Below are positions 1-64,000 of a DNA stretch of 64,000 nucleotides, piece by piece. This stretch comes from Plantactinospora sp. BC1 (lineage in GTDB: Bacteria > Actinomycetota > Actinomycetes > Mycobacteriales > Micromonosporaceae), in NCBI RefSeq assembly GCF_003030345.1, contig NZ_CP028158.1, positions 2,356,001 to 2,420,000 of the forward strand, written 5' to 3'. Under the pieces are notes generated by a model. That model was not told where the DNA came from and did not search any database. It saw nothing but the letters and a program-made list of their open reading frames with translations. Numbering within the stretch: position 1 is the stretch's first letter; each line of letters starts with the position of its first letter. A program made the position numbers and the translations under genes.

Positions 1-1992
1 GCGGTGGTCGGGGACACGGTGCCGGCCGGTGCGCTGGAGGCACTGCGCGAGCGCCGGGCCGGGCGCGACGGACGGCCGACCGCGGTCCTCGCCGTCGAGC
101 TGGAGCGGGCCGTCGAGGAGCTGCTCCAGCGCCGGATGCTGCACCGCAACCGGGACGGCTACATCTTCGCCACCCCGCTGATGCGGGAGGCCGTCTACGC
201 CGGCATCGGCAAGGCCGACCTCGCCGACCGGCACGCCGCCCTCGCCGAGTGGGCCGCGCCGCCGGACCCGGGCACCGGCCCGGGCGAGCCGGGCCGGACC
301 GGTACCGGCGTCAGCGGACTGCCGGTCGCCGAACGCGACGCCTTCATCGCCGAGCACGCCGAGCGGGCCAGCGCGCTCGCCGACGTGGTCAGCCTGCGCC
401 CCGACGCGACCGCCCGGAACGTGGCGCCGCTCGGCATGGCCGCGCTGGGCCGCTCCGCCCGCCGGGCACTCGCCGCCGGAGAGCCGGCACAGGCCGTCGA
501 GTACGCCGAGCGGGCCGCCCGGCTCGCCGGAGAGTCGGTACCCGGCGGCGACCGGCTGGTGCACGCCCGCGCCCTGCTCCAGGTGGGGCGGATCGCCGAG
601 GCGCTCGCCTTCGCCGAGAAGATCGGGGCGAACGCCGGGGACGACGTCGCCGTACGGGCCGGGGCACTGCTCGTGGTCGGTCAGGCGTACCAGGCCCTGG
701 GCGACCAGGCGCGGGCGGTGAACTCCTGGCAGGAGGCGTTGCAGGTGGCCACCCGGGCCGATCTGCCGGGGCCGCGCGCCTCGGCGATGCGGCGGCTCGG
801 GATGGCCGACTTCGTCAGCGGCCGGTTGAGTCAGGCCAGCAGCCGGTTCGCCGGGGCCTACCAGGTCAACCTGGATGCCGACGATCCCCGGGGGCAGGCC
901 TGGTCACTCCAGAACCTGGCCTGGGTCACCACCACCCGGGGCGACTTCGCCGGCACCGACGCGGTGCTGGGCAGGGCGGCCCGGCTCTTCGCCCAGATCG
1001 ACGATCCGGTGGGTCGGGCCTGGCTGCGCGGTACCACCGCGTTCGCCCGGTTGCTCGCCGGCCGGCTCGGTGAGGCGCGCCGGCTGGCCCAGGTCTTCCT
1101 GCCCTTCGGCGAGCGGGTCAGCGAGGCGTGGGCGGTGGGCACGCTGCGCGCCGTGGAGGCGTTCGCCGCCGCCGAACTCGGTGAACTCGCCGACGCCGAC
1201 CGCGAGGCGCGGCGGGCGTACCGGGACTTCGTCGCCGCCTCCGACGACTGGGGCCGGGGCTTCGCCCTGGTCGTACGCGGTGCGGTGGCGCGCGGTGTCG
1301 GCGAGCCGGAGCACGCCACCGACCTGCTCACCGACGCGCTCGGGTACGGCCGGCGCACCTCGCACCCGCTGCTGACCGGGCTCGCCGGCACGCTGCGCGG
1401 GTTCGTGGCGCTGGACCGGGGCGACGTCGCGGCGGCGGAACGGGACGCCGAGGCGGTGCTGGCGGCGGTGGAGCCGCACAACCCGCTGGCGCCGACCCAG
1501 CTCGGTCCCCGGATGCTGCTCGCCGCGAGCCGGCTGGCCGACGGTGACGCGGCGACCGCGGTGAGCCTGCTCGAACCGATCGCGGCGGCCGGTGCGGTGC
1601 CGTCGGTGCTGTTCAGCCGCCGCCAGGCTCTCGCCCGATACGCTTCCGCGCTGCTCGCCGACGGGCAGACAGCGGCCGCGCTCGACTGGGCCCGGCAGGC
1701 GGTGGAGGCTCCGGGCGAGGACATCCGCAGTCGGGTGATCGCCGCGCGGGTACTCGCCGAGGCGCTGGCCGGGGCGGGGCAGCCGGCGGAGGCTTTCGAG
1801 GTCGCCGAGGAGGCGGTCCGGTTGGCGTACTCGACGCAGCAGACCAGCGAGCGGGCCGCGGCGGAGGAGTTGCGGGACCGGCTGGCCCGGTCGTCGACGG
1901 GTACCGCCCCGGAGCGGCTGCTGGTGGTCCGGCAGCGGCTCGCCGGGGAGGTTCCGGCGCCGACGGCGCTCGCCGGAGACACTCCGGCATAG
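1..1992 (+). CDS. C-terminal part of a large ATPase/helical-repeat regulator (5' end outside window)
   Basis: The frame is open from the first base to TAG at 1990-1992, giving at least 663 residues with the N-terminus missing. Residues about 45-80 (RRMLHRNRDGYIFATPLMRE and what follows) resemble the segment after the AAA/STAND ATPase core in MalT/LuxR-type and cyclase-linked regulators, where a 'phenylalanine, leucine, arginine-glutamate, R-H-x-x-L' pattern recurs. From about residue 140 onward the protein is a run of Ala/Leu/Arg-rich helices with TPR-like spacing. No P-loop or helix-turn-helix is visible in this part, so the enzymatic or DNA-binding half must lie upstream. Family assignment is an inference from architecture. 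Confidence 0.7.
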   Translation, partial: AVVGDTVPAGALEALRERRAGRDGRPTAVLAVELERAVEELLQRRMLHRNRDGYIFATPLMREAVYAGIGKADLADRHAALAEWAAPPDPGTGPGEPGRTGTGVSGLPVAERDAFIAEHAERASALADVVSLRPDATARNVAPLGMAALGRSARRALAAGEPAQAVEYAERAARLAGESVPGGDRLVHARALLQVGRIAEALAFAEKIGANAGDDVAVRAGALLVVGQAYQALGDQARAVNSWQEALQVATRADLPGPRASAMRRLGMADFVSGRLSQASSRFAGAYQVNLDADDPRGQAWSLQNLAWVTTTRGDFAGTDAVLGRAARLFAQIDDPVGRAWLRGTTAFARLLAGRLGEARRLAQVFLPFGERVSEAWAVGTLRAVEAFAAAELGELADADREARRAYRDFVAASDDWGRGFALVVRGAVARGVGEPEHATDLLTDALGYGRRTSHPLLTGLAGTLRGFVALDRGDVAAAERDAEAVLAAVEPHNPLAPTQLGPRMLLAASRLADGDAATAVSLLEPIAAAGAVPSVLFSRRQALARYASALLADGQTAAALDWARQAVEAPGEDIRSRVIAARVLAEALAGAGQPAEAFEVAEEAVRLAYSTQQTSERAAAEELRDRLARSSTGTAPERLLVVRQRLAGEVPAPTALAGDTPA

Positions 1993-2024
1993 CGCGGCGG
2001 CCGGCCGGACGCGCGGCCGCGAGG

Positions 2025-2060
2025 GTCGCCGAGCCCGGCAAGGTCGCCGAGCCCGGCAAG
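2025..2060. repeat. Two perfect 18-bp tandem copies
   Basis: The unit GTCGCCGAGCCCGGCAAG occurs at 2025-2042 and again at 2043-2060, followed by a degraded partial copy. It lies just after the stop of the first gene, in the spacer before the small membrane protein. No function is evident. Confidence 0.8.
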
Positions 2061-2211
2061 GTGGCCCGGCCCGGCCCGGTCGTCGTGCCGGCCCGGGCCG
2101 TGCGGTCGGTTCCGATTCCATCGATCTCCGGGATACCGTCCGGGCCGGTGAGCCGTTAGCCTAGATCCACTGCCGTCCACAGCGGACCGGCGCCGGCACG
2201 GAGGACCGCAG

Positions 2212-2655
2212 GTGAGGCTGCCCCGCTCGGTCGCAGGCTGGACCATCGCCGTCTTCGGCGGGCTCGCTCTGCTGCTCGGTGCCGTCGGCCTGGTCCGCCC
2301 GGAGTGGCTGCTGGCGATGCTCGGCTTCGAGGTGCTCGCCCCGGCCGAGCGGGCCGACGGCGACTACACCGGGACCTTCGTCGCCGCGTCGTCGATGGCC
2401 TCGTTCAACATGGGCGTCTACTACCTGCTCGCGGCGTGGACGGAGTGGCGGCCCTTCTTCGGGTTCACGGTGCTGTTCCGGGCGCTGACCTTCACCGTCT
2501 TCACCGTCCTGGTGCTGACCGAGGTGGCGCCGGGGCGGTTCCTCGGAGTGGCGCTCTGGGAGGGCCTGGGTGCGGTTGCCACCGCCGCCGGGCTCTGGTA
2601 CGACCGGCACCACAATGGCAACCAGCCGGTAACAGCCATGGGTGCGGGGGGCTGA
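2212..2655 (+). CDS. Small integral membrane protein, function unknown
   Basis: A GTG start at 2212 follows a GGAGG-type site (about 2200-2204). The 147-residue product has about four hydrophobic segments: residues 8-27, about 55-75 (which carries a Met-Ala-Ser-Phe-Asn-Met stretch), about 82-105, and about 112-128. A His/Asn-rich tail follows. I do not recognise a named family; the length and topology resemble DUF4345-like four-helix membrane proteins, but that is only a resemblance. It ends 31 bases before the kinase start and may be read as a separate transcript, because the kinase has its own promoter-like element. Confidence 0.75.
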   Translation: MRLPRSVAGWTIAVFGGLALLLGAVGLVRPEWLLAMLGFEVLAPAERADGDYTGTFVAASSMASFNMGVYYLLAAWTEWRPFFGFTVLFRALTFTVFTVLVLTEVAPGRFLGVALWEGLGAVATAAGLWYDRHHNGNQPVTAMGAGG

Positions 2656-2673
2656 ACCGGCTCATGTTCCCGG

Positions 2674-2686
2674 TATTTTCGACTCT
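2674..2686 (+). promoter_or_regulatory. -10 element of a probable leaderless promoter for the kinase gene
   Basis: TATTTT at 2674-2679 ends seven bases before the GTG at 2687. No purine-rich ribosome-binding site fits in between. Transcription would start at or next to the start codon. This supports the GTG over the upstream in-frame ATG at 2642, which overlaps the previous gene. Confidence 0.6.
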
Positions 2687-4486
2687 GTGACCGACACCCC
2701 GCCAGGCGCGCTGCCGCTGCCCGTCGTGCCCGGTCTGACGGATTTGCAGGTGTTTGCCCGGGGTGGCTACGCCACCGTCTACCGGGCCACCCAGCAGTCC
2801 GTGGGGCGCGAGGTCGCGGTGAAGGTCGAGAACCGCACCCTGGACAGCGAGCGGGACCAGCGCCGTTTCCTCCGCGAGGCACGGGCCGCCGGCCGGATGT
2901 CCTCCCATCCGCACGTGGTGGACCTCTTCGACGCCGGGGTCACCGAGGACCAGCACCCATACCTGATCATGGAACTCTGCGACGGGTCGTACGCCGAGCG
3001 GATGCGTACCTCGCCGTTGAGCCCGGTCGAGGCCCGCGACGTCGGCGTGAAGATCGCCGACGCGCTCGCCGACGCCCACCAGCTCGGGGTGCTGCACCGG
3101 GACGTCAAGCCGGCCAACATCCTCTACTCCCGGTTCAACGAGCCGGCGCTCGCCGACTTCGGGCTGGCCGTACTCGCCGAGGCCCGGGACTCGGCGATCA
3201 CCCTGGAGGTGCTGACCCCGGCGTACGCGCCACCGGAGATGTTCCGGCACAGCCCGCCGTCGCCCGCCGTCGACGTGTACGCACTCTGCGCCACCCTCTA
3301 CGCGGTGATGCACGGCAAGCCGCCGCGCTGGCAGGCCGACCGCAATCCCGGACTGCTCACCCTGCTCGAACTCTTCACCGAGCCGATCCCCGAGCTGCCG
3401 GGCGTACCGAGCCGACTGCTCGACCTGCTCCGCTACGGGATGGCCAACGACCCGGCCGACCGGCCCAGCGCCGAGCAGTTGCGGGACCTGCTCGCCGCCG
3501 TACCCCTGGATCCGCCGACCGTGGCGACGACGCCGAACCCGACCGTGGTGGCCGCCGTGCCGGTGTCGGGGATCCCGGTCTCCGGGATTCCGGTCTCCGG
3601 CGGATCCTGGCCGATCGGGGACCCGGCCGCCAGCAGCGGCGCGGCACCGGCGGGCTCCGGGACGACGTCGGGTCCCGCCGGTACGCCCTCACCCCGCACA
3701 CCCACCTCGGGCGCGCCGGTCTCCGGCGCACCGGTCTCGGGCGTCCCCGTCTCCGGTGTGCCGGTCTCCGGCGTGCCGGTGTCGGGCGTCCCCGTCTCCG
3801 GGGCACCGACCTCGGGCGGTGCCCCGCCCAGCGTCTATCTCTCAAGGTCGTACACGCCGCCACCACCCCGGTCCGGCTCCGCCCCGCCGGAGGTGGACGG
3901 AGAGCCCACCGTCTCCCGGCCGAGCCGTCGCAAGCGGCGCTACTGGATCTTCGGCGGACTCGGCGTGCTGGCCCTGCTCGCCAGCATCGCCGGCGGCTCC
4001 TGGTTCGTCGCCACCCGAGCCCTGCCGGGCCCGTCGCCGACCGGGCGGGCGGTGGCGACGACCGCCGCTCCGACCGCCAGCCGGCCGCCGCTCGGCACCG
4101 GTGCGCTGCCCGGCTGCCAGTTGCCGCTGCCCGAGGCCGCCCGCTGCCCGGTCGAGCTGGAGTGCTTCGGCCCGGTCCGGCTCCGGGGGACCGCCGCGGA
4201 GGCCCCCGAGACCTCCTGCGCCGGGCGGCACACCTGGGAGTCCTATGCCGAGGGTGACCTGCCGCTCGGCCTGGACCCGGCCGACCACGCGGCGGTGAAG
4301 GACGACACCACCGTCCGCCAGGTCTGCAACGCCACGATATTCCGGCGCACCACCACCCTGATCGACGTCGCACCGTGGCGGTTCGAGGTGCTTCCGCCGC
4401 CGGCCGGCGGGACCGGGCGGACCTTCCGCTGCCTGGCCGGCAAGGGCGTCGACCGGCTCACCGGGCCCACCCTCACGGCGAGCTGA
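2687..4486 (+). CDS. Transmembrane Ser/Thr protein kinase with extracytoplasmic C-terminal domain
   Basis: The protein has 599 residues. The Hanks-type kinase domain (about 16-275) has a glycine-rich loop at 24-32, ATP lysine K46, the catalytic HRD at 137-139 followed by KPAN, and the metal-binding DFG at 157-159. A Pro/Val/Ser/Gly linker with PVSG repeats covers about 290-400. One membrane helix follows (about 425-445, after an Arg/Lys cluster). The external tail of about 130 residues has several cysteines and a C-x-x-R-H-T-W-E motif like septum-formation (Septum_form) domains. No PASTA repeats are present. The next two genes encode a binding lipoprotein and a membrane protein, suggesting a signalling group. 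The kinase call is firm; the ligand is unknown. Confidence 0.93.
   Translation: MTDTPPGALPLPVVPGLTDLQVFARGGYATVYRATQQSVGREVAVKVENRTLDSERDQRRFLREARAAGRMSSHPHVVDLFDAGVTEDQHPYLIMELCDGSYAERMRTSPLSPVEARDVGVKIADALADAHQLGVLHRDVKPANILYSRFNEPALADFGLAVLAEARDSAITLEVLTPAYAPPEMFRHSPPSPAVDVYALCATLYAVMHGKPPRWQADRNPGLLTLLELFTEPIPELPGVPSRLLDLLRYGMANDPADRPSAEQLRDLLAAVPLDPPTVATTPNPTVVAAVPVSGIPVSGIPVSGGSWPIGDPAASSGAAPAGSGTTSGPAGTPSPRTPTSGAPVSGAPVSGVPVSGVPVSGVPVSGVPVSGAPTSGGAPPSVYLSRSYTPPPPRSGSAPPEVDGEPTVSRPSRRKRRYWIFGGLGVLALLASIAGGSWFVATRALPGPSPTGRAVATTAAPTASRPPLGTGALPGCQLPLPEAARCPVELECFGPVRLRGTAAEAPETSCAGRHTWESYAEGDLPLGLDPADHAAVKDDTTVRQVCNATIFRRTTTLIDVAPWRFEVLPPPAGGTGRTFRCLAGKGVDRLTGPTLTAS
3703..3820 (+). repeat. 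15-bp in-frame tandem repeat in the kinase linker
   Basis: About eight copies of a 15-bp unit encode (G-V/A-P-V-S)n, with a shorter related block at about 3560-3600. The wobble bases vary between copies, so the repeat is being kept at protein level rather than being a fresh duplication. Confidence 0.85.
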
Positions 4487-4572
4487 CCTCCGCGTGGTGT
4501 CGAGCACCGAAGTGGACATTGACCGCTACGCTCGGCGATAGCATCCCCCCTCTTCCAGACCGGGGTCCGCCG

Positions 4573-5514
4573 ATGACCGAGACATCCCCCAGGGGCCGGG
4601 TACGCCTCCTCGGCACGACCATGGCGGTCGTGCTCACCCTGCTGCTCGCCGCCGGAGCGGGCTGCGACAGCCGGCGCGGTCCCGAGCCGCCCTCCGTGCA
4701 GGAAAAGCTCAAGCAGTCGCACATCCACGGCCAGAGCAAGCTGCGGATCGGGGTCGCCACCTACGAACCACTGATGGGCGTACTGGACGACACCGGCAAG
4801 TACATCGGATTCGACATCGACATCGCCCGCTACATCGCGGCGTCGCTCGGCTACGCCGGGGACGAGCGGATCGAGTTCGTCCACCTCGCCACCGAGGACC
4901 GGATCCCCGCGCTACAGAGCGGGCAGGTCGACATGGTGGTCTCCAGCTTCTCCATCACCGAGGAACGCCAGAAGCTGGTCAGCTTCGCCGGGCCGTACTT
5001 CGTCACCACCCAGGAGGTGATGATCCCGGTCGCGATGAAGAACCGGATCCGCACGATCGAGGACCTGCGTACCCCCGGCTTCCGGATCTGTGTCGGCGGC
5101 GGCTCGACCACCGAGGCCGAACTGGAAAAACACGAGATCAAGGCGCTGGTGGTCAAGAACGTCCGGGACTGTGTCGACGGGATCATCGACGGCAGGTACG
5201 ACGCGGTGAGTTCCGACGAGACGATCCTCGCCGGGTTCCGCTCGCACCATCCGGGCAAGTTCGAGGTCGTCGACATGCCGTTCGGCACCAGCGAGCAGCT
5301 CGGCATCGGGGTGCCGATCAGCGATCCCGCGCTCCGCGACCTGGTCGCCTTCTTCCTGCAGAAGAGCTACCAGCAGGGGCGGGACGGCCGGACCAGTCCG
5401 TGGCTCAGCGCGTACCACCGGAACCTGGGGCCGTGGCTCGGCGCCGACCGTCAGCAGCCGCCGCCGCTGAACGTCCCGGACCTGGTCGACTTCGACGAGA
5501 AGGCGCCGGTGTGA
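4573..5514 (+). CDS. Glutamate/glutamine-type solute-binding lipoprotein
   Basis: The 313-residue product starts with an Arg-rich n-region, a hydrophobic stretch, and a lipobox LAAGAGC with the lipidated Cys at 31. The mature part is a family 3 periplasmic-binding protein: the hallmarks are the early LRIGVATYEPLMG, the GFDIDIAR segment near residue 80, and the VDMVVSSFSITEER segment typical of amino-acid binders. No ABC permease or ATPase lies nearby. It is followed, with a GTGA overlap, by a polytopic membrane protein and is preceded by a membrane kinase. This layout recalls the mycobacterial GlnH-GlnX-PknG amino-acid sensing set, so it may be a sensor rather than a transporter subunit (inference). 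Confidence 0.88.
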   Translation: MTETSPRGRVRLLGTTMAVVLTLLLAAGAGCDSRRGPEPPSVQEKLKQSHIHGQSKLRIGVATYEPLMGVLDDTGKYIGFDIDIARYIAASLGYAGDERIEFVHLATEDRIPALQSGQVDMVVSSFSITEERQKLVSFAGPYFVTTQEVMIPVAMKNRIRTIEDLRTPGFRICVGGGSTTEAELEKHEIKALVVKNVRDCVDGIIDGRYDAVSSDETILAGFRSHHPGKFEVVDMPFGTSEQLGIGVPISDPALRDLVAFFLQKSYQQGRDGRTSPWLSAYHRNLGPWLGADRQQPPPLNVPDLVDFDEKAPV

Positions 5515-6638
5515 CCCTCGCCGAGCGGGATCGGAGCGCCCCGGCGCCCGGTGCGCCGGCACCGGGCTGGCCGTCCGCCGCCGACGCCGCCGAGCGGAGG
5601 TCCCGGGCCAGCCAGTCCTTCTGGACGCTGGTCGTCGGGGTGCCGGCGATCTTCTCGGTACTCCGGCTCGGCGTCGAGGCCGGTGGCGAGTTGCAGACCA
5701 CCCTGCTGCTCGTCGCCAACGTGAACCCGGTGAACCTGGCCGCCGCGCTGGTCACCACCGCCGCCCGGCTGGTCTCGGCCGGGCTGGTCGCGGTCTTCGC
5801 GATCGGCGCCGTGCTGCTGGCCAGCGCCGAGGCGAACCCGGGGCACCGGATCGGCCGGCATCCGCCGCTCTTCGCCCGCTGGCGGGCGATCACCCCGCCG
5901 TGGGTGGTGATCGCCAGCTTCGCCGTCGCGCTCGCCACCTGGCCGATCCTCTACCTGCCGCTGCTGCTGCCGGCGTTCGCGGCCGCGTTCCAGCTCAGCC
6001 CGGCCCGGCTCGACGAGCGCCGGATCCCCCGGCTGCTGCTCCTCGCCGCGCTGCTGGCCGGCTACGCGGTGCTGATGCTGCCGACCCTGGGCGACGCGTG
6101 GCGGCAGCGGGAACTGTTCGCGACACTCGTGATCGCCGCCCCGCCGCTGCTCGCCCTGCTCGTCACCGGGCCCGTACCGGTGGCGGTGGTGCGACCGCTC
6201 GCCATGACGGTGCAGGTGGCGGTGCTGGTGATGCTCTGCTGGGCGGCGCTGCCGGTGATCACCACACCGGTGCTGCCGCTGACCGTCACCACGGTCCGGA
6301 CCGTCGACGACGGCACCGGCGCCACCCCGGCCGCCCCCGAGGCCGGGCCGGCGGCACCCGATCCGGCGGTCGGCGAGGTCGAGCGGATCCGGGGACACGT
6401 GATCACGGTGGACGACGTCAGCATGGTGATCCTCCAGGAGCGGGGCGGCGTCCGGTACGTGCCGACCGGTGGGGTCGAGGCGCAGGTGCTCTGCCCGACC
6501 GAGGAGGAGTTGCCCCGCTACCGGCTGCGGATCCACGGCTTCCACGTCGAGGACTCGCTGCTGGAGGGGATGGGTCGGCGGGTACGCCCGGTGCACCGGA
6601 TCGACGCGGAGTGCCGTACGGCCACCCCGGCGTTCTGA
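5511..6638 (+). CDS. Polytopic membrane protein coupled to the binding lipoprotein
   Basis: The GTG at 5511 overlaps the TGA of the lipoprotein gene (GTGA), implying translational coupling. An ATG reading from 5400 is a longer out-of-context extension. The 375-residue protein has a short cytoplasmic head, then about seven hydrophobic segments between residues about 35 and 265, then an Ala/Pro linker and a soluble C-terminal domain of about 90 residues with two cysteines. I do not recognise a family with certainty. The position after an orphan amino-acid binder and a kinase suggests it relays or anchors the sensor, as GlnX does in mycobacteria, but no sequence motif proves this. Confidence 0.75.
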   Translation: MTLAERDRSAPAPGAPAPGWPSAADAAERRSRASQSFWTLVVGVPAIFSVLRLGVEAGGELQTTLLLVANVNPVNLAAALVTTAARLVSAGLVAVFAIGAVLLASAEANPGHRIGRHPPLFARWRAITPPWVVIASFAVALATWPILYLPLLLPAFAAAFQLSPARLDERRIPRLLLLAALLAGYAVLMLPTLGDAWRQRELFATLVIAAPPLLALLVTGPVPVAVVRPLAMTVQVAVLVMLCWAALPVITTPVLPLTVTTVRTVDDGTGATPAAPEAGPAAPDPAVGEVERIRGHVITVDDVSMVILQERGGVRYVPTGGVEAQVLCPTEEELPRYRLRIHGFHVEDSLLEGMGRRVRPVHRIDAECRTATPAF

Positions 6639-6656
6639 GGCCGCTTCCGCAGGCGC

Positions 6657-7862
6657 TCAGTAGCTCTTCGGCTGGCCGAGGACCCGCTGGGCGACGAAGT
6701 TGAGGATCATCTCCCGGCTGACCGGGGCGATCCGGCCGGCCCGTACCGCACCGAGCAGGGTGGCCACCCCGTAGTCGGTGGTCATCCCGTTCCCGCCGTG
6801 CACCTGGATGGCGGTGTCCACGGCCAGCGCCGCCGCCTCCGCCGAGGCGTACTTGGCGAGGTTCGCGGCGACGCCGGCCTCGACGTCCCGCCCGGCGTCG
6901 TAGAGGGCGGCGGCCTTGGCGATCATCAACCGGGCCAGTTCCACCTGGACGGCGGCGTGCGCCAACGGGTGCGAGACGCCCTGGTGGGCGCCGACCGGCC
7001 GGCCCCAGACCCGGCGGGTCGCGGTGTAGGTGGAGGCGCGCTCGATCGCGTACCGGCCGGTGCCGGCGCTCATCGCGGCGACCGTGATCCGTTCGGGGTT
7101 GAGCCCGGCGAAGAGCGCCGGCAGCCCGGCGTCCAGCCCGTCCCGGTCGCCCGGCTCGGCCGAGCCGCCGACCAGGGCGTCGGCGGGCAGCCGTACCTCG
7201 TCGAGGTAGAGCAGCCACTGGTTCTCCGGGGAGACGATCTCCATCTCCAGCTTGGACCTGGTCAGCCCGGGGGCGTCGGTCGGCACGACGAAGAGCGCCG
7301 GCCGGAGCCGCTCGTCGGGCCCGCCGGCACCGCCGCTCTCCGGGGCGGGTACCCGGGCGACGACCAGGACGTACGGCGCCTCGTCCACGCCGGAGATGAA
7401 GCACTTCCGGCCGGAGAGGACCCACTCCGCACCGTCCCGACGGGCGACGGTGCCGAGCCGGTGGAAGTTCGAGCCCGCCTCCGGCTCGGTGATCGCAAAG
7501 GCGATCTTCAGCGACCCGTCGGCGAGTCCGGGCAGGAAGGTCCGGCGCTGCGCCTCGGTGCCGTGCCGGCCGATCACCGTACCGGCGATGGCCGGCGAGA
7601 CGACCAGGAGCAGCAGCGGGCAGCCGGCCGCCGCCAGTTCCTCGCAGACGATGGCCAGTTCGGTGATGCCGCCGCCACCGCCGCCGTACTCGGTGGGGAT
7701 GTTCACCCCGAGGTAGCCGAGCCGGCCGGCCTCGTCCCAGAGTTCGGTGGTGTGCTCGCCGGCCTTCGCCTTGGCGACGAAGTAGTCGTGGCCGTAACGC
7801 TTCCCGAGCGCCTGGACGGCCGCACGGAGCTGCCGCTGCTCGGGGGTGGGGTCGAAGTCCAT
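6657..7862 (-). CDS. Acyl-CoA dehydrogenase (promoter-distal copy of the operon)
   Basis: This 401-residue flavoprotein would oxidise an acyl-CoA to the 2-enoyl-CoA. Family features are an N-terminal helical domain starting MDFDPTPEQ, the mid-domain IAFAITEPEAGSN segment that binds FAD/substrate, and a C-terminal HGGNG motif before the end. The start was set at MDFD because the 38 upstream codons give a Pro/Arg-rich stretch unlike any dehydrogenase. It is the last gene of the minus-strand operon, 64 bases downstream of the biotin carboxylase gene. Substrate is not readable; the co-encoded carboxylase and AtuA point to branched acyl-CoA or terpenoid acyl-CoA. Confidence 0.93.
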   Translation of the reverse strand: MDFDPTPEQRQLRAAVQALGKRYGHDYFVAKAKAGEHTTELWDEAGRLGYLGVNIPTEYGGGGGGITELAIVCEELAAAGCPLLLLVVSPAIAGTVIGRHGTEAQRRTFLPGLADGSLKIAFAITEPEAGSNFHRLGTVARRDGAEWVLSGRKCFISGVDEAPYVLVVARVPAPESGGAGGPDERLRPALFVVPTDAPGLTRSKLEMEIVSPENQWLLYLDEVRLPADALVGGSAEPGDRDGLDAGLPALFAGLNPERITVAAMSAGTGRYAIERASTYTATRRVWGRPVGAHQGVSHPLAHAAVQVELARLMIAKAAALYDAGRDVEAGVAANLAKYASAEAAALAVDTAIQVHGGNGMTTDYGVATLLGAVRAGRIAPVSREMILNFVAQRVLGQPKSY

Positions 7863-7926
7863 GCGGGATGCCTTCCGACGAGGGGACCGGGGTCCGACGG
7901 GGACCGGGCGGATGGGTGGAGGCGGA

Positions 7927-10002
7927 CTATCCCGGGGTGACCACGGCGAGTACCGCACCGGTCTCCACCTGGGCACCGGCGCCGACCGGCAGCTCCGTCA
8001 CCACCCCGGCGCCGGGGGCGGTGACCGGATGTTCGAGCTTCATCGCCTCCAGCACGAGCAGCGGTGCACCGGCGGCGACCCGCTGCCCGGCGGTCACCAG
8101 TACCCGGCTGACCGTGCCGGGCATCGGCGCCAGCAGTGAGCCCTCGGCCAGCTCGGGGGTGGGCTCGGCGAACCGGGGCAGCTCGGTCAGCGCGACCGAA
8201 CCGTCCGGACCGTCCACGAAGGACGTCTCGCCGACCCGGTGTACGGCGAACGCCTGCCGCACCCCGTCGACCGCCAGTACGGTGCGGGACGGCTCGGCGG
8301 CGAGCAGCACCACCTCCGGCTGCCCGCTCGGCTCGGGCTGCCGGCTCGGCTCGGGCTGCCGGCTCGGGGCGGGCTGGCTGCTCGGCTCGGGCTGTCGGTT
8401 CGGGGTGGTGCCGGCGGGTCGGGTCGTCCAGGCGACCAGGGCGCCGGAGCGGTCCAGCCGGTAGTCGACCTCGACCGGGCCGGTCGGGCCGGCGTACCCG
8501 ATGGTCTGTGGTGTGGTGGGGACGTTGCGCCAGCCGGACGGAAGGGTGCCGAGCACCGGGGCGGCGGCCCGGCGTTCGGCGGCCCCGGCCAACGCGGCGG
8601 CCAGCCCGGCCAGCCCGACCCGGTCCGGCGGCAGCAGTGGGGTGAAGACCTCCGGGTGCCGGTCGAGGAAACCGGTGTCGATCTCACCGGCCCGGAACTC
8701 CGCCGAGCGGAGCACCCGGACCAGCAGGTCCCGGTTGGTGGTCACGCCGTGCAGTTCCGCCCGGCGCAGCGCGGCGGCGAGGGCCCGGGCCGCCTCGTCC
8801 CGGGTCGGCGCCCAGGCGATCAGCTTGGCGACCATCGAGTCGTAGTGCACCCCGACCACCGAGCCGTCCCGCACCCCGGAGTCGAGCCGCAGTCCGGAGT
8901 CGCGGCGCAGGCCGAAACCGCGCCCCGGACCGGTACCGAACTCGGCGGTCACCCCCGGCACCGCGAACCGGTGCAGCGTCCCGGTGGCCGGCAGCCAGTC
9001 GGCGGCCGGGTCCTCGGCGCAGAGGCGTACCTCGATGGCGTGCCCGGTGACCGGCGGGGCGGCGGCCGGCAGCCGGCCGCCCTCGGCGACCAGCAGTTGC
9101 AGCCGGACCAGGTCGATGCCGGTGACGCACTCGGTGACCGCGTGCTCGACCTGGAGCCGGGTGTTCATCTCCAGGAAGTGGAACTCGCCGGCCGGGGTGA
9201 GCAGGAACTCGACGGTACCCACCCCGAGATAGTCGACGGCCCGGACGGCGGCCACCGCCGCGTCCTCCAGCCCGGCCCGCAGTTCCGGGGTGACCGCGAC
9301 CGAGGGTGTCTCCTCGACGATCTTCTGGTGCCGGCGCTGGATCGAGCACTCGCGCTCGCCGAGGCAGAGCACGGTGCCGTGCGCGTCGGCGACGACCTGC
9401 ACCTCGACGTGCCGGGCGCGCTCGACGTACGGCTCGACGAAGACCGTACCGTCGCCGAACGCGGCGGCGGCCTCCCGGCGGGCCGCCTCGATCGCACCGG
9501 CGAGGTCCGCCGGGTCGCGGACGATCCGCATCCCGCGCCCACCGCCGCCGGCCGCCGCCTTGACCAGTACCGGAAACGCCTCGACCTGGTCGGCGGCGGT
9601 GTACGTCGGCAGCATCGGCACGCCCGCGTCGGCGAGCAGCGCCTTCGCCTCGGTCTTGTCACCCATCGCCGCGATCGCCTTGGCGGGCGGGCCGACCCAG
9701 GTCAGTCCGGCGTCACCGACCGCGCCCGCGAAGCCGGCGTGCTCGGCGAGGAAGCCGTAACCGGGGTGTACCGCGTCCGCCCCGGTCCGCCGCGCCGCCT
9801 CGACCAGCCGGTCGACCCGGAGGTACGTCTCGACCGGCGCGGCACCCGGCAGCCGGACCGCGACGTCGGCCTCGGCGACGTACGGCGCGTCGGCGTCCGG
9901 GTCGGAGTGCACGGCGACCGTCTCGATGCCGAGGGACCGGCAGGTGGCGAAGATCCGCCGGGCGATCTCACCCCGGTTGGCCACCAGCAGTCTGCGGATC
10001 AT
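7927..10002 (-). CDS. Acyl-CoA carboxylase alpha subunit (biotin carboxylase + BCCP)
   Basis: The protein has 691 residues. It starts MIRRLLVANRGEIARR, has the ATP-grasp glycine loop (GGGGRGM, about residue 160), the biotin carboxylase core to about 450, and a C-terminal biotinyl domain with the biotin lysine in EAMKLEH. The start at 10002 was chosen over 10032 because AAGGAGG sits seven bases before this ATG. A Pro/Gln/Ser-rich repeat linker joins the two halves. It acts in the cytoplasm with the beta subunit encoded 33 bases upstream. The pairing with an AtuA gene suggests a methylcrotonyl- or geranyl-CoA carboxylase type; the substrate cannot be read directly. Confidence 0.94.
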   Translation of the reverse strand: MIRRLLVANRGEIARRIFATCRSLGIETVAVHSDPDADAPYVAEADVAVRLPGAAPVETYLRVDRLVEAARRTGADAVHPGYGFLAEHAGFAGAVGDAGLTWVGPPAKAIAAMGDKTEAKALLADAGVPMLPTYTAADQVEAFPVLVKAAAGGGGRGMRIVRDPADLAGAIEAARREAAAAFGDGTVFVEPYVERARHVEVQVVADAHGTVLCLGERECSIQRRHQKIVEETPSVAVTPELRAGLEDAAVAAVRAVDYLGVGTVEFLLTPAGEFHFLEMNTRLQVEHAVTECVTGIDLVRLQLLVAEGGRLPAAAPPVTGHAIEVRLCAEDPAADWLPATGTLHRFAVPGVTAEFGTGPGRGFGLRRDSGLRLDSGVRDGSVVGVHYDSMVAKLIAWAPTRDEAARALAAALRRAELHGVTTNRDLLVRVLRSAEFRAGEIDTGFLDRHPEVFTPLLPPDRVGLAGLAAALAGAAERRAAAPVLGTLPSGWRNVPTTPQTIGYAGPTGPVEVDYRLDRSGALVAWTTRPAGTTPNRQPEPSSQPAPSRQPEPSRQPEPSGQPEVVLLAAEPSRTVLAVDGVRQAFAVHRVGETSFVDGPDGSVALTELPRFAEPTPELAEGSLLAPMPGTVSRVLVTAGQRVAAGAPLLVLEAMKLEHPVTAPGAGVVTELPVGAGAQVETGAVLAVVTPG
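8318..8402 (-). repeat. In-frame repeat encoding a Gln/Pro/Ser linker in the carboxylase alpha subunit
   Basis: A 15-bp-like unit repeated about five times encodes P-E-P-S-x-Q steps between the carboxylase body and the biotinyl domain. Flexible linkers are normal here, but this one is built from near-identical repeats. Confidence 0.75.
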
Positions 10003-10035
10003 CCGCCGCTCCTCCTTGTCGTCGACGCGCATGGC

Positions 10036-11637
10036 TCAGAGCCGGAAGACGCCGAAGGTGTCGGCGCCGCGAACGGGTCCGTTGTGGACCGCCGACAGGC
10101 AGAGCCCGAGCACAGTACGGGTGTCCCGGGGATCGATGACGCCGTCGTCGTAGAGCCGGCCGGAGAGGTACAGCGCGGCCGACTCCGTCTCGATCTGCTG
10201 CTCGACCATGGCCCGCATGGCGGCGTCGGAGTCCTCGTCGTACGGCCGGCCCCTGGCCTGGGCCGCCTGCCGGGCCACGATCGAGAGCACCCCGGCGAGC
10301 TGGGTCGGGCCCATCACCGCCGACTTGGCGTTCGGCCAGGTGAAGAGGAACCTCGGCTCGTACGCCCGCCCGCACATGCCGTAGTTGCCCGCCCCGTACG
10401 AGGCGCCGAGGTTGACCGTCAGGTGCGGCACCGTCGAGTTCGACACCGCGTTGATCATGAGTGCGCCGTGCTTGATGATGCCGCGCTGCTCGTACTCGGT
10501 GCCGACCATGTAGCCGGTGGTGTTCTGTAGGAACAGCAGCGGGACGTCGGCGGCGTTGGCGAGCTGGATGAACTGGGCCGCCTTCTGCGCCTCCTCGGAG
10601 AAGAGCACGCCCTGCACGTTCGCCAGTACGCCGACCGGATAGCCGTGCAACTCGCCCCACCCGGTGGCCAGGGCGCGGCCGTAGGCCGGCTTGAACTCGT
10701 CGAACTCCGAGCCGTCCAGGACCCGGGCCAGCACCTCGCGCGGGTCGAACGGCACCCGCAGGTCACCGTTGGGGATGCCGAGCAGCTCCTCGGGGTCGTA
10801 CCTCGGCGGCTCGGGTCGGGCGGTGCGGGGCGGCGGGCCGTGTTTGCGCCACGCGAGCCGGCGTACGCACTGCCGGGCCAGCCGCAGCCCGTCCCGCTCG
10901 TCGGCGGCGACGAAGTCGGCCAGTCCGGAGGTACCGGCGTGCATGGCGGCGCCGCCCAGCGACTCGTCGTCGGCCTCCTCGCCGGTCGCCATCTTCACCA
11001 GTGGCGGCCCGGCCAGGAAGACCTTCGCCCGGCCGCGCACCATGATGGTGAAGTCGGACATCCCCGGCACGTACGCCCCGCCCGCCGTCGCGGTGCCGAA
11101 CACCACCGAGACGGTCGGGATCCGGGCCGCCGAGAGCCGGGTCAGGTCCCGGAAGACCTGACCGCCGGGGATGAAGATCTCCGCCTGGCTGGGCAGATCG
11201 GCGCCACCCGACTCGACAAGGTTGATCATCGGAAGCCGGTTCGCCAGCGCGATCTCGCCGGCCCGCCGGGTCTTCCGCAGCGTGTGGGGGTTGACCGCGC
11301 CGCCGCGTACCGTCGGGTCGTTGGCGACGACGACGCACTCGACGCCCTCGACCACGCCGATCCCGGTGACCACGCCGGCACCGGTCGGGAAGTCGGTGCC
11401 CCAGGCCGCGACCGGGGAGAGTTCCAGGAACGGCGCGTCCCGGTCGAGCAGCAGCTCGATCCGTTCCCGGGCGAGGAGTTTGCCCCGCTCGTGGTGCCGG
11501 GCCACGTACCGCTCGCCGCCGCCGCCCCGGGCGGCGTCCAGCGCACCTTCCAGCTCCGCCAGCCGGTCCAGCATCGCGGCCCGGTTCTCCTGGTACGCCG
11601 CAGCCGCCGGGTCGACGGCCGTCCGCAACACGGTCAC
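10036..11637 (-). CDS. Acyl-CoA carboxylase beta subunit (carboxyltransferase)
   Basis: The 533-residue product has the two crotonase-like carboxyltransferase halves. Visible marks are the N-terminal RERIELLLD segment, the LVESGGADLP motif, the GTATAGGAYVPGMSD oxyanion-hole glycines in the first half, and the NTTGYMVG and GASYGAGNYGMCGRAY motifs in the second. It transfers carboxyl from biotin to an acyl-CoA. A GTG start at 11637 follows AGGAGGAA. The size and motifs fit the methylcrotonyl/geranyl-CoA type better than propionyl-CoA carboxylase. It is central in the operon, 24 bases after the acyl-CoA dehydrogenase gene. Confidence 0.93.
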   Translation of the reverse strand: MTVLRTAVDPAAAAYQENRAAMLDRLAELEGALDAARGGGGERYVARHHERGKLLARERIELLLDRDAPFLELSPVAAWGTDFPTGAGVVTGIGVVEGVECVVVANDPTVRGGAVNPHTLRKTRRAGEIALANRLPMINLVESGGADLPSQAEIFIPGGQVFRDLTRLSAARIPTVSVVFGTATAGGAYVPGMSDFTIMVRGRAKVFLAGPPLVKMATGEEADDESLGGAAMHAGTSGLADFVAADERDGLRLARQCVRRLAWRKHGPPPRTARPEPPRYDPEELLGIPNGDLRVPFDPREVLARVLDGSEFDEFKPAYGRALATGWGELHGYPVGVLANVQGVLFSEEAQKAAQFIQLANAADVPLLFLQNTTGYMVGTEYEQRGIIKHGALMINAVSNSTVPHLTVNLGASYGAGNYGMCGRAYEPRFLFTWPNAKSAVMGPTQLAGVLSIVARQAAQARGRPYDEDSDAAMRAMVEQQIETESAALYLSGRLYDDGVIDPRDTRTVLGLCLSAVHNGPVRGADTFGVFRL

Positions 11638-11661
11638 GACCGGTTCCTCCTGTCCACGCCC

Positions 11662-12867
11662 TCAGATTCCCAGGCCCTTGGCGATGATCTCGTTCATGAT
11701 CTCCGTGGTGCCGCCGCCGATGCCCAAGATCCGGGCGTCCCGGTAGTGCCGCTCCACCTCGGCGTCGCGCAGGTAGCCGTGCCCGCCGTGCAGTTGGACG
11801 GCCTGGTCGACCACCCGGTCGCAGGCCGAGACGGCGGCGTTCTTGGCCATCGCGACCTCGTACGGCACCGGCTCGCCGGCCGCCACCCGGTCGGCGACCT
11901 GCCGGACGTACGCCCGGGCCGCCGCCGTCCGGGTGGCCATCTCGGCGAGCCGGTGCCGGACGACCTGCCGCCCGATCAGCGGACCGCCGAAGGTGTGCCG
12001 GTCCCGGCACCAGGCCAGGGTGAGGTCGAGGCAGCGCTGCGCGGTGGCGTACGCCTGGGTGGCCAGGGAGAGCCGTTCGGTGCCGAACTGGCGCATGATG
12101 GCGGCGAAGCCGGCGTTCTCGACGCCGATCAGGTTTCCGGCCGGGACCCGGACGTCGACGAAGGAGAGGGTGGCCGTGTCGGAGCAGTGCCAGCCGAGCT
12201 TCTCCAGCCGCCGGTCGACGGTGCAGCCCGGTGCGTCCGTGTCGATCACCAGCAGGGAGATGCCGGCCGCACCCGGTGCACCGGTCCGGACGGCGGTGGT
12301 GACGAAGTCGGCCCGTACCCCGCTGGTGACGAAGGTCTTCGTGCCGTTGACCAGGTAGTCGGCGCCGTCCCGCCGGGCGGTGGTGCGCAGCGCCGCCACG
12401 TCCGAGCCGCCGTCCGGCTCGGTCACCGCGAGCGCCCCGATCCGCGCCCCGGCGAGGGTGGGCCGGACGTACCGGTCGACCAGCGCGGCGGCTGTCCCCG
12501 GTTCGGAGCCGGGCCCGGAGCCGGGTTCGGGTTCGGGTCCGGGGCGGCCGTCCCGCTGCCAGGCGGCGACGATGTGCGGCAGCGCGATGCCGTGGGTGAA
12601 GAGCGCGGCGACCAGCCCGGAAGAGCCACCGGCCAGGATCACTTCCTCGGTGACCAGCAGGCTGTCCCGCAGGTCGCCGCCGCTGCCGCCGACCGCCTCC
12701 GGAAAGCCGAGCCCGAGCAGTCCCAGCTCGGCGGCGGTGCCGTGCAGCGCCCGGGGCACCTCGCCGGCCCGCTCCCAGCCGTCCAGGTGGGGCAGCACGT
12801 CGCGCGTGACGAACCGTCGGGTCAGCTCGCGGAGCTGCCGCCGCTCCAGCGTCTCCGGCTCGGTCAT
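11662..12867 (-). CDS. Acyl-CoA dehydrogenase (promoter-proximal copy)
   Basis: The 401-residue protein has the standard acyl-CoA dehydrogenase layout: an N-terminal helical part, the IGALAVTEPDGGSD substrate/flavin segment at about 150, and the C-terminal QLHGGHGYLRDAEVER helix with the IGGGTTEIMNEI motif. Its ATG overlaps the TGA of atuA (ATGA), so it is translationally coupled. With the second dehydrogenase at the other end of the operon, the pathway has two flavin oxidation steps or two chain-length specificities. A Gly/Pro/Glu repeat of about a dozen residues lies on a surface loop near residue 115. Confidence 0.93.
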   Translation of the reverse strand: MTEPETLERRQLRELTRRFVTRDVLPHLDGWERAGEVPRALHGTAAELGLLGLGFPEAVGGSGGDLRDSLLVTEEVILAGGSSGLVAALFTHGIALPHIVAAWQRDGRPGPEPEPGSGPGSEPGTAAALVDRYVRPTLAGARIGALAVTEPDGGSDVAALRTTARRDGADYLVNGTKTFVTSGVRADFVTTAVRTGAPGAAGISLLVIDTDAPGCTVDRRLEKLGWHCSDTATLSFVDVRVPAGNLIGVENAGFAAIMRQFGTERLSLATQAYATAQRCLDLTLAWCRDRHTFGGPLIGRQVVRHRLAEMATRTAAARAYVRQVADRVAAGEPVPYEVAMAKNAAVSACDRVVDQAVQLHGGHGYLRDAEVERHYRDARILGIGGGTTEIMNEIIAKGLGI

Positions 12868-14681
12868 CCCGGCTCCCCGACCGCCGGTTCGCCGGGCGGG
12901 GCGGTCGGCCCGTCGAGCAGCTCGACCGGCAGGTCGACGAGGCGGGCACGCAGCAGCTCACCGAGCGCCTTGGCCTGCGGGTCGAACCGGGTCGAGCCGG
13001 CCGCCCCCGCGCCGAGCAGCCCGGTGAGCACGAAGTTGACCGCCCGCAGCCGCGGCAGCTCGTATCGGCGTACCGGCAGTGCGGCGGTCTCCGGCAGCAG
13101 GGTGCGCAGCCGTTCGACGGTCAGCCAGCCGCGCATCCACCGGTGCCCGGCGGCCGACCGGGCCCAGACTCCGAGGTTGGCGTCGCCGCCCTTGTCACCC
13201 GAGCGAGCCCCGAGCACCAGCCCCAACGGCGCCCGCCGGGTCGGGCCACCCCCGCCCGCCACCTGCCCACCCGACCCACGGACCGGCTCCTGGTCGCGCC
13301 CTGCGGTGCCCGGCTCCTCGTGATGCCCTGCGGTGACCGGCTCCTCGTGATGCGCTGCGGTGGCCGGTTGCTCGTGGTGCGCTGCGGTGACGGTCGGAGG
13401 GGCGATCTCGATCCGCTCGCCGGAGGGGAGCACGGCGACCTGCCGTACCAGCTCCTGGGCCACCTCCTCGGCGGCGAACACCCCGTACGGGCTGGCGTCG
13501 CCGGGCGGGGTGGTCAGGGTGCAACCGGGGTAGGAGGCCAGGGCCAGTTCGACGGCGGCGGCCGAGAAGGCCCGCCCGGCCCGCTTCGGGTCACCGTCGC
13601 TCAGGTGTACGTGCAGCAGCGCGCTCGCCGTCTCGGTGTCGACCGCGTCCACATGGTCGGTACGGGCGAGCGTGAACTCCAGCCCCTCGGCGCCGACCGC
13701 GTCGGTGAGCTGTTCCCGGACCAGTGCCGCCTTCGCCTCGATATCCAGTCCACAGAGGACGAAGGTCATCGAGTTGCGGAAGCCGCCCAGCCGGGTGACC
13801 CCGACCTTGAGGGTGGGCGGCGGAGGTGTGCCACGGGCCCCGCTGACGCGTACCCGGTCGGGTCCGGCGTCGGTCAGGGTGACCGAGTCGAGCCGAGTGA
13901 CCACGTCCGGGCCGAGATAGTCGGGTCCGGCGATCTCGTAGAGCAGTTGGGCGGTGACGGTCTCCCGGGTCACCGCCCCGCCGGTGTCAGGATGCTTGGT
14001 GAGCACCGCCGAGCCGTCCCGGTGCAACTCGGCGAGGGGGAAGCCGGGGCGGCGTCCGCCGTCCGGCAGCTCGGTGAAGAAGCTGAAGTTCCCACCGCTG
14101 ACCTGGGCACCGCACTCCAGCAGGTGGCCTGCCACGGTCGCCCCGGCGAGCGGGTCGAGATCGGCCCGGGTCCAGCCGAAGTGGGCGATCCCCGGCCCGA
14201 CCGTCAGCGAGGCGTCGCTGACCCGCCCGGTGACCACCACGTCCGCCCCGGCATCGAGACAGGCGGCGATGCCGAACGCCCCCAGGTACGCGTTCGCGGT
14301 CAGCGCGCCCGGCCGGTCCAGCGCGTCGCCGTCGACGTACCCGATCCGGGCCGGCAGCCCGAGCCGGTCGGCGAGGGTCCGCAGCGCGGCGGCCAGCCCG
14401 GCCGGATGCAGGCCGCCGGCGTTCGTCACGATCCGCACGCCCCGGTCCAGCGCGGTGCCGAGGCAGGGTTCGAGCTGCCGGAGGAAGGTCCGGGCGTAGC
14501 CGAGTTCGGGGTCGCGCCGCCGGTCACGGCCGAGGATCAGCATGGTCAGCTCGGCCAGGTAGTCGCCGGTCAGCACGTCGAGGTCGCCGCCGTCGAGCAT
14601 CTCCCGCCAGGCGCTCGACCGGTCGCCGTAGAACCCGGAGGCGTTGCCGATCCGCAGCACCTCCGGGCTGCCGCCGATCAC
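12864..14681 (-). CDS. atuA: AtuA-family (acyclic terpene utilisation, DUF1446) protein with His-rich repeat linker
   Basis: The product has 605 residues. The first about 420 residues match the AtuA/DUF1446 family: RIGNASGFYGDR at the start, TGDYLAELTMLIL, the RIVTNAGGLHP motif, and a VVVTGRVSDAS segment. AtuA is essential for citronellol/geraniol use in Pseudomonas, though its reaction is unknown. A short C-terminal domain (about 480-590) carries the LGARSGDKGGDANLGVW motif seen in AtuA partners. Between them lies a repeat of about ten residues with HHEEP cores. A GTG start overlaps the upstream stop (GTGA). The family call is strong; the pathway substrate is inferred. Confidence 0.88.
   Translation of the reverse strand: MIGGSPEVLRIGNASGFYGDRSSAWREMLDGGDLDVLTGDYLAELTMLILGRDRRRDPELGYARTFLRQLEPCLGTALDRGVRIVTNAGGLHPAGLAAALRTLADRLGLPARIGYVDGDALDRPGALTANAYLGAFGIAACLDAGADVVVTGRVSDASLTVGPGIAHFGWTRADLDPLAGATVAGHLLECGAQVSGGNFSFFTELPDGGRRPGFPLAELHRDGSAVLTKHPDTGGAVTRETVTAQLLYEIAGPDYLGPDVVTRLDSVTLTDAGPDRVRVSGARGTPPPPTLKVGVTRLGGFRNSMTFVLCGLDIEAKAALVREQLTDAVGAEGLEFTLARTDHVDAVDTETASALLHVHLSDGDPKRAGRAFSAAAVELALASYPGCTLTTPPGDASPYGVFAAEEVAQELVRQVAVLPSGERIEIAPPTVTAAHHEQPATAAHHEEPVTAGHHEEPGTAGRDQEPVRGSGGQVAGGGGPTRRAPLGLVLGARSGDKGGDANLGVWARSAAGHRWMRGWLTVERLRTLLPETAALPVRRYELPRLRAVNFVLTGLLGAGAAGSTRFDPQAKALGELLRARLVDLPVELLDGPTAPPGEPAVGEPG
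13286..13400 (-). repeat. 30-bp in-frame tandem repeat in atuA encoding a His/Glu linker
   Basis: Nearly four copies of a 30-bp unit encode ten-residue steps of the form T-A-x-H-H-E-E-P-x-x; the last copy is degraded to R-D-Q-E-P. The linker sits between the AtuA domain and the C-terminal domain. Confidence 0.85.
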
Positions 14682-15502
14682 GACACCCCGGCCGGCTCGT
14701 CGCGTTCACCTGATCCGCGGTGGTCGGCGGGCCGGCGGCCGGGGCCGGGCGGGCCGGCGAAGACCTGGGCGATGCCGAGCCACTCGGTGGCGACCGGTCC
14801 GACCGCCACCAGGGCGAGATCGGCGTGGTGCCGTCGCTGGGTGACCAGCAGGCAGAAGTCCAGTGCCGGCCCGGAAACCCGGTCCGCCGCGTCGGCCGGC
14901 CCGAAGTGCCAGGGCTCGCCGTCGGGGCCGGTCAGCTCGACGCGTACGGGCGCCTCGGGGATCGGGCGGCCGTGCGTGGCGAAGGCGTGTCCGACGGTAC
15001 GGGCGCCGAGGTAGGCGACGTGCCGGAGTCGGGCGGTCGGCGTACGGGTGATGCCGAGGGTGTCGGCGATGTCCTCGCCGTGCGCCCAGGTTTCCATGAT
15101 CCGGGCGGTGGCCATCGAGGTGGCCGACATCCGGGTGCCGTACCAGGGCATCTTCGTCCCGGCCGGTACGTCGCGCAGCGCCCGGTCCAGTGCCGACCGG
15201 CCGGCCCGCCACCGCTGCAGCAGTTCGGGTACGGGCGCCAGGAACTCCGCCGCGCCCCGGTCGATGAAGCCGGATGGATCGTTCGCCGCGTGCCGGATCG
15301 ACTCGGCGAACGCCTCGACGTCGGTGGCGGCCAGTGTGGCGACGTGGTCGGTCCAGGCGAGGTGGGCGATCTGGTGCGCGACGGTCCAGCCCGGCGCGGG
15401 GGTGGGCCGGGCCCAGTCCGCCTCGGGCAGCCTCACCACCAGCGTCTCCAGTGCCGCCGACTCGGCGGCCAGGTCCGTCAGCAGGCTGTCGAGATCGACC
15501 AT
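14678..15502 (-). CDS. TIGR03084/DinB-like putative metal-binding protein
   Basis: The protein has 274 residues. The opening MVDLDSLLTDLAAES and the WTVAHQIAHLAWTDHVA segment match the TIGR03084 family, whose first half is a DinB/maleylpyruvate-isomerase-like four-helix bundle with a putative metal histidine in H-Q-I-A-H-L. A second histidine (METWAHGEDIAD) lies near residue 140 as expected. The start at 15502 was chosen because it gives the canonical N-terminus; the open frame continues upstream into the TetR gene. It is placed between tetR and atuA with a 4-base overlap to atuA. The exact reaction is not known; it is a steady companion of AtuA-type operons in actinobacteria. Confidence 0.85.
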   Translation of the reverse strand: MVDLDSLLTDLAAESAALETLVVRLPEADWARPTPAPGWTVAHQIAHLAWTDHVATLAATDVEAFAESIRHAANDPSGFIDRGAAEFLAPVPELLQRWRAGRSALDRALRDVPAGTKMPWYGTRMSATSMATARIMETWAHGEDIADTLGITRTPTARLRHVAYLGARTVGHAFATHGRPIPEAPVRVELTGPDGEPWHFGPADAADRVSGPALDFCLLVTQRRHHADLALVAVGPVATEWLGIAQVFAGPPGPGRRPADHRGSGERDEPAGVS

Positions 15503-15528
15503 GCGCGGGCTCCTTGCCAGGTGGTGGG

Positions 15529-16143
15529 TCAGTGGTGTGCGGTGGCGACGATCGAGGCGAGTTGGCGTTTCCAGATGCCGAGCAGGGCGGCGCGCCGGGT
15601 CGAGTCGTCGGAGAGCAGGTTGGCCACCCCGAGCCCTCGGAGCAGGTCGAGGGTTGCCTGGATCGCCTCGCGTACCCCCGGTTGCCGCTCGTCGGCCCCG
15701 AGCAGGTCGACGGTGAGCCGGTGCATCTCCCGGCCGACCCGGGCCTCCAGCGGCACCAGCGCGTCCCGCAACTCCGGATCGGTCCGGCCGGCGACCCAGA
15801 GTTCGAGGGCGGCGACGAAGAGCGGACCGGTGAACGCGCTGGCCAGCATGTCGATGACCCGGTCGAACCGCTCGGGACCGGCCGGCAGGTCGGCCGCCTC
15901 GGTGCGGATCTCCGCCGCCCGGCGCTCGGCGAGGTGCTCGACAGCGGCCATCACCAGCGTGCTCTTGGTGGGGTAGTGGTGCAGTTGAGCGCCCCGGGAG
16001 ACGCCGGCCCGGGCCGCCACCACCGTGGTGGTGGTGCCGGACCAGCCCCGCTCGACCAGACACTCCACAGTGGCCTCCAGCACCCGGGCCTGGGTCGCCC
16101 GGCTGCGCTCCCGCTGGGGGGTACGGGTCGGTGTGGTGGGCAC
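15529..16143 (-). CDS. TetR-family repressor heading the acyl-CoA operon
   Basis: The 204-residue protein has an N-terminal helix-turn-helix (about residues 15-60; the TTTVVAARAGVSRGAQLHHY stretch is the recognition region) and a helical ligand domain. The start is the GTG at 16143: it gives a normal TetR N-terminus and lies six bases after a -10 element. It is the first gene of the seven-gene operon and its promoter overlaps a 26-bp palindrome, so it most likely represses itself and the whole catabolic operon, released by an acyl-CoA or related inducer (inference). The next gene starts 26 bases downstream. Confidence 0.9.
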   Translation of the reverse strand: MPTTPTRTPQRERSRATQARVLEATVECLVERGWSGTTTTVVAARAGVSRGAQLHHYPTKSTLVMAAVEHLAERRAAEIRTEAADLPAGPERFDRVIDMLASAFTGPLFVAALELWVAGRTDPELRDALVPLEARVGREMHRLTVDLLGADERQPGVREAIQATLDLLRGLGVANLLSDDSTRRAALLGIWKRQLASIVATAHH

Positions 16144-16149
16144 GGGGAC

Positions 16150-16190
16150 AGCCTGCTCCGTCAGAAACAAACAGTCAAGACTGCTTGTTT
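16150..16190 (-). promoter_or_regulatory. Leaderless promoter embedded in a 26-bp palindromic operator (TetR operon)
   Basis: The palindrome has arms at 16165-16176 and 16179-16190, matching at 11 of 12 positions around a central AA. On the minus strand TTGACT (16173-16178) lies in its centre, followed by a 17-base spacer and CAGGCT (16150-16155), then six bases to the GTG at 16143. The repressor bound here would cover the -35. Half-site sequence AAACAAACAGTC and near copy AAACAAGCAGTC. Confidence 0.8.
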
Positions 16191-16265
16191 TTCGTCGCTG
16201 GTTCGTCGAATCCACTTTGTACACTCGGCACACCGAGTCGAAGCGTCGCGGCAACCAGGAGTTGG

Positions 16266-16295
16266 TTGACGGCGTTTTGCGGTGAAAAGTACCCT
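16266..16295 (+). promoter_or_regulatory. Predicted promoter for the acidic small peptide
   Basis: TTGACG at 16266-16271 and TACCCT at 16290-16295 are spaced by 18 bases and point toward the small ORF at 16352. Between promoter and ORF is an inverted repeat GCGTGCG/CGCACGC (16307-16313 and 16323-16329). Another small dyad, ACTCGG/CCGAGT (16223-16228 and 16233-16238), lies upstream. Confidence 0.5.
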
Positions 16296-16351
16296 GTTTC
16301 TGCTTCGCGTGCGCGAGGCGTTCGCACGCTCCCGGAAGGTAGGTCAGCAGC

Positions 16352-16450
16352 ATGTTCGACGACCTCGTAGAAGAGATTCAGGAAGATCTCGACGAGCTGG
16401 AGGACGCCTTGGAGGACGTCGGCCTCGACGTCGAAATCGACGGCAACTAA
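16352..16450 (+). CDS. Very acidic 32-residue peptide, function unknown
   Basis: ATG at 16352 to TAA at 16450. The peptide opens MFDDLVEEIQ and ends VEIDGN. Fifteen of 32 residues are Asp or Glu and there is no Lys or Arg. Leu/Ile/Val at positions 5, 9, 13, 16, 20 give one hydrophobic face, so it should form an amphipathic helix. GGAAGG at 16334-16339 could serve as a ribosome-binding site, and a promoter is predicted at 16266-16295. A long hairpin follows the stop. TetR diverges on one side and crp converges on the other. The unit promoter-ORF-hairpin argues for a real gene; I know no family for it. Confidence 0.6.
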   Translation: MFDDLVEEIQEDLDELEDALEDVGLDVEIDGN

Positions 16451-16472
16451 CCCCGCTCAAGAACTCGGCGAT

Positions 16473-16523
16473 CTTGGCGAGTTATGGCGCGTAGCAAACC
16501 ATAAGTCGCCAAGAATCTTGGCG
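16473..16523. terminator. Strong hairpin with an alternative overlapping hairpin between the small peptide gene and crp
   Basis: Arms 16473-16487 and 16499-16513 pair at 14 of 15 positions around an 11-base loop. The right arm can instead pair with 16517-16523 (CGCCAAG-AAT-CTTGGCG, 16507-16523), so two hairpins are mutually exclusive. There is no T-tract. It lies between convergent genes and probably ends transcription from both sides. Confidence 0.6.
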
Positions 16524-16656
16524 CGTCTGATGTCGCGGCGGCGCCGACTACGGCGCGCCGGGCTGGAAGGAGCCGGGGCCGGGGCGGGATGGCGGCACGG
16601 ATCGGCCCCGCACCAGCCAGGGCTTGGCGATGCGGGGCCGAGGGCGTACGCGGGGG

Positions 16657-17334
16657 TCAGACCCGGGCGCGGCGGGCCAGGCGTTCCGGGTCGAGGATGA
16701 TGATGCTCTTGCCGTCCAGCCGCAGCCAGCCCCGCGAGGCGAAGTCGGCCAGCGCCTTGTTGACGGTCTCTCGGGAGGCGCCGACGAGCTGGGCGATCTC
16801 CTCCTGGGTCAGGTCGTGGGTTACCCGGAGTACGCCGCCGTCCCGGGTGCCGAACCGGCCCGCCATCTGGAGCAGGTTCTTCGCCACCCGGCCGGGCACG
16901 TCGGTGAAGATCAGGTCGGCCAGGTTGTCGTTCGTCCGGCGCAGCCTGCGGGCGAGTACCCGGAGCAACTGCTCGGCGATCTCCGGCCGGTTGTTCAGCC
17001 ACGGCCGCAGCGCCTGCTTGCGCAACCGGGCGAGCCGGGTGTCGATCACGGCGGTGGCGGTCGCCGTACGCGGACCGGGGTCGAAGAGCGAAAGCTCGCC
17101 GACCATGTCGGACGGGCCCATCACGGCGATCAGGTTCTGCCGGCCGTCAGCGGCCCGGCGACCGACCTTGATCTTGCCGCTCAGGACGATGTAAAGGCTG
17201 TCGCCCGGTTCGCCCTCGTTGAAGACGATCTCGCCCTTTCGGACCTCGAGCGTCTCCATGTCCTTCGCGAGTGCCTCGGCAGCCTCGGGGTCCACGCCCT
17301 GGAAGATCCCGCTCCGAGCCAACACCTCGTCCAT
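16657..17334 (-). CDS. crp: Crp/Fnr-family transcription regulator (Crp/GlxR type)
   Basis: The 225-residue protein has a cyclic-nucleotide-binding barrel (about 10-120, with the [18 protein letters not shown] and [18 protein letters not shown] phosphate-binding cassette), a dimer helix, and a C-terminal winged helix with the recognition segment [19 protein letters not shown]. This matches the actinobacterial Crp/GlxR type. ATG at 17334 is preceded by GGAGGTG. It lies near nth-tlpA-nudix-marP as Rv3676 does in Mycobacterium tuberculosis, which strengthens the call. It is a global cAMP-responsive regulator in relatives. Targets here cannot be read; no full TGTGA-N6-TCACA site was found immediately upstream. 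Confidence 0.93.
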
Positions 17335-17569
17335 CGCGCACCTCCGCCCACGCGAGCCGCCCGCGGCCGGGTTCCGGCCGGTGATCGGCGCGCCCGCCAA
17401 GTCTAGGCGCATGTGAAGAGTAATCGGAGGAGCACCCCTGGAATCTTGATCCGGTGCCGGTACCCGTAACCCCGGATGACCCGGGGGTACGCCCGGTTTG
17501 ACGCCTGCCGTGTCCGCCCGGGCGAGTCTCCGGCCCCCACCGGGCCCAGGTCGTCATCGCCGGACGGTC

Positions 17570-17622
17570 ACCTGGACACCAGGCGCGTTATCGGTCCTCG
17601 GTAACGCCCCTGGTGTCCAGGT
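17570..17622. promoter_or_regulatory. Two inverted 13-bp dyads forming one 21-bp-stem inverted repeat upstream of cbiZ
   Basis: Arms 17570-17590 and 17602-17622 match at 20 of 21 positions with an 11-base loop. Each arm contains its own dyad: CCTGGACACCAGG at 17571-17583 and CCTGGTGTCCAGG at 17609-17621, centres 38 bp apart. It lies about 70 bp before the cbiZ start and upstream of its -10, so it looks more like a paired operator than a terminator. Confidence 0.6.
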
Positions 17623-17679
17623 CGATGGTGAGGCGCCTGTCGGACCGGACCGCGAACCAGGGAGGTCGGGGCCGGACCG

Positions 17680-17691
17680 TAGGGTCGGGCG
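17680..17691 (+). promoter_or_regulatory. -10 element of a probable leaderless promoter for cbiZ
   Basis: TAGGGT at 17680-17685 ends six bases before the GTG at 17692. No ribosome-binding site is present. Confidence 0.55.
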
Positions 17692-18417
17692 GTGCTGCGC
17701 GAACTGGAGCTGACCTACCGGGTCGAGGACGGGCGGGAGGCTCCGCTGCTGGTCTGGCGGCTCGACCGGCCCGCGCTGGCGATCAGCTCCGGCCCGCTCG
17801 GTGGCGGGATCGGGGTACGGCACTGGGTGGTCAACGCGACCGTGCCGATGTCGTACCGCCGGGACGACCCGGACGCCCACCTCGGTGAGCTGGCCGAGCG
17901 GCTCGGCCTGCGCGGACCCGGGGTCGGACTGCTCACCGGCGTCGACGTCGCGGAGGTGGTGGCCGCCGACGACCACGGTGTCCGGATCTGGGCCACCGTC
18001 GGTCTCGGTGCCCCGATCTGGGCCGCAGACGTCTCGGCGCCGCCACCCGAACCCGCCACCGCGCCCGATCCCCGCGCGACGGTGCACCCTGCCGGCCCGG
18101 CCGGTCCCGCCAGCACGGCGGTGCAGCACGTCGGCACGGTCAACATCGTCGCGCTGCTGCCGGAGCGCCTCGGCGACGCCGCCCTGGTCAACGCCGTCGC
18201 GACGATCACCGAGGCGAAGGCGCAGGCGCTGCGCGAGTTGGGCCTGCCCGCCACCGGTACCGCCACCGACGCGGTGACCGTGCTCTGCCCGCCGGACGGC
18301 CCCGCCGAACCGTACGGGGGTCCACGGTCGCGCTGGGGTGCCCCGCTGGCCCGCGCCGCCTGCCGGGCGGTACGTGAAGGCGGGGCCCGACCGACCGTCC
18401 CCTGGTCACAGCGGTGA
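17692..18417 (+). CDS. cbiZ: CbiZ-type adenosylcobinamide amidohydrolase
   Basis: The 241-residue protein matches the CbiZ family used to salvage cobinamides by cleaving the aminopropanol side chain. Visible marks are an early ISSGPLGGGIG region, a TGVDVAEV segment, the GTVNIVALL strand, and the hallmark EAKAQALRELGLPATGTATD motif near residue 180-195. A Pro/Ala insertion lies around residue 115-135. It stands alone, without other cobalamin genes nearby, between crp and capA. The GTG start follows a -10 element by six bases. No cobalamin riboswitch is visible upstream; control is more likely through the paired dyads at 17570-17622. Confidence 0.85.
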   Translation: MLRELELTYRVEDGREAPLLVWRLDRPALAISSGPLGGGIGVRHWVVNATVPMSYRRDDPDAHLGELAERLGLRGPGVGLLTGVDVAEVVAADDHGVRIWATVGLGAPIWAADVSAPPPEPATAPDPRATVHPAGPAGPASTAVQHVGTVNIVALLPERLGDAALVNAVATITEAKAQALRELGLPATGTATDAVTVLCPPDGPAEPYGGPRSRWGAPLARAACRAVREGGARPTVPWSQR

Positions 18418-18457
18418 ACGCCGCCGCGCCCGGGTCGGCCGGGTGACGCCGCCGCTG

Positions 18458-18555
18458 TAGCCGGCGTGACTTTAGCCGGCGACGGTAGCCGGCGCGCCGG
18501 CCGGTCGTGGATGCGCGACGTGCCGGTCGTGGATGCGTGACGGGTCGGTCGTGGG
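18458..18555. repeat. Cluster of short direct repeats upstream of capA
   Basis: TAGCCGGCG occurs three times (18458-18466, 18473-18481, 18486-18494), followed by CCGGTCGTGGATGCG twice (18501-18515, 18523-18537, period 22) and a degraded third copy. They lie between cbiZ and the capA promoter. Confidence 0.75.
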
Positions 18556-18654
18556 TGGTCGGGGCCGGCGGTGGAGTCGCCCGTTCGGGGGAGCACGGAC
18601 GGGCGGCGGGAGAACATCGGCCGGTCGACGGTCGCTCCCGTCGCCCGATCCCGG

Positions 18655-18669
18655 TACTGTCACCGGGCG
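18655..18669 (+). promoter_or_regulatory. Putative promoter -10 for capA-like gene
   Basis: TACTGT at 18655-18660 ends nine bases before the ATG at 18670, leaving room only for a very short or absent leader. No ribosome-binding site is visible. Confidence 0.4.
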
Positions 18670-19869
18670 ATGTACGACACCGAGCCGACCACACCCAAGT
18701 CCCGCCGGGCGCCCCGCAGCGCCGGCCGGACCGCCCTCGTCGTGACCGCGGTCCTCGCCGTACTCCTCGGTACCGGGGTGGCGGCGGTGGCCGCGTTCAA
18801 CATGTTCGGCGGCGACGATCAGGCCGGGCCGCAGGCCGGGCCGAGCGCCGCCGGTTCGGCCTCGGCCGCCCCGTCGCCGACCGGTGAACCGGCACCCAAG
18901 GTCATCTCCATGTCCGCCACCGGGGACATCGTGATGGGCAACGCTCCGGGGCGGCTGCCGGCCAATGGTGGCAAGGGCTTCTTCAACTCGGTCAAGAAGG
19001 CGCTCGCCGCCGATCTGGTGATGGGCAACCTCGAGGAGCCGCTGACCGACGACACCGGTACCTCCAAGTGCGGCGCCAACTCCACCCGCTGCCACCAGTT
19101 CCGGGCTCCGCCGTCGTACGCCGGGCACCTCAAGGAGGCCGGCTTCGAGCTGCTCAACCAGGCCAACAACCACGGGTACGACTACGGCAAGGCCGGTTAC
19201 GAGAACACCCAGGAGGCCCTGGAGAAGTACGGCCTCCAGCACACCGGCGCGCCCAACCAGATCACCGTGGTCGACGTCGAGGGCGTCAAGGTGGCGGTGG
19301 CCGGCTTCTCGTCGTACGCCTGGTCGAACAGCCTGACCAACATCAGCTCGGCGAAGAAGGTGATCCAGAAGGCCGCCACCATGGCGGACCTGGTCGTCGT
19401 GCAGGTGCACATGGGCGGCGAGGGCTCGGAGAAGACCCGGGTCCGTCCCGGCACGGAGATGTTCCTCGGCGAGAACCGGGGCGACCCGATCAAGTTCTCG
19501 CACTCGATGATCGACGCGGGTGCCGACCTGGTCGTCGGGCACGGGCCGCACGTGATGCGGGCGCTGGAGTTCTACAAGGGCCGGCTGATCGCGTACAGCC
19601 TCGGCAACTTCGCCGGTGGCGAGGGGACGCTCAGCAACAACGGCCGGCTCGGCTGGGGAGCGGTGCTCAAGGTCTCGCTGACCGCCGAGGGCGAGTGGGC
19701 GGGCGGGCAGCTCGTCTCGACGTACATGAACGGCGCGGGCAGGCCGACGATGGACTCACAGCGGCGCGCCGCCGGTCTCGTCCGGGACCTGTGCAGGTCC
19801 GACTTCCCGAAGACCGGCGCTCGGGTGGCTGCGGACGGCAAGATCACGCCGCCGGCCGCCGCGAGCTGA
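18670..19869 (+). CDS. CapA-family (poly-gamma-glutamate synthesis-like) membrane-anchored metallophosphoesterase-fold protein
   Basis: The 399-residue protein has an N-terminal membrane helix (about 20-45), a short Gly/Ala/Pro stretch, then a CapA domain. Family motifs are SATGDIVMGN (metal-binding strand), GNLEEPL, NQANNHGYDYG with the paired asparagines and histidine, VVVQVHMGGE with a histidine, and GADLVVGHGPHVM with two histidines. It would act outside the membrane. CapA relatives in actinobacteria are not always linked to capsule; no other capsule genes are nearby. The start at 18670 gives a normal signal anchor; the longer frame upstream reads through repeats. Confidence 0.87.
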   Translation: MYDTEPTTPKSRRAPRSAGRTALVVTAVLAVLLGTGVAAVAAFNMFGGDDQAGPQAGPSAAGSASAAPSPTGEPAPKVISMSATGDIVMGNAPGRLPANGGKGFFNSVKKALAADLVMGNLEEPLTDDTGTSKCGANSTRCHQFRAPPSYAGHLKEAGFELLNQANNHGYDYGKAGYENTQEALEKYGLQHTGAPNQITVVDVEGVKVAVAGFSSYAWSNSLTNISSAKKVIQKAATMADLVVVQVHMGGEGSEKTRVRPGTEMFLGENRGDPIKFSHSMIDAGADLVVGHGPHVMRALEFYKGRLIAYSLGNFAGGEGTLSNNGRLGWGAVLKVSLTAEGEWAGGQLVSTYMNGAGRPTMDSQRRAAGLVRDLCRSDFPKTGARVAADGKITPPAAAS

Positions 19870-20026
19870 GGCGCGGCGCTGGGCCCTGAGGCCGGGCGGC
19901 GAGGAGCCTGAGGCGAGCGGGGCCGCGTGCCGGTCCGGCGCGTGCCGGGGTGGCGGGATGCCGGGGGGGGCTTTCCCAGGGTTCGGCCGGGGCGGGCTCC
20001 CCCGGGTCGATGTCGGCGCCGCGACG

Positions 20027-20039
20027 TAGGCTGGCCGGC
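20027..20039 (+). promoter_or_regulatory. -10 element of a probable leaderless promoter for nth
   Basis: TAGGCT at 20027-20032 ends seven bases before the GTG at 20040, with no ribosome-binding site between. This favours GTG 20040 over the ATGs further upstream. Confidence 0.55.
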
Positions 20040-20900
20040 GTGAGTGCCACTGACGACTCCGCGCAGACCGGAGTCGGAGTCGCGCCCGGCGAGGCGACCC
20101 GGGCGATCCGGACGGCGCGGCCGACCCGCCGTACCGTCGAATCAGAGCTGGGCCGCAAGCGGCGGGCCCGGCGGATCGGCCGGGTGCTGACCGAGACGCA
20201 CCCCGACGCCCACTGCGAGCTCAACCACCAGGGTCCGCTGCAACTGGCGGTGGCGACCATCCTCTCCGCGCAATGCACCGACCAGCGGGTCAACGAGGTG
20301 ACGCCGAAGCTGTTCGCCCGCTATCCGACGGCGGCCGACTACGCCGGGGCGGACCGGGCCGAGCTGGAGGAGATGATCCGGCCCACCGGGTTCTTCCGGA
20401 ACAAGACCAATTCTCTGATCAACCTCGGTCGCCAGCTCGTCGAGCGGTACGACGGCCAGGTGCCCCGCCGGATCGAAGACCTGGTGACCCTGCCCGGGAT
20501 CGGCCGCAAGACCGCCAACGTCATCCTCGGCAACGCCTTCGGGGTGCCCGGGATAACCGTCGACACCCATTTCGACCGGTTGATGCACCGCTGGGAGCTG
20601 ACCACCGAAACCGATCCGGTCAAGATCGAGCACGCCGTCGGTGCGCTCTACGAGCGGCGCGACTGGACCATGCTCTCGCACCGGGTGATCTTCCACGGCC
20701 GGCGGGTCTGCCACGCCCGCAAGCCGGCCTGCGGTGCCTGCACCCTGGCCCGGCTCTGCCCCTCCTACGGACTCGGCCCGACCGACCCGGCCGCCGCCGC
20801 GAAACTGCTCAAGGGTCCCCGGGCCCGGGAGCTGGCGGTGCAGGCCGGGGTCGATCCCGACCTGGTGCCGGCGACCGCCGCCGCCGGCGACACCCCGTGA
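20040..20900 (+). CDS. nth: Endonuclease III (DNA glycosylase/AP lyase)
   Basis: The 286-residue base-excision repair enzyme has the helix-hairpin-helix [13 protein letters not shown] with the catalytic lysine, the catalytic aspartate in [13 protein letters not shown], and the 4Fe-4S cluster cysteines in C-x6-C-x2-C-x5-C ([17 protein letters not shown], about residues 225-241). An extra N-terminal tail of about 35 residues precedes the core. It is the first gene of nth-tlpA-nudix-marP, an order shared with mycobacteria. Its TGA overlaps the next GTG. Confidence 0.95.
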
Positions 20901-21676
20901 AGCGGCTGACACTCGGCGGGCCGCTGCTGGCACTGCTGCTGCTCGGCACCGCCTGCACCGGCCGGAACGCGGAGCCGGAGACCGGACCGGCGCCGGTCGG
21001 GCAGAACGCCACGACGACCGCCTTCACCGACTGCGCCGCGCTGACCACCCCGGCCGGCACATCCGGCACAACCAACGCCTCGCCCGGCACGTCCGGCACC
21101 CCGGCCAACACAACCAGCACCCCAGCCGGCACGTCCGGCACAACCAGCGCCCCGTCCGGCACAACCAGCGCCCCGGCCGGCACAACCAGCGCCTCGGCGG
21201 GCACGCCCGGCACCCCGGTGGGCACGCCCGGCGCGACAGCGGCAGCGGGACGGTCGTTGCCGGCGCTGGAGCTGCCCTGCTTCGTCGGGGCCGGCGAGGT
21301 CGCCGTGGCCGAGCTGCGCGGGCCGGCCGTACTCAACCTCTGGGCCTCGTGGTGCGCGCCGTGCCGCAAGGAGCTGCCCGCGTTCCAGCGGCTCGCCGAC
21401 CGGGCCGGCGACCGGCTCCGGGTGGTCGGGGTGAACAGCGGGGACTCGCGCCCCGCCGCCCAGTCGATCGGCGAGGACTTCGGGCTGGAGTTTCCCAACC
21501 TCTACGACCGGGACAAGAAGCTGCTGACCGGGCTGGGTGGTCGGGCGGTACTGCCGGTCACGCTCTTCGTGGACGCCGAGGGGCGGATCCGGCACCGGGA
21601 CGAGACGGGCGCCCTCGACGACGCCGAGCTGGTCACGCTCGTCCGGCGGCACCTGGGGGTGGCGGTGCCGTCGTGA
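20897..21676 (+). CDS. TlpA/ResA-like thioredoxin lipoprotein
   Basis: The GTG overlaps the nth stop. The 259-residue product has a lipobox LLLGTAC with Cys20, a Thr/Ser/Gly/Pro linker to about residue 120, then a thioredoxin fold with the redox motif [10 protein letters not shown] and a cis-Pro region near [14 protein letters not shown]. It would reduce or isomerise disulfides outside the membrane. The mycobacterial counterpart of this position is the membrane-linked thioredoxin Rv3673c. A possible client is the neighbouring MarP protease, which has a conserved cysteine pair. Confidence 0.9.
21058..21240 (+). repeat. In-frame Thr/Ser/Gly repeat region in the tlpA-like gene
   Basis: About ten imperfect copies of an 18-bp-like unit built on 'ACGTCCGGCACAACCAGC' encode T-S-G-T-T-S/N and T-S-A-P-x-G steps. 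They form the tether between the lipid anchor and the thioredoxin domain. Confidence 0.8.
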
Positions 21677-22398
21677 CCGAGCACGAGCTTCCGGCATGGT
21701 GCGAGCCGCTGCTCACCCGGGTCCGGTCGGCCCGCACCGAGGATTTCACCCGGGTACGCACCCCGGCCAACGGCGGGCGGGACAGTGCCGTACTGGTGCT
21801 CCTCGGCGAGCAGCCCGAGCACGGGCTCGACGTACTGATCCTGCAACGGGCCGCGACCCTGCGTACCCATGCCGGGCAGCCGGCCTTTCCGGGCGGGGCG
21901 CGCGATCCGGAGGACGAGGACGCGGCGGCGACCGCCCTGCGGGAGGCGCACGAGGAGGTCGGCCTCGATCCGACCAGCGTCACCGTGCTGGCGCAACTGC
22001 CCCGGCTGTGGATTCCGGTCAGCGACTTCGTCGTCACCCCGGTACTCGCCTGGTGGCACCGGCCCCATCCGGTGCACTCGCGGGAGCCGGCCGAGGTGGC
22101 GCACGTTGCCCGGCTGCCGATCGCCGAACTCGTCGACCCGGCCAACCGGGTCCGGGTACGCCATCCCAGCGGCTGGATCGGGCCGGCCTTCCAGTCCCGG
22201 GGCATGCTGGTCTGGGGGTTCACCGCAGGGGTGCTCGCCACGCTGTTGGAGATGGCCGGCTGGGCGCGACCCTGGCCGCAGGACCGGATTCTCGACCTGC
22301 CGCCGACGAGTCCGCCGCCGGGTTCCGCGCCCGGCATCGAGGAGGCCGACGAGGCCGACGAAGCCGACGAGCTGACCCGGCCGACGACACCCTCCTGA
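21673..22398 (+). CDS. NUDIX hydrolase, CoA pyrophosphatase type
   Basis: The GTG overlaps the preceding stop (GTGA). The 241-residue protein has the NUDIX box around residues 72-98: the G of FPGGARDPED, then REAHEEVGL. The THAGQPAFPGG and the upstream VLILQRAATLR patterns match the CoA/acyl-CoA pyrophosphatase subgroup (Rv3672c position in mycobacteria). It would cleave CoA to phosphopantetheine and 3',5'-ADP. The C-terminal 30 residues are a low-complexity Glu/Ala/Asp tail (repeated EADEAD). Confidence 0.88.
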   Translation: MTEHELPAWCEPLLTRVRSARTEDFTRVRTPANGGRDSAVLVLLGEQPEHGLDVLILQRAATLRTHAGQPAFPGGARDPEDEDAAATALREAHEEVGLDPTSVTVLAQLPRLWIPVSDFVVTPVLAWWHRPHPVHSREPAEVAHVARLPIAELVDPANRVRVRHPSGWIGPAFQSRGMLVWGFTAGVLATLLEMAGWARPWPQDRILDLPPTSPPPGSAPGIEEADEADEADELTRPTTPS

Positions 22399-22509
22399 CC
22401 CGGGAATCCGACGAGGCGAGCCGTGCGGGGCGCCTGCGGCGGGGAGTGGTGCCAGGCACCGATTCGGCGGTAAGCGTCGGTGGCCCAGGCCATTCCCAGT
22501 TCTCCCCCG

Positions 22510-22521
22510 TACCCTGAACGG
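22510..22521 (+). promoter_or_regulatory. -10 element of a probable leaderless promoter for marP
   Basis: TACCCT at 22510-22515 ends six bases before the GTG at 22522. It gives marP its own start in addition to read-through from the nth operon. Confidence 0.5.
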
Positions 22522-23700
22522 GTGTCGGTGGTGGATGTCGTTCTGATCCTGCTCATGTTGCTGTTCGCGATCAGCGGCTACCGGCAGGGATTCGTCATCG
22601 GTCTGCTCTCCTTCACCGGCTTCTTCGGCGGCGCACTGATCGGGTTGCAGGTCGGTCCGCTGCTCGCGGAGCAGTTCACCAGCAACTCGACCCGGGTAGT
22701 GGTCGCGCTGGCCTCGATCTTCGGCCTGGCGGTGCTCGGCCAGGCGCTCGCCGGCTGGCTCGGCTCACACCTGCGGCACGCCATCACCAGCCAGGCCGGC
22801 CGGACGGCCGACGACGTCGGCGGGGCGGTGGTCTCGCTGCTCGCCGTACTCCTGGTGGCCTGGCTGGTGGCCGTACCGCTGGCCTCCTCCTCGCTGCCAG
22901 GGCTGGCCAGCGCGGTCCGCAACAGCGCGCTGCTGACCGTGGTGGACCGGGTACTGCCGCCGGAGGCGCAGGCGCTGTCCCGGGCGCTGCGGGACACCGT
23001 CGACACCAACGGCTTCCCGGACGTCTTCGGCGGGCTGGCCCCGACCCGGTCCCGCGAGGTGGCCTCGCCCGACCCGGCGTTGGCCGGCTCGCAGGTGGTG
23101 GTGAACGGGCGGCGTTCGGTGGTCAAGGTGCTCGGCAACGCGCCCAGCTGCTCCCGCCGGATCGAGGGCTCCGGTTTCGTCTACGCCGAAAACCGGGTGA
23201 TGACCAACGCGCACGTGGTGGCCGGCACCCGGACCGTCCAGGTCGAGGTGGCCGGTGAGCGGCACAGCGCCCGGGTGGTCGTCTACGACCCGGACCGCGA
23301 CCTGGCGGTGCTCTACGTACCGGAGCTGTCCGCCCCGGTGATGCGGTTCGCCACCGGTGAGGCGGCGATCGAGGACGATGCCATCGTGCTCGGGTTCCCG
23401 CTGGACGGGCCCTACAACGCCCAGCCGGCGCGGATCCGTGACGTCGGCGAGATCGCCGGTCCGGACATCTACGAGTCGGGCCGGGTCAACCGGGAGATCT
23501 ACACGATCCGGGGCCTGGTCCGCAGCGGCAACTCCGGTGGCCCACTGGTCGCCCCGGACGGTCAGGTGCTCGGGGTGATCTTCGCGGCGGCAGCCGACGA
23601 CCCGAACACCGGCTTCGCGGTGACGGCCGACGAGGCCCGCTCCACCGCCAGCACCGGCCTGGAGCGGACCAGGGTCACCAACACCGGCGCCTGCACCTGA
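22522..23700 (+). CDS. marP: MarP-like membrane serine protease (CvpA domain + trypsin fold)
   Basis: The 392-residue protein has four membrane helices in a CvpA (colicin V production-like) domain (about 1-150) and an extracytoplasmic chymotrypsin-like protease. The triad is H231 (MTNAHVV), D260 (DPDRDLAVL) and S338 (RSGNSGGP). Cys210 and Cys391, the second-last residue, match the disulfide pair that stabilises active MarP in M. tuberculosis (Rv3671c), which protects against acid and oxidative stress. The gene order nth-tlpA-nudix-marP supports orthology. The start GTG gives VSVVDVVLIL as the first helix. Confidence 0.92.
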   Translation: MSVVDVVLILLMLLFAISGYRQGFVIGLLSFTGFFGGALIGLQVGPLLAEQFTSNSTRVVVALASIFGLAVLGQALAGWLGSHLRHAITSQAGRTADDVGGAVVSLLAVLLVAWLVAVPLASSSLPGLASAVRNSALLTVVDRVLPPEAQALSRALRDTVDTNGFPDVFGGLAPTRSREVASPDPALAGSQVVVNGRRSVVKVLGNAPSCSRRIEGSGFVYAENRVMTNAHVVAGTRTVQVEVAGERHSARVVVYDPDRDLAVLYVPELSAPVMRFATGEAAIEDDAIVLGFPLDGPYNAQPARIRDVGEIAGPDIYESGRVNREIYTIRGLVRSGNSGGPLVAPDGQVLGVIFAAAADDPNTGFAVTADEARSTASTGLERTRVTNTGACT

Positions 23701-23712
23701 CCGACTCCCCAC

Positions 23713-23780
23713 CCGGTAACGAGTTCCTGGATCCGGTAAACGGGCTCCTCAACCGGTAACAGGCTTCTGAACCGGTAACG
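23713..23780. repeat. Degenerate 20-bp tandem repeats between marP and mycP
   Basis: CCGGTAAC-type cores recur at 23713, 23733, 23753 and 23772, with periods 20, 20 and 19. Flanking bases (GGGCTCCTGAA-like) are partly conserved. They lie between two convergent genes. Confidence 0.8.
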
Positions 23781-23804
23781 GGGTCGCGGTGGAGGAGGCC
23801 GCTG

Positions 23805-25106
23805 TCAGGGGTGGTCGCGGGGGAAGCGGCGCCGGGCCACCAGCACCGCACCGGCGACGACCACCAGGAAGAGCAGCCCGGCACCGCTCCACAGCCCGGG
23901 CGACGGGTCGTCGACCTGGTTCCCCGCCGCCTGGGCGGTCCAGTCGGCGGAACGGCCGGAGGCGGCGGTACCGACGCTCTCCGCGCCGTCGCCGGGCGGC
24001 GGGGTCGCGGACTCCTGACCGGGCGCGCTGCCGAAGCCGGCGACGCCGGGCGGCGCCGCGCCGTCGTCCAGCGGATTGCTCCGTACGCTCGACACCTCGC
24101 CGTTCAACGCGGCGACCGGGTCGACGACACCGAAGCCGAACCGGTCGTCCCGGCCGGAGGGGCCGACGTCCCGGGCGGTGTTGATCAGCCGGTTGACCAC
24201 GTCACCGGCGGACATCTTCGGCCAGTGTGACCGGACCAGGGCCGCCGCCGCGGCCACCAGCGGCGCGGCGAAGCTGGTGCCCTGGACCCGCCAGAAGCCG
24301 CCCGGCCGGGCGCCGGTGAGGCCGGTGGCCGGGGCGGAGAGCACCGTCTCGGCGCCGGTGATCGAACCCGACCAGAGCGCGTCGCTCTCGCGTTCCAGGC
24401 CGGCCACGGCGACCACGCCCGGCTCGCGGGCCGGATACCAGACGCGTTTGCCGGCGGACGAGCCGAGGTTGCCGGTGCAGGCGACGACGACCACGTCCCG
24501 GGCGAAGGCGTAGTCGAGGGCGGCGGCGAGTGCGGGGCTCTCCCCGGTGCCGCCCAGCGACAGGTTCACCACCTGGGCGCCGTTGTCGACCGCCCACCGG
24601 ACGCCCTTGGCCACGATCAGCGCGTCGTCGTAGCGGTTCTCCTCGTCGAGCACCCGGACCGGCAGGATCTTGGCCTTGGGGGCGAGCCCGGCGACGCCCC
24701 GGGTGTCGTCGTTGCGGCCGGCGATCAGGGCGGCGACCGTGGTGCCGTGCCCCACCGGGTCGGTCTGGCCGTTGCCGCTCCCGTCGACCAGGTCGATGCC
24801 GGGCAGCACCTGCCCGGCGAGGTCGGCGTGTGAGGCGTCCACTCCGGAGTCGACCACCGCCACCGTGACGCCCTTGCCGGCGGCGACCTTCCAGATGGCC
24901 TTGGCGTTGAACTCGTCCAACTGCCACTGCTCGTCGCGTACCGCGTCGGCCAGCACGGGCAGGCTGAGCGGCGGCGCCGGCACGGCGGCCGTCGCCGGTG
25001 CCGGACGCGGACCGAACAGCGATCCGGCGATCCCGGCCGTGGCGAGCAGCGCCACTCCGGCGACCCGGGCGACAGCACGTTCGGGTATCTGCGGCAGCCT
25101 GGTCAC
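23805..25106 (-). CDS. mycP: Mycosin (type VII secretion subtilisin-like protease)
   Basis: The 433-residue protein has a signal peptide (about 1-42), an S8 domain with D86 (VVDSGVD), H120 (GHGTTVA), oxyanion N213 and S278 (GTSFAAP), a Pro/Gly-rich linker, and a single C-terminal membrane helix (about 405-425) followed by Arg residues. This is the MycP layout; the protease faces outward and works with the ESX/T7SS complex. A GTG start at 25106 gives a normal signal peptide. It is on the same strand as eccC but a strong terminator separates them, so it has its own promoter. Confidence 0.93.
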   Translation of the reverse strand: MTRLPQIPERAVARVAGVALLATAGIAGSLFGPRPAPATAAVPAPPLSLPVLADAVRDEQWQLDEFNAKAIWKVAAGKGVTVAVVDSGVDASHADLAGQVLPGIDLVDGSGNGQTDPVGHGTTVAALIAGRNDDTRGVAGLAPKAKILPVRVLDEENRYDDALIVAKGVRWAVDNGAQVVNLSLGGTGESPALAAALDYAFARDVVVVACTGNLGSSAGKRVWYPAREPGVVAVAGLERESDALWSGSITGAETVLSAPATGLTGARPGGFWRVQGTSFAAPLVAAAAALVRSHWPKMSAGDVVNRLINTARDVGPSGRDDRFGFGVVDPVAALNGEVSSVRSNPLDDGAAPPGVAGFGSAPGQESATPPPGDGAESVGTAASGRSADWTAQAAGNQVDDPSPGLWSGAGLLFLVVVAGAVLVARRRFPRDHP

Positions 25107-25116
25107 AGCATGGTCA

Positions 25117-25181
25117 TTTCACCCCGGGGGACACATGATGCACGGAGGTTACCCCGTTTCACCCCTGTCGCGTGGTGAAAC
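25117..25181. promoter_or_regulatory. Three TTTCACC/GGTGAAA motifs upstream of mycP
   Basis: TTTCACC occurs at 25117-25123 and 25157-25163, and its inverse GGTGAAA at 25174-25180. The last two form a perfect 8-bp inverted repeat (GTTTCACC/GGTGAAAC, 25156-25163 and 25174-25181) with a 10-base spacer. The cluster sits in the mycP promoter region and looks like an operator set. Confidence 0.55.
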
Positions 25182-25216
25182 TTTGCAACCGATCTGAGAT
25201 CCACTGTCCACCGCCC

Positions 25217-25271
25217 CGAGACCGAGGGCCCGGCCACCCGGGTGATCGGGTCGGCCGGGCCCTCGGGCTCG
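25217..25271 (-). terminator. Intrinsic-type terminator hairpin after eccC
   Basis: Perfect 14-bp arms at 25222-25235 and 25253-25266, extended by four more pairs after one mismatch (25217-25220 with 25268-25271). It lies immediately after the eccC stop (25280 on the minus strand). No T-tract, as is common in high-GC actinomycetes. Confidence 0.8.
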
Positions 25272-25279
25272 ACGAAGGG

Positions 25280-28200
25280 TCAGGTCGACGGAAGGTAGGC
25301 CAGCTGCACCAGCCGGATCCCTTCCTTCCGGGTGACCAGCCGGCCCCGGCCGGGCGGCATCGGGCCGGGGCGTACCGAGCCGATCAGGGCGCCCTCGTCC
25401 TTGCTGCCGGACATCACCAGACCGGGGGAGGAGAGTTCCCGGAGCCGCTGGATGATCGGCTCGTAGAGCGACCGGGAGGCGCCACCCGAACGCCGGGTCA
25501 GCACCAGGTGCAGACCGACGTCCCGGGCCTGGGGCAGGTATTCCACCAGCGGCAGCAGCGGGTTGTTCGGGCCGGTGGCGACCAGGTCGTAGTCGTCGAC
25601 GAGGACGAACAGCTCCGGCCCGGTCCACCAGGAGCGGTCCCGCAACTGCTGCGGGGTGACGTCCGGGCCGGGCAGCCGGCGCTGCATGTAACCGGCGACC
25701 GACTCGATCAGCTCGCTGGTCGCCTGCGCGGCGGTGCCGTACCCGATCAGGTGGTCGGACTGGATCACGCCGAGCAGGCTGCGCCGGAAGTCGACCAGGA
25801 TGATCCGGGCCTGCTCCGGGGTGTACCGGCTGGTGATCGAGGTGGCCAGCGCCCGCAGGAAGGACGACTTGCCGCACTCGGCGTCGCCGAAGAGCAGGAA
25901 GTGCGGCTCGGAGGCGAAGTCGATCGACACCTGCTGGAGGTCGGCCTCGGAGATGCCGATCGGCAGCCGCAGGCCGGCCGCACCGGCGACGTCCAGGTCG
26001 GCGTAGGGCAGCACCGGCGGAAGCAGCCGGACCCGGGGGGCGGGTGCGCCGCTCCAGTTGCCGGCGACCGCCTTGACCAGTGCCTGGGTCTGCCCGCCGC
26101 CGAGGCTGGACAGCTCCGGCAGCACGGTCAGGAAGTGCAGGCTCTCGGCGGTGATGCCGCGACCCGGCGTCTTCTCCGGCACGTTCACCGCCGCCTTGCG
26201 GGAGACGATCGAGTCGGTCGGGTCACCGAGCCGCAGCTCCAGCCGGGAGCCGAAGAGGTCACGGATCGCCGGTCGGAAGTCCATCCAGCGCGGCGCCGCC
26301 GCGACCACGTGCACGCCGTACGAGAGGCCACGGGTGGCGATGTCGGTGACCAGGGGTTCCAGGTCGTCGTACTCGCCGCGCAGGGTCGGCCAGCCGTCGA
26401 TGACCAGGAAGACGTCACCGAACGGGTCCGCGCCGACCCCGACGCCGCCGGCCGAGGCCCGCCGCTTCCGGTACGCCGGCATCGACTCCACGCCCAGCTC
26501 GGCGAAGCGCTGCTCGCGCTCGTTGAGCAGGGTGGAGATCTCGCCGACGGTACGGCGTACCGCCGCCGCCTCGGACCGGCCGGCGACCCCGCCGACGTGC
26601 GGCAGGTCGCGGAGCGCGGCGAGCGAGCCACCACCGAAGTCGAGACAGTAGACCTGCACCTCGGCCGGGGTGTGGGTGAGCGCCAGTCCGCAGATCATGG
26701 TGCGCAGCAGGCTCGACTTGCCGGACTGCGGACCGCCGGCCACCGCGACGTGCCCGGCGCCGCCCTCCAGGGAGAGCCAGAGCAGGTCACGGCGTTGCTC
26801 GAACGGCTTGTCGATCATCGCCACCGGCACCTGGAGCGCGCCGTGCAGTTCGGGGTTGCCGAAGGTGAGCCCGCGCGCCGGGTCGGTGATCACCGGCCCG
26901 AGGATCTCGTCCAGCGCCGGGGCCTGGGAGAGCGGCGGCAGCCAGACCTGGTGGGCCGGTGGGCCCTGGCCGACCAGCCGGGAGACCATCACGTCGAGCA
27001 GGCTCTGCGCCGCCGGGTCCTCCGGGGCCGGCTTCGGGGTGGCCTGCACCACCGGCTTCGGTACCGGCACGAAGTGCGTCGAGTACGACAGCAGCCGCGG
27101 ACCGGTGTAGCCCTGCGCGCCCGGCCCACCCGCGGTGGCCTTCTGGTACGGCCCGGAGACGTACGCCGCCTTGAACCGGACCAGTGGCTCGGTGCCGAAC
27201 TTCAGGTAGCCGTGTCCCGGGGCCCGAGGCAGCTCGTACGCGTCCGGCACGCCGAGCACCGCCCGGGACTCCAGCGCGGAGAAGGTCCGCAGACCGATCC
27301 GGTACGACAGGTGCGTGTCCAGCCCGCGCAGCCGTCCCTCCTCCAGCCGCTGCGAGGCGAGCAGCAGGTGCACCCCGAGCGACCGGCCCAGCCGGCCGAT
27401 CTGCACGAAGAGGTCGATGAAGTCGGGCTTGGCGCTGAGCAGCTCGGAGAACTCGTCACAGATGATCAGCAGCGAGGGGAGCGGTGCCAGCGCCGCACCG
27501 CCGGAGCGGGCCTTGTCGTAGTCCTTCAGGTTGGCGTAGTTGCCCGCCTTGCGGAGCAACTCCTGCCGGCGGATCATCTCGCCGTTGATGGCGTCGACCA
27601 TCCGGTCGACCAGCGGCAGCTCGTCGGCGAGGTTGGTGATCACGGCGGCGGTGTGCGGCAGCCGGTCCAGCGAGGCGAAGGTCGCGCCACCCTTGAAGTC
27701 GACCAGTACGAAGTTGAGCGCCTCGGACGAGTGCGTCGCCGCCAGGCCGAGCACGAGGGTACGCAGCAGCTCGGACTTGCCGGAACCGGTGGCGCCGATG
27801 AGCAGGCCGTGCGGGCCCATACCGTCCTGTGCGGACTCCTTGAGGTCGAGGTCGACCACGCCGCCGTCACCGCCGACGCCGATCGGCACCCGCAGCTTGT
27901 CCCGGTTGGGCCGGGGCGCCCAGCCCTGCACGGTGCTGAAGTTCTCCGGGTCGCCGACCCCGAGCAGTTCGCCCAGGGTCATCTCCTTGACCAGGGAGTC
28001 GTCCGAGGAGCCCTTCTGGGCGGCGGCGAGCCGCAGCGGGGCGAGCCGGCGGGCCACCGCCTCGGCCTCCTCGACGCTGAGCCGGTCGGGGGTGCCGACC
28101 TCGGCCTGCCCGTCCATCGAGTAGGTGTTCAGCCGGCCGCCGTCGGTCTCCAGCACCAGCATGGCCCGGTCCAGCAGCCGGGGCGGCGGGCTGTCCAGGT

Positions 28201-29260
28201 CGACGATGGTCACCGCGTCGATGCCGCTGTCCCCGGCCAGGTAGCCGGCGCCGCTCAGGTCGCCGCCGTCGAGCACGATCACCACGTGCGGGCCGTCGGT
28301 CGCCGGGCCGGAGAGGCTGAACCGGGACCGGTTGCCGACCACGTCGTCGATGAGCTTCTCCAGCTCGACCGCGGAACTCGCCACCAGGCGTACCGGGCCG
28401 AGCGCGTCCACGGCGGTCGGGTGGTGGGCGTGCGGCAGCCACTTGACCCACTCCCACCGGGCCCGCCGCTCGGGGCCGGCGCAGATCGCGATCAGCAGCT
28501 CCTCGGGGGCGTGGAAGACCGAGAGCTGGGTGAGCACTGCCCGGGCCAGCGCCTGCGGGTCGCCGCCGGCCGGCTCACGGGACTGGTCGCGCTGGTGGGG
28601 TGCGCTGCGGACGAAGACCCGGGCGAAGCCCCGGATGGAGAGCGCCACCGGCAGGTCCGGCACCACCGAGTACGCGTCGAGGAACCGGCGCAGCGCACCG
28701 GCGGTCATCGGCTCCAGGTCCTCCAGCGGCCGGGTCACCGGCGGCACCAGCGGGGTGGCCAGGGTCTGCGGGCCGACCGCGACCCGGACGACGCCGAAGT
28801 CGCCGTCGCTGGGGCGCCGCTCCCAGACCCGGTAACTGCCCACAGTGGACCAGAGCTGGGTCGGGTCGGGGTGCCGGTAGAAGAGCCCGGCCCGCTGCTT
28901 CGACGCGGTCTCCCGGACCCGCCGCCGCAGCGTCGCCAGGTGCCGCAGGTATTCCCGGCGGGCCTGCATCATCTCCGACTTCTTCGGCGAACCCGAGGCG
29001 CTGCCCCAGGAGGACGCCACCATGGCGAGCGAGGAGATGCCGAACATGGCGCCGACGACGTACGAGTAGGCGCCGCCGCCCCGGCCGAACATCATCGCCA
29101 TCGCGACCGAGCCGCCGAGCATCGGCAGCACCATCATCAGTTGCTGCCACTTGCCGCCGGTCGCCTGCGGGATCTCGGGCGGCGCCTCGACGGCCAGTTC
29201 ACCGGTGGGGATCTCCGGTGCGGGACGGCGTGGTGGGCGCTTGATGACGACGGTACTCAC
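25280..29260 (-). CDS. eccC: EccC type VII secretion FtsK/SpoIIIE ATPase
   Basis: The 1326-residue fused EccCa-EccCb protein has two membrane helices near the N-terminus (about 40-85) and three ATPase domains. Walker A motifs are GATGSGKS (about 489-496), GGPQSGKS (about 840-847) and GDAECGKS (about 1125-1132). Walker B regions are LLIICDEFSE, VFLVIDGW and LFVLVDDYD; only the first has a clear acidic catalytic Glu, typical for EccC, where domain 1 drives secretion. A GTG at 29260 overlaps the TGA of a small upstream ORF. eccD diverges on the other strand. WXG100 substrates, EccB and EccE are not in the window. Confidence 0.96.
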   Translation of the reverse strand: MSTVVIKRPPRRPAPEIPTGELAVEAPPEIPQATGGKWQQLMMVLPMLGGSVAMAMMFGRGGGAYSYVVGAMFGISSLAMVASSWGSASGSPKKSEMMQARREYLRHLATLRRRVRETASKQRAGLFYRHPDPTQLWSTVGSYRVWERRPSDGDFGVVRVAVGPQTLATPLVPPVTRPLEDLEPMTAGALRRFLDAYSVVPDLPVALSIRGFARVFVRSAPHQRDQSREPAGGDPQALARAVLTQLSVFHAPEELLIAICAGPERRARWEWVKWLPHAHHPTAVDALGPVRLVASSAVELEKLIDDVVGNRSRFSLSGPATDGPHVVIVLDGGDLSGAGYLAGDSGIDAVTIVDLDSPPPRLLDRAMLVLETDGGRLNTYSMDGQAEVGTPDRLSVEEAEAVARRLAPLRLAAAQKGSSDDSLVKEMTLGELLGVGDPENFSTVQGWAPRPNRDKLRVPIGVGGDGGVVDLDLKESAQDGMGPHGLLIGATGSGKSELLRTLVLGLAATHSSEALNFVLVDFKGGATFASLDRLPHTAAVITNLADELPLVDRMVDAINGEMIRRQELLRKAGNYANLKDYDKARSGGAALAPLPSLLIICDEFSELLSAKPDFIDLFVQIGRLGRSLGVHLLLASQRLEEGRLRGLDTHLSYRIGLRTFSALESRAVLGVPDAYELPRAPGHGYLKFGTEPLVRFKAAYVSGPYQKATAGGPGAQGYTGPRLLSYSTHFVPVPKPVVQATPKPAPEDPAAQSLLDVMVSRLVGQGPPAHQVWLPPLSQAPALDEILGPVITDPARGLTFGNPELHGALQVPVAMIDKPFEQRRDLLWLSLEGGAGHVAVAGGPQSGKSSLLRTMICGLALTHTPAEVQVYCLDFGGGSLAALRDLPHVGGVAGRSEAAAVRRTVGEISTLLNEREQRFAELGVESMPAYRKRRASAGGVGVGADPFGDVFLVIDGWPTLRGEYDDLEPLVTDIATRGLSYGVHVVAAAPRWMDFRPAIRDLFGSRLELRLGDPTDSIVSRKAAVNVPEKTPGRGITAESLHFLTVLPELSSLGGGQTQALVKAVAGNWSGAPAPRVRLLPPVLPYADLDVAGAAGLRLPIGISEADLQQVSIDFASEPHFLLFGDAECGKSSFLRALATSITSRYTPEQARIILVDFRRSLLGVIQSDHLIGYGTAAQATSELIESVAGYMQRRLPGPDVTPQQLRDRSWWTGPELFVLVDDYDLVATGPNNPLLPLVEYLPQARDVGLHLVLTRRSGGASRSLYEPIIQRLRELSSPGLVMSGSKDEGALIGSVRPGPMPPGRGRLVTRKEGIRLVQLAYLPST

Positions 29261-29403
29261 CGGTCGCCTCCCGCCACCCGCTCCGCGCTGGCCCGCCGGC
29301 CGTCGCCCGCCGGCCCGGACCGGCCGCCATCGGGCCGTACGCCGAGCTCCGGGGCTCCTCCGGCGCGGTCTGTGCCGCCCCGGCCCTGGCTACCCGTGTC
29401 CAT
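29257..29403 (-). CDS. 48-residue ORF translationally coupled to eccC
   Basis: ATG at 29403 is preceded by a strong AGGGGAGG site with good spacing. The ORF opens MDTGSQGRGG and ends with TGA overlapping the eccC GTG (GTGA). Third-position G+C is about 85% (41 of 48 codons), as in coding DNA here. The peptide is Gly/Arg/Asp-rich with no membrane segment or Cys and is probably disordered. It may be a true small protein of the secretion system or mainly a translational coupler delivering ribosomes to eccC, which has no good site of its own. Confidence 0.65.
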   Translation of the reverse strand: MDTGSQGRGGTDRAGGAPELGVRPDGGRSGPAGDGRRASAERVAGGDR

Positions 29404-29575
29404 TCCAGACCTCCCCTAAGGCCACGCCGACGGTTGGAGTTGGCCGTCCTGGCGGGCCATCCGACGCCCCCGCGTCGCAAATGTCATCGCGCTCGGTCGG
29501 ACGAGTGTGACCCATCCTAGGTAAAGTGCGGTCGTCCGCGCAGCCATGGGTTGCCCCCTCGATGGAGGACTGTCG
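29404..29575. promoter_or_regulatory. Divergent promoter region between eccC and eccD units
   Basis: A CCTAGG palindrome lies around 29516-29521. TAGGAT on the minus strand and TAAAGT (29522-29527) on the plus strand could be back-to-back -10 elements. The eccD gene has its own GGAGG site (29564-29568). Confidence 0.4.
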
Positions 29576-31003
29576 ATGAGTACCGGGCTCGCCCGCGTCA
29601 CGATCAGCGCGCCGCAACGACGGGTGGACGTCGCGCTGCCCGAACACCTGCCGCTGGCCGAACTCCTGCCCGAGGTTCTCCGGCATGCCGGCGAGGGACT
29701 GGCCGACGACGGCGAGAAGCACGGCGGGTGGCTGCTGCGCCGCACCGACGGCGAACCACTGGCCGCCGGCAAGGCCCTGCTGCCGCAGGGGGTACGCGAC
29801 GGCGACGTGCTGCACCTCGTCCCGGCCCGGGCGCAGTGGCCGGAGCTGGAGTACGACGACGTGGTCGAGGCGATCGCCGACGGGGCGAGGCGCCGGGGCA
29901 GCGCGTGGTCCGGGCGGAACACCCGGATCGGCACGCTCACCGCGGCGGGTGCGCTGCTCGCCGTCTGCCTCTTCGCGGTGATCGCCGGTGGCACGCTCTG
30001 GGAGCTGGGCGCCTTTGTCGCGCTCGGTGCCGCCGTACTGCTGACCCTGGGCGCGGTGGTGGCCTCCCGGGCGTACGGGGACGCCACGGCCGGTGCCGCC
30101 CTCGGCGGGTACGCGATGCCGTTCGCCTTCTTCGGCGGCGCCCTGCTGGTCGCCTCCGGCGATCCGGTGGGCGTGGTCGGCTGGATCAGTTGGCTCGGTG
30201 CGCCGGAGGCGCTGGCCGGCTCGGTCGCGCTGCTGCTGATCGCGGTGCTCGGCATGGTCGGGGTCGCCGCCGGGCTGCGGGTCTACGCCGCCGGTGTCTC
30301 GGTCGGGCTGCTCGGCGCGCTGACCGCGCTGGTCGGGTTCGTGCTCTCGGCGGCCGGGTCGGCGGCGATCCTGATGGCCGCGCTGGTCTGCGCGATCGGC
30401 ATGCTGCCGCTGCTGGCGATCCGCTTCGGCAAGCTGCCGATGCCGCCGATCACGCTGCCCACCGGTGCCGAGGCGGCGGAGGGCTTCACCGCGTCGACTC
30501 CGCAGCAGAGCGGCGTGCGGGAGCGGCCGGACCGGGGGCGGGTCTTCGCGGCCGTCGCCCGGACCGAGGAGATGCTCACCGGCATGCTGGTTGGGCACGC
30601 CGTGCTCGCCGTGGTGGCGGCGCTGGTGCTGGTGGTCGCGGGCGGCTTCTCCGGCCGGCTGATGGTCGCGGTCTCGGCGGCGGCCCTGCTGCTGCGCTCC
30701 CGGCTCTTCGTCACGGTCCGGCAGCGGGTGCCGCTGATGGCGGCCGGGATCGGCAGCGCGGTGGTGCTCGGGATCGCCCTGCTGTTCCGGATGCAGGAGA
30801 CCGGCCTGCTGCTGCTCACCGCCGGCGGCCTGGTGCTCGCCCTGGTGGTGATCGGGGCCGGCGCGACCTACTCGAAGCGGGAGCCGGGGCCCTACCTGGG
30901 CCGGACCGCCGACATCATCGACACCCTGATGGTGATCGCGGTGGTGCCGGTGGCCTGCGCCGTGCTCGGCCTGTACGCCCAGGCGCGGGGCCTGCTCGGC
31001 TGA
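29576..31003 (+). CDS. eccD: EccD type VII secretion membrane channel protein
   Basis: The 475-residue protein has a ubiquitin-like N-terminal domain (about 1-85, starting ARVTISAPQRRVDVALPEHL) followed by about eleven membrane helices from residue 120 to the end, with a longer cytoplasmic loop after helix 6 (about 290-340). This is the EccD architecture; it forms the main membrane vestibule of the ESX complex. ATG 29576 has a GGAGGAC site. It diverges from eccC. A separated eccC/eccD arrangement with mycP downstream is seen in actinomycete ESX-type loci outside mycobacteria. Confidence 0.93.
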   Translation: MSTGLARVTISAPQRRVDVALPEHLPLAELLPEVLRHAGEGLADDGEKHGGWLLRRTDGEPLAAGKALLPQGVRDGDVLHLVPARAQWPELEYDDVVEAIADGARRRGSAWSGRNTRIGTLTAAGALLAVCLFAVIAGGTLWELGAFVALGAAVLLTLGAVVASRAYGDATAGAALGGYAMPFAFFGGALLVASGDPVGVVGWISWLGAPEALAGSVALLLIAVLGMVGVAAGLRVYAAGVSVGLLGALTALVGFVLSAAGSAAILMAALVCAIGMLPLLAIRFGKLPMPPITLPTGAEAAEGFTASTPQQSGVRERPDRGRVFAAVARTEEMLTGMLVGHAVLAVVAALVLVVAGGFSGRLMVAVSAAALLLRSRLFVTVRQRVPLMAAGIGSAVVLGIALLFRMQETGLLLLTAGGLVLALVVIGAGATYSKREPGPYLGRTADIIDTLMVIAVVPVACAVLGLYAQARGLLG

Positions 31004-31022
31004 CCCGCGCGCCCGGCCCGTC

Positions 31023-31109
31023 TCGGCCGGAGCCGGGTGGTCGGCGCGGACGTGAACCGAAATCGGCCGGAGCCGGGCGGTCAGCCCGACGTGAACCGAA
31101 ATCGGCCGG
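31023..31109. repeat. Tandem 39-40 bp duplication after eccD
   Basis: Copies at 31023-31062 and 31063-31101 share the tail GACGTGAACCGAAA, and a third partial copy starts at 31102. The last copy runs into the terminator hairpin. Confidence 0.8.
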
Positions 31110-31136
31110 TGGCCCCCGACGGGGTGCCACCGGCCG
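31103..31136. terminator. Bidirectional terminator hairpin between eccD and ppa
   Basis: CGGCCGGTGGC (31103-31113) pairs with GCCACCGGCCG (31126-31136), and the loop itself contains CCCC/GGGG pairing. It lies between two convergent genes. Confidence 0.7.
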
Positions 31137-31156
31137 GTTGCCGTGTTGTCGGGGGG

Positions 31157-31663
31157 TCAGTGCGGCGACTCGCCCCGTTCGACCGCTTCCTGGTGCCGAC
31201 GGAAGGACGTCCGGATCTCCGCCTCCGCCTCGGTCCGACCGACCCAGGTGGCGCCCTCGACCGATTTGCCTGGTTCCAGGTCCTTGTACACCTCGAAGAA
31301 GTGCTGGATCTCCAACCGGTCGAACTCGCCGAGGTGGTGGATGTCCCGCAGGTGCTCCTGACGCGGGTCCTCGTACGGCACGCAGAGGACCTTGTCGTCG
31401 CCGCCCTTCTCGTCCGTCATCCGGAACATGCCGATCGTCCGGCACCGGATGAGGCAACCTGGAAACGTGGGTTCGGGTACCAGCACCAGAGCGTCGAGTG
31501 GATCGCCGTCCTCGCCCAGCGTGCCTTCGATGAAGCCGTAGTCCGCCGGGTACTGGGTCGACGTGAAGAGGGTGCGGTCCAGCCGGATCCGGCCGGTCGC
31601 GTGGTCCACCTCGTACTTGTTTCGGTGACCCTTGGGGATCTCAACCGTGACGTCGAAATCCAT
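31157..31663 (-). CDS. ppa: Inorganic pyrophosphatase (family I)
   Basis: The 168-residue enzyme opens [20 protein letters not shown] and carries the [10 protein letters not shown] metal/phosphate signature and the [14 protein letters not shown] segment. It hydrolyses pyrophosphate in the cytoplasm. The start at MDFD has a GAGGGAG site; 38 upstream codons in the same frame are non-conserved. It diverges from the PBP4-type gene, as ppa does in mycobacteria (Rv3628 beside Rv3627c). Confidence 0.96.
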
Positions 31664-31819
31664 CTCGCACGCTCCCTCGTTTGCCGGCGCTGGCCAACGG
31701 AACCACAACGGTCGGCACCTGCGCGGGTGATCTCGCGATTCACCTTGCCGCCGGCCCCCGTGCGGTGTTCGGACCAAAGTAGTGTCGCCTAGGCAGAATT
31801 CGACGGGGAGGAGGGGCCG

Positions 31820-33793
31820 GTGGGGAGTGAAGATTCACACTCGGGCCTGACCGGAGAGAACCCGCCGGAGCACCCGGCGCAGGGCCGGGTGGTGGTGCCG
31901 GGCGCCAGCGGCCCGCAGCCGCCGGCCGGGTCCGCGCCGGTCCGGGGGCGCGCCGTCGTGCCGCTGCCGACCAGCCTACCGATCCCGCCGTCGCACACCC
32001 CGGCTCCCCCACCCGCGCCGTCCGGCCGGGCGACGCCGCCGCCGGGAGCCGCCGGCTGGCCGGGGCAGAGCCTGCCGATTCCGCCGCCCGGTGCCGCCGG
32101 CCGGCCCGGCCAGGCCCCGCCGGTGCCGCCCGGCGTCCCGGGGAAGGCTTCGACCGACCCCTCCGCCTGGTCGGACCGGCCCGCGCCGCCGGCCTGGCCC
32201 GGCCGGTCCGGCGGCGATGCGCCGGGCACGCCGGCCGCCGGCAACGGAGCCCTCCCAGCGGGTACGCCGCCGCCCGGCAGCCCGCCTGCCGGGGTACCGG
32301 TCGGTGGGGCGGTGCCCGGTGGGGTACCGCCGACGGGACGGCGGGGCCGGGGCAGGCTGCTCGGCGTGCTCGCGAGCGTCCTCGTGCTGGCGCTCGCCGT
32401 CGCCGGGGTGGCCGTGGTCCGCCCCGGCCCGGTGGACGGCTGGCTGGGCGGGAACGCCTCGCCGACCCCCGGTGCCGTCGACCCGAGCGAACCGCCGCCA
32501 CCACCCGTACTCGCGGCCGCCGGCGCGAACGCTCCGGCACCCACCCCGGAGGGCGTACGGGCCGCGCTGGGCCCGCTGGTCACCTCCTCCACGCTCGGCA
32601 ACGAGGTGAACATCTCGGTCGTCGACGCGGTCACCGGGCAGGCGCTCTACGAGAACGGCCAGGACACCCCGACCGTGCCGGCGTCGACCACCAAACTGGT
32701 CACCGCGGCGGCGGTACTCGCGGCGCGTGGCCCGGCGTACCGGATCGCCACCCGGGTGGTGGCCGGGGCGAACCCGGGCGAGGTGGTGATCATCGGGGCC
32801 GGTGACCCGACGCTGGCGGTGAACGGCACCGGCTGGTACCCGGGCGCCGGGCGGCTCGACCGGCTCGCCGCCCAGGTCAAGAAGGCGCTCGGCGGCACCG
32901 CGCCGACGAAGGTGATCGTCGACAACACCCTCTTCCCCGGCCCGGTCCTCGAACCGGCCTGGGACCCCGACATCCCCACCGGCGGGTTCGGTGCGGTGAT
33001 CACGGCGCTGATGACCGACGGCGCCCGGAAGGACCCGGAGGACAAGGGGCGGGGCCAGGAGCGGTACGCCAAGCCGGACGAGGCCGCCGGGCGGGCCTTC
33101 GCCAAGCTGCTCGGGCTGCCGAACTCGGCGGTGGTGATCGGCAAGGCACCGGCGGCCGCCGCGACCGCCCCGGCCGCGGCGGCGAGCGCCAGCCCCGGCA
33201 CCCAGAGCGCCGGCACCGAACTGGGCCGGGTCTCCTCGCCGCCGATGATCCGGCTGGTCGAGTTCATGCTCCGGGACAGCGACAACGTGGTGGCCGAGGC
33301 GCTGGCCCGGCAGGTCGCGCTGAGCCGGGACAAGCCGGCCTCGTTCGTCGGTGCGGCCGAGGCGGTCGACGAGATGGTCGGCGAACTCGGGCTGCCGGCG
33401 GCGGAGAGTTCACTCGCCGACGGCAGCGGGCTGTCCCGGGCCAACCGGGTCACCCCGAGCCTGCTGACCGACGTACTGACGATGGCCGCCAAGCGGACCC
33501 GGCCGGAACTCGCCGACCTCTTCCCCGGGCTGCCCGTGGCGGCCTGGTCGGGCACCCTGCGCGACCGGTTCGACCGGTCCGGCGAGAAGGCGACCAAGGC
33601 CGGAGCGGGCGTGGTGCGCGCCAAGACCGGGACGTTGAGCGGGGTGCACGCGATCTCCGGCGTGGTGACCACCGCCGACGGCCGGCTGCTGGCCTTCGCC
33701 GTACTCGCCAACAGGGTGCCGGTGGGGCAGGACGAGGCGCAGCGGGAGCTGGACCGGATCGCCACCACGCTGGCCCGGTGCGGCTGCCGCTGA
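31820..33793 (+). CDS. dacB: D-alanyl-D-alanine carboxypeptidase/endopeptidase, PBP4 (DacB) type
   Basis: The 657-residue protein has a long Pro/Gly/Ala-rich cytoplasmic head (about 1-170), one membrane helix (about 178-200), and a class C-type penicillin-binding domain outside the membrane. Active-site motifs are SxxK at S289-x-x-K292 (PASTTKL), SxN in [11 protein letters not shown], and KTG in [10 protein letters not shown]. It trims or cleaves peptidoglycan peptides. GTG at 31820 has a GGGGAGGAGGGG site. The proline-rich head is unusually long for the family and might bind partners; its repeats are not clean. Confidence 0.93.
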
Positions 33794-33829
33794 CCCCGCC
33801 AGCTCGGGGTTGGGGTGTGAACACCCGGG

Positions 33830-33841
33830 TACGGTGGTGGT
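33830..33841 (+). promoter_or_regulatory. -10 element of a probable leaderless promoter for the DUF2342 gene
   Basis: TACGGT at 33830-33835 ends six bases before the ATG at 33842; no ribosome-binding site. Confidence 0.55.
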
Positions 33842-34912
33842 ATGGCGCAGTTCGTGGACTGGGATCTGGCCGCCGCCACCGCAGGGGCGTTGGGAAAGTC
33901 GGGACCACGGGTCTCGTACGACGAGGCGACCGAGGTGGTGTCCGAGCTGCGTCGACTGACCGACGAGGCGGCCGGGCACGTGTTGGCGTACACCGGGCTG
34001 CGCTCGCAGGTGGCCCATCCGCCGGTGCGGGTGGTGGACCGGCGGGACTGGGCGGCCACCAACATCGCCGGGCTGCGTGAGGTGATCACCCCGCTGATCA
34101 CCCGGCTCTCCGGGGACAGGCCGCCGGGGGTCATCACCGACACGATCGGTTCCCGGCTGACCGGGGTGCAGGCCGGTACGGTGCTGGCCTACCTCTCCGG
34201 CCGGGTCCTCGGCCAGTACGAGGTCTTCTCCGCCGACCCCGGCCAGCTGCTGCTGGTCGCCCCGAACATCGTCGAGGTCGAGCGGAAGCTCCAGGCCGAC
34301 CCCCGGGACTTCCGGCTCTGGGTCTGCCTGCACGAGGTGACCCACCGCACCCAGTTCACCGCCGTGCCGTGGATGCGCGGGCACTTCCTCGGCGAGGTGC
34401 AGGCGTTCGTCGACGCCTCCCAGGCCGGCGGGGACAACTTCCTCGACCGGATCCGCCGGGGCGTCGGCACCCTCTCCGACTCGGTCCGCAACCCGGAGAG
34501 CCGGGCCAGCGTGCTGGACATCGTGCAGACGCCCGGCCAGCGGGCCGTACTCGACCGGCTGACCGCGCTGATGACCCTGCTGGAGGGGCACGCGGAGTTT
34601 GTGATGGACGGCGTCGGGCCGGAGGTCATCCCGAGCGTCGAGTCGATCCGGGCGAAGTTCAACCGGCGCCGCGAGTCCGGCAACCCGCTGGAGAAGGCGA
34701 TCCGCAAGCTGCTCGGCGTCGACGTCAAGATGCGCCAGTACGCCGAGGGCCGCAAGTTCGTGCACGGTGTGGTGGAGCGGGTCGGCATGGAGGGCTTCAA
34801 CAAGATCTTCAGCTCGCCGCTGACCCTGCCCCGGCTGGAGGAGCTCTCCGACCCGGACGCCTGGGTGGCCCGGGTGCACGGTCCGGTCGGCCCGGTCGCC
34901 GCCACCGGCTGA
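33842..34912 (+). CDS. Zinc-dependent metalloprotease-like protein (DUF2342)
   Basis: The 356-residue protein has the family opening MAQFVDWDLAAATAGALGK and a zinc site HEVTH (LHEVTHRTQF, about residue 165). The ILEGHAEFVMDGVG-like segment (LLEGHAEFVMDGVG, about 245) supplies the third metal ligand. Such proteins sit between dacB and tilS across actinobacteria (Rv3626c) and are sometimes labelled 'coenzyme F420 biosynthesis associated', a label without proof. It is followed 8 bases later by tilS. Confidence 0.9.
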   Translation: MAQFVDWDLAAATAGALGKSGPRVSYDEATEVVSELRRLTDEAAGHVLAYTGLRSQVAHPPVRVVDRRDWAATNIAGLREVITPLITRLSGDRPPGVITDTIGSRLTGVQAGTVLAYLSGRVLGQYEVFSADPGQLLLVAPNIVEVERKLQADPRDFRLWVCLHEVTHRTQFTAVPWMRGHFLGEVQAFVDASQAGGDNFLDRIRRGVGTLSDSVRNPESRASVLDIVQTPGQRAVLDRLTALMTLLEGHAEFVMDGVGPEVIPSVESIRAKFNRRRESGNPLEKAIRKLLGVDVKMRQYAEGRKFVHGVVERVGMEGFNKIFSSPLTLPRLEELSDPDAWVARVHGPVGPVAATG

Positions 34913-34920
34913 CCCGACCC

Positions 34921-36024
34921 GTGGCAGCCCTGCCGCCGCCGGTCGCGGCCATCCGGGTCGCGCTCCGGCGGGCGCTTTCCGGCGTACCCCGGAACCGGCC
35001 GGTCCTGGTCGCCTGCTCGGGCGGCGCCGACTCGCTCGCCCTGGCCGCCGGCACCGCCTTCGTGGCCGCCCGGCTGGGACTGCCGGCCGGGCTGGTCACG
35101 GTCGACCACGGTTTGCAGGAGGGCTCGGCGCGCCGGGCCGCCGACGTCGCGGAGTGGGCCGGCGGGCAGGGGTTCGCGCCGATCGAGGTGGCGACCGTCC
35201 AGGTCGCCGGCCGGCCGGGCGGTCCGGAGGCGGCGGCCCGGGAGGCCCGCTACCGGGCCCTGGTCGAGGCCGCCCACCGGTACGACGCCGGCACCGTGCT
35301 GCTCGGGCACACCCGCGACGACCAGGCCGAGACGGTGCTGCTCGCGCTCGCCCGGGGCGCCGGCCCGCGCGGGCTCGCCGGCATGCCGGCCAGCCGGGAG
35401 TACGCCGGGGTGACGCTGGCCCGTCCACTGCTGGAGATCACCCGCGAGCAGACCCGTAAGGCGTGCGCGCTGCTCGGGCTGACCCCGTGGGAGGACCCGC
35501 ACAACACCGACGACCGGTACGCCCGGGCCCGGGTCCGCTCCGACGTGCTGCCGGTGCTGGTCCGGGCGCTCGGCCCCGGGGTGCTGGACAACCTGGCCCG
35601 GACCGCCCGGCTGGCGGCCGAGGACGGCGCGGCACTGGACGACCTGGCCCGGGCCGGTTACGCCGAGGCCCGGATCCCGGCGGCCGGGCCGGGGAACGCG
35701 AGCGGGGCGGGGAACGGGAGCGGTGCGGGGAGCGCGGGCGGTGCGGGGAACGGGAGCGGTGCGGGGAGCGTGCGCGGGGCAGGGAGCGCGGGCGGGGCGG
35801 CCGACGGGCTGGCCGTGCCGGTGCTGGCCGGGATGCCGCCGGCGGTGCGTACCCGGGTGCTGCACCTCTGGTGCCGCGAACTCGGCGCGCCGCCGGCCGC
35901 GCTCTCGTACCGGCACATCGCGGCGCTGAACGCGCTGGTCACCGCCTGGCGCGGCCAGGGCGCGACGCACCTGCCCGGCGGCATCCGGGCGACCCGGCGC
36001 GGCGGGGTGCTGGTCGCGGAGTAG
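34921..36024 (+). CDS. tilS: tRNA(Ile)-lysidine synthase
   Basis: The 367-residue enzyme has the PP-loop S33-G-G-A-D-S38 and the VTVDHGLQ, GHTRDDQAET and DDRYARARVR motifs of TilS. It makes lysidine at position 34 of the AUA-reading tRNA(Ile). A GTG start 8 bases after the upstream stop gives a normal N-terminus. Residues about 258-298 are a repetitive Gly/Ser/Ala/Asn insertion between the catalytic domain and the C-terminal tRNA-binding region, unusual for this housekeeping enzyme. Confidence 0.93.
   Translation: MAALPPPVAAIRVALRRALSGVPRNRPVLVACSGGADSLALAAGTAFVAARLGLPAGLVTVDHGLQEGSARRAADVAEWAGGQGFAPIEVATVQVAGRPGGPEAAAREARYRALVEAAHRYDAGTVLLGHTRDDQAETVLLALARGAGPRGLAGMPASREYAGVTLARPLLEITREQTRKACALLGLTPWEDPHNTDDRYARARVRSDVLPVLVRALGPGVLDNLARTARLAAEDGAALDDLARAGYAEARIPAAGPGNASGAGNGSGAGSAGGAGNGSGAGSVRGAGSAGGAADGLAVPVLAGMPPAVRTRVLHLWCRELGAPPAALSYRHIAALNALVTAWRGQGATHLPGGIRATRRGGVLVAE
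35692..35806 (+). repeat. In-frame 18/24-bp repeat inside tilS
   Basis: Alternating units (GGGAACGGGAGCGGTGC- and GGGAGCGCGGGCGG-like) encode G-A-G-N-G-S and G-A-G-S-A-G steps, about 40 residues in all, without breaking the frame. Confidence 0.85.
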
Positions 36025-36033
36025 ACATGGGGG
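36022..36033 (+). promoter_or_regulatory. -10-like element before ggt
   Basis: TAGACA at 36022-36027, overlapping the tilS stop, ends six bases before the ATG at 36034. It fits the leaderless spacing, but the last base does not match the usual T. Confidence 0.4.
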
Positions 36034-37677
36034 ATGTCCTCCCCCCGACAGCCGCTCTTCGCGCCGCACGGTGCCGTCGCCACCAGCCAGCCGCTCGCCG
36101 CCGCCGCCGGACTGGCGGTACTGCGCCGGGGCGGCAACGCCGTCGACGCCGCCCTCGCCACCGCGATCACCCTCACGGTGGTCCAGCCCGGTTCCAACGA
36201 CATCGGCGGCGACCTCTTCGCGATCGTCTGGGACGGGGAGCGGCTGCACGGGCTGAACGCCTCCGGCCGGTCACCGGCCGGGCTGACCCGGGAGCTGGTG
36301 CTCGCCGCGACCGGCGGGCGGGGCGCCGAGCCGACCCCGGGACACGGCGGTGCGCAGGCGGTCGGGCCGGCGATGCCGGCGCGGGGCTGGCTGCCGGTGA
36401 CCGTACCCGGGGCGCCGGCCGGCTGGCGGGACCTGCACGAGCGGTTCGGCCGGCTGCCCTTCGCGGAGCTGTTCGCCGACGCGGTCGGCTACGCCGAGCA
36501 CGGCTTCCCGGTCTCGCCCCGGGTCGCGGCGAGCTGGGCCCGTTCGGTCGAGGTGCACGCCGGGCTGACCGGCGAGGAGTACGCCGAGTGGGGCCGGGTC
36601 TTCACCGTCGACGGTGGACGGGCGCCCCGGGTCGGGCAGCGGTGGCGCAACCCGGACGCCGCCGGCACGCTGCGCCGGATCGCCGAGACCGGTGCGGCGG
36701 ACTTCTACACCGGTCGGATCGCCGAGACCCTGGCCGGGTACGCGGCCCGGACCGGGGGCCGGCTCACCGGCGACGACCTGGCCGGGCACGCCTCGACCTG
36801 GGTGGATCCGGTCCGGGCCGGCTATCGCGGGCACGAGGTGTGGGAGCTGCCGCCGAACGGGCAGGGCGTGGCCGCGCTGCTCGCGCTGAACATCCTGGAC
36901 GGGGTCGAGCTGGCCGCACTCGATCCGGTCGAGCGGCTGCACTGGCAGATCGAGGCGGTCAAGCTCGGCTTCGCCGACGCGCACGCGTACGTCGCCGACC
37001 CGGAGCGGGTGCACGTGCCGACCGCCGACCTGCTCACGCGGGAGTACGCCGCCGCCCGCCGGGCACTGGTCACCGACACGGCCGGCACGCCGGCGCCCGG
37101 CGACCCGGCCCGGGGCGGCACGGTCTATCTCTGCGCCGCCGACGAGGGCGGGATGATGGTGAGCCTGATCCAGTCCAACTATCTGGGCTTCGGTTCGTTC
37201 GTGGTACCGCCCGGGCTCGGCTTCGGGTTGCAGAACCGGGGTGCCGGGTTCAGCCTCGACCCGGCCCACCCGAACGTGGTGGCGCCGGGCAAGCGCCCGT
37301 TCCACACCATCATCCCCGGGTTCCTCGGCCGGGACGGCGAGCCGGTGGGCCCGTTCGGGGTGATGGGCGGGCACATGCAGCCGCAGGGGCACGTGCAGGT
37401 GGTCTCCGCGACCCTGGACGACGGGCTCGACCCGCAGGCCGCGCTGGACCGGCCGCGCTGGTACTGGCACGCCGGCCGCTCGGTGCTGGTGGAGCCGGGC
37501 CTGGCCGGTGGGGTGGGCCGGGACGCGGTGCAGGGGTTGCGCGCCCGGGGGCACGAGATCACCGTCGAGCCCGACGCGTCCGCCTTCGGGTACGGCCAGG
37601 CGATCTGGCGGCTGCCCGACGGTGGTTACGTGGCCGGCTCGGAGCCCCGGGCGGACGGCTGCGCTGTCGGGTACTGA
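36034..37677 (+). CDS. ggt: Gamma-glutamyltransferase family protein
   Basis: The 547-residue protein opens with PHGAVATSQPLAAAAGLAVL, then RRGGNAVDAALATA and NDIGGDLFAIVW, typical for Ggt N-terminal halves. The autocleavage/nucleophile Thr should be in GGTVYLCAADEGG (about residue 362), followed by MMVSLIQSNY and the GKRPFHTIIP region. No signal peptide is visible, so it is probably cytoplasmic, or it belongs to the acylase-like branch. The nucleophile context differs from the usual T-T-H-x-S-V-V-D, so substrate may not be glutathione. Confidence 0.9.
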   Translation: MSSPRQPLFAPHGAVATSQPLAAAAGLAVLRRGGNAVDAALATAITLTVVQPGSNDIGGDLFAIVWDGERLHGLNASGRSPAGLTRELVLAATGGRGAEPTPGHGGAQAVGPAMPARGWLPVTVPGAPAGWRDLHERFGRLPFAELFADAVGYAEHGFPVSPRVAASWARSVEVHAGLTGEEYAEWGRVFTVDGGRAPRVGQRWRNPDAAGTLRRIAETGAADFYTGRIAETLAGYAARTGGRLTGDDLAGHASTWVDPVRAGYRGHEVWELPPNGQGVAALLALNILDGVELAALDPVERLHWQIEAVKLGFADAHAYVADPERVHVPTADLLTREYAAARRALVTDTAGTPAPGDPARGGTVYLCAADEGGMMVSLIQSNYLGFGSFVVPPGLGFGLQNRGAGFSLDPAHPNVVAPGKRPFHTIIPGFLGRDGEPVGPFGVMGGHMQPQGHVQVVSATLDDGLDPQAALDRPRWYWHAGRSVLVEPGLAGGVGRDAVQGLRARGHEITVEPDASAFGYGQAIWRLPDGGYVAGSEPRADGCAVGY

Positions 37678-37740
37678 GCTGTTCCGGGCTTGCCGGGATC
37701 CCCTAACGTTGGTGATCAATTGTGCGCCGAGGAGGATTCC

Positions 37741-38598
37741 TTGCCCCGACCGTCCATCGCCTGGCCGGCACGCTCGCTGGCCGTCCTGGGGATCGTCGCC
37801 GTCACCGCCGGTGCCGTCGGCACGCCGGCCACGGCCAACCCGCTGAAGTCCGCCGACGTGACCGTCACGGTCGAGGCGCCCCGCAACATCCTGCCGACCG
37901 GCGGCTGGAGCAGCGTCTCCGCCGTGGTCCGCAACGTCGGCGCGCTGCCGGCCCGGGGCGCCCGGGTCAGGCTCACCCTGCCGGCGCCGTTCCAGGCATC
38001 GGAGCTGAGCACCTCCAGCGACTGGGACTGCGAGTTCGTCGCACCGGCCGGCGCCGACTGCGTCTACCTGCGGGAACTCGCGCCGCACGCCGAGGCGTAC
38101 CCGGTGCGGCTGGCCGTCGGCCTCTACGGCGGCACGGTCGGGCAGCCGCTCACCGGCCGGGCGACGGTCAGCACGCCGCGCGAGGGCAACACCGGCAACA
38201 ACACCGACGAGCAGGTCTTCACGATCGTGGGTGAGGGCCTGATCCAGGGGGTGTTCTGGCACGACGTCAACGCCGACGGGGTGCGCGGGACCGGCGAGCC
38301 GATCGTCGACCCGACGCAGTACTCGGTGCGGAGCGTGGACGACGAGGACAGCTACGGCTGGTCGAACAGCTTCGGCCCGTACCGGATCCAGGTGCCGGCG
38401 AAGCGGTACTACGTCGAGGTGCAGGTCTCGAAGTCGAAGTGGCGGTTCACCCGGCCGAACGTCGGGAGCGACGCGACCGACTCGGACCTGGTGCCGTACT
38501 CGGAGACCACCTACTACCAGTACGGCCGGTTCGGCCCGTTCACCGTGGACGTGAACCGGCCGACGGTGATCGACGTGGGGCTCGTCTCCGCCTCCTGA
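37741..38598 (+). CDS. Secreted protein with DUF11/SdrD-B-like domains
   Basis: A TTG start at 37741 is supported by AGGAGG at 37730-37735; an upstream in-frame ATG at 37690 has no site. The 285-residue product has a signal peptide (about 1-33, cleavage near PATAN), an N-terminal beta domain with a C-x8-C pair (CEFVAPAGADC), and then an SdrD_B-like calcium domain with VFWHDVNADGVRGTGEP. No cell-wall anchor is visible. The role is unknown; such modules occur in surface and adhesion proteins. Confidence 0.8.
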   Translation: MPRPSIAWPARSLAVLGIVAVTAGAVGTPATANPLKSADVTVTVEAPRNILPTGGWSSVSAVVRNVGALPARGARVRLTLPAPFQASELSTSSDWDCEFVAPAGADCVYLRELAPHAEAYPVRLAVGLYGGTVGQPLTGRATVSTPREGNTGNNTDEQVFTIVGEGLIQGVFWHDVNADGVRGTGEPIVDPTQYSVRSVDDEDSYGWSNSFGPYRIQVPAKRYYVEVQVSKSKWRFTRPNVGSDATDSDLVPYSETTYYQYGRFGPFTVDVNRPTVIDVGLVSAS

Positions 38599-38628
38599 CC
38601 GCCCGCGACCGCCCGGCCCGCCGGAGGC

Positions 38629-39615
38629 TCAGACGGTGACCGGCTCGTGCCGGGTCACCGGGAGCCGGCCGCGGAAGGTCGACCGGTAGGCGTGCGGGGT
38701 GGCGCCGAGCCGGCGGCCGAAGTGGTGCCGCAGGGTGGCCGCGTCGCCGAAGCCGGCCCGGGTGGCCACCGCCTCGATGCTCAGCTCGGTCTCCTCCAGC
38801 AGTCGCCGGGCCAGCAGCACCCGCTGGTTGGTGATCCAGTCGTGCGGCGTGGTGCCGGTCTCGGCCCGGAACCGCCGGGCGAAGGTCCGGGGCGCCATGT
38901 GGGCCCGAGCGGCCAGGTCGTCCACGGTCACCGGCCGGTCGAGGTGCTCGATCAGCCAGCCCAGCACGGGTTCCAGGGTGGGCGCCGCCGGGGTGGGCGC
39001 GATCGGCGCCTCGATGTACTGCGCCTGCCCGCCGTCGCGGTGCGGCGGCACCACCATCCGCCGGGCGAGCTTGGTGGCGAGCGCCGAGCCGTGTTCCTGG
39101 CGGACCAGGTGCAGGCAGGCGTCGATCCCGGCCGCCGTGCCGGCACCGGTGAGCAGGTTGCCGTCCTGCACGTACAGCGAGTTGCACCGCACCTTGGCCA
39201 GCGGATACATCTCGGCGAGCCGGTCGGCGTACTTCCAGTGGGTGGTGCACTCGCGCCCGTCGAGCAGGCCGGCGGCGGCCAGCACGAAGGCGCCCGAGCA
39301 GACGCTGAGCACGTACGCCCCGCGGTCGGCGGCCCGGCGCAGCGCGGCCAGCACGGTCTCCGGGATCGGGGCGCCGATGATGTGCATCGCCGGCACGGCG
39401 ACCAGGTCGGCGTCCTCCACCGGGGTCAGGTCGGCGCTCGGGGTCAGACCGAAGCCGGAGCGGGTGCGGACGGGCTTGCCGTCGTGGGTGCAGACGTCGA
39501 AGCGGTAACCGGGGAAGCCGTCGGCGACCCGGTCGGTCCCGAAGACCTCGCAGAGCACGCCCAGCTCGAAGGGGGCCACCGGGTCCAGGGCGATCACGGC
39601 CACGTTGCGAAGCAT
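38629..39615 (-). CDS. GlxA-type AraC-family regulator (DJ-1/PfpI + HTH)
   Basis: The 328-residue protein has a DJ-1/PfpI-like N-terminal domain (about 1-190; nucleophile-elbow Cys in SVCSGAFVLA) and a C-terminal AraC double helix-turn-helix (about 225-320; LAARAHMAPRTFARRFRAET and LEETELSIEAVATRAGFGDA). This is the GlxA layout of regulators that often respond to small nitrogenous metabolites. The start at 39615 is set by a -10 element six bases upstream on the minus strand. No obvious target gene is next to it; it converges on the secreted-protein gene. Confidence 0.92.
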   Translation of the reverse strand: MLRNVAVIALDPVAPFELGVLCEVFGTDRVADGFPGYRFDVCTHDGKPVRTRSGFGLTPSADLTPVEDADLVAVPAMHIIGAPIPETVLAALRRAADRGAYVLSVCSGAFVLAAAGLLDGRECTTHWKYADRLAEMYPLAKVRCNSLYVQDGNLLTGAGTAAGIDACLHLVRQEHGSALATKLARRMVVPPHRDGGQAQYIEAPIAPTPAAPTLEPVLGWLIEHLDRPVTVDDLAARAHMAPRTFARRFRAETGTTPHDWITNQRVLLARRLLEETELSIEAVATRAGFGDAATLRHHFGRRLGATPHAYRSTFRGRLPVTRHEPVTV

Positions 39616-39627
39616 GCATCGACGATA
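39616..39627 (-). promoter_or_regulatory. -10 element of a probable leaderless promoter for the GlxA-type regulator
   Basis: On the minus strand TATCGT (39622-39627) ends six bases before the ATG at 39615. There is no ribosome-binding site. Confidence 0.55.
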
Positions 39628-39799
39628 GCCGAGAACTGGCAGAAAATCGATGGTGCGTGGCAAAGCTGCCACTGTCCGAACCGTACCCGGCGGCGCAGAC
39701 TTGGATCAGAACAGCCGGTGCGCACCGGCGGCGAACCAAAAGACCTGGTCAGGCCCGACATCCCGGGCCGGCCGCATCGACAAGAGAGGTCACGCCGCC

Positions 39800-39931
39800 A
39801 TGGAACTCCTCGTCTCCCTCTTCTTCCTCGTCCTCTTCCTCGCCTCCCTCCTCGGGCTCACCGCCGACAGCCGGGACTCGGCCGACTGGCGGCCCAGCGA
39901 GGGTGGCTGGCGGTCCTCGCCCCGGGGCTGA
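39800..39931 (+). CDS. 43-residue membrane peptide
   Basis: ATG at 39800 follows GAGAGG at about 39784-39789. The peptide opens MELLVSLFFLVLFLASLLGL, a single hydrophobic helix of about 20 residues, then a polar tail with Asp/Arg/Trp. It lies 99 bases before hpt on the same strand. I do not recognise a family. The clean hydrophobic helix and site make translation plausible. Confidence 0.55.
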   Translation: MELLVSLFFLVLFLASLLGLTADSRDSADWRPSEGGWRSSPRG

Positions 39932-40030
39932 GCACCATGCCGAAGAGTCCGCCTGGCCAGCCGGGGTGAGCACCGCGGCAAGGTGCCGCCCCGGCGACGG
40001 GCGCGAACCGGCGTACGGCAGGCTAGGCGC

Positions 40031-40606
40031 ATGGCTCAGGGCTCCTGGTACGACGCCGACATCGACCACGTGATCATCTCGGAGGAGCAGATTCGGGAAA
40101 AGATCGCGGAACTGGCCAAACAGGTGGCGGCGGACCACGCCGGCACCACGGACGGAATCATCCTGGTCTGCGTGCTCAAGGGCGCGGTCATGTTCATGGC
40201 CGACTTCGCCCGGGCACTCGGCCGGCACGGGCCGCCGGCCGAGCTGGAGTTCATGGCCCTCTCCACGTACGGCCAGGGCACCACCTCCTCCGGGACCATC
40301 CGGATCCGCAAGGACCTGGACCGGGACATCGCCGGCCGGCACGTGGTGGTGGTGGAGGACATCGTCGACTCCGGACTCACCCTCTCCTGGCTGCTGCGCT
40401 ATCTGGAGTCCCGGTCGGCGGCCAGCGTCGAGGTGGTGGCGCTGTTCCGCAAGCCGGACGCGATCAAGGTCTCCGTCCCGGTGAAGTACGTCGGCTTCGA
40501 CATCCCGAGCGAGTTCGTCGTCGGCTACGGGCTGGACTTCGCCGAGCGCTACCGCGAGGTGCCGTACGTCGGCGTCCTGAAGCCAGAGGTCTACGCCCGG
40601 TCCTGA
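40031..40606 (+). CDS. hpt: Hypoxanthine phosphoribosyltransferase
   Basis: The 191-residue purine-salvage enzyme has the PRPP-binding motif VVVVEDIVDSGLTLSWL, the flexible-loop STYGQGTTSSG region, and the C-terminal VGYGLDFAERYREVPYVGVL signature. It converts hypoxanthine or guanine plus PRPP to IMP or GMP. The ATG at 40031 gives MAQGSWYDAD, the usual actinobacterial start. tilS and ftsH are its usual neighbours; here four genes have been placed between tilS and hpt. Confidence 0.96.
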   Translation: MAQGSWYDADIDHVIISEEQIREKIAELAKQVAADHAGTTDGIILVCVLKGAVMFMADFARALGRHGPPAELEFMALSTYGQGTTSSGTIRIRKDLDRDIAGRHVVVVEDIVDSGLTLSWLLRYLESRSAASVEVVALFRKPDAIKVSVPVKYVGFDIPSEFVVGYGLDFAERYREVPYVGVLKPEVYARS

Positions 40607-41078
40607 TCCGGTCCGGACTTTTCGGCCGGTTCCGACCCCCTCGTCCCGTCTTGGACGTGAACGGATGTCCGGTACGCCCTGACCATCCTGAATGTCGTCG
40701 CCGAAATATCGAGTCGACGTACAGCGCGCTCCCAGGAAACGCGGTTACGGTATGCGGTGGTGGCGCGGAAGCATCCCGCGCCGGGCCTCCTGCCCAGTTT
40801 GACCCGAAAGATGGGGCCGTACGGGGCCAGGCGTCCGGCACGGGTCCGTGGTCACCCGGCACCCCGGCGGAAGCGGACCTGTTACCCCAGGGCTCGCAGG
40901 CTCGCTCCTCGCGTTCACGGTGTACCGTCGAATGACCGCGGCGCGGTACCAAGCGCCCGGCGTCGAGGCCGGCTCGCAGGGGACGGTTTCGGCCCGCCGC
41001 TCCGGCGGCGGCAGAAGGCAACCAGACGATCAGGACGTCGATCAGGAGGGTCCGGGCGTTACGGCGCTCGACAACAGC
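40607..41078. other. Long leader/intergenic region before ftsH
   Basis: No convincing gene in 472 bases; a 94-codon reading frame at 40651-40935 has atypical composition and no site. Promoter-like pieces are TACGGT around 40746 and TACCGT around 40924. AGGAGGG at 41044-41050 lies about 30 bases before the ftsH ATG, too far for a normal site. Confidence 0.5.
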
Positions 41079-43099
<2,021 letters not shown>

Positions 43100-43103
<4 letters not shown>

Positions 43104-43819
43104 ACGCAGCGAATTACCAGGCCGCCGGCGGAAACGTCGGCGGCCTGTCCGCGTCAGCCACCGAGCCGGACGGCGACGACGAGCTGGACTACCTCGCCGC
43201 CCGGCTGGTCAACGGCAAGCTCGGCGGCGGGCCGGTCGAGGACGCCGTCGACCTGGCCCGGATCGAGAAGGCGGTCCGGGAGATCCTGATCGCCGTCGGC
43301 GAGGACCCGGACCGGGACGGCCTGGTCCAGACGCCGGCCCGGGTCGCCCGGGCGTACGCCGAACTCTTCGCCGGGCTCCGGGTCGACCCGGCCCAGGTGC
43401 TCAGCACCACCTTCGAGGCCAACCACGAGGAACTCATACTCGTCCGGGACATCGACGTGATGAGCCTCTGCGAGCACCACCTGCTGCCGTTCCGGGGCTC
43501 GGCGCACATCGGCTACATCCCCGGCGAGAACGGCCGGATCACCGGGCTCTCCAAGCTGGCCCGGCTGGTCGAGGTCTACGCCCGCCGGCCGCAGGTGCAG
43601 GAGCGGCTGACCTCGCAGATCGCCGACCTGCTGATGACCAAGCTGGAGCCGCGCGGCGTGATCGTGGTGCTGGAGTGCGAACACATGTGCATGGCGATGC
43701 GCGGCATCCAGAAGTCCGGCGCCAAGACCATCACCTCGGCGGTACGCGGCGCGCTGCAACGGGACGCCAAGTCCCGCGCCGAGGCGATGGCCCTGATCCA
43801 CGCCAGCCGCGCCGCCTGA
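43100..43819 (+). CDS. folE: GTP cyclohydrolase I, apparently starting at CTG
   Basis: The enzyme makes 7,8-dihydroneopterin triphosphate for folate. Motifs are [34 protein letters not shown], zinc ligands in [10 protein letters not shown] and [12 protein letters not shown], and the [20 protein letters not shown] block. The first ATG/GTG/TTG in this frame is at 43397, well inside the conserved fold. The frame is open back to the ftsH stop, where CTG at 43100 overlaps TGA (CTGA) in the same way as the ATGA/GTGA couplings elsewhere. That gives 239 residues. Other CTG codons shortly downstream are possible starts. Confidence 0.85.
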
Positions 43820-43839
43820 CCCCGCCAGCCGCTTCCCGG

Positions 43840-43875
43840 GCCGCCGCCCGGCCGGTCGCCGCCGCCCGGCCGGTC
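43840..43875. repeat. Two perfect 18-bp tandem copies after folE
   Basis: GCCGCCGCCCGGCCGGTC at 43840-43857 and 43858-43875, followed by GGGCC-rich degenerate repeats. It lies between convergent genes and could form GC hairpins that stop transcription. Confidence 0.75.
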
Positions 43876-43901
43876 GCCGCTGCCGGGCCGGGCCGGGCCG
43901 G

Positions 43902-44342
43902 TCAACCGCGCCAACCGGCCAGGTAGACGCCGCCCAGGCAGAGCACGGCCAGCAGGCCGAGCAACGCCGTCAGGAGCGCGCCGTAGAGCAGTACCCGGCT
44001 CCAGGGCAGCGGGCCGGCCCCGGGCAGCCGGGTGGCGGCGTCCGCCGCGTCCGCGGTGGTCCGGGCCTCCCGCAGCGCCGCGAGTACCGCCTCCGGGCCG
44101 CCGGCCATCGCCCGACCGGCCGCCGCCACCTCCGGCTCGGAGGGCATCAGGTCGGCCTCGGCGACGCCCAGCGCGCGCAGCCGGGACTGCTGGGGCACCA
44201 GCCGGGCGCGTACCCCGGCCAGCTCCTCCCGGGCGCTGTGCACGCCCCGCTCCTGCTCGGCGGCGGCGGTGGCGGCGGAACGGCGTACCGCGTCCAGCCG
44301 CTGCGCGGCGGCCAGGTAGTCCTGCCAGGCGTCCCCGCTCAC
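43902..44342 (-). CDS. Small coiled-coil/membrane protein paired with an FtsK-like ATPase
   Basis: GTG at 44342 overlaps the TGA of the FtsK-like gene (GTGA). The 146-residue product begins VSGDAWQDYLAAAQRLDAVR, has a helical Ala/Glu/Arg segment (about 8-55) that could form a coiled coil, and ends with a long hydrophobic hairpin or helix (about 115-142). I do not recognise a family. The tight coupling says it works with the ATPase, perhaps as its membrane anchor. Confidence 0.7.
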   Translation of the reverse strand: MSGDAWQDYLAAAQRLDAVRRSAATAAAEQERGVHSAREELAGVRARLVPQQSRLRALGVAEADLMPSEPEVAAAGRAMAGGPEAVLAALREARTTADAADAATRLPGAGPLPWSRVLLYGALLTALLGLLAVLCLGGVYLAGWRG

Positions 44343-47116
44343 GGTGTGCCCTCTCCGCCCGGCGGGCCGTACGGGACGACCAGGCTGGCCAGGTCCGTCC
44401 GACGGTCGTAGAGCAGCGCCCGGCCGGGGCGGGGACGCCACCGTACGGGCCGGCCCAGCAGCCGGGTCAGCTCCGACTCGGGTACGTCGAGCAGGAGCAG
44501 CCCGTCGACGGTGGCCGCAGCCGCGACGGCCGCTTCGGCGACCTCCTCGGGCTCCGCCGGTGCGGGCTGCTCGGGCACCGCCGGTACGGCGACCAGGTCG
44601 GCGAACGGGGCGACTGCCCGCCACCAGCCCAGCAGGTGTACGCCCCGGCCCGGCCCGTCGCGCAGCAGCGCCCGGAGGCGCTCGGTCGACAGCTCGGGGG
44701 CCGCCGCCAGCTCGTCCATCCCGAAGGCGACCAGACAGCCGGGTCCGGCCAGTTTCAGCGCCTCGCCCAGCCCGGCGGCGTCCACCCGGCGCACCGGATG
44801 TCGCCGGGACAGCGCGGCGGCGAGCGACTCCGCCACCGGGTCGGGGCCCGGCGCGGCGACGACGAACTCGACGCTGCCGGCGGGATGCCGCGCGGCGAGT
44901 CCCCGGGCGGCGCCGGCCAGTACCCCGGCGCCGGTTGGGTCCGGCCCCAGGACCGCGAGGTGCCGGCCCGGTGTCGCGTCGAGCGGCAGCTCCGCCGGGC
45001 GCGGCGAGACGTCGACGAGCAGCCCGACCGGCACACCGACCGGCGCTGGCCGCCCGTCGGTCGGCGCCGGGTGCGGCTCGTCAACCCGAAGAGATGCGTC
45101 GAGGGACTCCGGGTCGTCGGTGCGGACCGGAGGTGGCGGTGGGGTCAGATAGCCGGTGAAGACGGCCGGTGCCGGCATCCCGGCGGGCCGGTCCGCCCAG
45201 AGCCGGTGCCGGAGCCCGCTGAGCACGCCCGGATCGGCGTGCGGATCGGGGAACCGGACGGTCCGTTCGTGGCCCCGGGTCGCGCCGCGCGGCCCGCCGA
45301 GCCCACCGGCGGTGTTCACCACCGCCGTACCCAGCGGCAGGCCCGCCGCCGAGTCGTTCGTCGGCTCCAGCACGTCCGTGCCGCCGGGCAGTGCCACCCG
45401 GACCGGGAACTGGCCGAGGAACGAGTCCCGCCGGGCCCGCAGCGCGGCCAGCGCCGGCGCCGGTCGGCCGGTCAGGATCAGGTGTACCCCGGCCGACCGC
45501 CCCCGCCGGGCCACCGACTCCAGCCGGGCCAGCGCCTCGACCCCGAGCGCGTCCTCCTCGGCCAGCAGCAGCGGGTACCCGTCGAGCACGCAGATGATCC
45601 GTGGGGTCGGGCGGTCGGCGTCGCCCCGCTGGGCGGGTACCAGCGCCGCGCCGGCCGGGCGTCCCGGCACCGCCGCCGACGGGAGTGGGTCGGCCGCGCC
45701 ACGGCGGTCCAGTTCGGCGTCGAGGTCGCGGAGCACCGCGAGGCCGTACTCGCGGTCGGCCTGCACCCCGACGGCCCGGACGTGCGGCAGCCACGGCCCG
45801 CCCGGCCCGGTGCCGTCGGAGCCGTCCGCCGGCTCCGGTACGAACTCGGTGAAGGCCGTACCGTCGGCGAAGTCGACCAGATAGAGCGCCAACTCGTCGG
45901 GGTGGTAGCGGGTGCAGAGCCCGTAGAGGACGTTGACCAGGAAGGCGCTCTTGCCGGCACCGCCCCGGCCGCCGACCAGCCAGTGCGGGGTGCGCTCGTC
46001 GAAACCGAGCGGCACGGTCCGGTCGCCGTCGTGCCCGACCGGGGTGCTCAGCCCGTCGGCGGCGGACTCCGTCCAGAATCCGTCCGCCGGCTCCGGCAGC
46101 AGGTCGTCGAGGGTACGTCGGTAGTCGGCGTGGAACCGCGCGGCCAGGTCCCGGCAGACCCGGTCCAGCAGCGGTACCGGCGGGCAGTCGTCGAGGAAGA
46201 CCGGCGCGTTCAGGCCGGTGCCGGGCAGGTGCGGCACCGGGGCGCTGAACGAGGCACCGGGCGGATCGCCGACCAGCGCGTACGGGTTGCGCATCGCGAT
46301 CATGGTGGAGCGGGAGAGCGGTGCCTGGCTCGTCTCGGCGGTCAGCGGCGGGGGTGGCCAGCCGGCCACGATCAGGTGCAGTCCCGCCTCGGGCCCCTCC
46401 CGGGCCAGCGCACCGATCCGGGCCAGGTCGCCCGCCTCGGTCAGCTCCGGCAGCGAGCCGACCACCAGCAGCAGGGTGCGGTCGTGCCGGTTGTAGCGGG
46501 CGGTGGCCGGCCGGGTCGGGCGTACCCACTGCTCGGCCTCGGCCAGCACGGCCCGCAGGCCGGTGCGGTCGGTGACCGGCGGCGGCATCAGGCCGGCGTC
46601 GGCGAGCGGGGCGAACGGCGCGAAGAGCTGGCCCCCGGCGGTGGCGTCGACGCCCCGCACCAGCAGCGAGCCGGCCGGGGCGGCGGCGAGCAGCCGGAGG
46701 AGTACGGACCGGAGCAGCCCGGCCACCCGGGGATCGCGGCTGTCCGCGTCGACGGTGAGGTGGCCGGTGCCGAGCAGCGGCACCAGCACCGGAAAGCGGG
46801 CGTCGTCCAGCGGCTGGGCGGTGCCGATCCGCACGAAGGTCGGCTGGGCGGGGCCGCCGAGCGGGGCGTCCTCGGACTGGGCGTCCAGCGGCGCGCCGAG
46901 CCAGCCCGGGGCGAGTTCGCTCGCGGCGGCGCGCAGCCGTTCGGCGAGTTCGTGCTGCTCCCGCTGGTCGGCGGGGATCGGGCGGATCGCCTCCAGGGCG
47001 GTGGCCGCGGCGGCGGTGGTGGCGGCGGCCCGGCGGTGCAGTACGGCGGCGGTGCCGGCGGCGGCCCGCCAGCGCAGCGTGGCGGCGTGCCCGGTCGGTC
47101 CCCTCCAGGTGTCCAC
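44339..47116 (-). CDS. FtsK/SpoIIIE (EccC-like) ATPase with a single intact P-loop
   Basis: The 925-residue protein shows an EccC/FtsK-type layout without membrane helices. Only one clear Walker A is present, VGGRGGAGKS (about residue 385), followed by LYLVDFADGTAF and Walker B IICVLDGYPL. Flanking ATPase-like regions before and after (for example LGPDPTGAG near 740) have degenerate loops. The GTG at 47116 has a GGGAG site nine bases upstream; a longer frame starts at 47167. It belongs to the FtsK family often placed next to small hypothetical genes in actinomycetes. It may pump protein or DNA; nothing here decides which. Confidence 0.82.
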   Translation of the reverse strand: MDTWRGPTGHAATLRWRAAAGTAAVLHRRAAATTAAAATALEAIRPIPADQREQHELAERLRAAASELAPGWLGAPLDAQSEDAPLGGPAQPTFVRIGTAQPLDDARFPVLVPLLGTGHLTVDADSRDPRVAGLLRSVLLRLLAAAPAGSLLVRGVDATAGGQLFAPFAPLADAGLMPPPVTDRTGLRAVLAEAEQWVRPTRPATARYNRHDRTLLLVVGSLPELTEAGDLARIGALAREGPEAGLHLIVAGWPPPPLTAETSQAPLSRSTMIAMRNPYALVGDPPGASFSAPVPHLPGTGLNAPVFLDDCPPVPLLDRVCRDLAARFHADYRRTLDDLLPEPADGFWTESAADGLSTPVGHDGDRTVPLGFDERTPHWLVGGRGGAGKSAFLVNVLYGLCTRYHPDELALYLVDFADGTAFTEFVPEPADGSDGTGPGGPWLPHVRAVGVQADREYGLAVLRDLDAELDRRGAADPLPSAAVPGRPAGAALVPAQRGDADRPTPRIICVLDGYPLLLAEEDALGVEALARLESVARRGRSAGVHLILTGRPAPALAALRARRDSFLGQFPVRVALPGGTDVLEPTNDSAAGLPLGTAVVNTAGGLGGPRGATRGHERTVRFPDPHADPGVLSGLRHRLWADRPAGMPAPAVFTGYLTPPPPPVRTDDPESLDASLRVDEPHPAPTDGRPAPVGVPVGLLVDVSPRPAELPLDATPGRHLAVLGPDPTGAGVLAGAARGLAARHPAGSVEFVVAAPGPDPVAESLAAALSRRHPVRRVDAAGLGEALKLAGPGCLVAFGMDELAAAPELSTERLRALLRDGPGRGVHLLGWWRAVAPFADLVAVPAVPEQPAPAEPEEVAEAAVAAAATVDGLLLLDVPESELTRLLGRPVRWRPRPGRALLYDRRTDLASLVVPYGPPGGEGTP

Positions 47117-47266
47117 CGCACCAACTCCCTCGTCCTGGTCTGAGACGGTATCCCAGCGCGGCGGCATCTTCGCGGACCTGCGGGGATGGTCGTGGCACAG
47201 ATAGCCGGAGCTGGCGGAGGGTCACCGATTGATCCCTTTTGGTTACCAAGCTGGAATTCGCGCCCA

Positions 47267-47301
47267 TTGGGTACGGAGGGGGCAGCGGCTAGCCTCAGGG
47301 G
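47267..47301 (+). promoter_or_regulatory. Leaderless promoter for the 188-residue membrane protein
   Basis: TTGGGT (47267-47272), a 17-base spacer and TAGCCT (47290-47295) lie six bases before the GTG at 47302. A TTGGTTACCAA palindrome at 47239-47249 lies just upstream, toward the divergent FtsK-like gene. Confidence 0.6.
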
Positions 47302-47868
47302 GTGGAGTCAGTGCACCCCCCGGCCGATTCCCAGGTGTCCCGGGTACCCACCCAGCGGACCCCGCCCGGACAGGCCGCTCCCGAGCCGGTCGCACCGCCA
47401 CCGGCGCCACCTCGTCGGCGCCTGGGCCTGGTGCTGGCGGTGGTCGGCGGCGCACTGGCGCTGTTCTGCCTGGCCGGCGCCGCCGTCGCGTACGTCGCCT
47501 ACGACCGGTTCACCGCCCCCGACCGGAGCGCCCCCGACGTCGTGGTGGACAACTACCTGCGGGCCTACCTGGTCGACGAGAACGACGTACTCGCCGGTGA
47601 GTTCGAGTGCGCCGACCCGGCCGGGCTCGCCCCGCTGCGGCAACTGCGCGCCGACCTGACGGCCCGGGAGAAGCAGTTCCAGATCACCTTCGTGGTCAAG
47701 TGGGGGCCGCTGGACGTACGCCCACAGGGGGAGCGGGCCGAGGTCGGCGTCGAGCTGGTGATCTCGTACCTGGTGGAGAACCTCTCGCAGACCGAGCACC
47801 AGCGGTGGCGCTTCGGCACCGAACAGGACGACGGCTGGCGGGTCTGCACGGCCGACCCGGCGACCTGA
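47302..47868 (+). CDS. Single-pass membrane protein with NTF2/DUF4878-like external domain
   Basis: The 188-residue product has a Pro-rich cytoplasmic head, one membrane helix (about 43-65), and an external alpha+beta domain with two Cys residues (about 97 and 184), resembling the Rv0361/DUF4878 class (VVDNYLRAYLVDENDVLAGE then a W-R-V-C-T ending). GTG at 47302 follows a leaderless-type promoter. It diverges from the FtsK-like gene. The function is unknown. Confidence 0.75.
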   Translation: MESVHPPADSQVSRVPTQRTPPGQAAPEPVAPPPAPPRRRLGLVLAVVGGALALFCLAGAAVAYVAYDRFTAPDRSAPDVVVDNYLRAYLVDENDVLAGEFECADPAGLAPLRQLRADLTAREKQFQITFVVKWGPLDVRPQGERAEVGVELVISYLVENLSQTEHQRWRFGTEQDDGWRVCTADPAT

Positions 47869-47881
47869 CGGGCCCGCCGGG

Positions 47882-48511
47882 TCACTCGATCCAGAGCAGG
47901 TGCACCGGAACCTCCAGCGTGGTCGGTGGCCGGCCGCTCCACGCCCAGCGGTACCAGTCGAGTTCGGCGGTGACGCGGACGCAGATGTCCCCGTCGCCGC
48001 TGGTGTAGACCTCGGTGACCGCGCGCAGGTCGCGCCGCTCGACCGCGTCGGCGATCTGCACCACCCGGCGGCCGGCGACCGCGTCCGCCTCGACCACCGG
48101 CACCGGGGCCCGGTGCGTCGGCGCGTCCAGCGACACCAGCCGGGAGATGACGTCCGGCCGGGCCGGCCGGGGGATCGGCGGGGTGCTGGCGTCCCACGGG
48201 GAGACCTCGCCGAGGGTCTCCACCCAGACCCGTTCCGCCGGCACCAGCGGGGCGAAGACCTCGATCTGCTCCGCCTCGGCCCGATACCACTCGTGCTCGG
48301 CCAGCACCGGCACGTAGGTGCGGCTGCCCTGCACCACCCGCTCGTCCGCCCGCAGGTCGGCGCGCCAGCCGAGCCCGGGGAGCCCGACCAGCACCCGGCG
48401 GCCGCGCAGGTCCACCCGGTTGGCGGCGGCGGCGATCACGATCGGTCGGGGCGGCCCCGGCGCCCAGTCGGGCTGGCCGGCGAAGGGATCGGGAAGGGGA
48501 TCGTGACTCAC
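47882..48511 (-). CDS. Hypothetical protein, 209 residues
   Basis: A GTG start at 48511 gives MSHDPLPDPF. The protein is rich in Trp, Pro, Arg and Val, has no membrane segment, Cys or known motif, and seems to be made of beta segments. It converges on the membrane-protein gene and has third-position bias typical of real genes here. It carries no evidence for a role beyond proximity to the FtsK-like locus. Confidence 0.65.
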   Translation of the reverse strand: MSHDPLPDPFAGQPDWAPGPPRPIVIAAAANRVDLRGRRVLVGLPGLGWRADLRADERVVQGSRTYVPVLAEHEWYRAEAEQIEVFAPLVPAERVWVETLGEVSPWDASTPPIPRPARPDVISRLVSLDAPTHRAPVPVVEADAVAGRRVVQIADAVERRDLRAVTEVYTSGDGDICVRVTAELDWYRWAWSGRPPTTLEVPVHLLWIE

Positions 48512-48647
48512 GGATCGCTCGACCTACCTGTGGCTCCTGGACGGAACGCGCTCGGCGCCTGACACCGCTATTCTCCAGGCTCCCACTTCGACGGCAACAC
48601 AGTGCGTGACGGTCAGCCGACCAGATCTTGCGGACAGGTCGCCGCCG

Positions 48648-48875
48648 TCATCGTCCTGGCTTCTCGGCGACGAAGACGCCGCGACCTGGGCGGCCGACCA
48701 GGATTCCGCGCTGGCGGAGCCGGGCCACTGCTCGCGAGATGGTCGATGGCGATACGTCGTAGTGGTCGGCCAGATCGCTGGTCGAGGGAATCTGGGTGCC
48801 GGGTGGGAAGTCGCCCTTCTTGATGCGCTTTACAAGATCGTCGATTAGCTCGTTCATGGTCGGCGGGATAGGCAC
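48648..48875 (-). CDS. Minimal GntR-family regulator (winged helix only)
   Basis: The 75-residue protein has the GntR winged helix (LVKRIKKGDFPPGTQIPSTS, then DLADHYDVSPSTISRAVARL and GRPGRGVFV) and no effector domain. The start is the GTG at 48875 with AAGGGA upstream; a longer frame to 49055 gives a non-conserved extension. It diverges from a DivIVA-like gene pair. Short GntR proteins of this kind are frequent in actinomycete accessory DNA. Its target may be its own divergent promoter region. Confidence 0.85.
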   Translation of the reverse strand: MPIPPTMNELIDDLVKRIKKGDFPPGTQIPSTSDLADHYDVSPSTISRAVARLRQRGILVGRPGRGVFVAEKPGR

Positions 48876-49302
48876 AGTTCGTCCCTTGCGGTCGGTTGGC
48901 CCATCCAGTATTGATCGTGGTTCTCGACATAGGCAATGCAGGTACGTGAAATGACACTGCATCCTTAGATGACATGCTTGACGTAGGTGACGCTGGCCGA
49001 GTAACTTCGCAGACGGCGGTTGCAGGGCCTTTGTGGTCGGTTGGCACCTCTGCACGGCATTGCGAGCGCCGCAACACCACTCCGGTACCAGCTAGCAGTA
49101 AGTGATCTTCACAACCGATCGAGTGGACAGAGAAACATTCCTGCCGCAGCACGGCTGCCCCTGTTGCCGTACCGCCGCTCTGGGCTGCGGTGGCCGGGGC
49201 GGGGTGGTCCGGGCGGACCCGAAACGGCCGGACCACCCCCACCACCAGCGCAGGCACGAGGACGGGAACAGGACCGAACACCAGGCGAAAGGATGGACGG
49301 AC
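48876..49302. other. Divergent control region of the GntR/DivIVA cassette
   Basis: No gene in 427 bases; GC content is lower than in neighbouring regions. GGTCGGTTGGC is repeated directly at 48890-48900 and 49035-49045, and ATGACA occurs at several places around 48951-48980. A 12-bp hairpin lies at 49201-49239. Confidence 0.6.
49201..49239 (+). terminator. 12-bp hairpin in the leader of the DivIVA-like gene
   Basis: Bases 49201-49212 pair perfectly with 49228-49239 around a 15-base loop. It lies 63 bases before the GTG at 49303, so it could attenuate transcription into the cassette or protect it from upstream transcription. Confidence 0.5.
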
Positions 49303-49617
49303 GTGCGACAACTCCTTCGGCGCATCCTGACGAGATCGACGGGAGCGGACCGGTTGTCTTCGGTGCTCGGCGAGCGCCGCTCTCGGCCGTACCAGCCGAT
49401 GCGGCCCTGGCAGGTGCGGGACCGGCGGTTCCGGACGACCTGGCGTGGCCTGGACCCGGACGAGGTCTCGGCCTTTCTCGACCAGGTTGCCGATGACCTC
49501 GGCCGCGTCTATGCCCAACTCTCCAACAGTCAGGAGGAGGCGGCCCGGATCAAGGACGCGCTGCGGCGCTGGCAGGCCGCCCAGGCGCCGACCATGCGCG
49601 CGATGGCGCGACGGTGA
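49303..49617 (+). CDS. DivIVA-domain-containing small protein
   Basis: The 104-residue protein starts at GTG 49303 with AAAGGATGG upstream. Residues about 45-80 hold the DivIVA membrane-curvature motif, FRTTWRGLDPDEVSAFLDQV followed by a coiled-coil heptad start. The N-terminal 40 residues are Arg-rich. It lacks the long coiled coil of Wag31/DivIVA, so it is a reduced DivIVA-domain protein. It overlaps the next gene by four bases (GTGA). Confidence 0.82.
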   Translation: MRQLLRRILTRSTGADRLSSVLGERRSRPYQPMRPWQVRDRRFRTTWRGLDPDEVSAFLDQVADDLGRVYAQLSNSQEEAARIKDALRRWQAAQAPTMRAMARR

Positions 49618-49880
49618 GTATCGAACTGCATCGGTACGTCATCCACCTGACGATCGTCACGACCGACCTGCCCCGGGCACGTGTCCTGGCCCGGACCGTC
49701 GCTCGGGCGCTGACCTTCCTCTGCGTGGACGTGCCGGAGACCACCGTCTCGGAAGAACGGAACCCGGACGTACGCCATCGGGTCTTCTGCACCCGGCGGC
49801 TGCCCAACGGCCGCCGCTGCGGACTGCGGATCGACCACGAAATTCCGTGCACCCCACGAGCACGGCGGCGGTCGATATGA
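49614..49880 (+). CDS. Hypothetical protein coupled to the DivIVA-domain gene
   Basis: GTG at 49614 overlaps the preceding TGA. The 88-residue protein opens MSIELHRYVIHLTIVTTDLP and has two Cys in the C-terminal half (FCTRRLPNGRRCG) plus a third in IPCTPR, which could bind a metal. I do not recognise a family. It pairs with the DivIVA-domain protein and the divergent GntR regulator. Confidence 0.65.
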   Translation: MSIELHRYVIHLTIVTTDLPRARVLARTVARALTFLCVDVPETTVSEERNPDVRHRVFCTRRLPNGRRCGLRIDHEIPCTPRARRRSI

Positions 49881-50242
49881 CGATGTGGTGCTCGGCGCCG
49901 ACTGTGCCGGGCGGCTTCGTCTGGACGGCTGTTGTCGGCGTACAGGCCCGAGTGCACAGGTAGGTACGCCGGGGAGCGTACAGAGATCGAGTATCAGAAG
50001 GGTCAACGGCGTCTGTCGATCAAGCCTCTATGTCGTACGGCAGATCGTCTCGCCGACTGCGATCCGTTGTCGCCACTCTCAGTCGCGCTCGCACCGGATC
50101 GCAGCAGATGTGCGCACCTGACCTTGTTCGAGCGGCCAGCCGCAGCCGGTGTGGGCACGGGCTGGCGGTCGCGGGTGTGCGAGGTCATGTCGCTGGGCGG
50201 CGGTTTGACCCTGACGCAGGGGCAACCTTTCAGCATGGTGGC
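49881..50242. other. Intergenic region before the hydrolase/MerR cassette
   Basis: No convincing gene in 362 bases; a 104-codon frame at 49932-50246 has Cys- and Arg-rich composition and overlaps the promoter, so it is not accepted. The MerR-type promoter is at the right end. Confidence 0.6.
50202..50242 (+). promoter_or_regulatory. MerR-type long-spacer promoter with dyad, leaderless hydrolase gene
   Basis: TTGACC at 50205-50210 and CAGCAT at 50231-50236 are separated by 20 bases, the abnormal spacing that MerR proteins correct. A dyad spans the spacer: arms 50202-50212 and 50218-50227 around GACGC, about eight of ten pairs. The ATG at 50243 is six bases after the -10. A MerR-family gene lies downstream in the same unit. 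Confidence 0.7.
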
Positions 50243-51142
50243 ATGACCAAGAGAACCACTGCTGTGGAGGTAGCCGGACCGCACGAGTCGCGCGGCGATC
50301 ACGGCGACGATCGGGAGCGGACCGAGAGAGGCGACAGGACGATGCGGCACTTCACGATCCACCACGACGGTGTCACGATCCCGGTGTCTCGCGGCGGCCG
50401 GGGACGACCGCTGGTCCTGTGCCCCGGGCTGAACTCGACACAGGCAGACCTGCACGAGCTGACTGAGCTGCTGCGGCATGACCACGATGTAGTGACCTTC
50501 GACCTGCGGGGCCATGGCCTCGCCTCGGCCGCCGACCGGTATTCCTTCGAGGCTTTCCTCAGCGATCTCGTCGCCGTGATGGCGGAGCTGGAACGCCTTG
50601 ACCTGCCCTCGGCGCCCCTGCTTGTGGGCTATTCACTGGGTGCGGACCTGGCGGTGCGCTATGCCTCCGAGCATCCTGACACCGTCGCCGGGCTTGTTCT
50701 CATCGACGGGGCGAACCCGGTGCCCGAACCGTTCATCACCGAGGCTGACGCGGCGGCGTTTCTCACGCTATGGGAGAAGCTGGCAACGCAGCAGGAATCC
50801 TTGCGGGGCACCGCCCGCCAGGTGTTGCTCACCGCCCAGGAGATTCTTGACCTGAATGTCGAGATCGATGTGGTTCGGTCCGGGATCCTTCATCGATATA
50901 GGAAGATCGACCGACCCATCAGCATGATCATGTCGACCTCGATGGCCGGCGACAGCGGTGAAGAACCGGCGCCGCGCCTGAATCAGAACTGGCGTGCCGG
51001 CGTCGAGCGGCTCGTCCGCGAGCAGCCGCACATCGCCGCGTTCTGGCTCGACGCCGACCACCAGCTGGCCTTCACCCACGCCCCGGAGATCGCCGAGATC
51101 ATCCGGAGTAACAAGGCGCAGTCGGCCAAGCCGACCCCTTGA
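50243..51142 (+). CDS. Alpha/beta hydrolase controlled by a MerR-type promoter
   Basis: The 299-residue protein has the alpha/beta hydrolase fold: the GRGRPLVLCPG oxyanion region, VVTFDLRGHG, nucleophile serine in VGYSLGAD, a candidate acid Asp in the IDGANPV strand region, and a late histidine in DADHQLAFTH. The ATG at 50243 fits the leaderless promoter; ATG 50342 is an alternative that would remove a charged 33-residue head. Codon use is less G/C-biased at third positions than neighbouring genes. It is followed 23 bases later by merR. Confidence 0.85.
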   Translation: MTKRTTAVEVAGPHESRGDHGDDRERTERGDRTMRHFTIHHDGVTIPVSRGGRGRPLVLCPGLNSTQADLHELTELLRHDHDVVTFDLRGHGLASAADRYSFEAFLSDLVAVMAELERLDLPSAPLLVGYSLGADLAVRYASEHPDTVAGLVLIDGANPVPEPFITEADAAAFLTLWEKLATQQESLRGTARQVLLTAQEILDLNVEIDVVRSGILHRYRKIDRPISMIMSTSMAGDSGEEPAPRLNQNWRAGVERLVREQPHIAAFWLDADHQLAFTHAPEIAEIIRSNKAQSAKPTP

Positions 51143-51165
51143 ACGCGCTGTAGGAGACTGATGCG

Positions 51166-51999
51166 ATGCTGACCATCGGTGAGCTGGCGTCGTATGCCGG
51201 AGTGACGGTGCGTGCGGTGAGGCACTATCACGCCAAGGGGTTGCTGCCGGAGCCGGAGCGGGATCGCTCCGGCTATCGGAGGTACGACGCCGGCGCCGTG
51301 GTCGAGCTGATCAAGATCCGGACCCTCGCCGAGGCCGGGGTCCCGCTGGCGCGAGTGCGGGAGCTGCTGCAGGCCGACGAGGAGGAGTTCGCCGCGGCGG
51401 TCGCAGACATCGACAAGCGGCTGCGGGCGGAGATCCGGGAGCGGCAACGGCACCGGGAGGGAATCGCCCGCCTCGCCTCCGGGGACAGCTTGGCGCTGCC
51501 CCCGGTGGTGGTCGAGTATCTCGACCGGCTGCGGGCGCTCGGGGTCGACGAGCGAATCGTCCAGGTCGAGCGCGACGGCTGGATCCCGCTGGCCGCGCAC
51601 TCACCGGAGCGAGTCCCGGAATGGATGGCACGCAAGCGTGAGCAGATCGCCGCCCCACAGCTCATCGGCTTCTATCTCACCTTGGGCCAGGCACTAGACC
51701 GCACCGACGACGACCCACGGCTGGTCGAGCTGGCCGACAAACTGGCCGCCTACATCACGCAGATGGCAGACGAACGGGGCGAGGACTACGTCGACGACAC
51801 CCACATCGAGCCACCGCTGGTCAAGCTGATGGACACGCTGGCGTTCGACACTGTGCCGCCGGCCCGTCGGCTGATCGAGTTGCTGAAGGAGCGAGGCTGG
51901 ACCGGCTGGACCGAACTCAAGCGTGTGAACCCCACACCGGATGCGGCCGGAACATGGCAAGAAGACACCGCATCGCGGCGTTCCGGGCGCGATCGGTGA
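51166..51999 (+). CDS. MerR-family regulator with C-terminal sensing domain
   Basis: The 277-residue protein has the MerR winged helix (LTIGELASYAGVTVRAVRHY then LLPEPERDRSGYRRYDAGAV), the dimer helix (about 75-110), and a C-terminal helical domain of about 150 residues similar to TipA/antibiotic-sensing types but not certainly homologous. The RBS TAGGAG lies about ten bases before the ATG. It is downstream of the hydrolase, so it would activate its own transcription with that gene through the promoter at 50202-50236. Confidence 0.88.
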   Translation: MLTIGELASYAGVTVRAVRHYHAKGLLPEPERDRSGYRRYDAGAVVELIKIRTLAEAGVPLARVRELLQADEEEFAAAVADIDKRLRAEIRERQRHREGIARLASGDSLALPPVVVEYLDRLRALGVDERIVQVERDGWIPLAAHSPERVPEWMARKREQIAAPQLIGFYLTLGQALDRTDDDPRLVELADKLAAYITQMADERGEDYVDDTHIEPPLVKLMDTLAFDTVPPARRLIELLKERGWTGWTELKRVNPTPDAAGTWQEDTASRRSGRDR

Positions 52000-52367
52000 C
52001 GGCGGGCGAAGCCCCGCCGGGCGGGGCCGCCGGCAGCGGCTTCGGCACTGATGTTGACCGAGACGGCCCAGGACTCCCCAGAACTACGGCAAGCCGCAAA
52101 GGGGGAGGGTCCTGACGGGATGCACTACCCGAGGCTGATCACGCTGTGTAAACGCTCGGAATTCGGCATGATCGGAAGCCGAAACTCCTCCTCGCCGAGG
52201 CGCTGCGGCTGTGGGCGTTCAAAGCTGGTTAGTAGTTCTTCCGAACCGCCTGCCATCGCGTCCAGCACGGCCGCCGCCGTCACCATCTGACGCCTCGGCC
52301 GGCCCCCACGCGCCACCGCAATCCAGGACGCTTGCAGTCGTCGCGGACGCATGTTGCATCTGATGTA
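52000..52367. other. Intergenic segment after merR
   Basis: 368 bases with no accepted gene except a possible 53-codon remnant on the minus strand. GC content is lower and less regular than in neighbouring genes. It ends at the stop codon of the M23 gene. Confidence 0.5.
52125..52286 (-). pseudogene. Possible gene remnant or small ORF (53 codons)
   Basis: From ATG 52286 to TAG 52125 the frame reads MVTAAAVLDAMAGGSEELLT and continues with an acidic/Pro-rich stretch. Third-position G+C is lower than in neighbouring genes but above random. It has no ribosome-binding site and no recognisable family. It may be the remains of a longer gene. Confidence 0.25.
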
Positions 52368-53504
52368 TCACCGCTCATTCCCGGTGAGCGGAGCGCCGCG
52401 GTCGCGCATGAACGGCACCGGGTCGATGGCGCCGTGCCGGCTCCGGTCGCCGCGCAGGTGCACCTCGAAGTGCAGGTGCGGCCCCGAGGAGTTGCCGCTC
52501 GATCCGACCCGCCCGATCACCTGCCCGGCCTCCACCATGTCGTTCTTGGAAACCATCGGCCTGTTGACCATGTGGCAGTACCGGGTGATCACGTTGCCCG
52601 CGTGCAGGATGTCGACGAACCAGCCGCAGCCGCCCTTGCCCGGGAAGCCGTCCACGTCGCAGCTCAACCGCCCCCGCCGGTCCGGGTCGCAGCGGGAGAC
52701 CAGCACCCGGCCGGCCGCCGCCGCCCGGATCTCCGTGGTGTACTTCGGCGCGCCGATGTCGACCCCGTTGTGCGCCGGCCGGGCAGCGGTACGGAATCCG
52801 GAGCCGACCCCGCCGGGGATCGGGGCGGTCCAGCCCGAGGCGGCGATCTCCGCCCCGTCGGCGCAGCCGAGCCCCAGGTCGGTACCGGCGGCCCGGGCGG
52901 CCCCGCCGGTCAACGCGTTCACGATCTCGGTCGCCAGCGGCTCGTGCTTGGCGTACGCGTCCGGGAAGGCGCTGATCTGCACCGCCTGGGCGGCCCGGGT
53001 GAGCGACCGCTTCTGCCAGTTCCGGATGGTCTTCAACTTCTCGTAGAACTTCCGGGCCGCGTACTCCGGGTTGCGGATCTGCTCCGGCGTGCCCCAGCCG
53101 GTGCTGGGCCGCTGCTGGAACAGTCCGAGCGAGTCGTGGTCGTTGCGGTCGCCGAGATGCCCATGGTTGGTCAGGCCGGACTCCTGCATCGCGGTGGCGA
53201 CCGCGATCACCCAGGCCCGGGGCGGCAGCCCCATCTCCCGGCCAACCTTGATGATGATCGCCGCGTTCCGCATCTGACTCGCCTTGTACGGCCCGACCAG
53301 CGGCAGGTCGCCGTCGGTCTTGACCGGCTCGGTGTCGCCGCAGCCGAAGGTCGCCGCCGCCAGGTTCTCCTCCTCGGAGGCGAACATCGTCACCAGGAAC
53401 GCACCGGTGCCGCCGACGCAGCAGAGCAGCGCGAGTACGCCGGTCAGCACCACCGCCAGCGCGACCCGCCGTACCGGTCGCCGGGTCGGACCCCGGTCGG
53501 TCAT
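52368..53504 (-). CDS. Membrane-anchored lysozyme-like + M23 endopeptidase (VirB1-like)
   Basis: The 378-residue protein has one membrane helix (about 12-38), a transglycosylase-like domain (about 75-190; IAVATAMQESGLTNHGHLGD and SLGLFQQRPSTGWG) with the catalytic Glu in MQESG, and an M23 LytM domain (about 230-360; HNGVDIGAP with zinc ligands and SSGPHLHFEV). It would open peptidoglycan for a secretion apparatus. The start at 53504 has a GGGGAGGTGGG site. It is the last gene of the type IV secretion-like operon. Another frame over the same region is a shadow. Confidence 0.92.
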   Translation of the reverse strand: MTDRGPTRRPVRRVALAVVLTGVLALLCCVGGTGAFLVTMFASEEENLAAATFGCGDTEPVKTDGDLPLVGPYKASQMRNAAIIIKVGREMGLPPRAWVIAVATAMQESGLTNHGHLGDRNDHDSLGLFQQRPSTGWGTPEQIRNPEYAARKFYEKLKTIRNWQKRSLTRAAQAVQISAFPDAYAKHEPLATEIVNALTGGAARAAGTDLGLGCADGAEIAASGWTAPIPGGVGSGFRTAARPAHNGVDIGAPKYTTEIRAAAAGRVLVSRCDPDRRGRLSCDVDGFPGKGGCGWFVDILHAGNVITRYCHMVNRPMVSKNDMVEAGQVIGRVGSSGNSSGPHLHFEVHLRGDRSRHGAIDPVPFMRDRGAPLTGNER

Positions 53505-53529
53505 CCCGCACCCACCTCCCCGCGCCCGC

Positions 53530-54075
53530 TCAGCGCCGTTGCCAGTCCACCGTGTCCACCCGCCAACGCCCCTGCACCGCCACCAGGCCGAGCCGCAGTT
53601 CGCCGGAGTCCACCGGTACGACCACCTCGACCAGGCTGTCGTTCTGCGGTACGGCCAGCAGGTCCCCGGTGATCCGGTCCGCCGGCACGGTGGCCGGGTC
53701 GACCCCGGTCAACTGCTCGGCGAGATTGTCGGTGGCGAGCTGCCGCAGCCCCGCGTGCCACTCGTCGGCGGTGGTGTCCCGGTGGTCCAGCCAGGCGGTG
53801 GCGAAAGACCGGGCCACCTGTGCCGGCTCGGGCGCGCCGGGACTGGTCCGGGGCGACGGCTCCTCGGTCACGGTCAGCCCGTCGTCGCCGGCCTCCGGGT
53901 CGGTGATGCTGATCGGGCCGGGCGTACCGCCGACGAGTCCGGGCCGGTCGTCGCCGGGGCCGGCGATCAGCCGGGCCGCGCCGACGATCCCGACCACCAG
54001 CACGGCGATGACGATCGCGATCCCGAGCCGGGACCGGAGGAGCCGGGTGAAGAGGAACTCGACGGCGCGCCGCAT
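53530..54075 (-). CDS. VirB8/TcpC-like single-pass membrane protein
   Basis: The 181-residue protein has a short cytoplasmic head, one membrane helix (about 17-40), a Pro/Glu linker, and an NTF2-like external domain (about 80-180; VARSFATAWLDHRDTTADEW then VVPVDSGELRL and WRVDTVDW). This is the VirB8/TcpC layout of type IV machines. It lies 4 bases after the VirB6-like stop and 25 bases before the M23 gene. The homology is inferred from topology and context. Confidence 0.75.
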   Translation of the reverse strand: MRRAVEFLFTRLLRSRLGIAIVIAVLVVGIVGAARLIAGPGDDRPGLVGGTPGPISITDPEAGDDGLTVTEEPSPRTSPGAPEPAQVARSFATAWLDHRDTTADEWHAGLRQLATDNLAEQLTGVDPATVPADRITGDLLAVPQNDSLVEVVVPVDSGELRLGLVAVQGRWRVDTVDWQRR

Positions 54076-54079
54076 CCCG

Positions 54080-56032
54080 TCACCTCGCCTCGGAGCGGAT
54101 CCGGGGCGCCCGGGGGGCGGGCGTCGGGTCGGGGGCGGGCGCGGAGTCGGGCCGGTAGATCACGTAGGAGGGGTTCTCCACCGGTACGTCGGGCTCGGTC
54201 CACTCCGCCGGCCGGCGGCGGGACGGCCGGGCCCGGTCCGGGCGCGAGCCGGAGCCGCCACCCGGGGCCGCCGCCGGGGGAGAGTCGGGTGCCTCGGTAC
54301 CCCGCTCGGGGCTGCTCTCCGAGCGGCTGCCGGCCCCGGTCTGGGCCGGGTCCTCGTGCCGGGCCTCCGGGCGTACGTTGGTCTGCTGGATCACCACGCT
54401 GCGGTTCTTGACCCGGATGTCGGTGCGGTGGTCCGGGTCGTCGAGCTGGGACGCGGCCCGGACGTCCCGGAAGAACCGGCGGTGCCAGGAGCCGGCCGAG
54501 GCGATCACCTCGGTGCTGTCCTTGCCGCCGAGTTGGGTGATCCGGCGGTACGGCCGCAGCAGCAGCCAGCCCACCACGCCGCAGAGCCAGACCAGCACCA
54601 CCTGGAGCCAGCCGGGAATGGTGGAGGTGCTCATCACCAGGTCGACGGCGAAGAGATAGATCGCCGCACCGGTGCCGAAGATGGCGATGTTGAACACGGC
54701 GGCGACGACGGCGTTGCCCAGCCGGCGCAGCCCGGCGCTGGCCGGGCGGAGCAGCCCGACCGTGCCGAGCACCGGGGCGGCGATCACCGCCCACCGGAAG
54801 AGCAGGAAGCCGAGCAGCACCAGTACGGACGCGGTCAGGTCGAACATCGCGAAGAGGATCGCGGCCAGGATGGCGATCAGCCCGGCGCCGATCCGGTCCG
54901 AGTCGCGGGCGCCGCGCAGGTACTCGTACGCCTCCGGGTCCTCCCGCTGGATCTGCTGGGCGACCTTCATCCACTGTTCCTGCTTGGCGGAGACGGTGGT
55001 CTGCCGGGTGCCCGGGTTGGCGGCGATCCGGGCGGTCTCCTCCCAGGTGAACGCCTTGGCGTCGTAGAGCGCCCGGCCGTACTTGCGGGCCGTCTCGCTG
55101 TCCGAGGAGCCGAGCGCGCCGCGCAGCCAGTTGCGGTAGAGCATCGTCTCGGTCGCGGTGTCACTGGCCCGCAGCGCCGGTGGCCGGTTGTCCTTGCAGC
55201 CGGCCGGGTTGAGCGAGCCGCAGCGGTCGGCCGGGATGCTCTTGTCCCGGGGGCCGACCGCCTCGTGCACCACGTTCAGCGTGGTGACCAGGGTGCCGTC
55301 GGCGACGTTGGCGGACCGGACCGGCCAGGCGGCGATCGCGGTCACCGCGACCATCACCAGCACCGCCCAGCCGGCGGTGGTCATCGCGTTGCTCATGTCG
55401 GACTGCCGGGAGCGCCAGAGCAGGTAGACGCCGACGACGCAGAGGGTGATGATGCCGAAGACGCTGAAGACCCGCTCGTAGACCGCCTTGGTGGCCTGCT
55501 CGACCAGCGGGTCGGCCCAGTCCCACATGCTGCTCGGGTCCCAGGCCCGCTCGCGCAGCGCGTTCGAGGCGCCGATGATCGCGGCGGCGATCCGGATCTC
55601 GCCGTCCGCGATCTTGTTGAACACCTTGCTGCCCGGGTCGATCACGTCCGAGGCGCAGCCGCCGGAGTCGTCGTACGTCTCGTAGCTGTAGCCGGCGTTG
55701 CCGTACTCGGTGTACATCCCCTTCACGCCCGGCTTGCTGCTCGCCTCGGGACGGGTGGCGAACCAGCCGCCGAGCCCCTGGTCGGGCGCGCTCGGGGTGG
55801 GCGCCGTGACACAGTCCCGGATGTGCTGGCCGACGTTGGCGAGCCGGTCGACGCAGTCCCGGAAGTTCGCCTCCCACTCGGCGGTGGTGCAGAGCGCGAC
55901 CTTGGCCTGGCTCGGCACCGGCACGGCGGCGGAGGCCGGCGTGGCGCCGCCGATCACCGGCCAGACCAGGGTGGCGGTCGCCAGCACCCCGATCGCGAGC
56001 AGCAGGGCGGCGAGCCGGGCTCCGAACCTCAT
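54080..56032 (-). CDS. VirB6/TrbL-like polytopic membrane protein
   Basis: The 650-residue protein has a cleavable-looking N-terminal signal (about 1-38), an external region with five or more Cys, then about seven to eight membrane helices (about 165-460), including long helical loops, and a Pro/Arg-rich cytoplasmic tail (about 500-650). This fits the VirB6/TrbL class, the membrane channel core. The ATG at 56032 has GGAGG seven bases upstream; a TTG at 56038 overlapping the virB4 stop is less likely. The neighbour genes (VirB4, PrgI) support the call. Confidence 0.85.
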   Translation of the reverse strand: MRFGARLAALLLAIGVLATATLVWPVIGGATPASAAVPVPSQAKVALCTTAEWEANFRDCVDRLANVGQHIRDCVTAPTPSAPDQGLGGWFATRPEASSKPGVKGMYTEYGNAGYSYETYDDSGGCASDVIDPGSKVFNKIADGEIRIAAAIIGASNALRERAWDPSSMWDWADPLVEQATKAVYERVFSVFGIITLCVVGVYLLWRSRQSDMSNAMTTAGWAVLVMVAVTAIAAWPVRSANVADGTLVTTLNVVHEAVGPRDKSIPADRCGSLNPAGCKDNRPPALRASDTATETMLYRNWLRGALGSSDSETARKYGRALYDAKAFTWEETARIAANPGTRQTTVSAKQEQWMKVAQQIQREDPEAYEYLRGARDSDRIGAGLIAILAAILFAMFDLTASVLVLLGFLLFRWAVIAAPVLGTVGLLRPASAGLRRLGNAVVAAVFNIAIFGTGAAIYLFAVDLVMSTSTIPGWLQVVLVWLCGVVGWLLLRPYRRITQLGGKDSTEVIASAGSWHRRFFRDVRAASQLDDPDHRTDIRVKNRSVVIQQTNVRPEARHEDPAQTGAGSRSESSPERGTEAPDSPPAAAPGGGSGSRPDRARPSRRRPAEWTEPDVPVENPSYVIYRPDSAPAPDPTPAPRAPRIRSEAR

Positions 56033-56034
56033 GG

Positions 56035-59000
56035 TCAAGCCTCCAGGTCCGCGACGGGGGAGGGCAGGTTGGCCGGGGCGGCCTTCGCCGTGACCGGGGT
56101 GGTGTCCAGGTGGTCGAGCAGGCCGGGCACGTACGAGACGTCGACGCGTACCTTCTGCACCCGGCCGTCGACGTCACGCATCACGAACTCGCGGAAGCCG
56201 AGCCGGTCCGCCGAGGAGGCGTCCACGCTGGAGAGCGAGGCGAGGGTCGCCTCGTAGCCGTCGTTGACCGGTACCCGGAGCAGCCGCAGCGCCTCGGAGG
56301 CGATGTCGACGTCCTCGGCGATCCGGCCGACGAAGACGGTGGAGACGAGGTTCTGCACGTCGAGCCCGAGGATGTCCTTCGGGTTCTGCGAGGAGACCAG
56401 CGCGGCGAGGTTCCACTTCCGGGAGTCCCGGGCCAGCCGGACCAGGAACGACCGCCCCGAGCGCCAGCCCTCCATGAAGTGCGCCTCGTCCAGGCCGACC
56501 AGCTTGCGCGACGACATCGCGCCGCCGTAGCAGCGGCGTACCGCCAGCCGGTGCGCGGTGTGCAGCATCGGCAGCGCCAGCGCCTCCTCGGCCGACCAGT
56601 ACTCCCGCTCGATCTTCAGGTCCGGCAGCCGCAGCCCGGCCATGGTGATCACGGTCAGCGTGGCGTCGGCGCCGAGCAGCCCCTCCGGCGGGCGGCCGAA
56701 GAAGAGCAGCGCCAACGGCATCTCGGCGGTGTCCAGCAGCAGGTTGGCCAGCTCCCGGCCCTCGTCCTCCAGCCCGGCCAGGCAGGCCACCACGTCGTCC
56801 AGGGTGGAGGTCTCCTCGGCCGGTACCTGCCGGACCGCGTGCCGGAAGAGCGTCGCGGTGGACGCCTCCCGGGCCACCTGCGGCGGCACCAGCATCATGC
56901 AGATGTCCTGCACCAGCATCCGCCGCTCGGCGCGGGCGTTGGAGACGGCGATCTGGAACTCCCGGTCGCCCGCCGAGCCGGCGGCGAACTCGCTGCGCAG
57001 CGGGGTCGGGATCAGCGCGTACGGCGCCAGGGTGCCGTGCTCGGAGCCGGTCAGGTTCAGCACGCGTGAATACGGTCGCAGCTCCGGCATCGCGCAGAGC
57101 CGGGCCAGCGGGCCGGACGGGTCGAGCAGGGTCACCTGCACCCCCCGCCGGGCGGCCAGATAGCCGAGCGCGCCGAGCAGGGTCGACTTGCCACCGCCGG
57201 GCTCGGCGACGAAGACGGCGAGCCCGGAACGCTCGCGTACCTCCATCGGGAAGTGCAGGTCCAGGAAGACCGGCCGGCGGCAGGTGCCGGCGGTACGACC
57301 GATCAGGTCGCCGCGCCGGTCCCCGACCGTCGAGGCGGCCTGCGGCAGTGCGGCCGCCAGCAGGTTCACCGGCATCCGGCGCAGGTAGCCGGTGTTGGCG
57401 ATCGGTTCGCCGGGAATGAACTCCCGGGCCAGCCAGTCCTGGTTCTTCGGATGCTGGAGCGAGATCCGCAGCTCCCGGGAGTAGAGCTGGATCAGCCGCC
57501 GGGCCCGCTCCAGGCACTCCTCCCTGGTCCGCCCGCCGACCGCGATCCGGTGCCAGCCGTGCGCCCGGGCCGACTCCACCGGCAGCCCGGTGGTCATCTC
57601 GTCCCCGATCACCAGGGCCCGCTTGGCCAGCCGCTCCAGCTCCGGCGGGGCGTCGATGCCGTGCTCGGCGTAGTCGAGCTGCTGCGAGCGGATCATCCGC
57701 AGCCGGTGCTCCAGATTGCGGAACGAGTCGCCGGGACCGAGGATGTCGACCCGGGTGGAGAGCTCCATCGGCCAGGGCAGCCGCTCGTGGAAGTGCAGCC
57801 ACGGCTCGTGCCGCTCCGGGATCTCCAGCGGCTCCATCCGGCCCACCGCGAGTACCGCGACGTGCCGCTCCTCGCCGGTCATCCGGTTGACCAGCTTCAC
57901 CGTCGACCCGTACGGGGTGCGGTAGCGCTCCACCTGCTCGGTCAGGGCGAGCAGGTCGCCGCGCTCCCACCGGCCGTTGGTGACCGGCGAGAGCTGGCCG
58001 GGCGGGGCCATGCAGAGCGCCACGGAGCGGTACATCAGCCACTCCAGCTCCTCGGCGCTGACCTGCCGCCCCCGCATCCCGAACGCGCCGAGCACCTCGT
58101 CGAACTGCTCGACCGTCCGGCCCAGCTTGCGGCGCTCCCCGTCGGGGGTGCCCCGGCCGAAGGCCCGGAGGATCCGCTCGGCCAGCGAGTTGCCGAGCGA
58201 CCGGCGGGCGAAGGTGACCCCGAGATAGGTCTGCCCCTCGGCGTGGTTGACCGAGAGCAGGTGCCGCTGGGCGGCGACCAGGTGATCCGACCAGCTCGGC
58301 GCGCCGGAGACGGTGGCCAGCGGGTGCGGGGTGTGCTGGTCGATCGTCCGGGCCCACTCGTCGGCCGGGAACGGCCGGGTGGTCCGGCGCAGGTGCAACC
58401 GGAAGCCGGCCAGCCCGGCGTACTGCTCGGAGATGGCGGAGAGCAGCGCCTCCCGTTCGGCGTCCGGCCGGAACGCCCAGCGCACCTCCGGCAGCCAGTA
58501 CCAGGCGGTGACGGTGTTCGGGGTGAAGGTCAGGTGGCCGGCGATCTCGGTGATGGCCAGCTCGACGGCGGGATCCCGGTCGCCGAAGCGGAGCTTCGGT
58601 GCGCGTACCCGCTGGGGTTTGGTCAGCGGCTGCGGCCGGGTCGGCTTCGGCGTGCTCCGCCGCTGCTTCGGCGCGACCGGCGCGGTCTCCCGCTCCGGTC
58701 GCCGGCCGGGCCGCCGGTCCGGCTCGGCCGGGCGGCGGGTCGGCTGTTCGGCGGGCTCGCGGACGATCGGCAGCGCACCGGAGTGCTCGCCGCCGCGCTG
58801 CTGTGGCGCCGGGGTCGGCCGCCCGGGGTGTCCCTCGGCGGGAGCGGCGGGCAGGGCTCCGGCGCCGCCCGGCGCGGCTCGGGGGGCGGGTGCGTCGGCC
58901 GGCCATTCGACGGCCGGGCCGGGGTCGAGGCTGGCGGGTCCGACCGGGCGAACGGCGGCACCGGGGTCGGCGATGGTCTCGTCCTGCGCCGGCAGGGCGG

Positions 59001-59517
59001 GCTGGGCGGCCGGCGGAGCGTACCGGGCGGTGGGCTGCCCGGACGCGATCTCCCGCTGCCCGCCGCCACCCGCCGGGAGTTCGTCCGGCTCCCAGGCCGG
59101 CAGGCCGACGGCGGCCTCCGGTTCCTCGCCCCAGCGGCCCCGCGGATGCGGTGCGGGCGGGCGGGGCGCGGGGCGGGGTGCCGGCGCGGCGGGTGGGCTC
59201 GGCGGCGGCGCCGGCTGGACCGGGCCGGCACCGAAGAGGTCGAGGAAGGGCGAGTCGATGTCCGGGTGCTCGACCGGGGCCGGCGGGCGGGCCGGCGGCG
59301 CGGCGGGGGGTCGGGCCGGGCGGTTCCGGGCCGGTGGTTGCGGCGCCTGGAAGACCGCTACCGCACCGTGCCCGGTGTTGCTGAGCAGCGCGGCGTCGTA
59401 CTCGCTCTCCTCGGCCAGCTCAGACTGGTTGTAGCCGGAGGACTGCGTACCGTTACCAGCGTTCTCGGCCGGGCGACCTGCCGGGTGAGACGAGCCCGGC
59501 CGGGAGGGGCGGGTCAT
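56035..59517 (-). CDS. VirB4-type ATPase with a long proline-rich N-terminal extension
   Basis: The 1160-residue protein has a Pro/Ala-rich disordered head (about 1-310), then a VirB4/TraE-like body: FVAEPGGGKSTLLGAL Walker A (K about 777) and LVGLDEAHFMEGW Walker B (about 1010), plus the SRKWNLAALVSSQNPKDILG motif. VirB4 drives assembly and substrate movement in type IV systems. Its ATG overlaps the stop of a 23-codon ORF (ATGA). The long N-terminal head is unusual for VirB4 and may dock partners. Confidence 0.92.
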   Translation of the reverse strand: MTRPSRPGSSHPAGRPAENAGNGTQSSGYNQSELAEESEYDAALLSNTGHGAVAVFQAPQPPARNRPARPPAAPPARPPAPVEHPDIDSPFLDLFGAGPVQPAPPPSPPAAPAPRPAPRPPAPHPRGRWGEEPEAAVGLPAWEPDELPAGGGGQREIASGQPTARYAPPAAQPALPAQDETIADPGAAVRPVGPASLDPGPAVEWPADAPAPRAAPGGAGALPAAPAEGHPGRPTPAPQQRGGEHSGALPIVREPAEQPTRRPAEPDRRPGRRPERETAPVAPKQRRSTPKPTRPQPLTKPQRVRAPKLRFGDRDPAVELAITEIAGHLTFTPNTVTAWYWLPEVRWAFRPDAEREALLSAISEQYAGLAGFRLHLRRTTRPFPADEWARTIDQHTPHPLATVSGAPSWSDHLVAAQRHLLSVNHAEGQTYLGVTFARRSLGNSLAERILRAFGRGTPDGERRKLGRTVEQFDEVLGAFGMRGRQVSAEELEWLMYRSVALCMAPPGQLSPVTNGRWERGDLLALTEQVERYRTPYGSTVKLVNRMTGEERHVAVLAVGRMEPLEIPERHEPWLHFHERLPWPMELSTRVDILGPGDSFRNLEHRLRMIRSQQLDYAEHGIDAPPELERLAKRALVIGDEMTTGLPVESARAHGWHRIAVGGRTREECLERARRLIQLYSRELRISLQHPKNQDWLAREFIPGEPIANTGYLRRMPVNLLAAALPQAASTVGDRRGDLIGRTAGTCRRPVFLDLHFPMEVRERSGLAVFVAEPGGGKSTLLGALGYLAARRGVQVTLLDPSGPLARLCAMPELRPYSRVLNLTGSEHGTLAPYALIPTPLRSEFAAGSAGDREFQIAVSNARAERRMLVQDICMMLVPPQVAREASTATLFRHAVRQVPAEETSTLDDVVACLAGLEDEGRELANLLLDTAEMPLALLFFGRPPEGLLGADATLTVITMAGLRLPDLKIEREYWSAEEALALPMLHTAHRLAVRRCYGGAMSSRKLVGLDEAHFMEGWRSGRSFLVRLARDSRKWNLAALVSSQNPKDILGLDVQNLVSTVFVGRIAEDVDIASEALRLLRVPVNDGYEATLASLSSVDASSADRLGFREFVMRDVDGRVQKVRVDVSYVPGLLDHLDTTPVTAKAAPANLPSPVADLEA

Positions 59518-59585
59518 GCCGCCGCCTCGCCCGGCCCGGAGGGCTCCACCGTCCAGCGGCAGAGGAATCTGGTTCGCTCGGTCAC
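59514..59585 (-). CDS. 23-codon micro-ORF coupled upstream of virB4
   Basis: GTG at 59585 overlaps the TGA of the 9-codon ORF (GTGA), and its own TGA overlaps the virB4 ATG (ATGA). It reads MTERTRFLCRWTVEPSGPGE and two or three more residues. A GAGG site lies six to seven bases before the GTG. It may be a real micropeptide or a relay that carries ribosomes from prgI into virB4, whose own site is weak. Confidence 0.55.
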   Translation of the reverse strand: MTERTRFLCRWTVEPSGPGEAAA

Positions 59586-59611
59586 GCCGTCACCTCGCTG
59601 CGGTCGGTCAT
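59582..59611 (-). CDS. 9-codon micro-ORF coupled to prgI
   Basis: ATG at 59611 overlaps the PrgI stop (ATGA); it reads MTDRSEVTA then TGA at 59584-59582, which overlaps the next GTG. It contains the ribosome-binding site for the following micro-ORF. It is probably a translational relay. Confidence 0.45.
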   Translation of the reverse strand: MTDRSEVTA

Positions 59612-59970
59612 GTCAACTGCTCCCGGATCCGGATACGGGTCGCGACCAGGCGGGGGTCGCGCTGCTCTGTCGCCGGTTCGCGGGTGCGCCGCCAGTCGGT
59701 CAGTGCCGTCCGGATGACCATCCGGGCGGGCCGGTCGGGGTCGACGTACCGGAATACGAACGAGGTGGTGACGATCGCGAGCGCGATCTCCCAGGCGGGG
59801 ATCAGCTCGACCTTGAGCGTGAAGAGGTAATGAATGAACATGAAGAGCGGCACCAGCAACATGAACAGCCCGTACTGCGTGTAAGGCAGGTGGACGGGCA
59901 GTGTGTAGCCGGGCGGCCCCAGGTAGACCAGGCGGGCCCGATAGATGTCGTCGTCGGTGCGCAGCCGCAT
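59608..59970 (-). CDS. PrgI/VirB3-like small membrane protein
   Basis: The 120-residue protein opens MRLRTDDDIYRARLVYLG and has two membrane helices (about 30-50 and 58-75), then an Arg-rich cytoplasmic tail. The DPDRPARMVIRTALTDWRRT stretch is typical for PrgI proteins that sit directly before VirB4 in Gram-positive type IV clusters. The ATG at 59970 has GGAG. It is 15 bases after the pilin-like gene and overlaps the micro-ORF chain. Confidence 0.82.
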   Translation of the reverse strand: MRLRTDDDIYRARLVYLGPPGYTLPVHLPYTQYGLFMLLVPLFMFIHYLFTLKVELIPAWEIALAIVTTSFVFRYVDPDRPARMVIRTALTDWRRTREPATEQRDPRLVATRIRIREQLT

Positions 59971-59985
59971 CTCGTGCTCCGCGGT

Positions 59986-60297
59986 CTATTCGAAGATCAG
60001 GTTGATCAGGTTCTCGCCGACGAAGAACAGCGTCGCCGCCCCGGCGATGAAGGCCAGGCCGAGCAGTGCGATCGCCGAGCTGGTCAGCACCTTGGAGACC
60101 TCGCCCTTGCTGGCCCGACCGATGAAGATCACGCCGAGTACGGCGAGCAGGATGGGCGCGATGTTGGTGGCGAAGAAGCCGACGATCCCGTCGGTGTCGA
60201 TATTGCCCTCGGGCTCGGCCGCCGTCACGAACGCGAGGGTGTGGAGCGCGTGCGTGGCAGCCGGCCATGCCGTCTCCACCAGCTCCATGGCGAACAT
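59986..60297 (-). CDS. VirB2/TrbC-like pilin-type small membrane protein
   Basis: The 103-residue product starts at ATG 60297 behind GGGGAGG and has an N-terminal segment that may be a signal peptide (about 1-25), then two hydrophobic helices (about 42-60 and 72-100) separated by GRASKGEVSK. This is the shape of VirB2/TrbC subunits. It is the first gene of the type IV secretion-like operon, which is consistent with a pilin. Similarity in sequence was not tested. Confidence 0.72.
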   Translation of the reverse strand: MFAMELVETAWPAATHALHTLAFVTAAEPEGNIDTDGIVGFFATNIAPILLAVLGVIFIGRASKGEVSKVLTSSAIALLGLAFIAGAATLFFVGENLINLIFE

Positions 60298-60700
60298 CGG
60301 AATCCTCCCCGGTGCGGTGACGCCCCGCCTCCGCACTGCTGTCAAGCCCGGTCAACCGGGTCGGTCGTGGGGTGTTGATCGACCCTGCGTCTCGCAATCA
60401 CCGCAAAGGGTGATGGTTTGTGGGCATCTTTGTCCTGATTCGGCCCATCTCTTAAGTTCTGGCATCTGGCTGATGCGAGCGTACGGCGCGTGCCTGTTTG
60501 GAACAAGCGGCCCGGAGTGCCACCGATCGCTCCTCCCCGGCCGGTTTTCACGCGCCTCGCCGACGCCGGGCCCGCCACCGGTACCGCACCGATCCCGGGG
60601 CGGGGCGGGCCGCGCCCGGCCGGCAGGACCACCGGCGGGACCACCGGCGGGACCCGGGGGCGACCGGGCCCGGAGTCGGGCAGGTGGGTAGCGTCGAGTC
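60298..60700. promoter_or_regulatory. Divergent region between the secretion-like operon and folP
   Basis: 403 bases with no gene. A perfect CCCGGT-CA-ACCGGG palindrome lies at 60347-60360, and an ATCACC/GGTGAT inverted repeat at 60397-60402 and 60409-60414. Either could control the minus-strand operon. The folP -10 is at 60689-60694. GC content is lower than in neighbouring genes in 60370-60480. Confidence 0.5.
60689..60700 (+). promoter_or_regulatory. -10 element of a probable leaderless promoter for folP
   Basis: TAGCGT at 60689-60694 ends six bases before the GTG at 60701. No ribosome-binding site. Confidence 0.55.
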
Positions 60701-61609
60701 GTGACCGAGTCAGTCCAGGGAGCCGCCGCGACCGACGGTGGGTGGCGGGCCGGCGCGGACCTGCTCCGCTCGCCCCGGCCGGTGGTGATCGGCGTCCTCA
60801 ACGTCACGCCCGACTCCTTCTCCGACGGCGGGCGGTACGCCGACCTCGACGCCGCCGTACGGCACGGGGTCGAGATGCACTCCGACGGCGCCCACCTGGT
60901 CGACGTCGGCGGCGAGTCCACCCGGCCCGGCGCCGACCGGGTCGACGCCGAGACCGAGGCCGCCCGGGTGCTGCCGGTCATCCGGGAACTCGCCGCCCGC
61001 GGCGTGCCGATGAGCGTCGACACCTACCGGGCCGGTGTCGCCGCCGCCGCGCTGGCCGCCGGGGCGACAGTGGTCAACGACGTCTCCGGCGGACTCGCCG
61101 ACCCGGACATGGCCAAGGTGGTCGCCGAGGCGGGCTGCCCGTGGATCCTGATGCACTGGCGGGCGCACGCCAAGCGGATGCAGGAACTCGCGCGCTACAC
61201 CGACGTGGTCACCGACGTACGCACCGAGCTGGCCCAGCGGGTCTCCGACGCCCTCGCCGCCGGGGTCGCCGCCGACCGCATCGTGCTCGACCCCGGCCTC
61301 GGCTTCGCCAAGCGACCCGCCGACAACTGGCAGCTCACCGCCCGGCTGCCGGAGCTGCTGGCGCTCGGCTACCCGCTGCTCTTCGGGGCCAGCCGCAAGT
61401 CGTACCTCGGTGCGCTGCTGGCCGGCCCGGACGGTACGCCACGGCCGACCGACGGGCGTACCGCCGCCACGATCGCCACCAGCGTGCTCGCGGTCGCGGC
61501 CGGCGCCTGGGGGGTACGGGTGCACGACGTACGGGAGACCGTGGACGCGCTCGCGGTGTGGACCGCCAGCGGACGTCCCCGGCTGACCACCGGGGAGGTG
61601 GCCGGATGA
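60701..61609 (+). CDS. folP: Dihydropteroate synthase
   Basis: The 302-residue folate enzyme joins 6-hydroxymethyl-dihydropterin pyrophosphate with p-aminobenzoate. Motifs are VIGVLNVTPDSFSDGGRY, GGESTRPGA, VSVDTYR-like MSVDTYRAGVA, and DPGLGFAKRPADNW; the C-terminal VRVHDVRE is also present. GTG at 60701 follows a leaderless-type -10. It leads folP-folB-folK-DUF3180, with its TGA overlapping the folB ATG. Confidence 0.96.
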   Translation: MTESVQGAAATDGGWRAGADLLRSPRPVVIGVLNVTPDSFSDGGRYADLDAAVRHGVEMHSDGAHLVDVGGESTRPGADRVDAETEAARVLPVIRELAARGVPMSVDTYRAGVAAAALAAGATVVNDVSGGLADPDMAKVVAEAGCPWILMHWRAHAKRMQELARYTDVVTDVRTELAQRVSDALAAGVAADRIVLDPGLGFAKRPADNWQLTARLPELLALGYPLLFGASRKSYLGALLAGPDGTPRPTDGRTAATIATSVLAVAAGAWGVRVHDVRETVDALAVWTASGRPRLTTGEVAG

Positions 61610-62028
61610 CCGGGCCGGCGGGCGACCGGGGTCGACCGGGGGACGGGTCCACCGGGCTTCCCGGGCCGGGCACCGACCGGATCGTGCTGACCGGGTTGCG
61701 GGCGCGCGGGCGGCACGGCGTCTACGACTTCGAGCGGGCCCAGGGGCAGGACTTCGTCGTCGACGTCGTGCTGGAACTCGACCTGACGATGGCGGGCCGC
61801 TCCGACGACGTGGCCGACACCGTGCACTACGGCGAACTCGCCGGCCGGCTGGTCGCGATCGTGACCGGCGAGCCGGTCAACCTGATCGAGACGCTCGCCG
61901 AGCGGCTCGCCGCCGCCTGTCTCGCCGATCCACGGGTACTGGTCACCTCGGTCACCGTGCACAAGCCGCAGGCGCCGATCCCGCACGACTTCGCCGACGT
62001 GGCGGTCACCGTGACCCGGCGGAGGTGA
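61606..62028 (+). CDS. folB: Dihydroneopterin aldolase
   Basis: ATG at 61606 overlaps the folP stop (ATGA). The 140-residue protein has a Gly/Pro-rich head of about 24 residues, then the FolB fold: VLTGLRARGRHGVYDFERAQ, DVVLELDL, the DTVHYGELAG and LIETLAERLA motifs with the active Glu, and VTVHKPQAPIPH. It converts dihydroneopterin to hydroxymethyl-dihydropterin plus glycolaldehyde. It precedes folK by one base. Confidence 0.95.
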   Translation: MTGPAGDRGRPGDGSTGLPGPGTDRIVLTGLRARGRHGVYDFERAQGQDFVVDVVLELDLTMAGRSDDVADTVHYGELAGRLVAIVTGEPVNLIETLAERLAAACLADPRVLVTSVTVHKPQAPIPHDFADVAVTVTRRR

Positions 62029-62029
62029 G

Positions 62030-62554
62030 ATGACCCGGGCCGTGCTCTCGCTCGGCAGCAACCTCGGTGACCGGCTCGGACACCTGCGCACGGCGGTCGA
62101 CGAGCTGCGGGACGTACTCCTGGTGGCCTCCGGGGTCTACGAGACGCCGCCGTGGGGGGATCCGGACCAGCCGGCGTACCTGAACGCCGTCCTGCTGGTC
62201 GCGGACGACGCGGCCGGGCCGGGCGACTGGCTCGACCGGGCCCGGGCCGCCGAGGCGGCGGCCGGCCGGGTCCGCGACCCGCGGCGCCGCTTCGGCCCGC
62301 GCACCCTCGACGTGGACGTGGTCGCGGTCTGGTCGGCCGACGGCGAGCCGGTGCGCAGCGCCGACCCCGAGCTGACCCTGCCGCACCCCCGGGCCCACCT
62401 GCGGGCGTTCGTGCTCCGGCCGTGGATCGACATCGACCCGTACGGGCGGCTGCCCGGCCACGGCTGGCTGACCGACCTGATGTCGACCGAGCCGGTCGCC
62501 ACCGACGTGCTGGACGTGCGCCCCCGTCCAGATCTGCGGATAGAGTCGGATTGA
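62030..62554 (+). CDS. folK: 6-hydroxymethyl-dihydropterin pyrophosphokinase
   Basis: The 174-residue enzyme has VLSLGSNLGDR, the AYLNAVLLV strand, RRRFGPRTLDVDVV (ATP/metal loop), and LPHPRAHLRAFVLRPW. It phosphorylates the pterin for FolP. It starts one base after the folB stop. Spacing and order are the standard fol cluster. Confidence 0.96.
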   Translation: MTRAVLSLGSNLGDRLGHLRTAVDELRDVLLVASGVYETPPWGDPDQPAYLNAVLLVADDAAGPGDWLDRARAAEAAAGRVRDPRRRFGPRTLDVDVVAVWSADGEPVRSADPELTLPHPRAHLRAFVLRPWIDIDPYGRLPGHGWLTDLMSTEPVATDVLDVRPRPDLRIESD

Positions 62555-62649
62555 CGGCGACCGCGGCGCGGACCGGACGAGCCAGCAGCACGACCCGGTT
62601 CCGGGCGGTCCGTGGGAAGCGGTGCCGACGAGCGGAGTGAGGAAGAGTT

Positions 62650-63180
62650 GTGACCGAGCGCAGACCCCCGACGCGCGGCCCGGCCCCCGAGCGCGGGCGG
62701 ATGGGTCCGACCAGACCCGCCTCCCTGGTGGTGGCCGGACTCGCCTCGGCGGCCCTGGCCTGGTTGCTGGTCAGCAGCTTCTACAGCCACATCCCGCCGC
62801 TGCCCTGGCTGCCCATCGTCACCCTGCTCGGGCTGGCCGCCCTGGAGGGGTACGCGGCGGCGAACACCCGGGCCCGGATCGAGCGCAGGCCCGGACGGGA
62901 TCCGGTCGACCCGCTGGCGGTGGCCCGCTTCGTCGTACTGGCCAAGGCGTCCGCGCTGGCCGGGGCGATCTTCGCGGGTTTCTACGCCGGGCTGGACGTC
63001 TGGCTGCTCATCGAGCGGACCCGGGCGGCCGCGAACGACGTACCGGCGGCTAGTGCGGGACTCGGCGCGTCGCTCGCCCTGGTGGGTGCGGCGCTCTGGT
63101 TGGAACGCGCCTGTCGGGTGCCCGATCGTGATGATCGTAATTCGGAGAGTGACGATCTGGATCGGCGCGACGAGCGCTGA
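62650..63180 (+). CDS. DUF3180 membrane protein
   Basis: The 176-residue protein has four helices (about 25-45, 52-70, 95-118 and 130-150) after an Arg/Pro head and a charged C-terminal tail, matching the DUF3180 family that follows folK in actinobacteria (Rv3605c). GTG at 62650 has GAGGAAG. Its role is unknown. Confidence 0.85.
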   Translation: MTERRPPTRGPAPERGRMGPTRPASLVVAGLASAALAWLLVSSFYSHIPPLPWLPIVTLLGLAALEGYAAANTRARIERRPGRDPVDPLAVARFVVLAKASALAGAIFAGFYAGLDVWLLIERTRAAANDVPAASAGLGASLALVGAALWLERACRVPDRDDRNSESDDLDRRDER

Positions 63181-63363
63181 ACAGGCCGCGCGGCGAATCG
63201 ACGCGCACCGGGGGTGACGGCCGGGCGTGCGCGCGGGTACGGTGCCTCCGACCGGGCCGGATCCGCCCGCTTCGCTGGATCTTGCCCACGTCCGACCGCT
63301 CCGCCCCCGGATGGCGCCCCGGGTCGGGGCCTGTTCGGCGGGACGAAACAGGAGGCGCGCGCG

Positions 63364-64000
63364 ATGGCGTACGACGATTCCATCTATCGGCGACGGGACC
63401 CCGGAGCGGATCCGGTGGGCACCGGTGCCCGGGAGGATCCCCGGTACGGCGCGGACCCCGGTTACGACGCCGACCCCCGTACGTCGTCCAGCCACGTCAC
63501 CGGCCGGTTCATGGGTGGCGAACCCGCCGTGGCGACCGACCCCGACCCGGCCGAGCCGACCCGGCGGCGGAACGTCCCGCCGGCCGCGCTGGAGAACGTC
63601 TTCGACGATCCCGCACACGGCGAGCCCGGGCGGGACCGGATCGGCGTGCACCTGCTCTGGGAGCTGGTCCTGCTGGTCGTGGTGGCGGTGCTGCTCTTCC
63701 TCTGCAACCGGGACTATCCCGACCTGCTCCGTGGCGAGCAGCGGGAGAGCCTGCTGGTCTTCGGCACCGCGCTCGGGCTGCTCACCCTCGGCGCCGGGCT
63801 GACCCTGCGCACCGCCGCGCCGAACCTCGCGCTGGGTCCGGTCGCCGTCGCCGCCGCGCTGCACTTCGCGGAGAACTCCGACCGGGGCGTCGTCTCGGCG
63901 ATGCTGCCGGCGGTGGTCGCCGGGGTCGCCGTCGGCCTGGTGATCGCCGTACTGGTGGTGGGCTTCCACGTGCCGGGCTGGGCGGCCAGCCTCGCCGCCG
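63364..64000 (+). CDS. Membrane protein, truncated by the window end
   Basis: ATG at 63364 follows AGGAGG. At least 212 residues: a charged Asp/Arg/Pro head (about 1-95, opening MAYDDSIYRRRDPGADPVGT) followed by about five hydrophobic segments up to the edge (from the VHLLWELVLLVVVAVLL region onward). The visible helices resemble a permease-like protein, but no family can be fixed because the C-terminus is missing. Confidence 0.7.
   Translation, partial: MAYDDSIYRRRDPGADPVGTGAREDPRYGADPGYDADPRTSSSHVTGRFMGGEPAVATDPDPAEPTRRRNVPPAALENVFDDPAHGEPGRDRIGVHLLWELVLLVVVAVLLFLCNRDYPDLLRGEQRESLLVFGTALGLLTLGAGLTLRTAAPNLALGPVAVAAALHFAENSDRGVVSAMLPAVVAGVAVGLVIAVLVVGFHVPGWAASLAA

Follow-up and report, generated by a model that had tools for sequence, protein, structure and literature searches.

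Micro-ORFs chained by four-nucleotide overlaps between a prgI-like gene and a virB4-type gene in Micromonosporaceae as a putative ribosome relay

A chain of overlapping frames on the minus strand

The window, a stretch of 64,000 nucleotides from the 8.33-Mb genome of Plantactinospora sp. BC1, carries on its minus strand a prgI-like gene and a virB4-type ATPase gene that are joined through two micro-ORFs of 9 and 23 codons. Across positions 59514-59611, the four frames are linked by the overlaps ATGA, GTGA, and ATGA with zero spare bases. This arrangement of two micro-ORFs and three 4-nt overlaps had been described in the initial annotation and was confirmed when we re-read the sequence. The features of the locus are as follows.

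59986..60345, minus strand: small ORF upstream of prgI, called 'pilin' by position only, from a mechanical ORF call
59971-59985, minus strand: pilin-prgI gap, the control region for the frame-class test
59608..59970, minus strand: prgI-like gene, VirB3-like by position, 120 aa, the upstream member of the chain
59608..59611, minus strand: overlap 1, ATGA (4 nt), the prgI stop and the micro-ORF 1 ATG at 59611
59582..59611, minus strand: micro-ORF 1, 9 codons, MTDRSEVTA, containing GAGGTGA, the SD-like sequence ahead of micro-ORF 2 (-12.1 kcal/mol)
59582..59585, minus strand: overlap 2, GTGA (4 nt), the micro-ORF 1 TGA and the micro-ORF 2 GTG
59514..59585, minus strand: micro-ORF 2, 23 codons, VTERTRFLCRWTVEPSGPGEAAA, with one Cys and one Trp; the SD-like site of virB4 (-8.6 kcal/mol) falls in its 3' end
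59514..59517, minus strand: overlap 3, ATGA (4 nt), the micro-ORF 2 stop and the virB4 ATG at 59517
56035..59517, minus strand: virB4-type ATPase gene, 1160 aa, PF12846 (AAA_10, E 1.6e-19), the downstream member of the chain

The prgI-like ORF (59970..59608, minus strand) ends in TTG ACA TGA. The frame of virB4 has a TGA at 59592..59590, and between that TGA and 59517 it contains no ATG, GTG, or TTG.

The name prgI is a positional label that rests on the size of the protein, on hydrophobic stretches identified by eye, and on its place before the VirB4-type ATPase. Profile matching did not place the protein among PrgI/VirB3 families, as 0 families were hit in Pfam at E<=10 and 0 in NCBIfam at E<=1. 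The virB4 product matched the TcpF model with an E value of 3.5e-16, yet its 58 bits fall below the model's cut-off of 1100. The cluster further includes, next to the AAA_10 VirB4-type ATPase, an ORF of 652 aa that matches no Pfam family at 0.001 and a protein in which an M23 peptidase domain is accompanied by an SLT_3 match below threshold, an order that we take to resemble Gram-positive conjugation systems. Among named relatives, the closest prgI products are those of Plantactinospora mayteni (98% identity) and P. endophytica (97%). Homologues were found in 345 of 354 Micromonosporaceae genomes (E<=1e-10), covering 42 of 44 genera, and in none of 59 genomes sampled from the rest of the class (E<=1e-3), which confines any outgroup comparison to the family. 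Given the 345 genomes with prgI, the only gene of the cluster that was searched for, the conjugation-like cluster at 52368-60345 looks chromosomally fixed rather than like a sporadic mobile element.

When the window was scanned for relays, a strict filter missed even the prgI-virB4 chain, and a looser one recovered it together with two doubtful candidates. At 62025-62033 (plus strand), a two-codon ORF, GTG AGG TAA, links two genes, presumably folB and folK, via GTGA and TAATG, and may reflect chance or a misplaced start. At 62551-62640 (plus strand), a 29-codon ORF is overlap-linked to a downstream frame without coding-like composition and is probably due to chance.

Junction types, origin, and frame across the family

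We examined 262 prgI-virB4 junction loci, which gave 202 distinct junctions after removal of four rows. The sample is non-random, consisting of best matches and selected genera: 178 of the 345 prgI-bearing genomes (30+30+58+60) and 80 named loci that partly repeat them. Left out were L002 (without prgI) and, before distinct junctions were counted, L003 (a duplicate of L001), L192 (prgI match split in two), and the paralogues L193 and L194 (47-51%). One or two micro-ORFs are present in 149 distinct junctions, 51 have a direct prgI/virB4 overlap (41 ATGA, 10 GTGA), and two, L147 and L183, have a short gap. Between the prgI stop and the virB4 start, the chain is intact in all 149 micro-ORF junctions, and the overlaps are all of 4 nt in 148 of them, the remaining one (L089) having TGATG at the virB4 end. 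Single micro-ORFs occur in 29 distinct lengths from 9 to 59 codons. Two-link chains are confined to the genus of the window among the junctions examined and are found in 7/7 of its distinct junctions, where the second overlap is GTGA in four and ATGA in three.

Of the 119 micro-ORF loci with VirB4 homology in reach (first 201 loci), 115 have a chain that ends in the VirB4 frame; in micro-ORF loci beyond these 119, the frame was judged by the appearance of the VirB4 N-terminus. The four exceptions come from two genomes, in which virB4 is out of frame downstream of its start. Frames of virB4 shorter than 400 codons were seen in five loci: L013 and L042 of one genome and L025 and L051 of another, all four out of frame after the virB4 start, and L115, which is in frame. 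Of 13 direct loci checked, one, L140, likewise has virB4 out of frame. Frame loss thus concerns three genomes and a variable N-terminal part, and may be an assembly error or real.

The trees point to one main origin of the micro-ORF within the family. On a 172-tip tree it was gained once, in 119/119 tips of one clade with support of 0.94, and separately in L180; on a 202-tip tree, where that support is 0.70, its presence changes three times, the third change being L211. The changes were counted by parsimony on trees that have weak nodes and were built from pilin and prgI DNA themselves, and counts of changes elsewhere may be inflated. The larger clade has 149 tips, namely 148 micro-ORF junctions and L211; L180 belongs to the 149 micro-ORF junctions and stands outside the clade counts. 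Because the VirB4 N-terminus is similar in loci with and without a micro-ORF, the micro-ORF DNA was most likely inserted at an ancestral direct prgI/virB4 overlap.

In the initial annotation, three successive couplings were considered unlikely by chance. This does not hold for the window sequence alone: in 36610 of 200000 dinucleotide shuffles with the length and both end ATGAs fixed (18%), a two-link chain appeared, so that a single sequence proves little. The support comes from the relatives. In the 149-tip clade, the relay region underwent at least 44 length changes and two changes of frame class by parsimony, and the pilin-prgI control gap of the same tips underwent 39 and 33. With parsimony changes treated as independent, the difference between 2/44 and 33/39 has a Fisher p of 1.2e-14, and the chance of two or fewer class changes in 44 at a rate of 2/3 is 3.9e-18. 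The earlier 119-tip tree gave one class change in 39 length changes for the relay and 27 in 32 for the control gap. When no tree is used, one frame class holds all 141 tips with a single micro-ORF, as follows from the unbroken chain, and the control gap is spread over all three (70, 30, and 19; n=119). The control gap was delimited by mechanical ORF calls, and its odd values of -20, 33, 38, and 44 may therefore be miscalls. In the bodies of 112 single micro-ORFs, with the TGA of prgI itself left out of the count, the relay frame has 0 stops and the other two frames have 11 and 60; this is modest evidence by itself (product over 27 lengths, 10^-4.9). Chance tiling in GC-rich DNA, for which the shuffled chains speak, is scarcely credible in view of the 149 unbroken junctions and the near absence of class changes compared with the control gap.

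The relay chain survived both class changes. The first is the gain of the second overlap in the genus of the window. The second is L211 (G286, grouped with Micromonospora), in which prgI and the micro-ORF are fused and the terminal virB4 overlap is the same; being seen in a single genome, it is possibly a sequencing error. A clean loss of the micro-ORF in L211 was ruled out, as the prgI frame continues through it. Programmed frameshifting at the overlaps, yielding PrgI-micro-VirB4 fusions, would likewise call for open frames, and L211 is a fusion of this kind at the genomic level. We regard such frameshifting as highly improbable: no slippery heptamer was seen by eye at the three overlaps of the window, start codons are present at every link of the micro-ORF junctions, and SD-like sites at most of them.

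Peptide constraint, initiation signals, and RNA structure

The initial annotation had proposed either a translational relay, which might set the PrgI:VirB4 ratio, or a 23-residue subunit and had suggested a comparison across genomes. In 47 aligned 18-codon micro-ORFs, substitutions at codon positions 1:2:3 number 41:38:37 over 11:12:11 sites, compared with 56:20:236 for the final 100 prgI codons (100 sites each). The 13-codon set (18:15:19) and the 16-codon set (21:14:20) are also even, and the 25-codon set gave 4:8:7 from seven tips with few changes. On a tree built from the DNA of prgI and pilin, the 18-codon body, with 116 changes over 34 sites, evolves at least as fast per site as the third positions of prgI (236/100). 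Fewer changes, 22 over 15 sites, fall in the tail, where the virB4 SD-like site is located. With substitutions so evenly distributed over codon positions, the peptide looks unconstrained, and the micro-ORFs lack the codon-level constraint expected of a functional small protein. The GC contents of the micro-ORFs by codon position, 0.61, 0.71, and 0.80, are ambiguous and carry no weight here.

A functional peptide from one or both micro-ORFs, such as a subunit or leader peptide, is consistent with the conserved frame, with a recurrent MTG start and G(E/R)A(V/I)A end within Micromonospora, and with a micro-ORF 1 that reads MTDRSEVTA or MTERGEVTA in six of the seven distinct junctions of the window's genus. 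We nevertheless consider it very improbable. The 9-59-codon span and the lack of likeness between peptides of different genera argue against it, as do the even substitutions; the part that is conserved, the 3' end, is also where the virB4 SD-like site lies, and the SD-like site of micro-ORF 2 falls within micro-ORF 1. The Cys and Trp of the proposed 23-residue subunit recur in only 48/149 and 14/149 last micro-ORFs, respectively, and together with the drift in sequence and length this speaks against that half of the proposal. Overlaps and frame are conserved and peptide codons are not, the outcome that supports a relay.

SD-like sites were compared by medians and fractions. Their median energy is -10.8 kcal/mol before the first micro-ORF (n=119), -12.1 before the second (n=7), and -8.7 before virB4 (n=119), compared with -2.9 and -3.2 at random sites. 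Energies of -6 kcal/mol or better were found at 100% of first micro-ORFs, 100% of second micro-ORFs, and 97% of virB4 starts, compared with 19% and 20% at random sites. The values in the window are -7.1 for micro-ORF 1, -12.1 for micro-ORF 2, and -8.6 for virB4. The virB4 start could accordingly load ribosomes on its own, which counts against a relay.

The gap might be translated for another reason, either shielding from Rho or decay or melting of structure over the virB4 ribosome-binding site, with fresh ribosomes entering at the virB4 SD. This would demand open frames and 3n indels equally; it agrees with the SD-like site before virB4 and with the strong absolute folding of the region (-84.4 kcal/mol for 181 nt). 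It would not require an exact overlap at the virB4 end, yet that overlap is of 4 nt or, once, TGATG throughout, and the structure is not stronger than in shuffles (z 0.02). We give shielding or melting an outside chance, above that of the other alternatives. Accessibility was also flat, at 0.41 compared with 0.38 in shuffles (60 of 119 junctions sampled), and RNA structure as a cause was rejected since neither measure stood out from the shuffles.

A putative relay and its known counterparts

We consider it likely that the micro-ORFs are relay ORFs that hand ribosomes from prgI to virB4. A frame that is kept while the peptide drifts suggests that they would carry ribosomes rather than make a product, and the relay half of the earlier proposal thus gains support from 149/149 intact chains without codon-level constraint. 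Ribosomes finishing prgI would restart at the ATG that overlaps its stop, read the nine codons of micro-ORF 1, terminate and restart on the GTG that overlaps the micro-ORF 1 stop, read the 23 codons of micro-ORF 2, and, after terminating there, begin again on the overlapping virB4 ATG. In this way, the chain would tie virB4 translation to prgI despite the approximately 90 nt that separate genes directly overlapping in other genera, with selection acting on overlaps, ribosome-binding sites, and an uninterrupted frame, and the peptides remaining unseen by it. We infer both the translation of the micro-ORFs and the hand-over, by reinitiation or local unfolding, as its benefit. Coupling as such does not need the relay, given that prgI and virB4 overlap directly in 51 of the 202 distinct junctions.

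A likely reason for tying the two syntheses together comes from VirB3, which is said to anchor VirB4 in the membrane, PrgI being treated as a VirB3 homologue in PMC12102498: paired synthesis would aid assembly if the protein in the window is a PrgI/VirB3.

The junction separates selection on reading frame from selection on protein, which are usually found together, and it warns that 3n indels and a conserved frame alone are no proof of a functional small protein. Its 29 natural lengths and direct-overlap controls make it a ready test bed for ribosome hand-over versus RNA unfolding. More tentatively, and with the odds rather against it, actinobacterial stop/start overlaps may in general tolerate insertions, with open DNA kept as a product-less gene under frame-only selection; this locus would then be one of many, two-link chains would be frame breaks by indels rescued by a second overlap, and the class would be findable genome-wide.

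Parts of this picture have precedents. Short upstream ORFs with ribosome delivery as their only role appear in the part of a review on termination-reinitiation that deals with them (PMC12548453), where reinitiation and local unfolding are both treated as coupling mechanisms. The micro-ORFs share the stop/start overlaps of 4 nt and the SD-like sites of such systems, which usually have one overlap between real genes, whereas ours chain via ORFs that look product-less. In enterobacteria, intergenic small ORFs overlap the next gene by 1-4 nt, according to PMC11188072. Among the titles and abstract openings seen in the open-licence literature, none described an internal relay, at times of two links, whose frame-only selection had been counted across many species.

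MIRUs, described in passages of PMC12548453 and PMC2734929, the former giving ORFs coupled with -4 nt spacing, likewise join their neighbor by a -4 nt overlap, and the micro-ORFs, too, are likely to have originated from DNA inserted at a stop/start overlap. Unlike MIRUs, which are dispersed repeats, the 98 bases of the window match at full length only themselves in their genome, and are thus not a many-copy repeat; among the 40 of 221 candidates scored, the other 34 matches to E 1 are all of 42 bases or fewer. A 501-bp query matched itself and one 37-bp stretch outside the micro-ORFs (40 of 387 candidates scored). L042 of Phytohabitans suffuscus is the sole long variant found with a dispersed repeat: its 59-codon micro-ORF (L042:3360-3535) includes a stretch that matches its own genome 14 times, counting itself, and a relative 31 times (40 candidates scored each), and its chain is intact, with virB4 soon losing frame.

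Together with MIRUs, the closest counterparts are the RTGA-coupled small ORFs known from mycobacteria, in which the terminal TGA overlaps the RTG of the following gene. There, as reported in PMC4633059, linkage is retained while the peptide is not, and peptide-independent ribosome delivery was proposed; ribosome delivery by a short ORF and linkage that outlives the peptide sequence are thus already known. The micro-ORFs of the window, with 9 and 23 codons and the endings GTGA and ATGA, lie within the 5-50 codons and RTGA ending of that class, which relatives exceed at up to 59, and here too linkage is under more selection than the peptide. The mycobacterial ORFs begin leaderless transcripts, and two species are compared in the example given for them. 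In contrast, micro-ORF 1, as judged from the sequence, starts inside the stop codon of prgI, and the micro-ORFs described here lie between two genes, overlap both, can stand two in a row, and have had their frame-only conservation counted across 149 distinct junctions.
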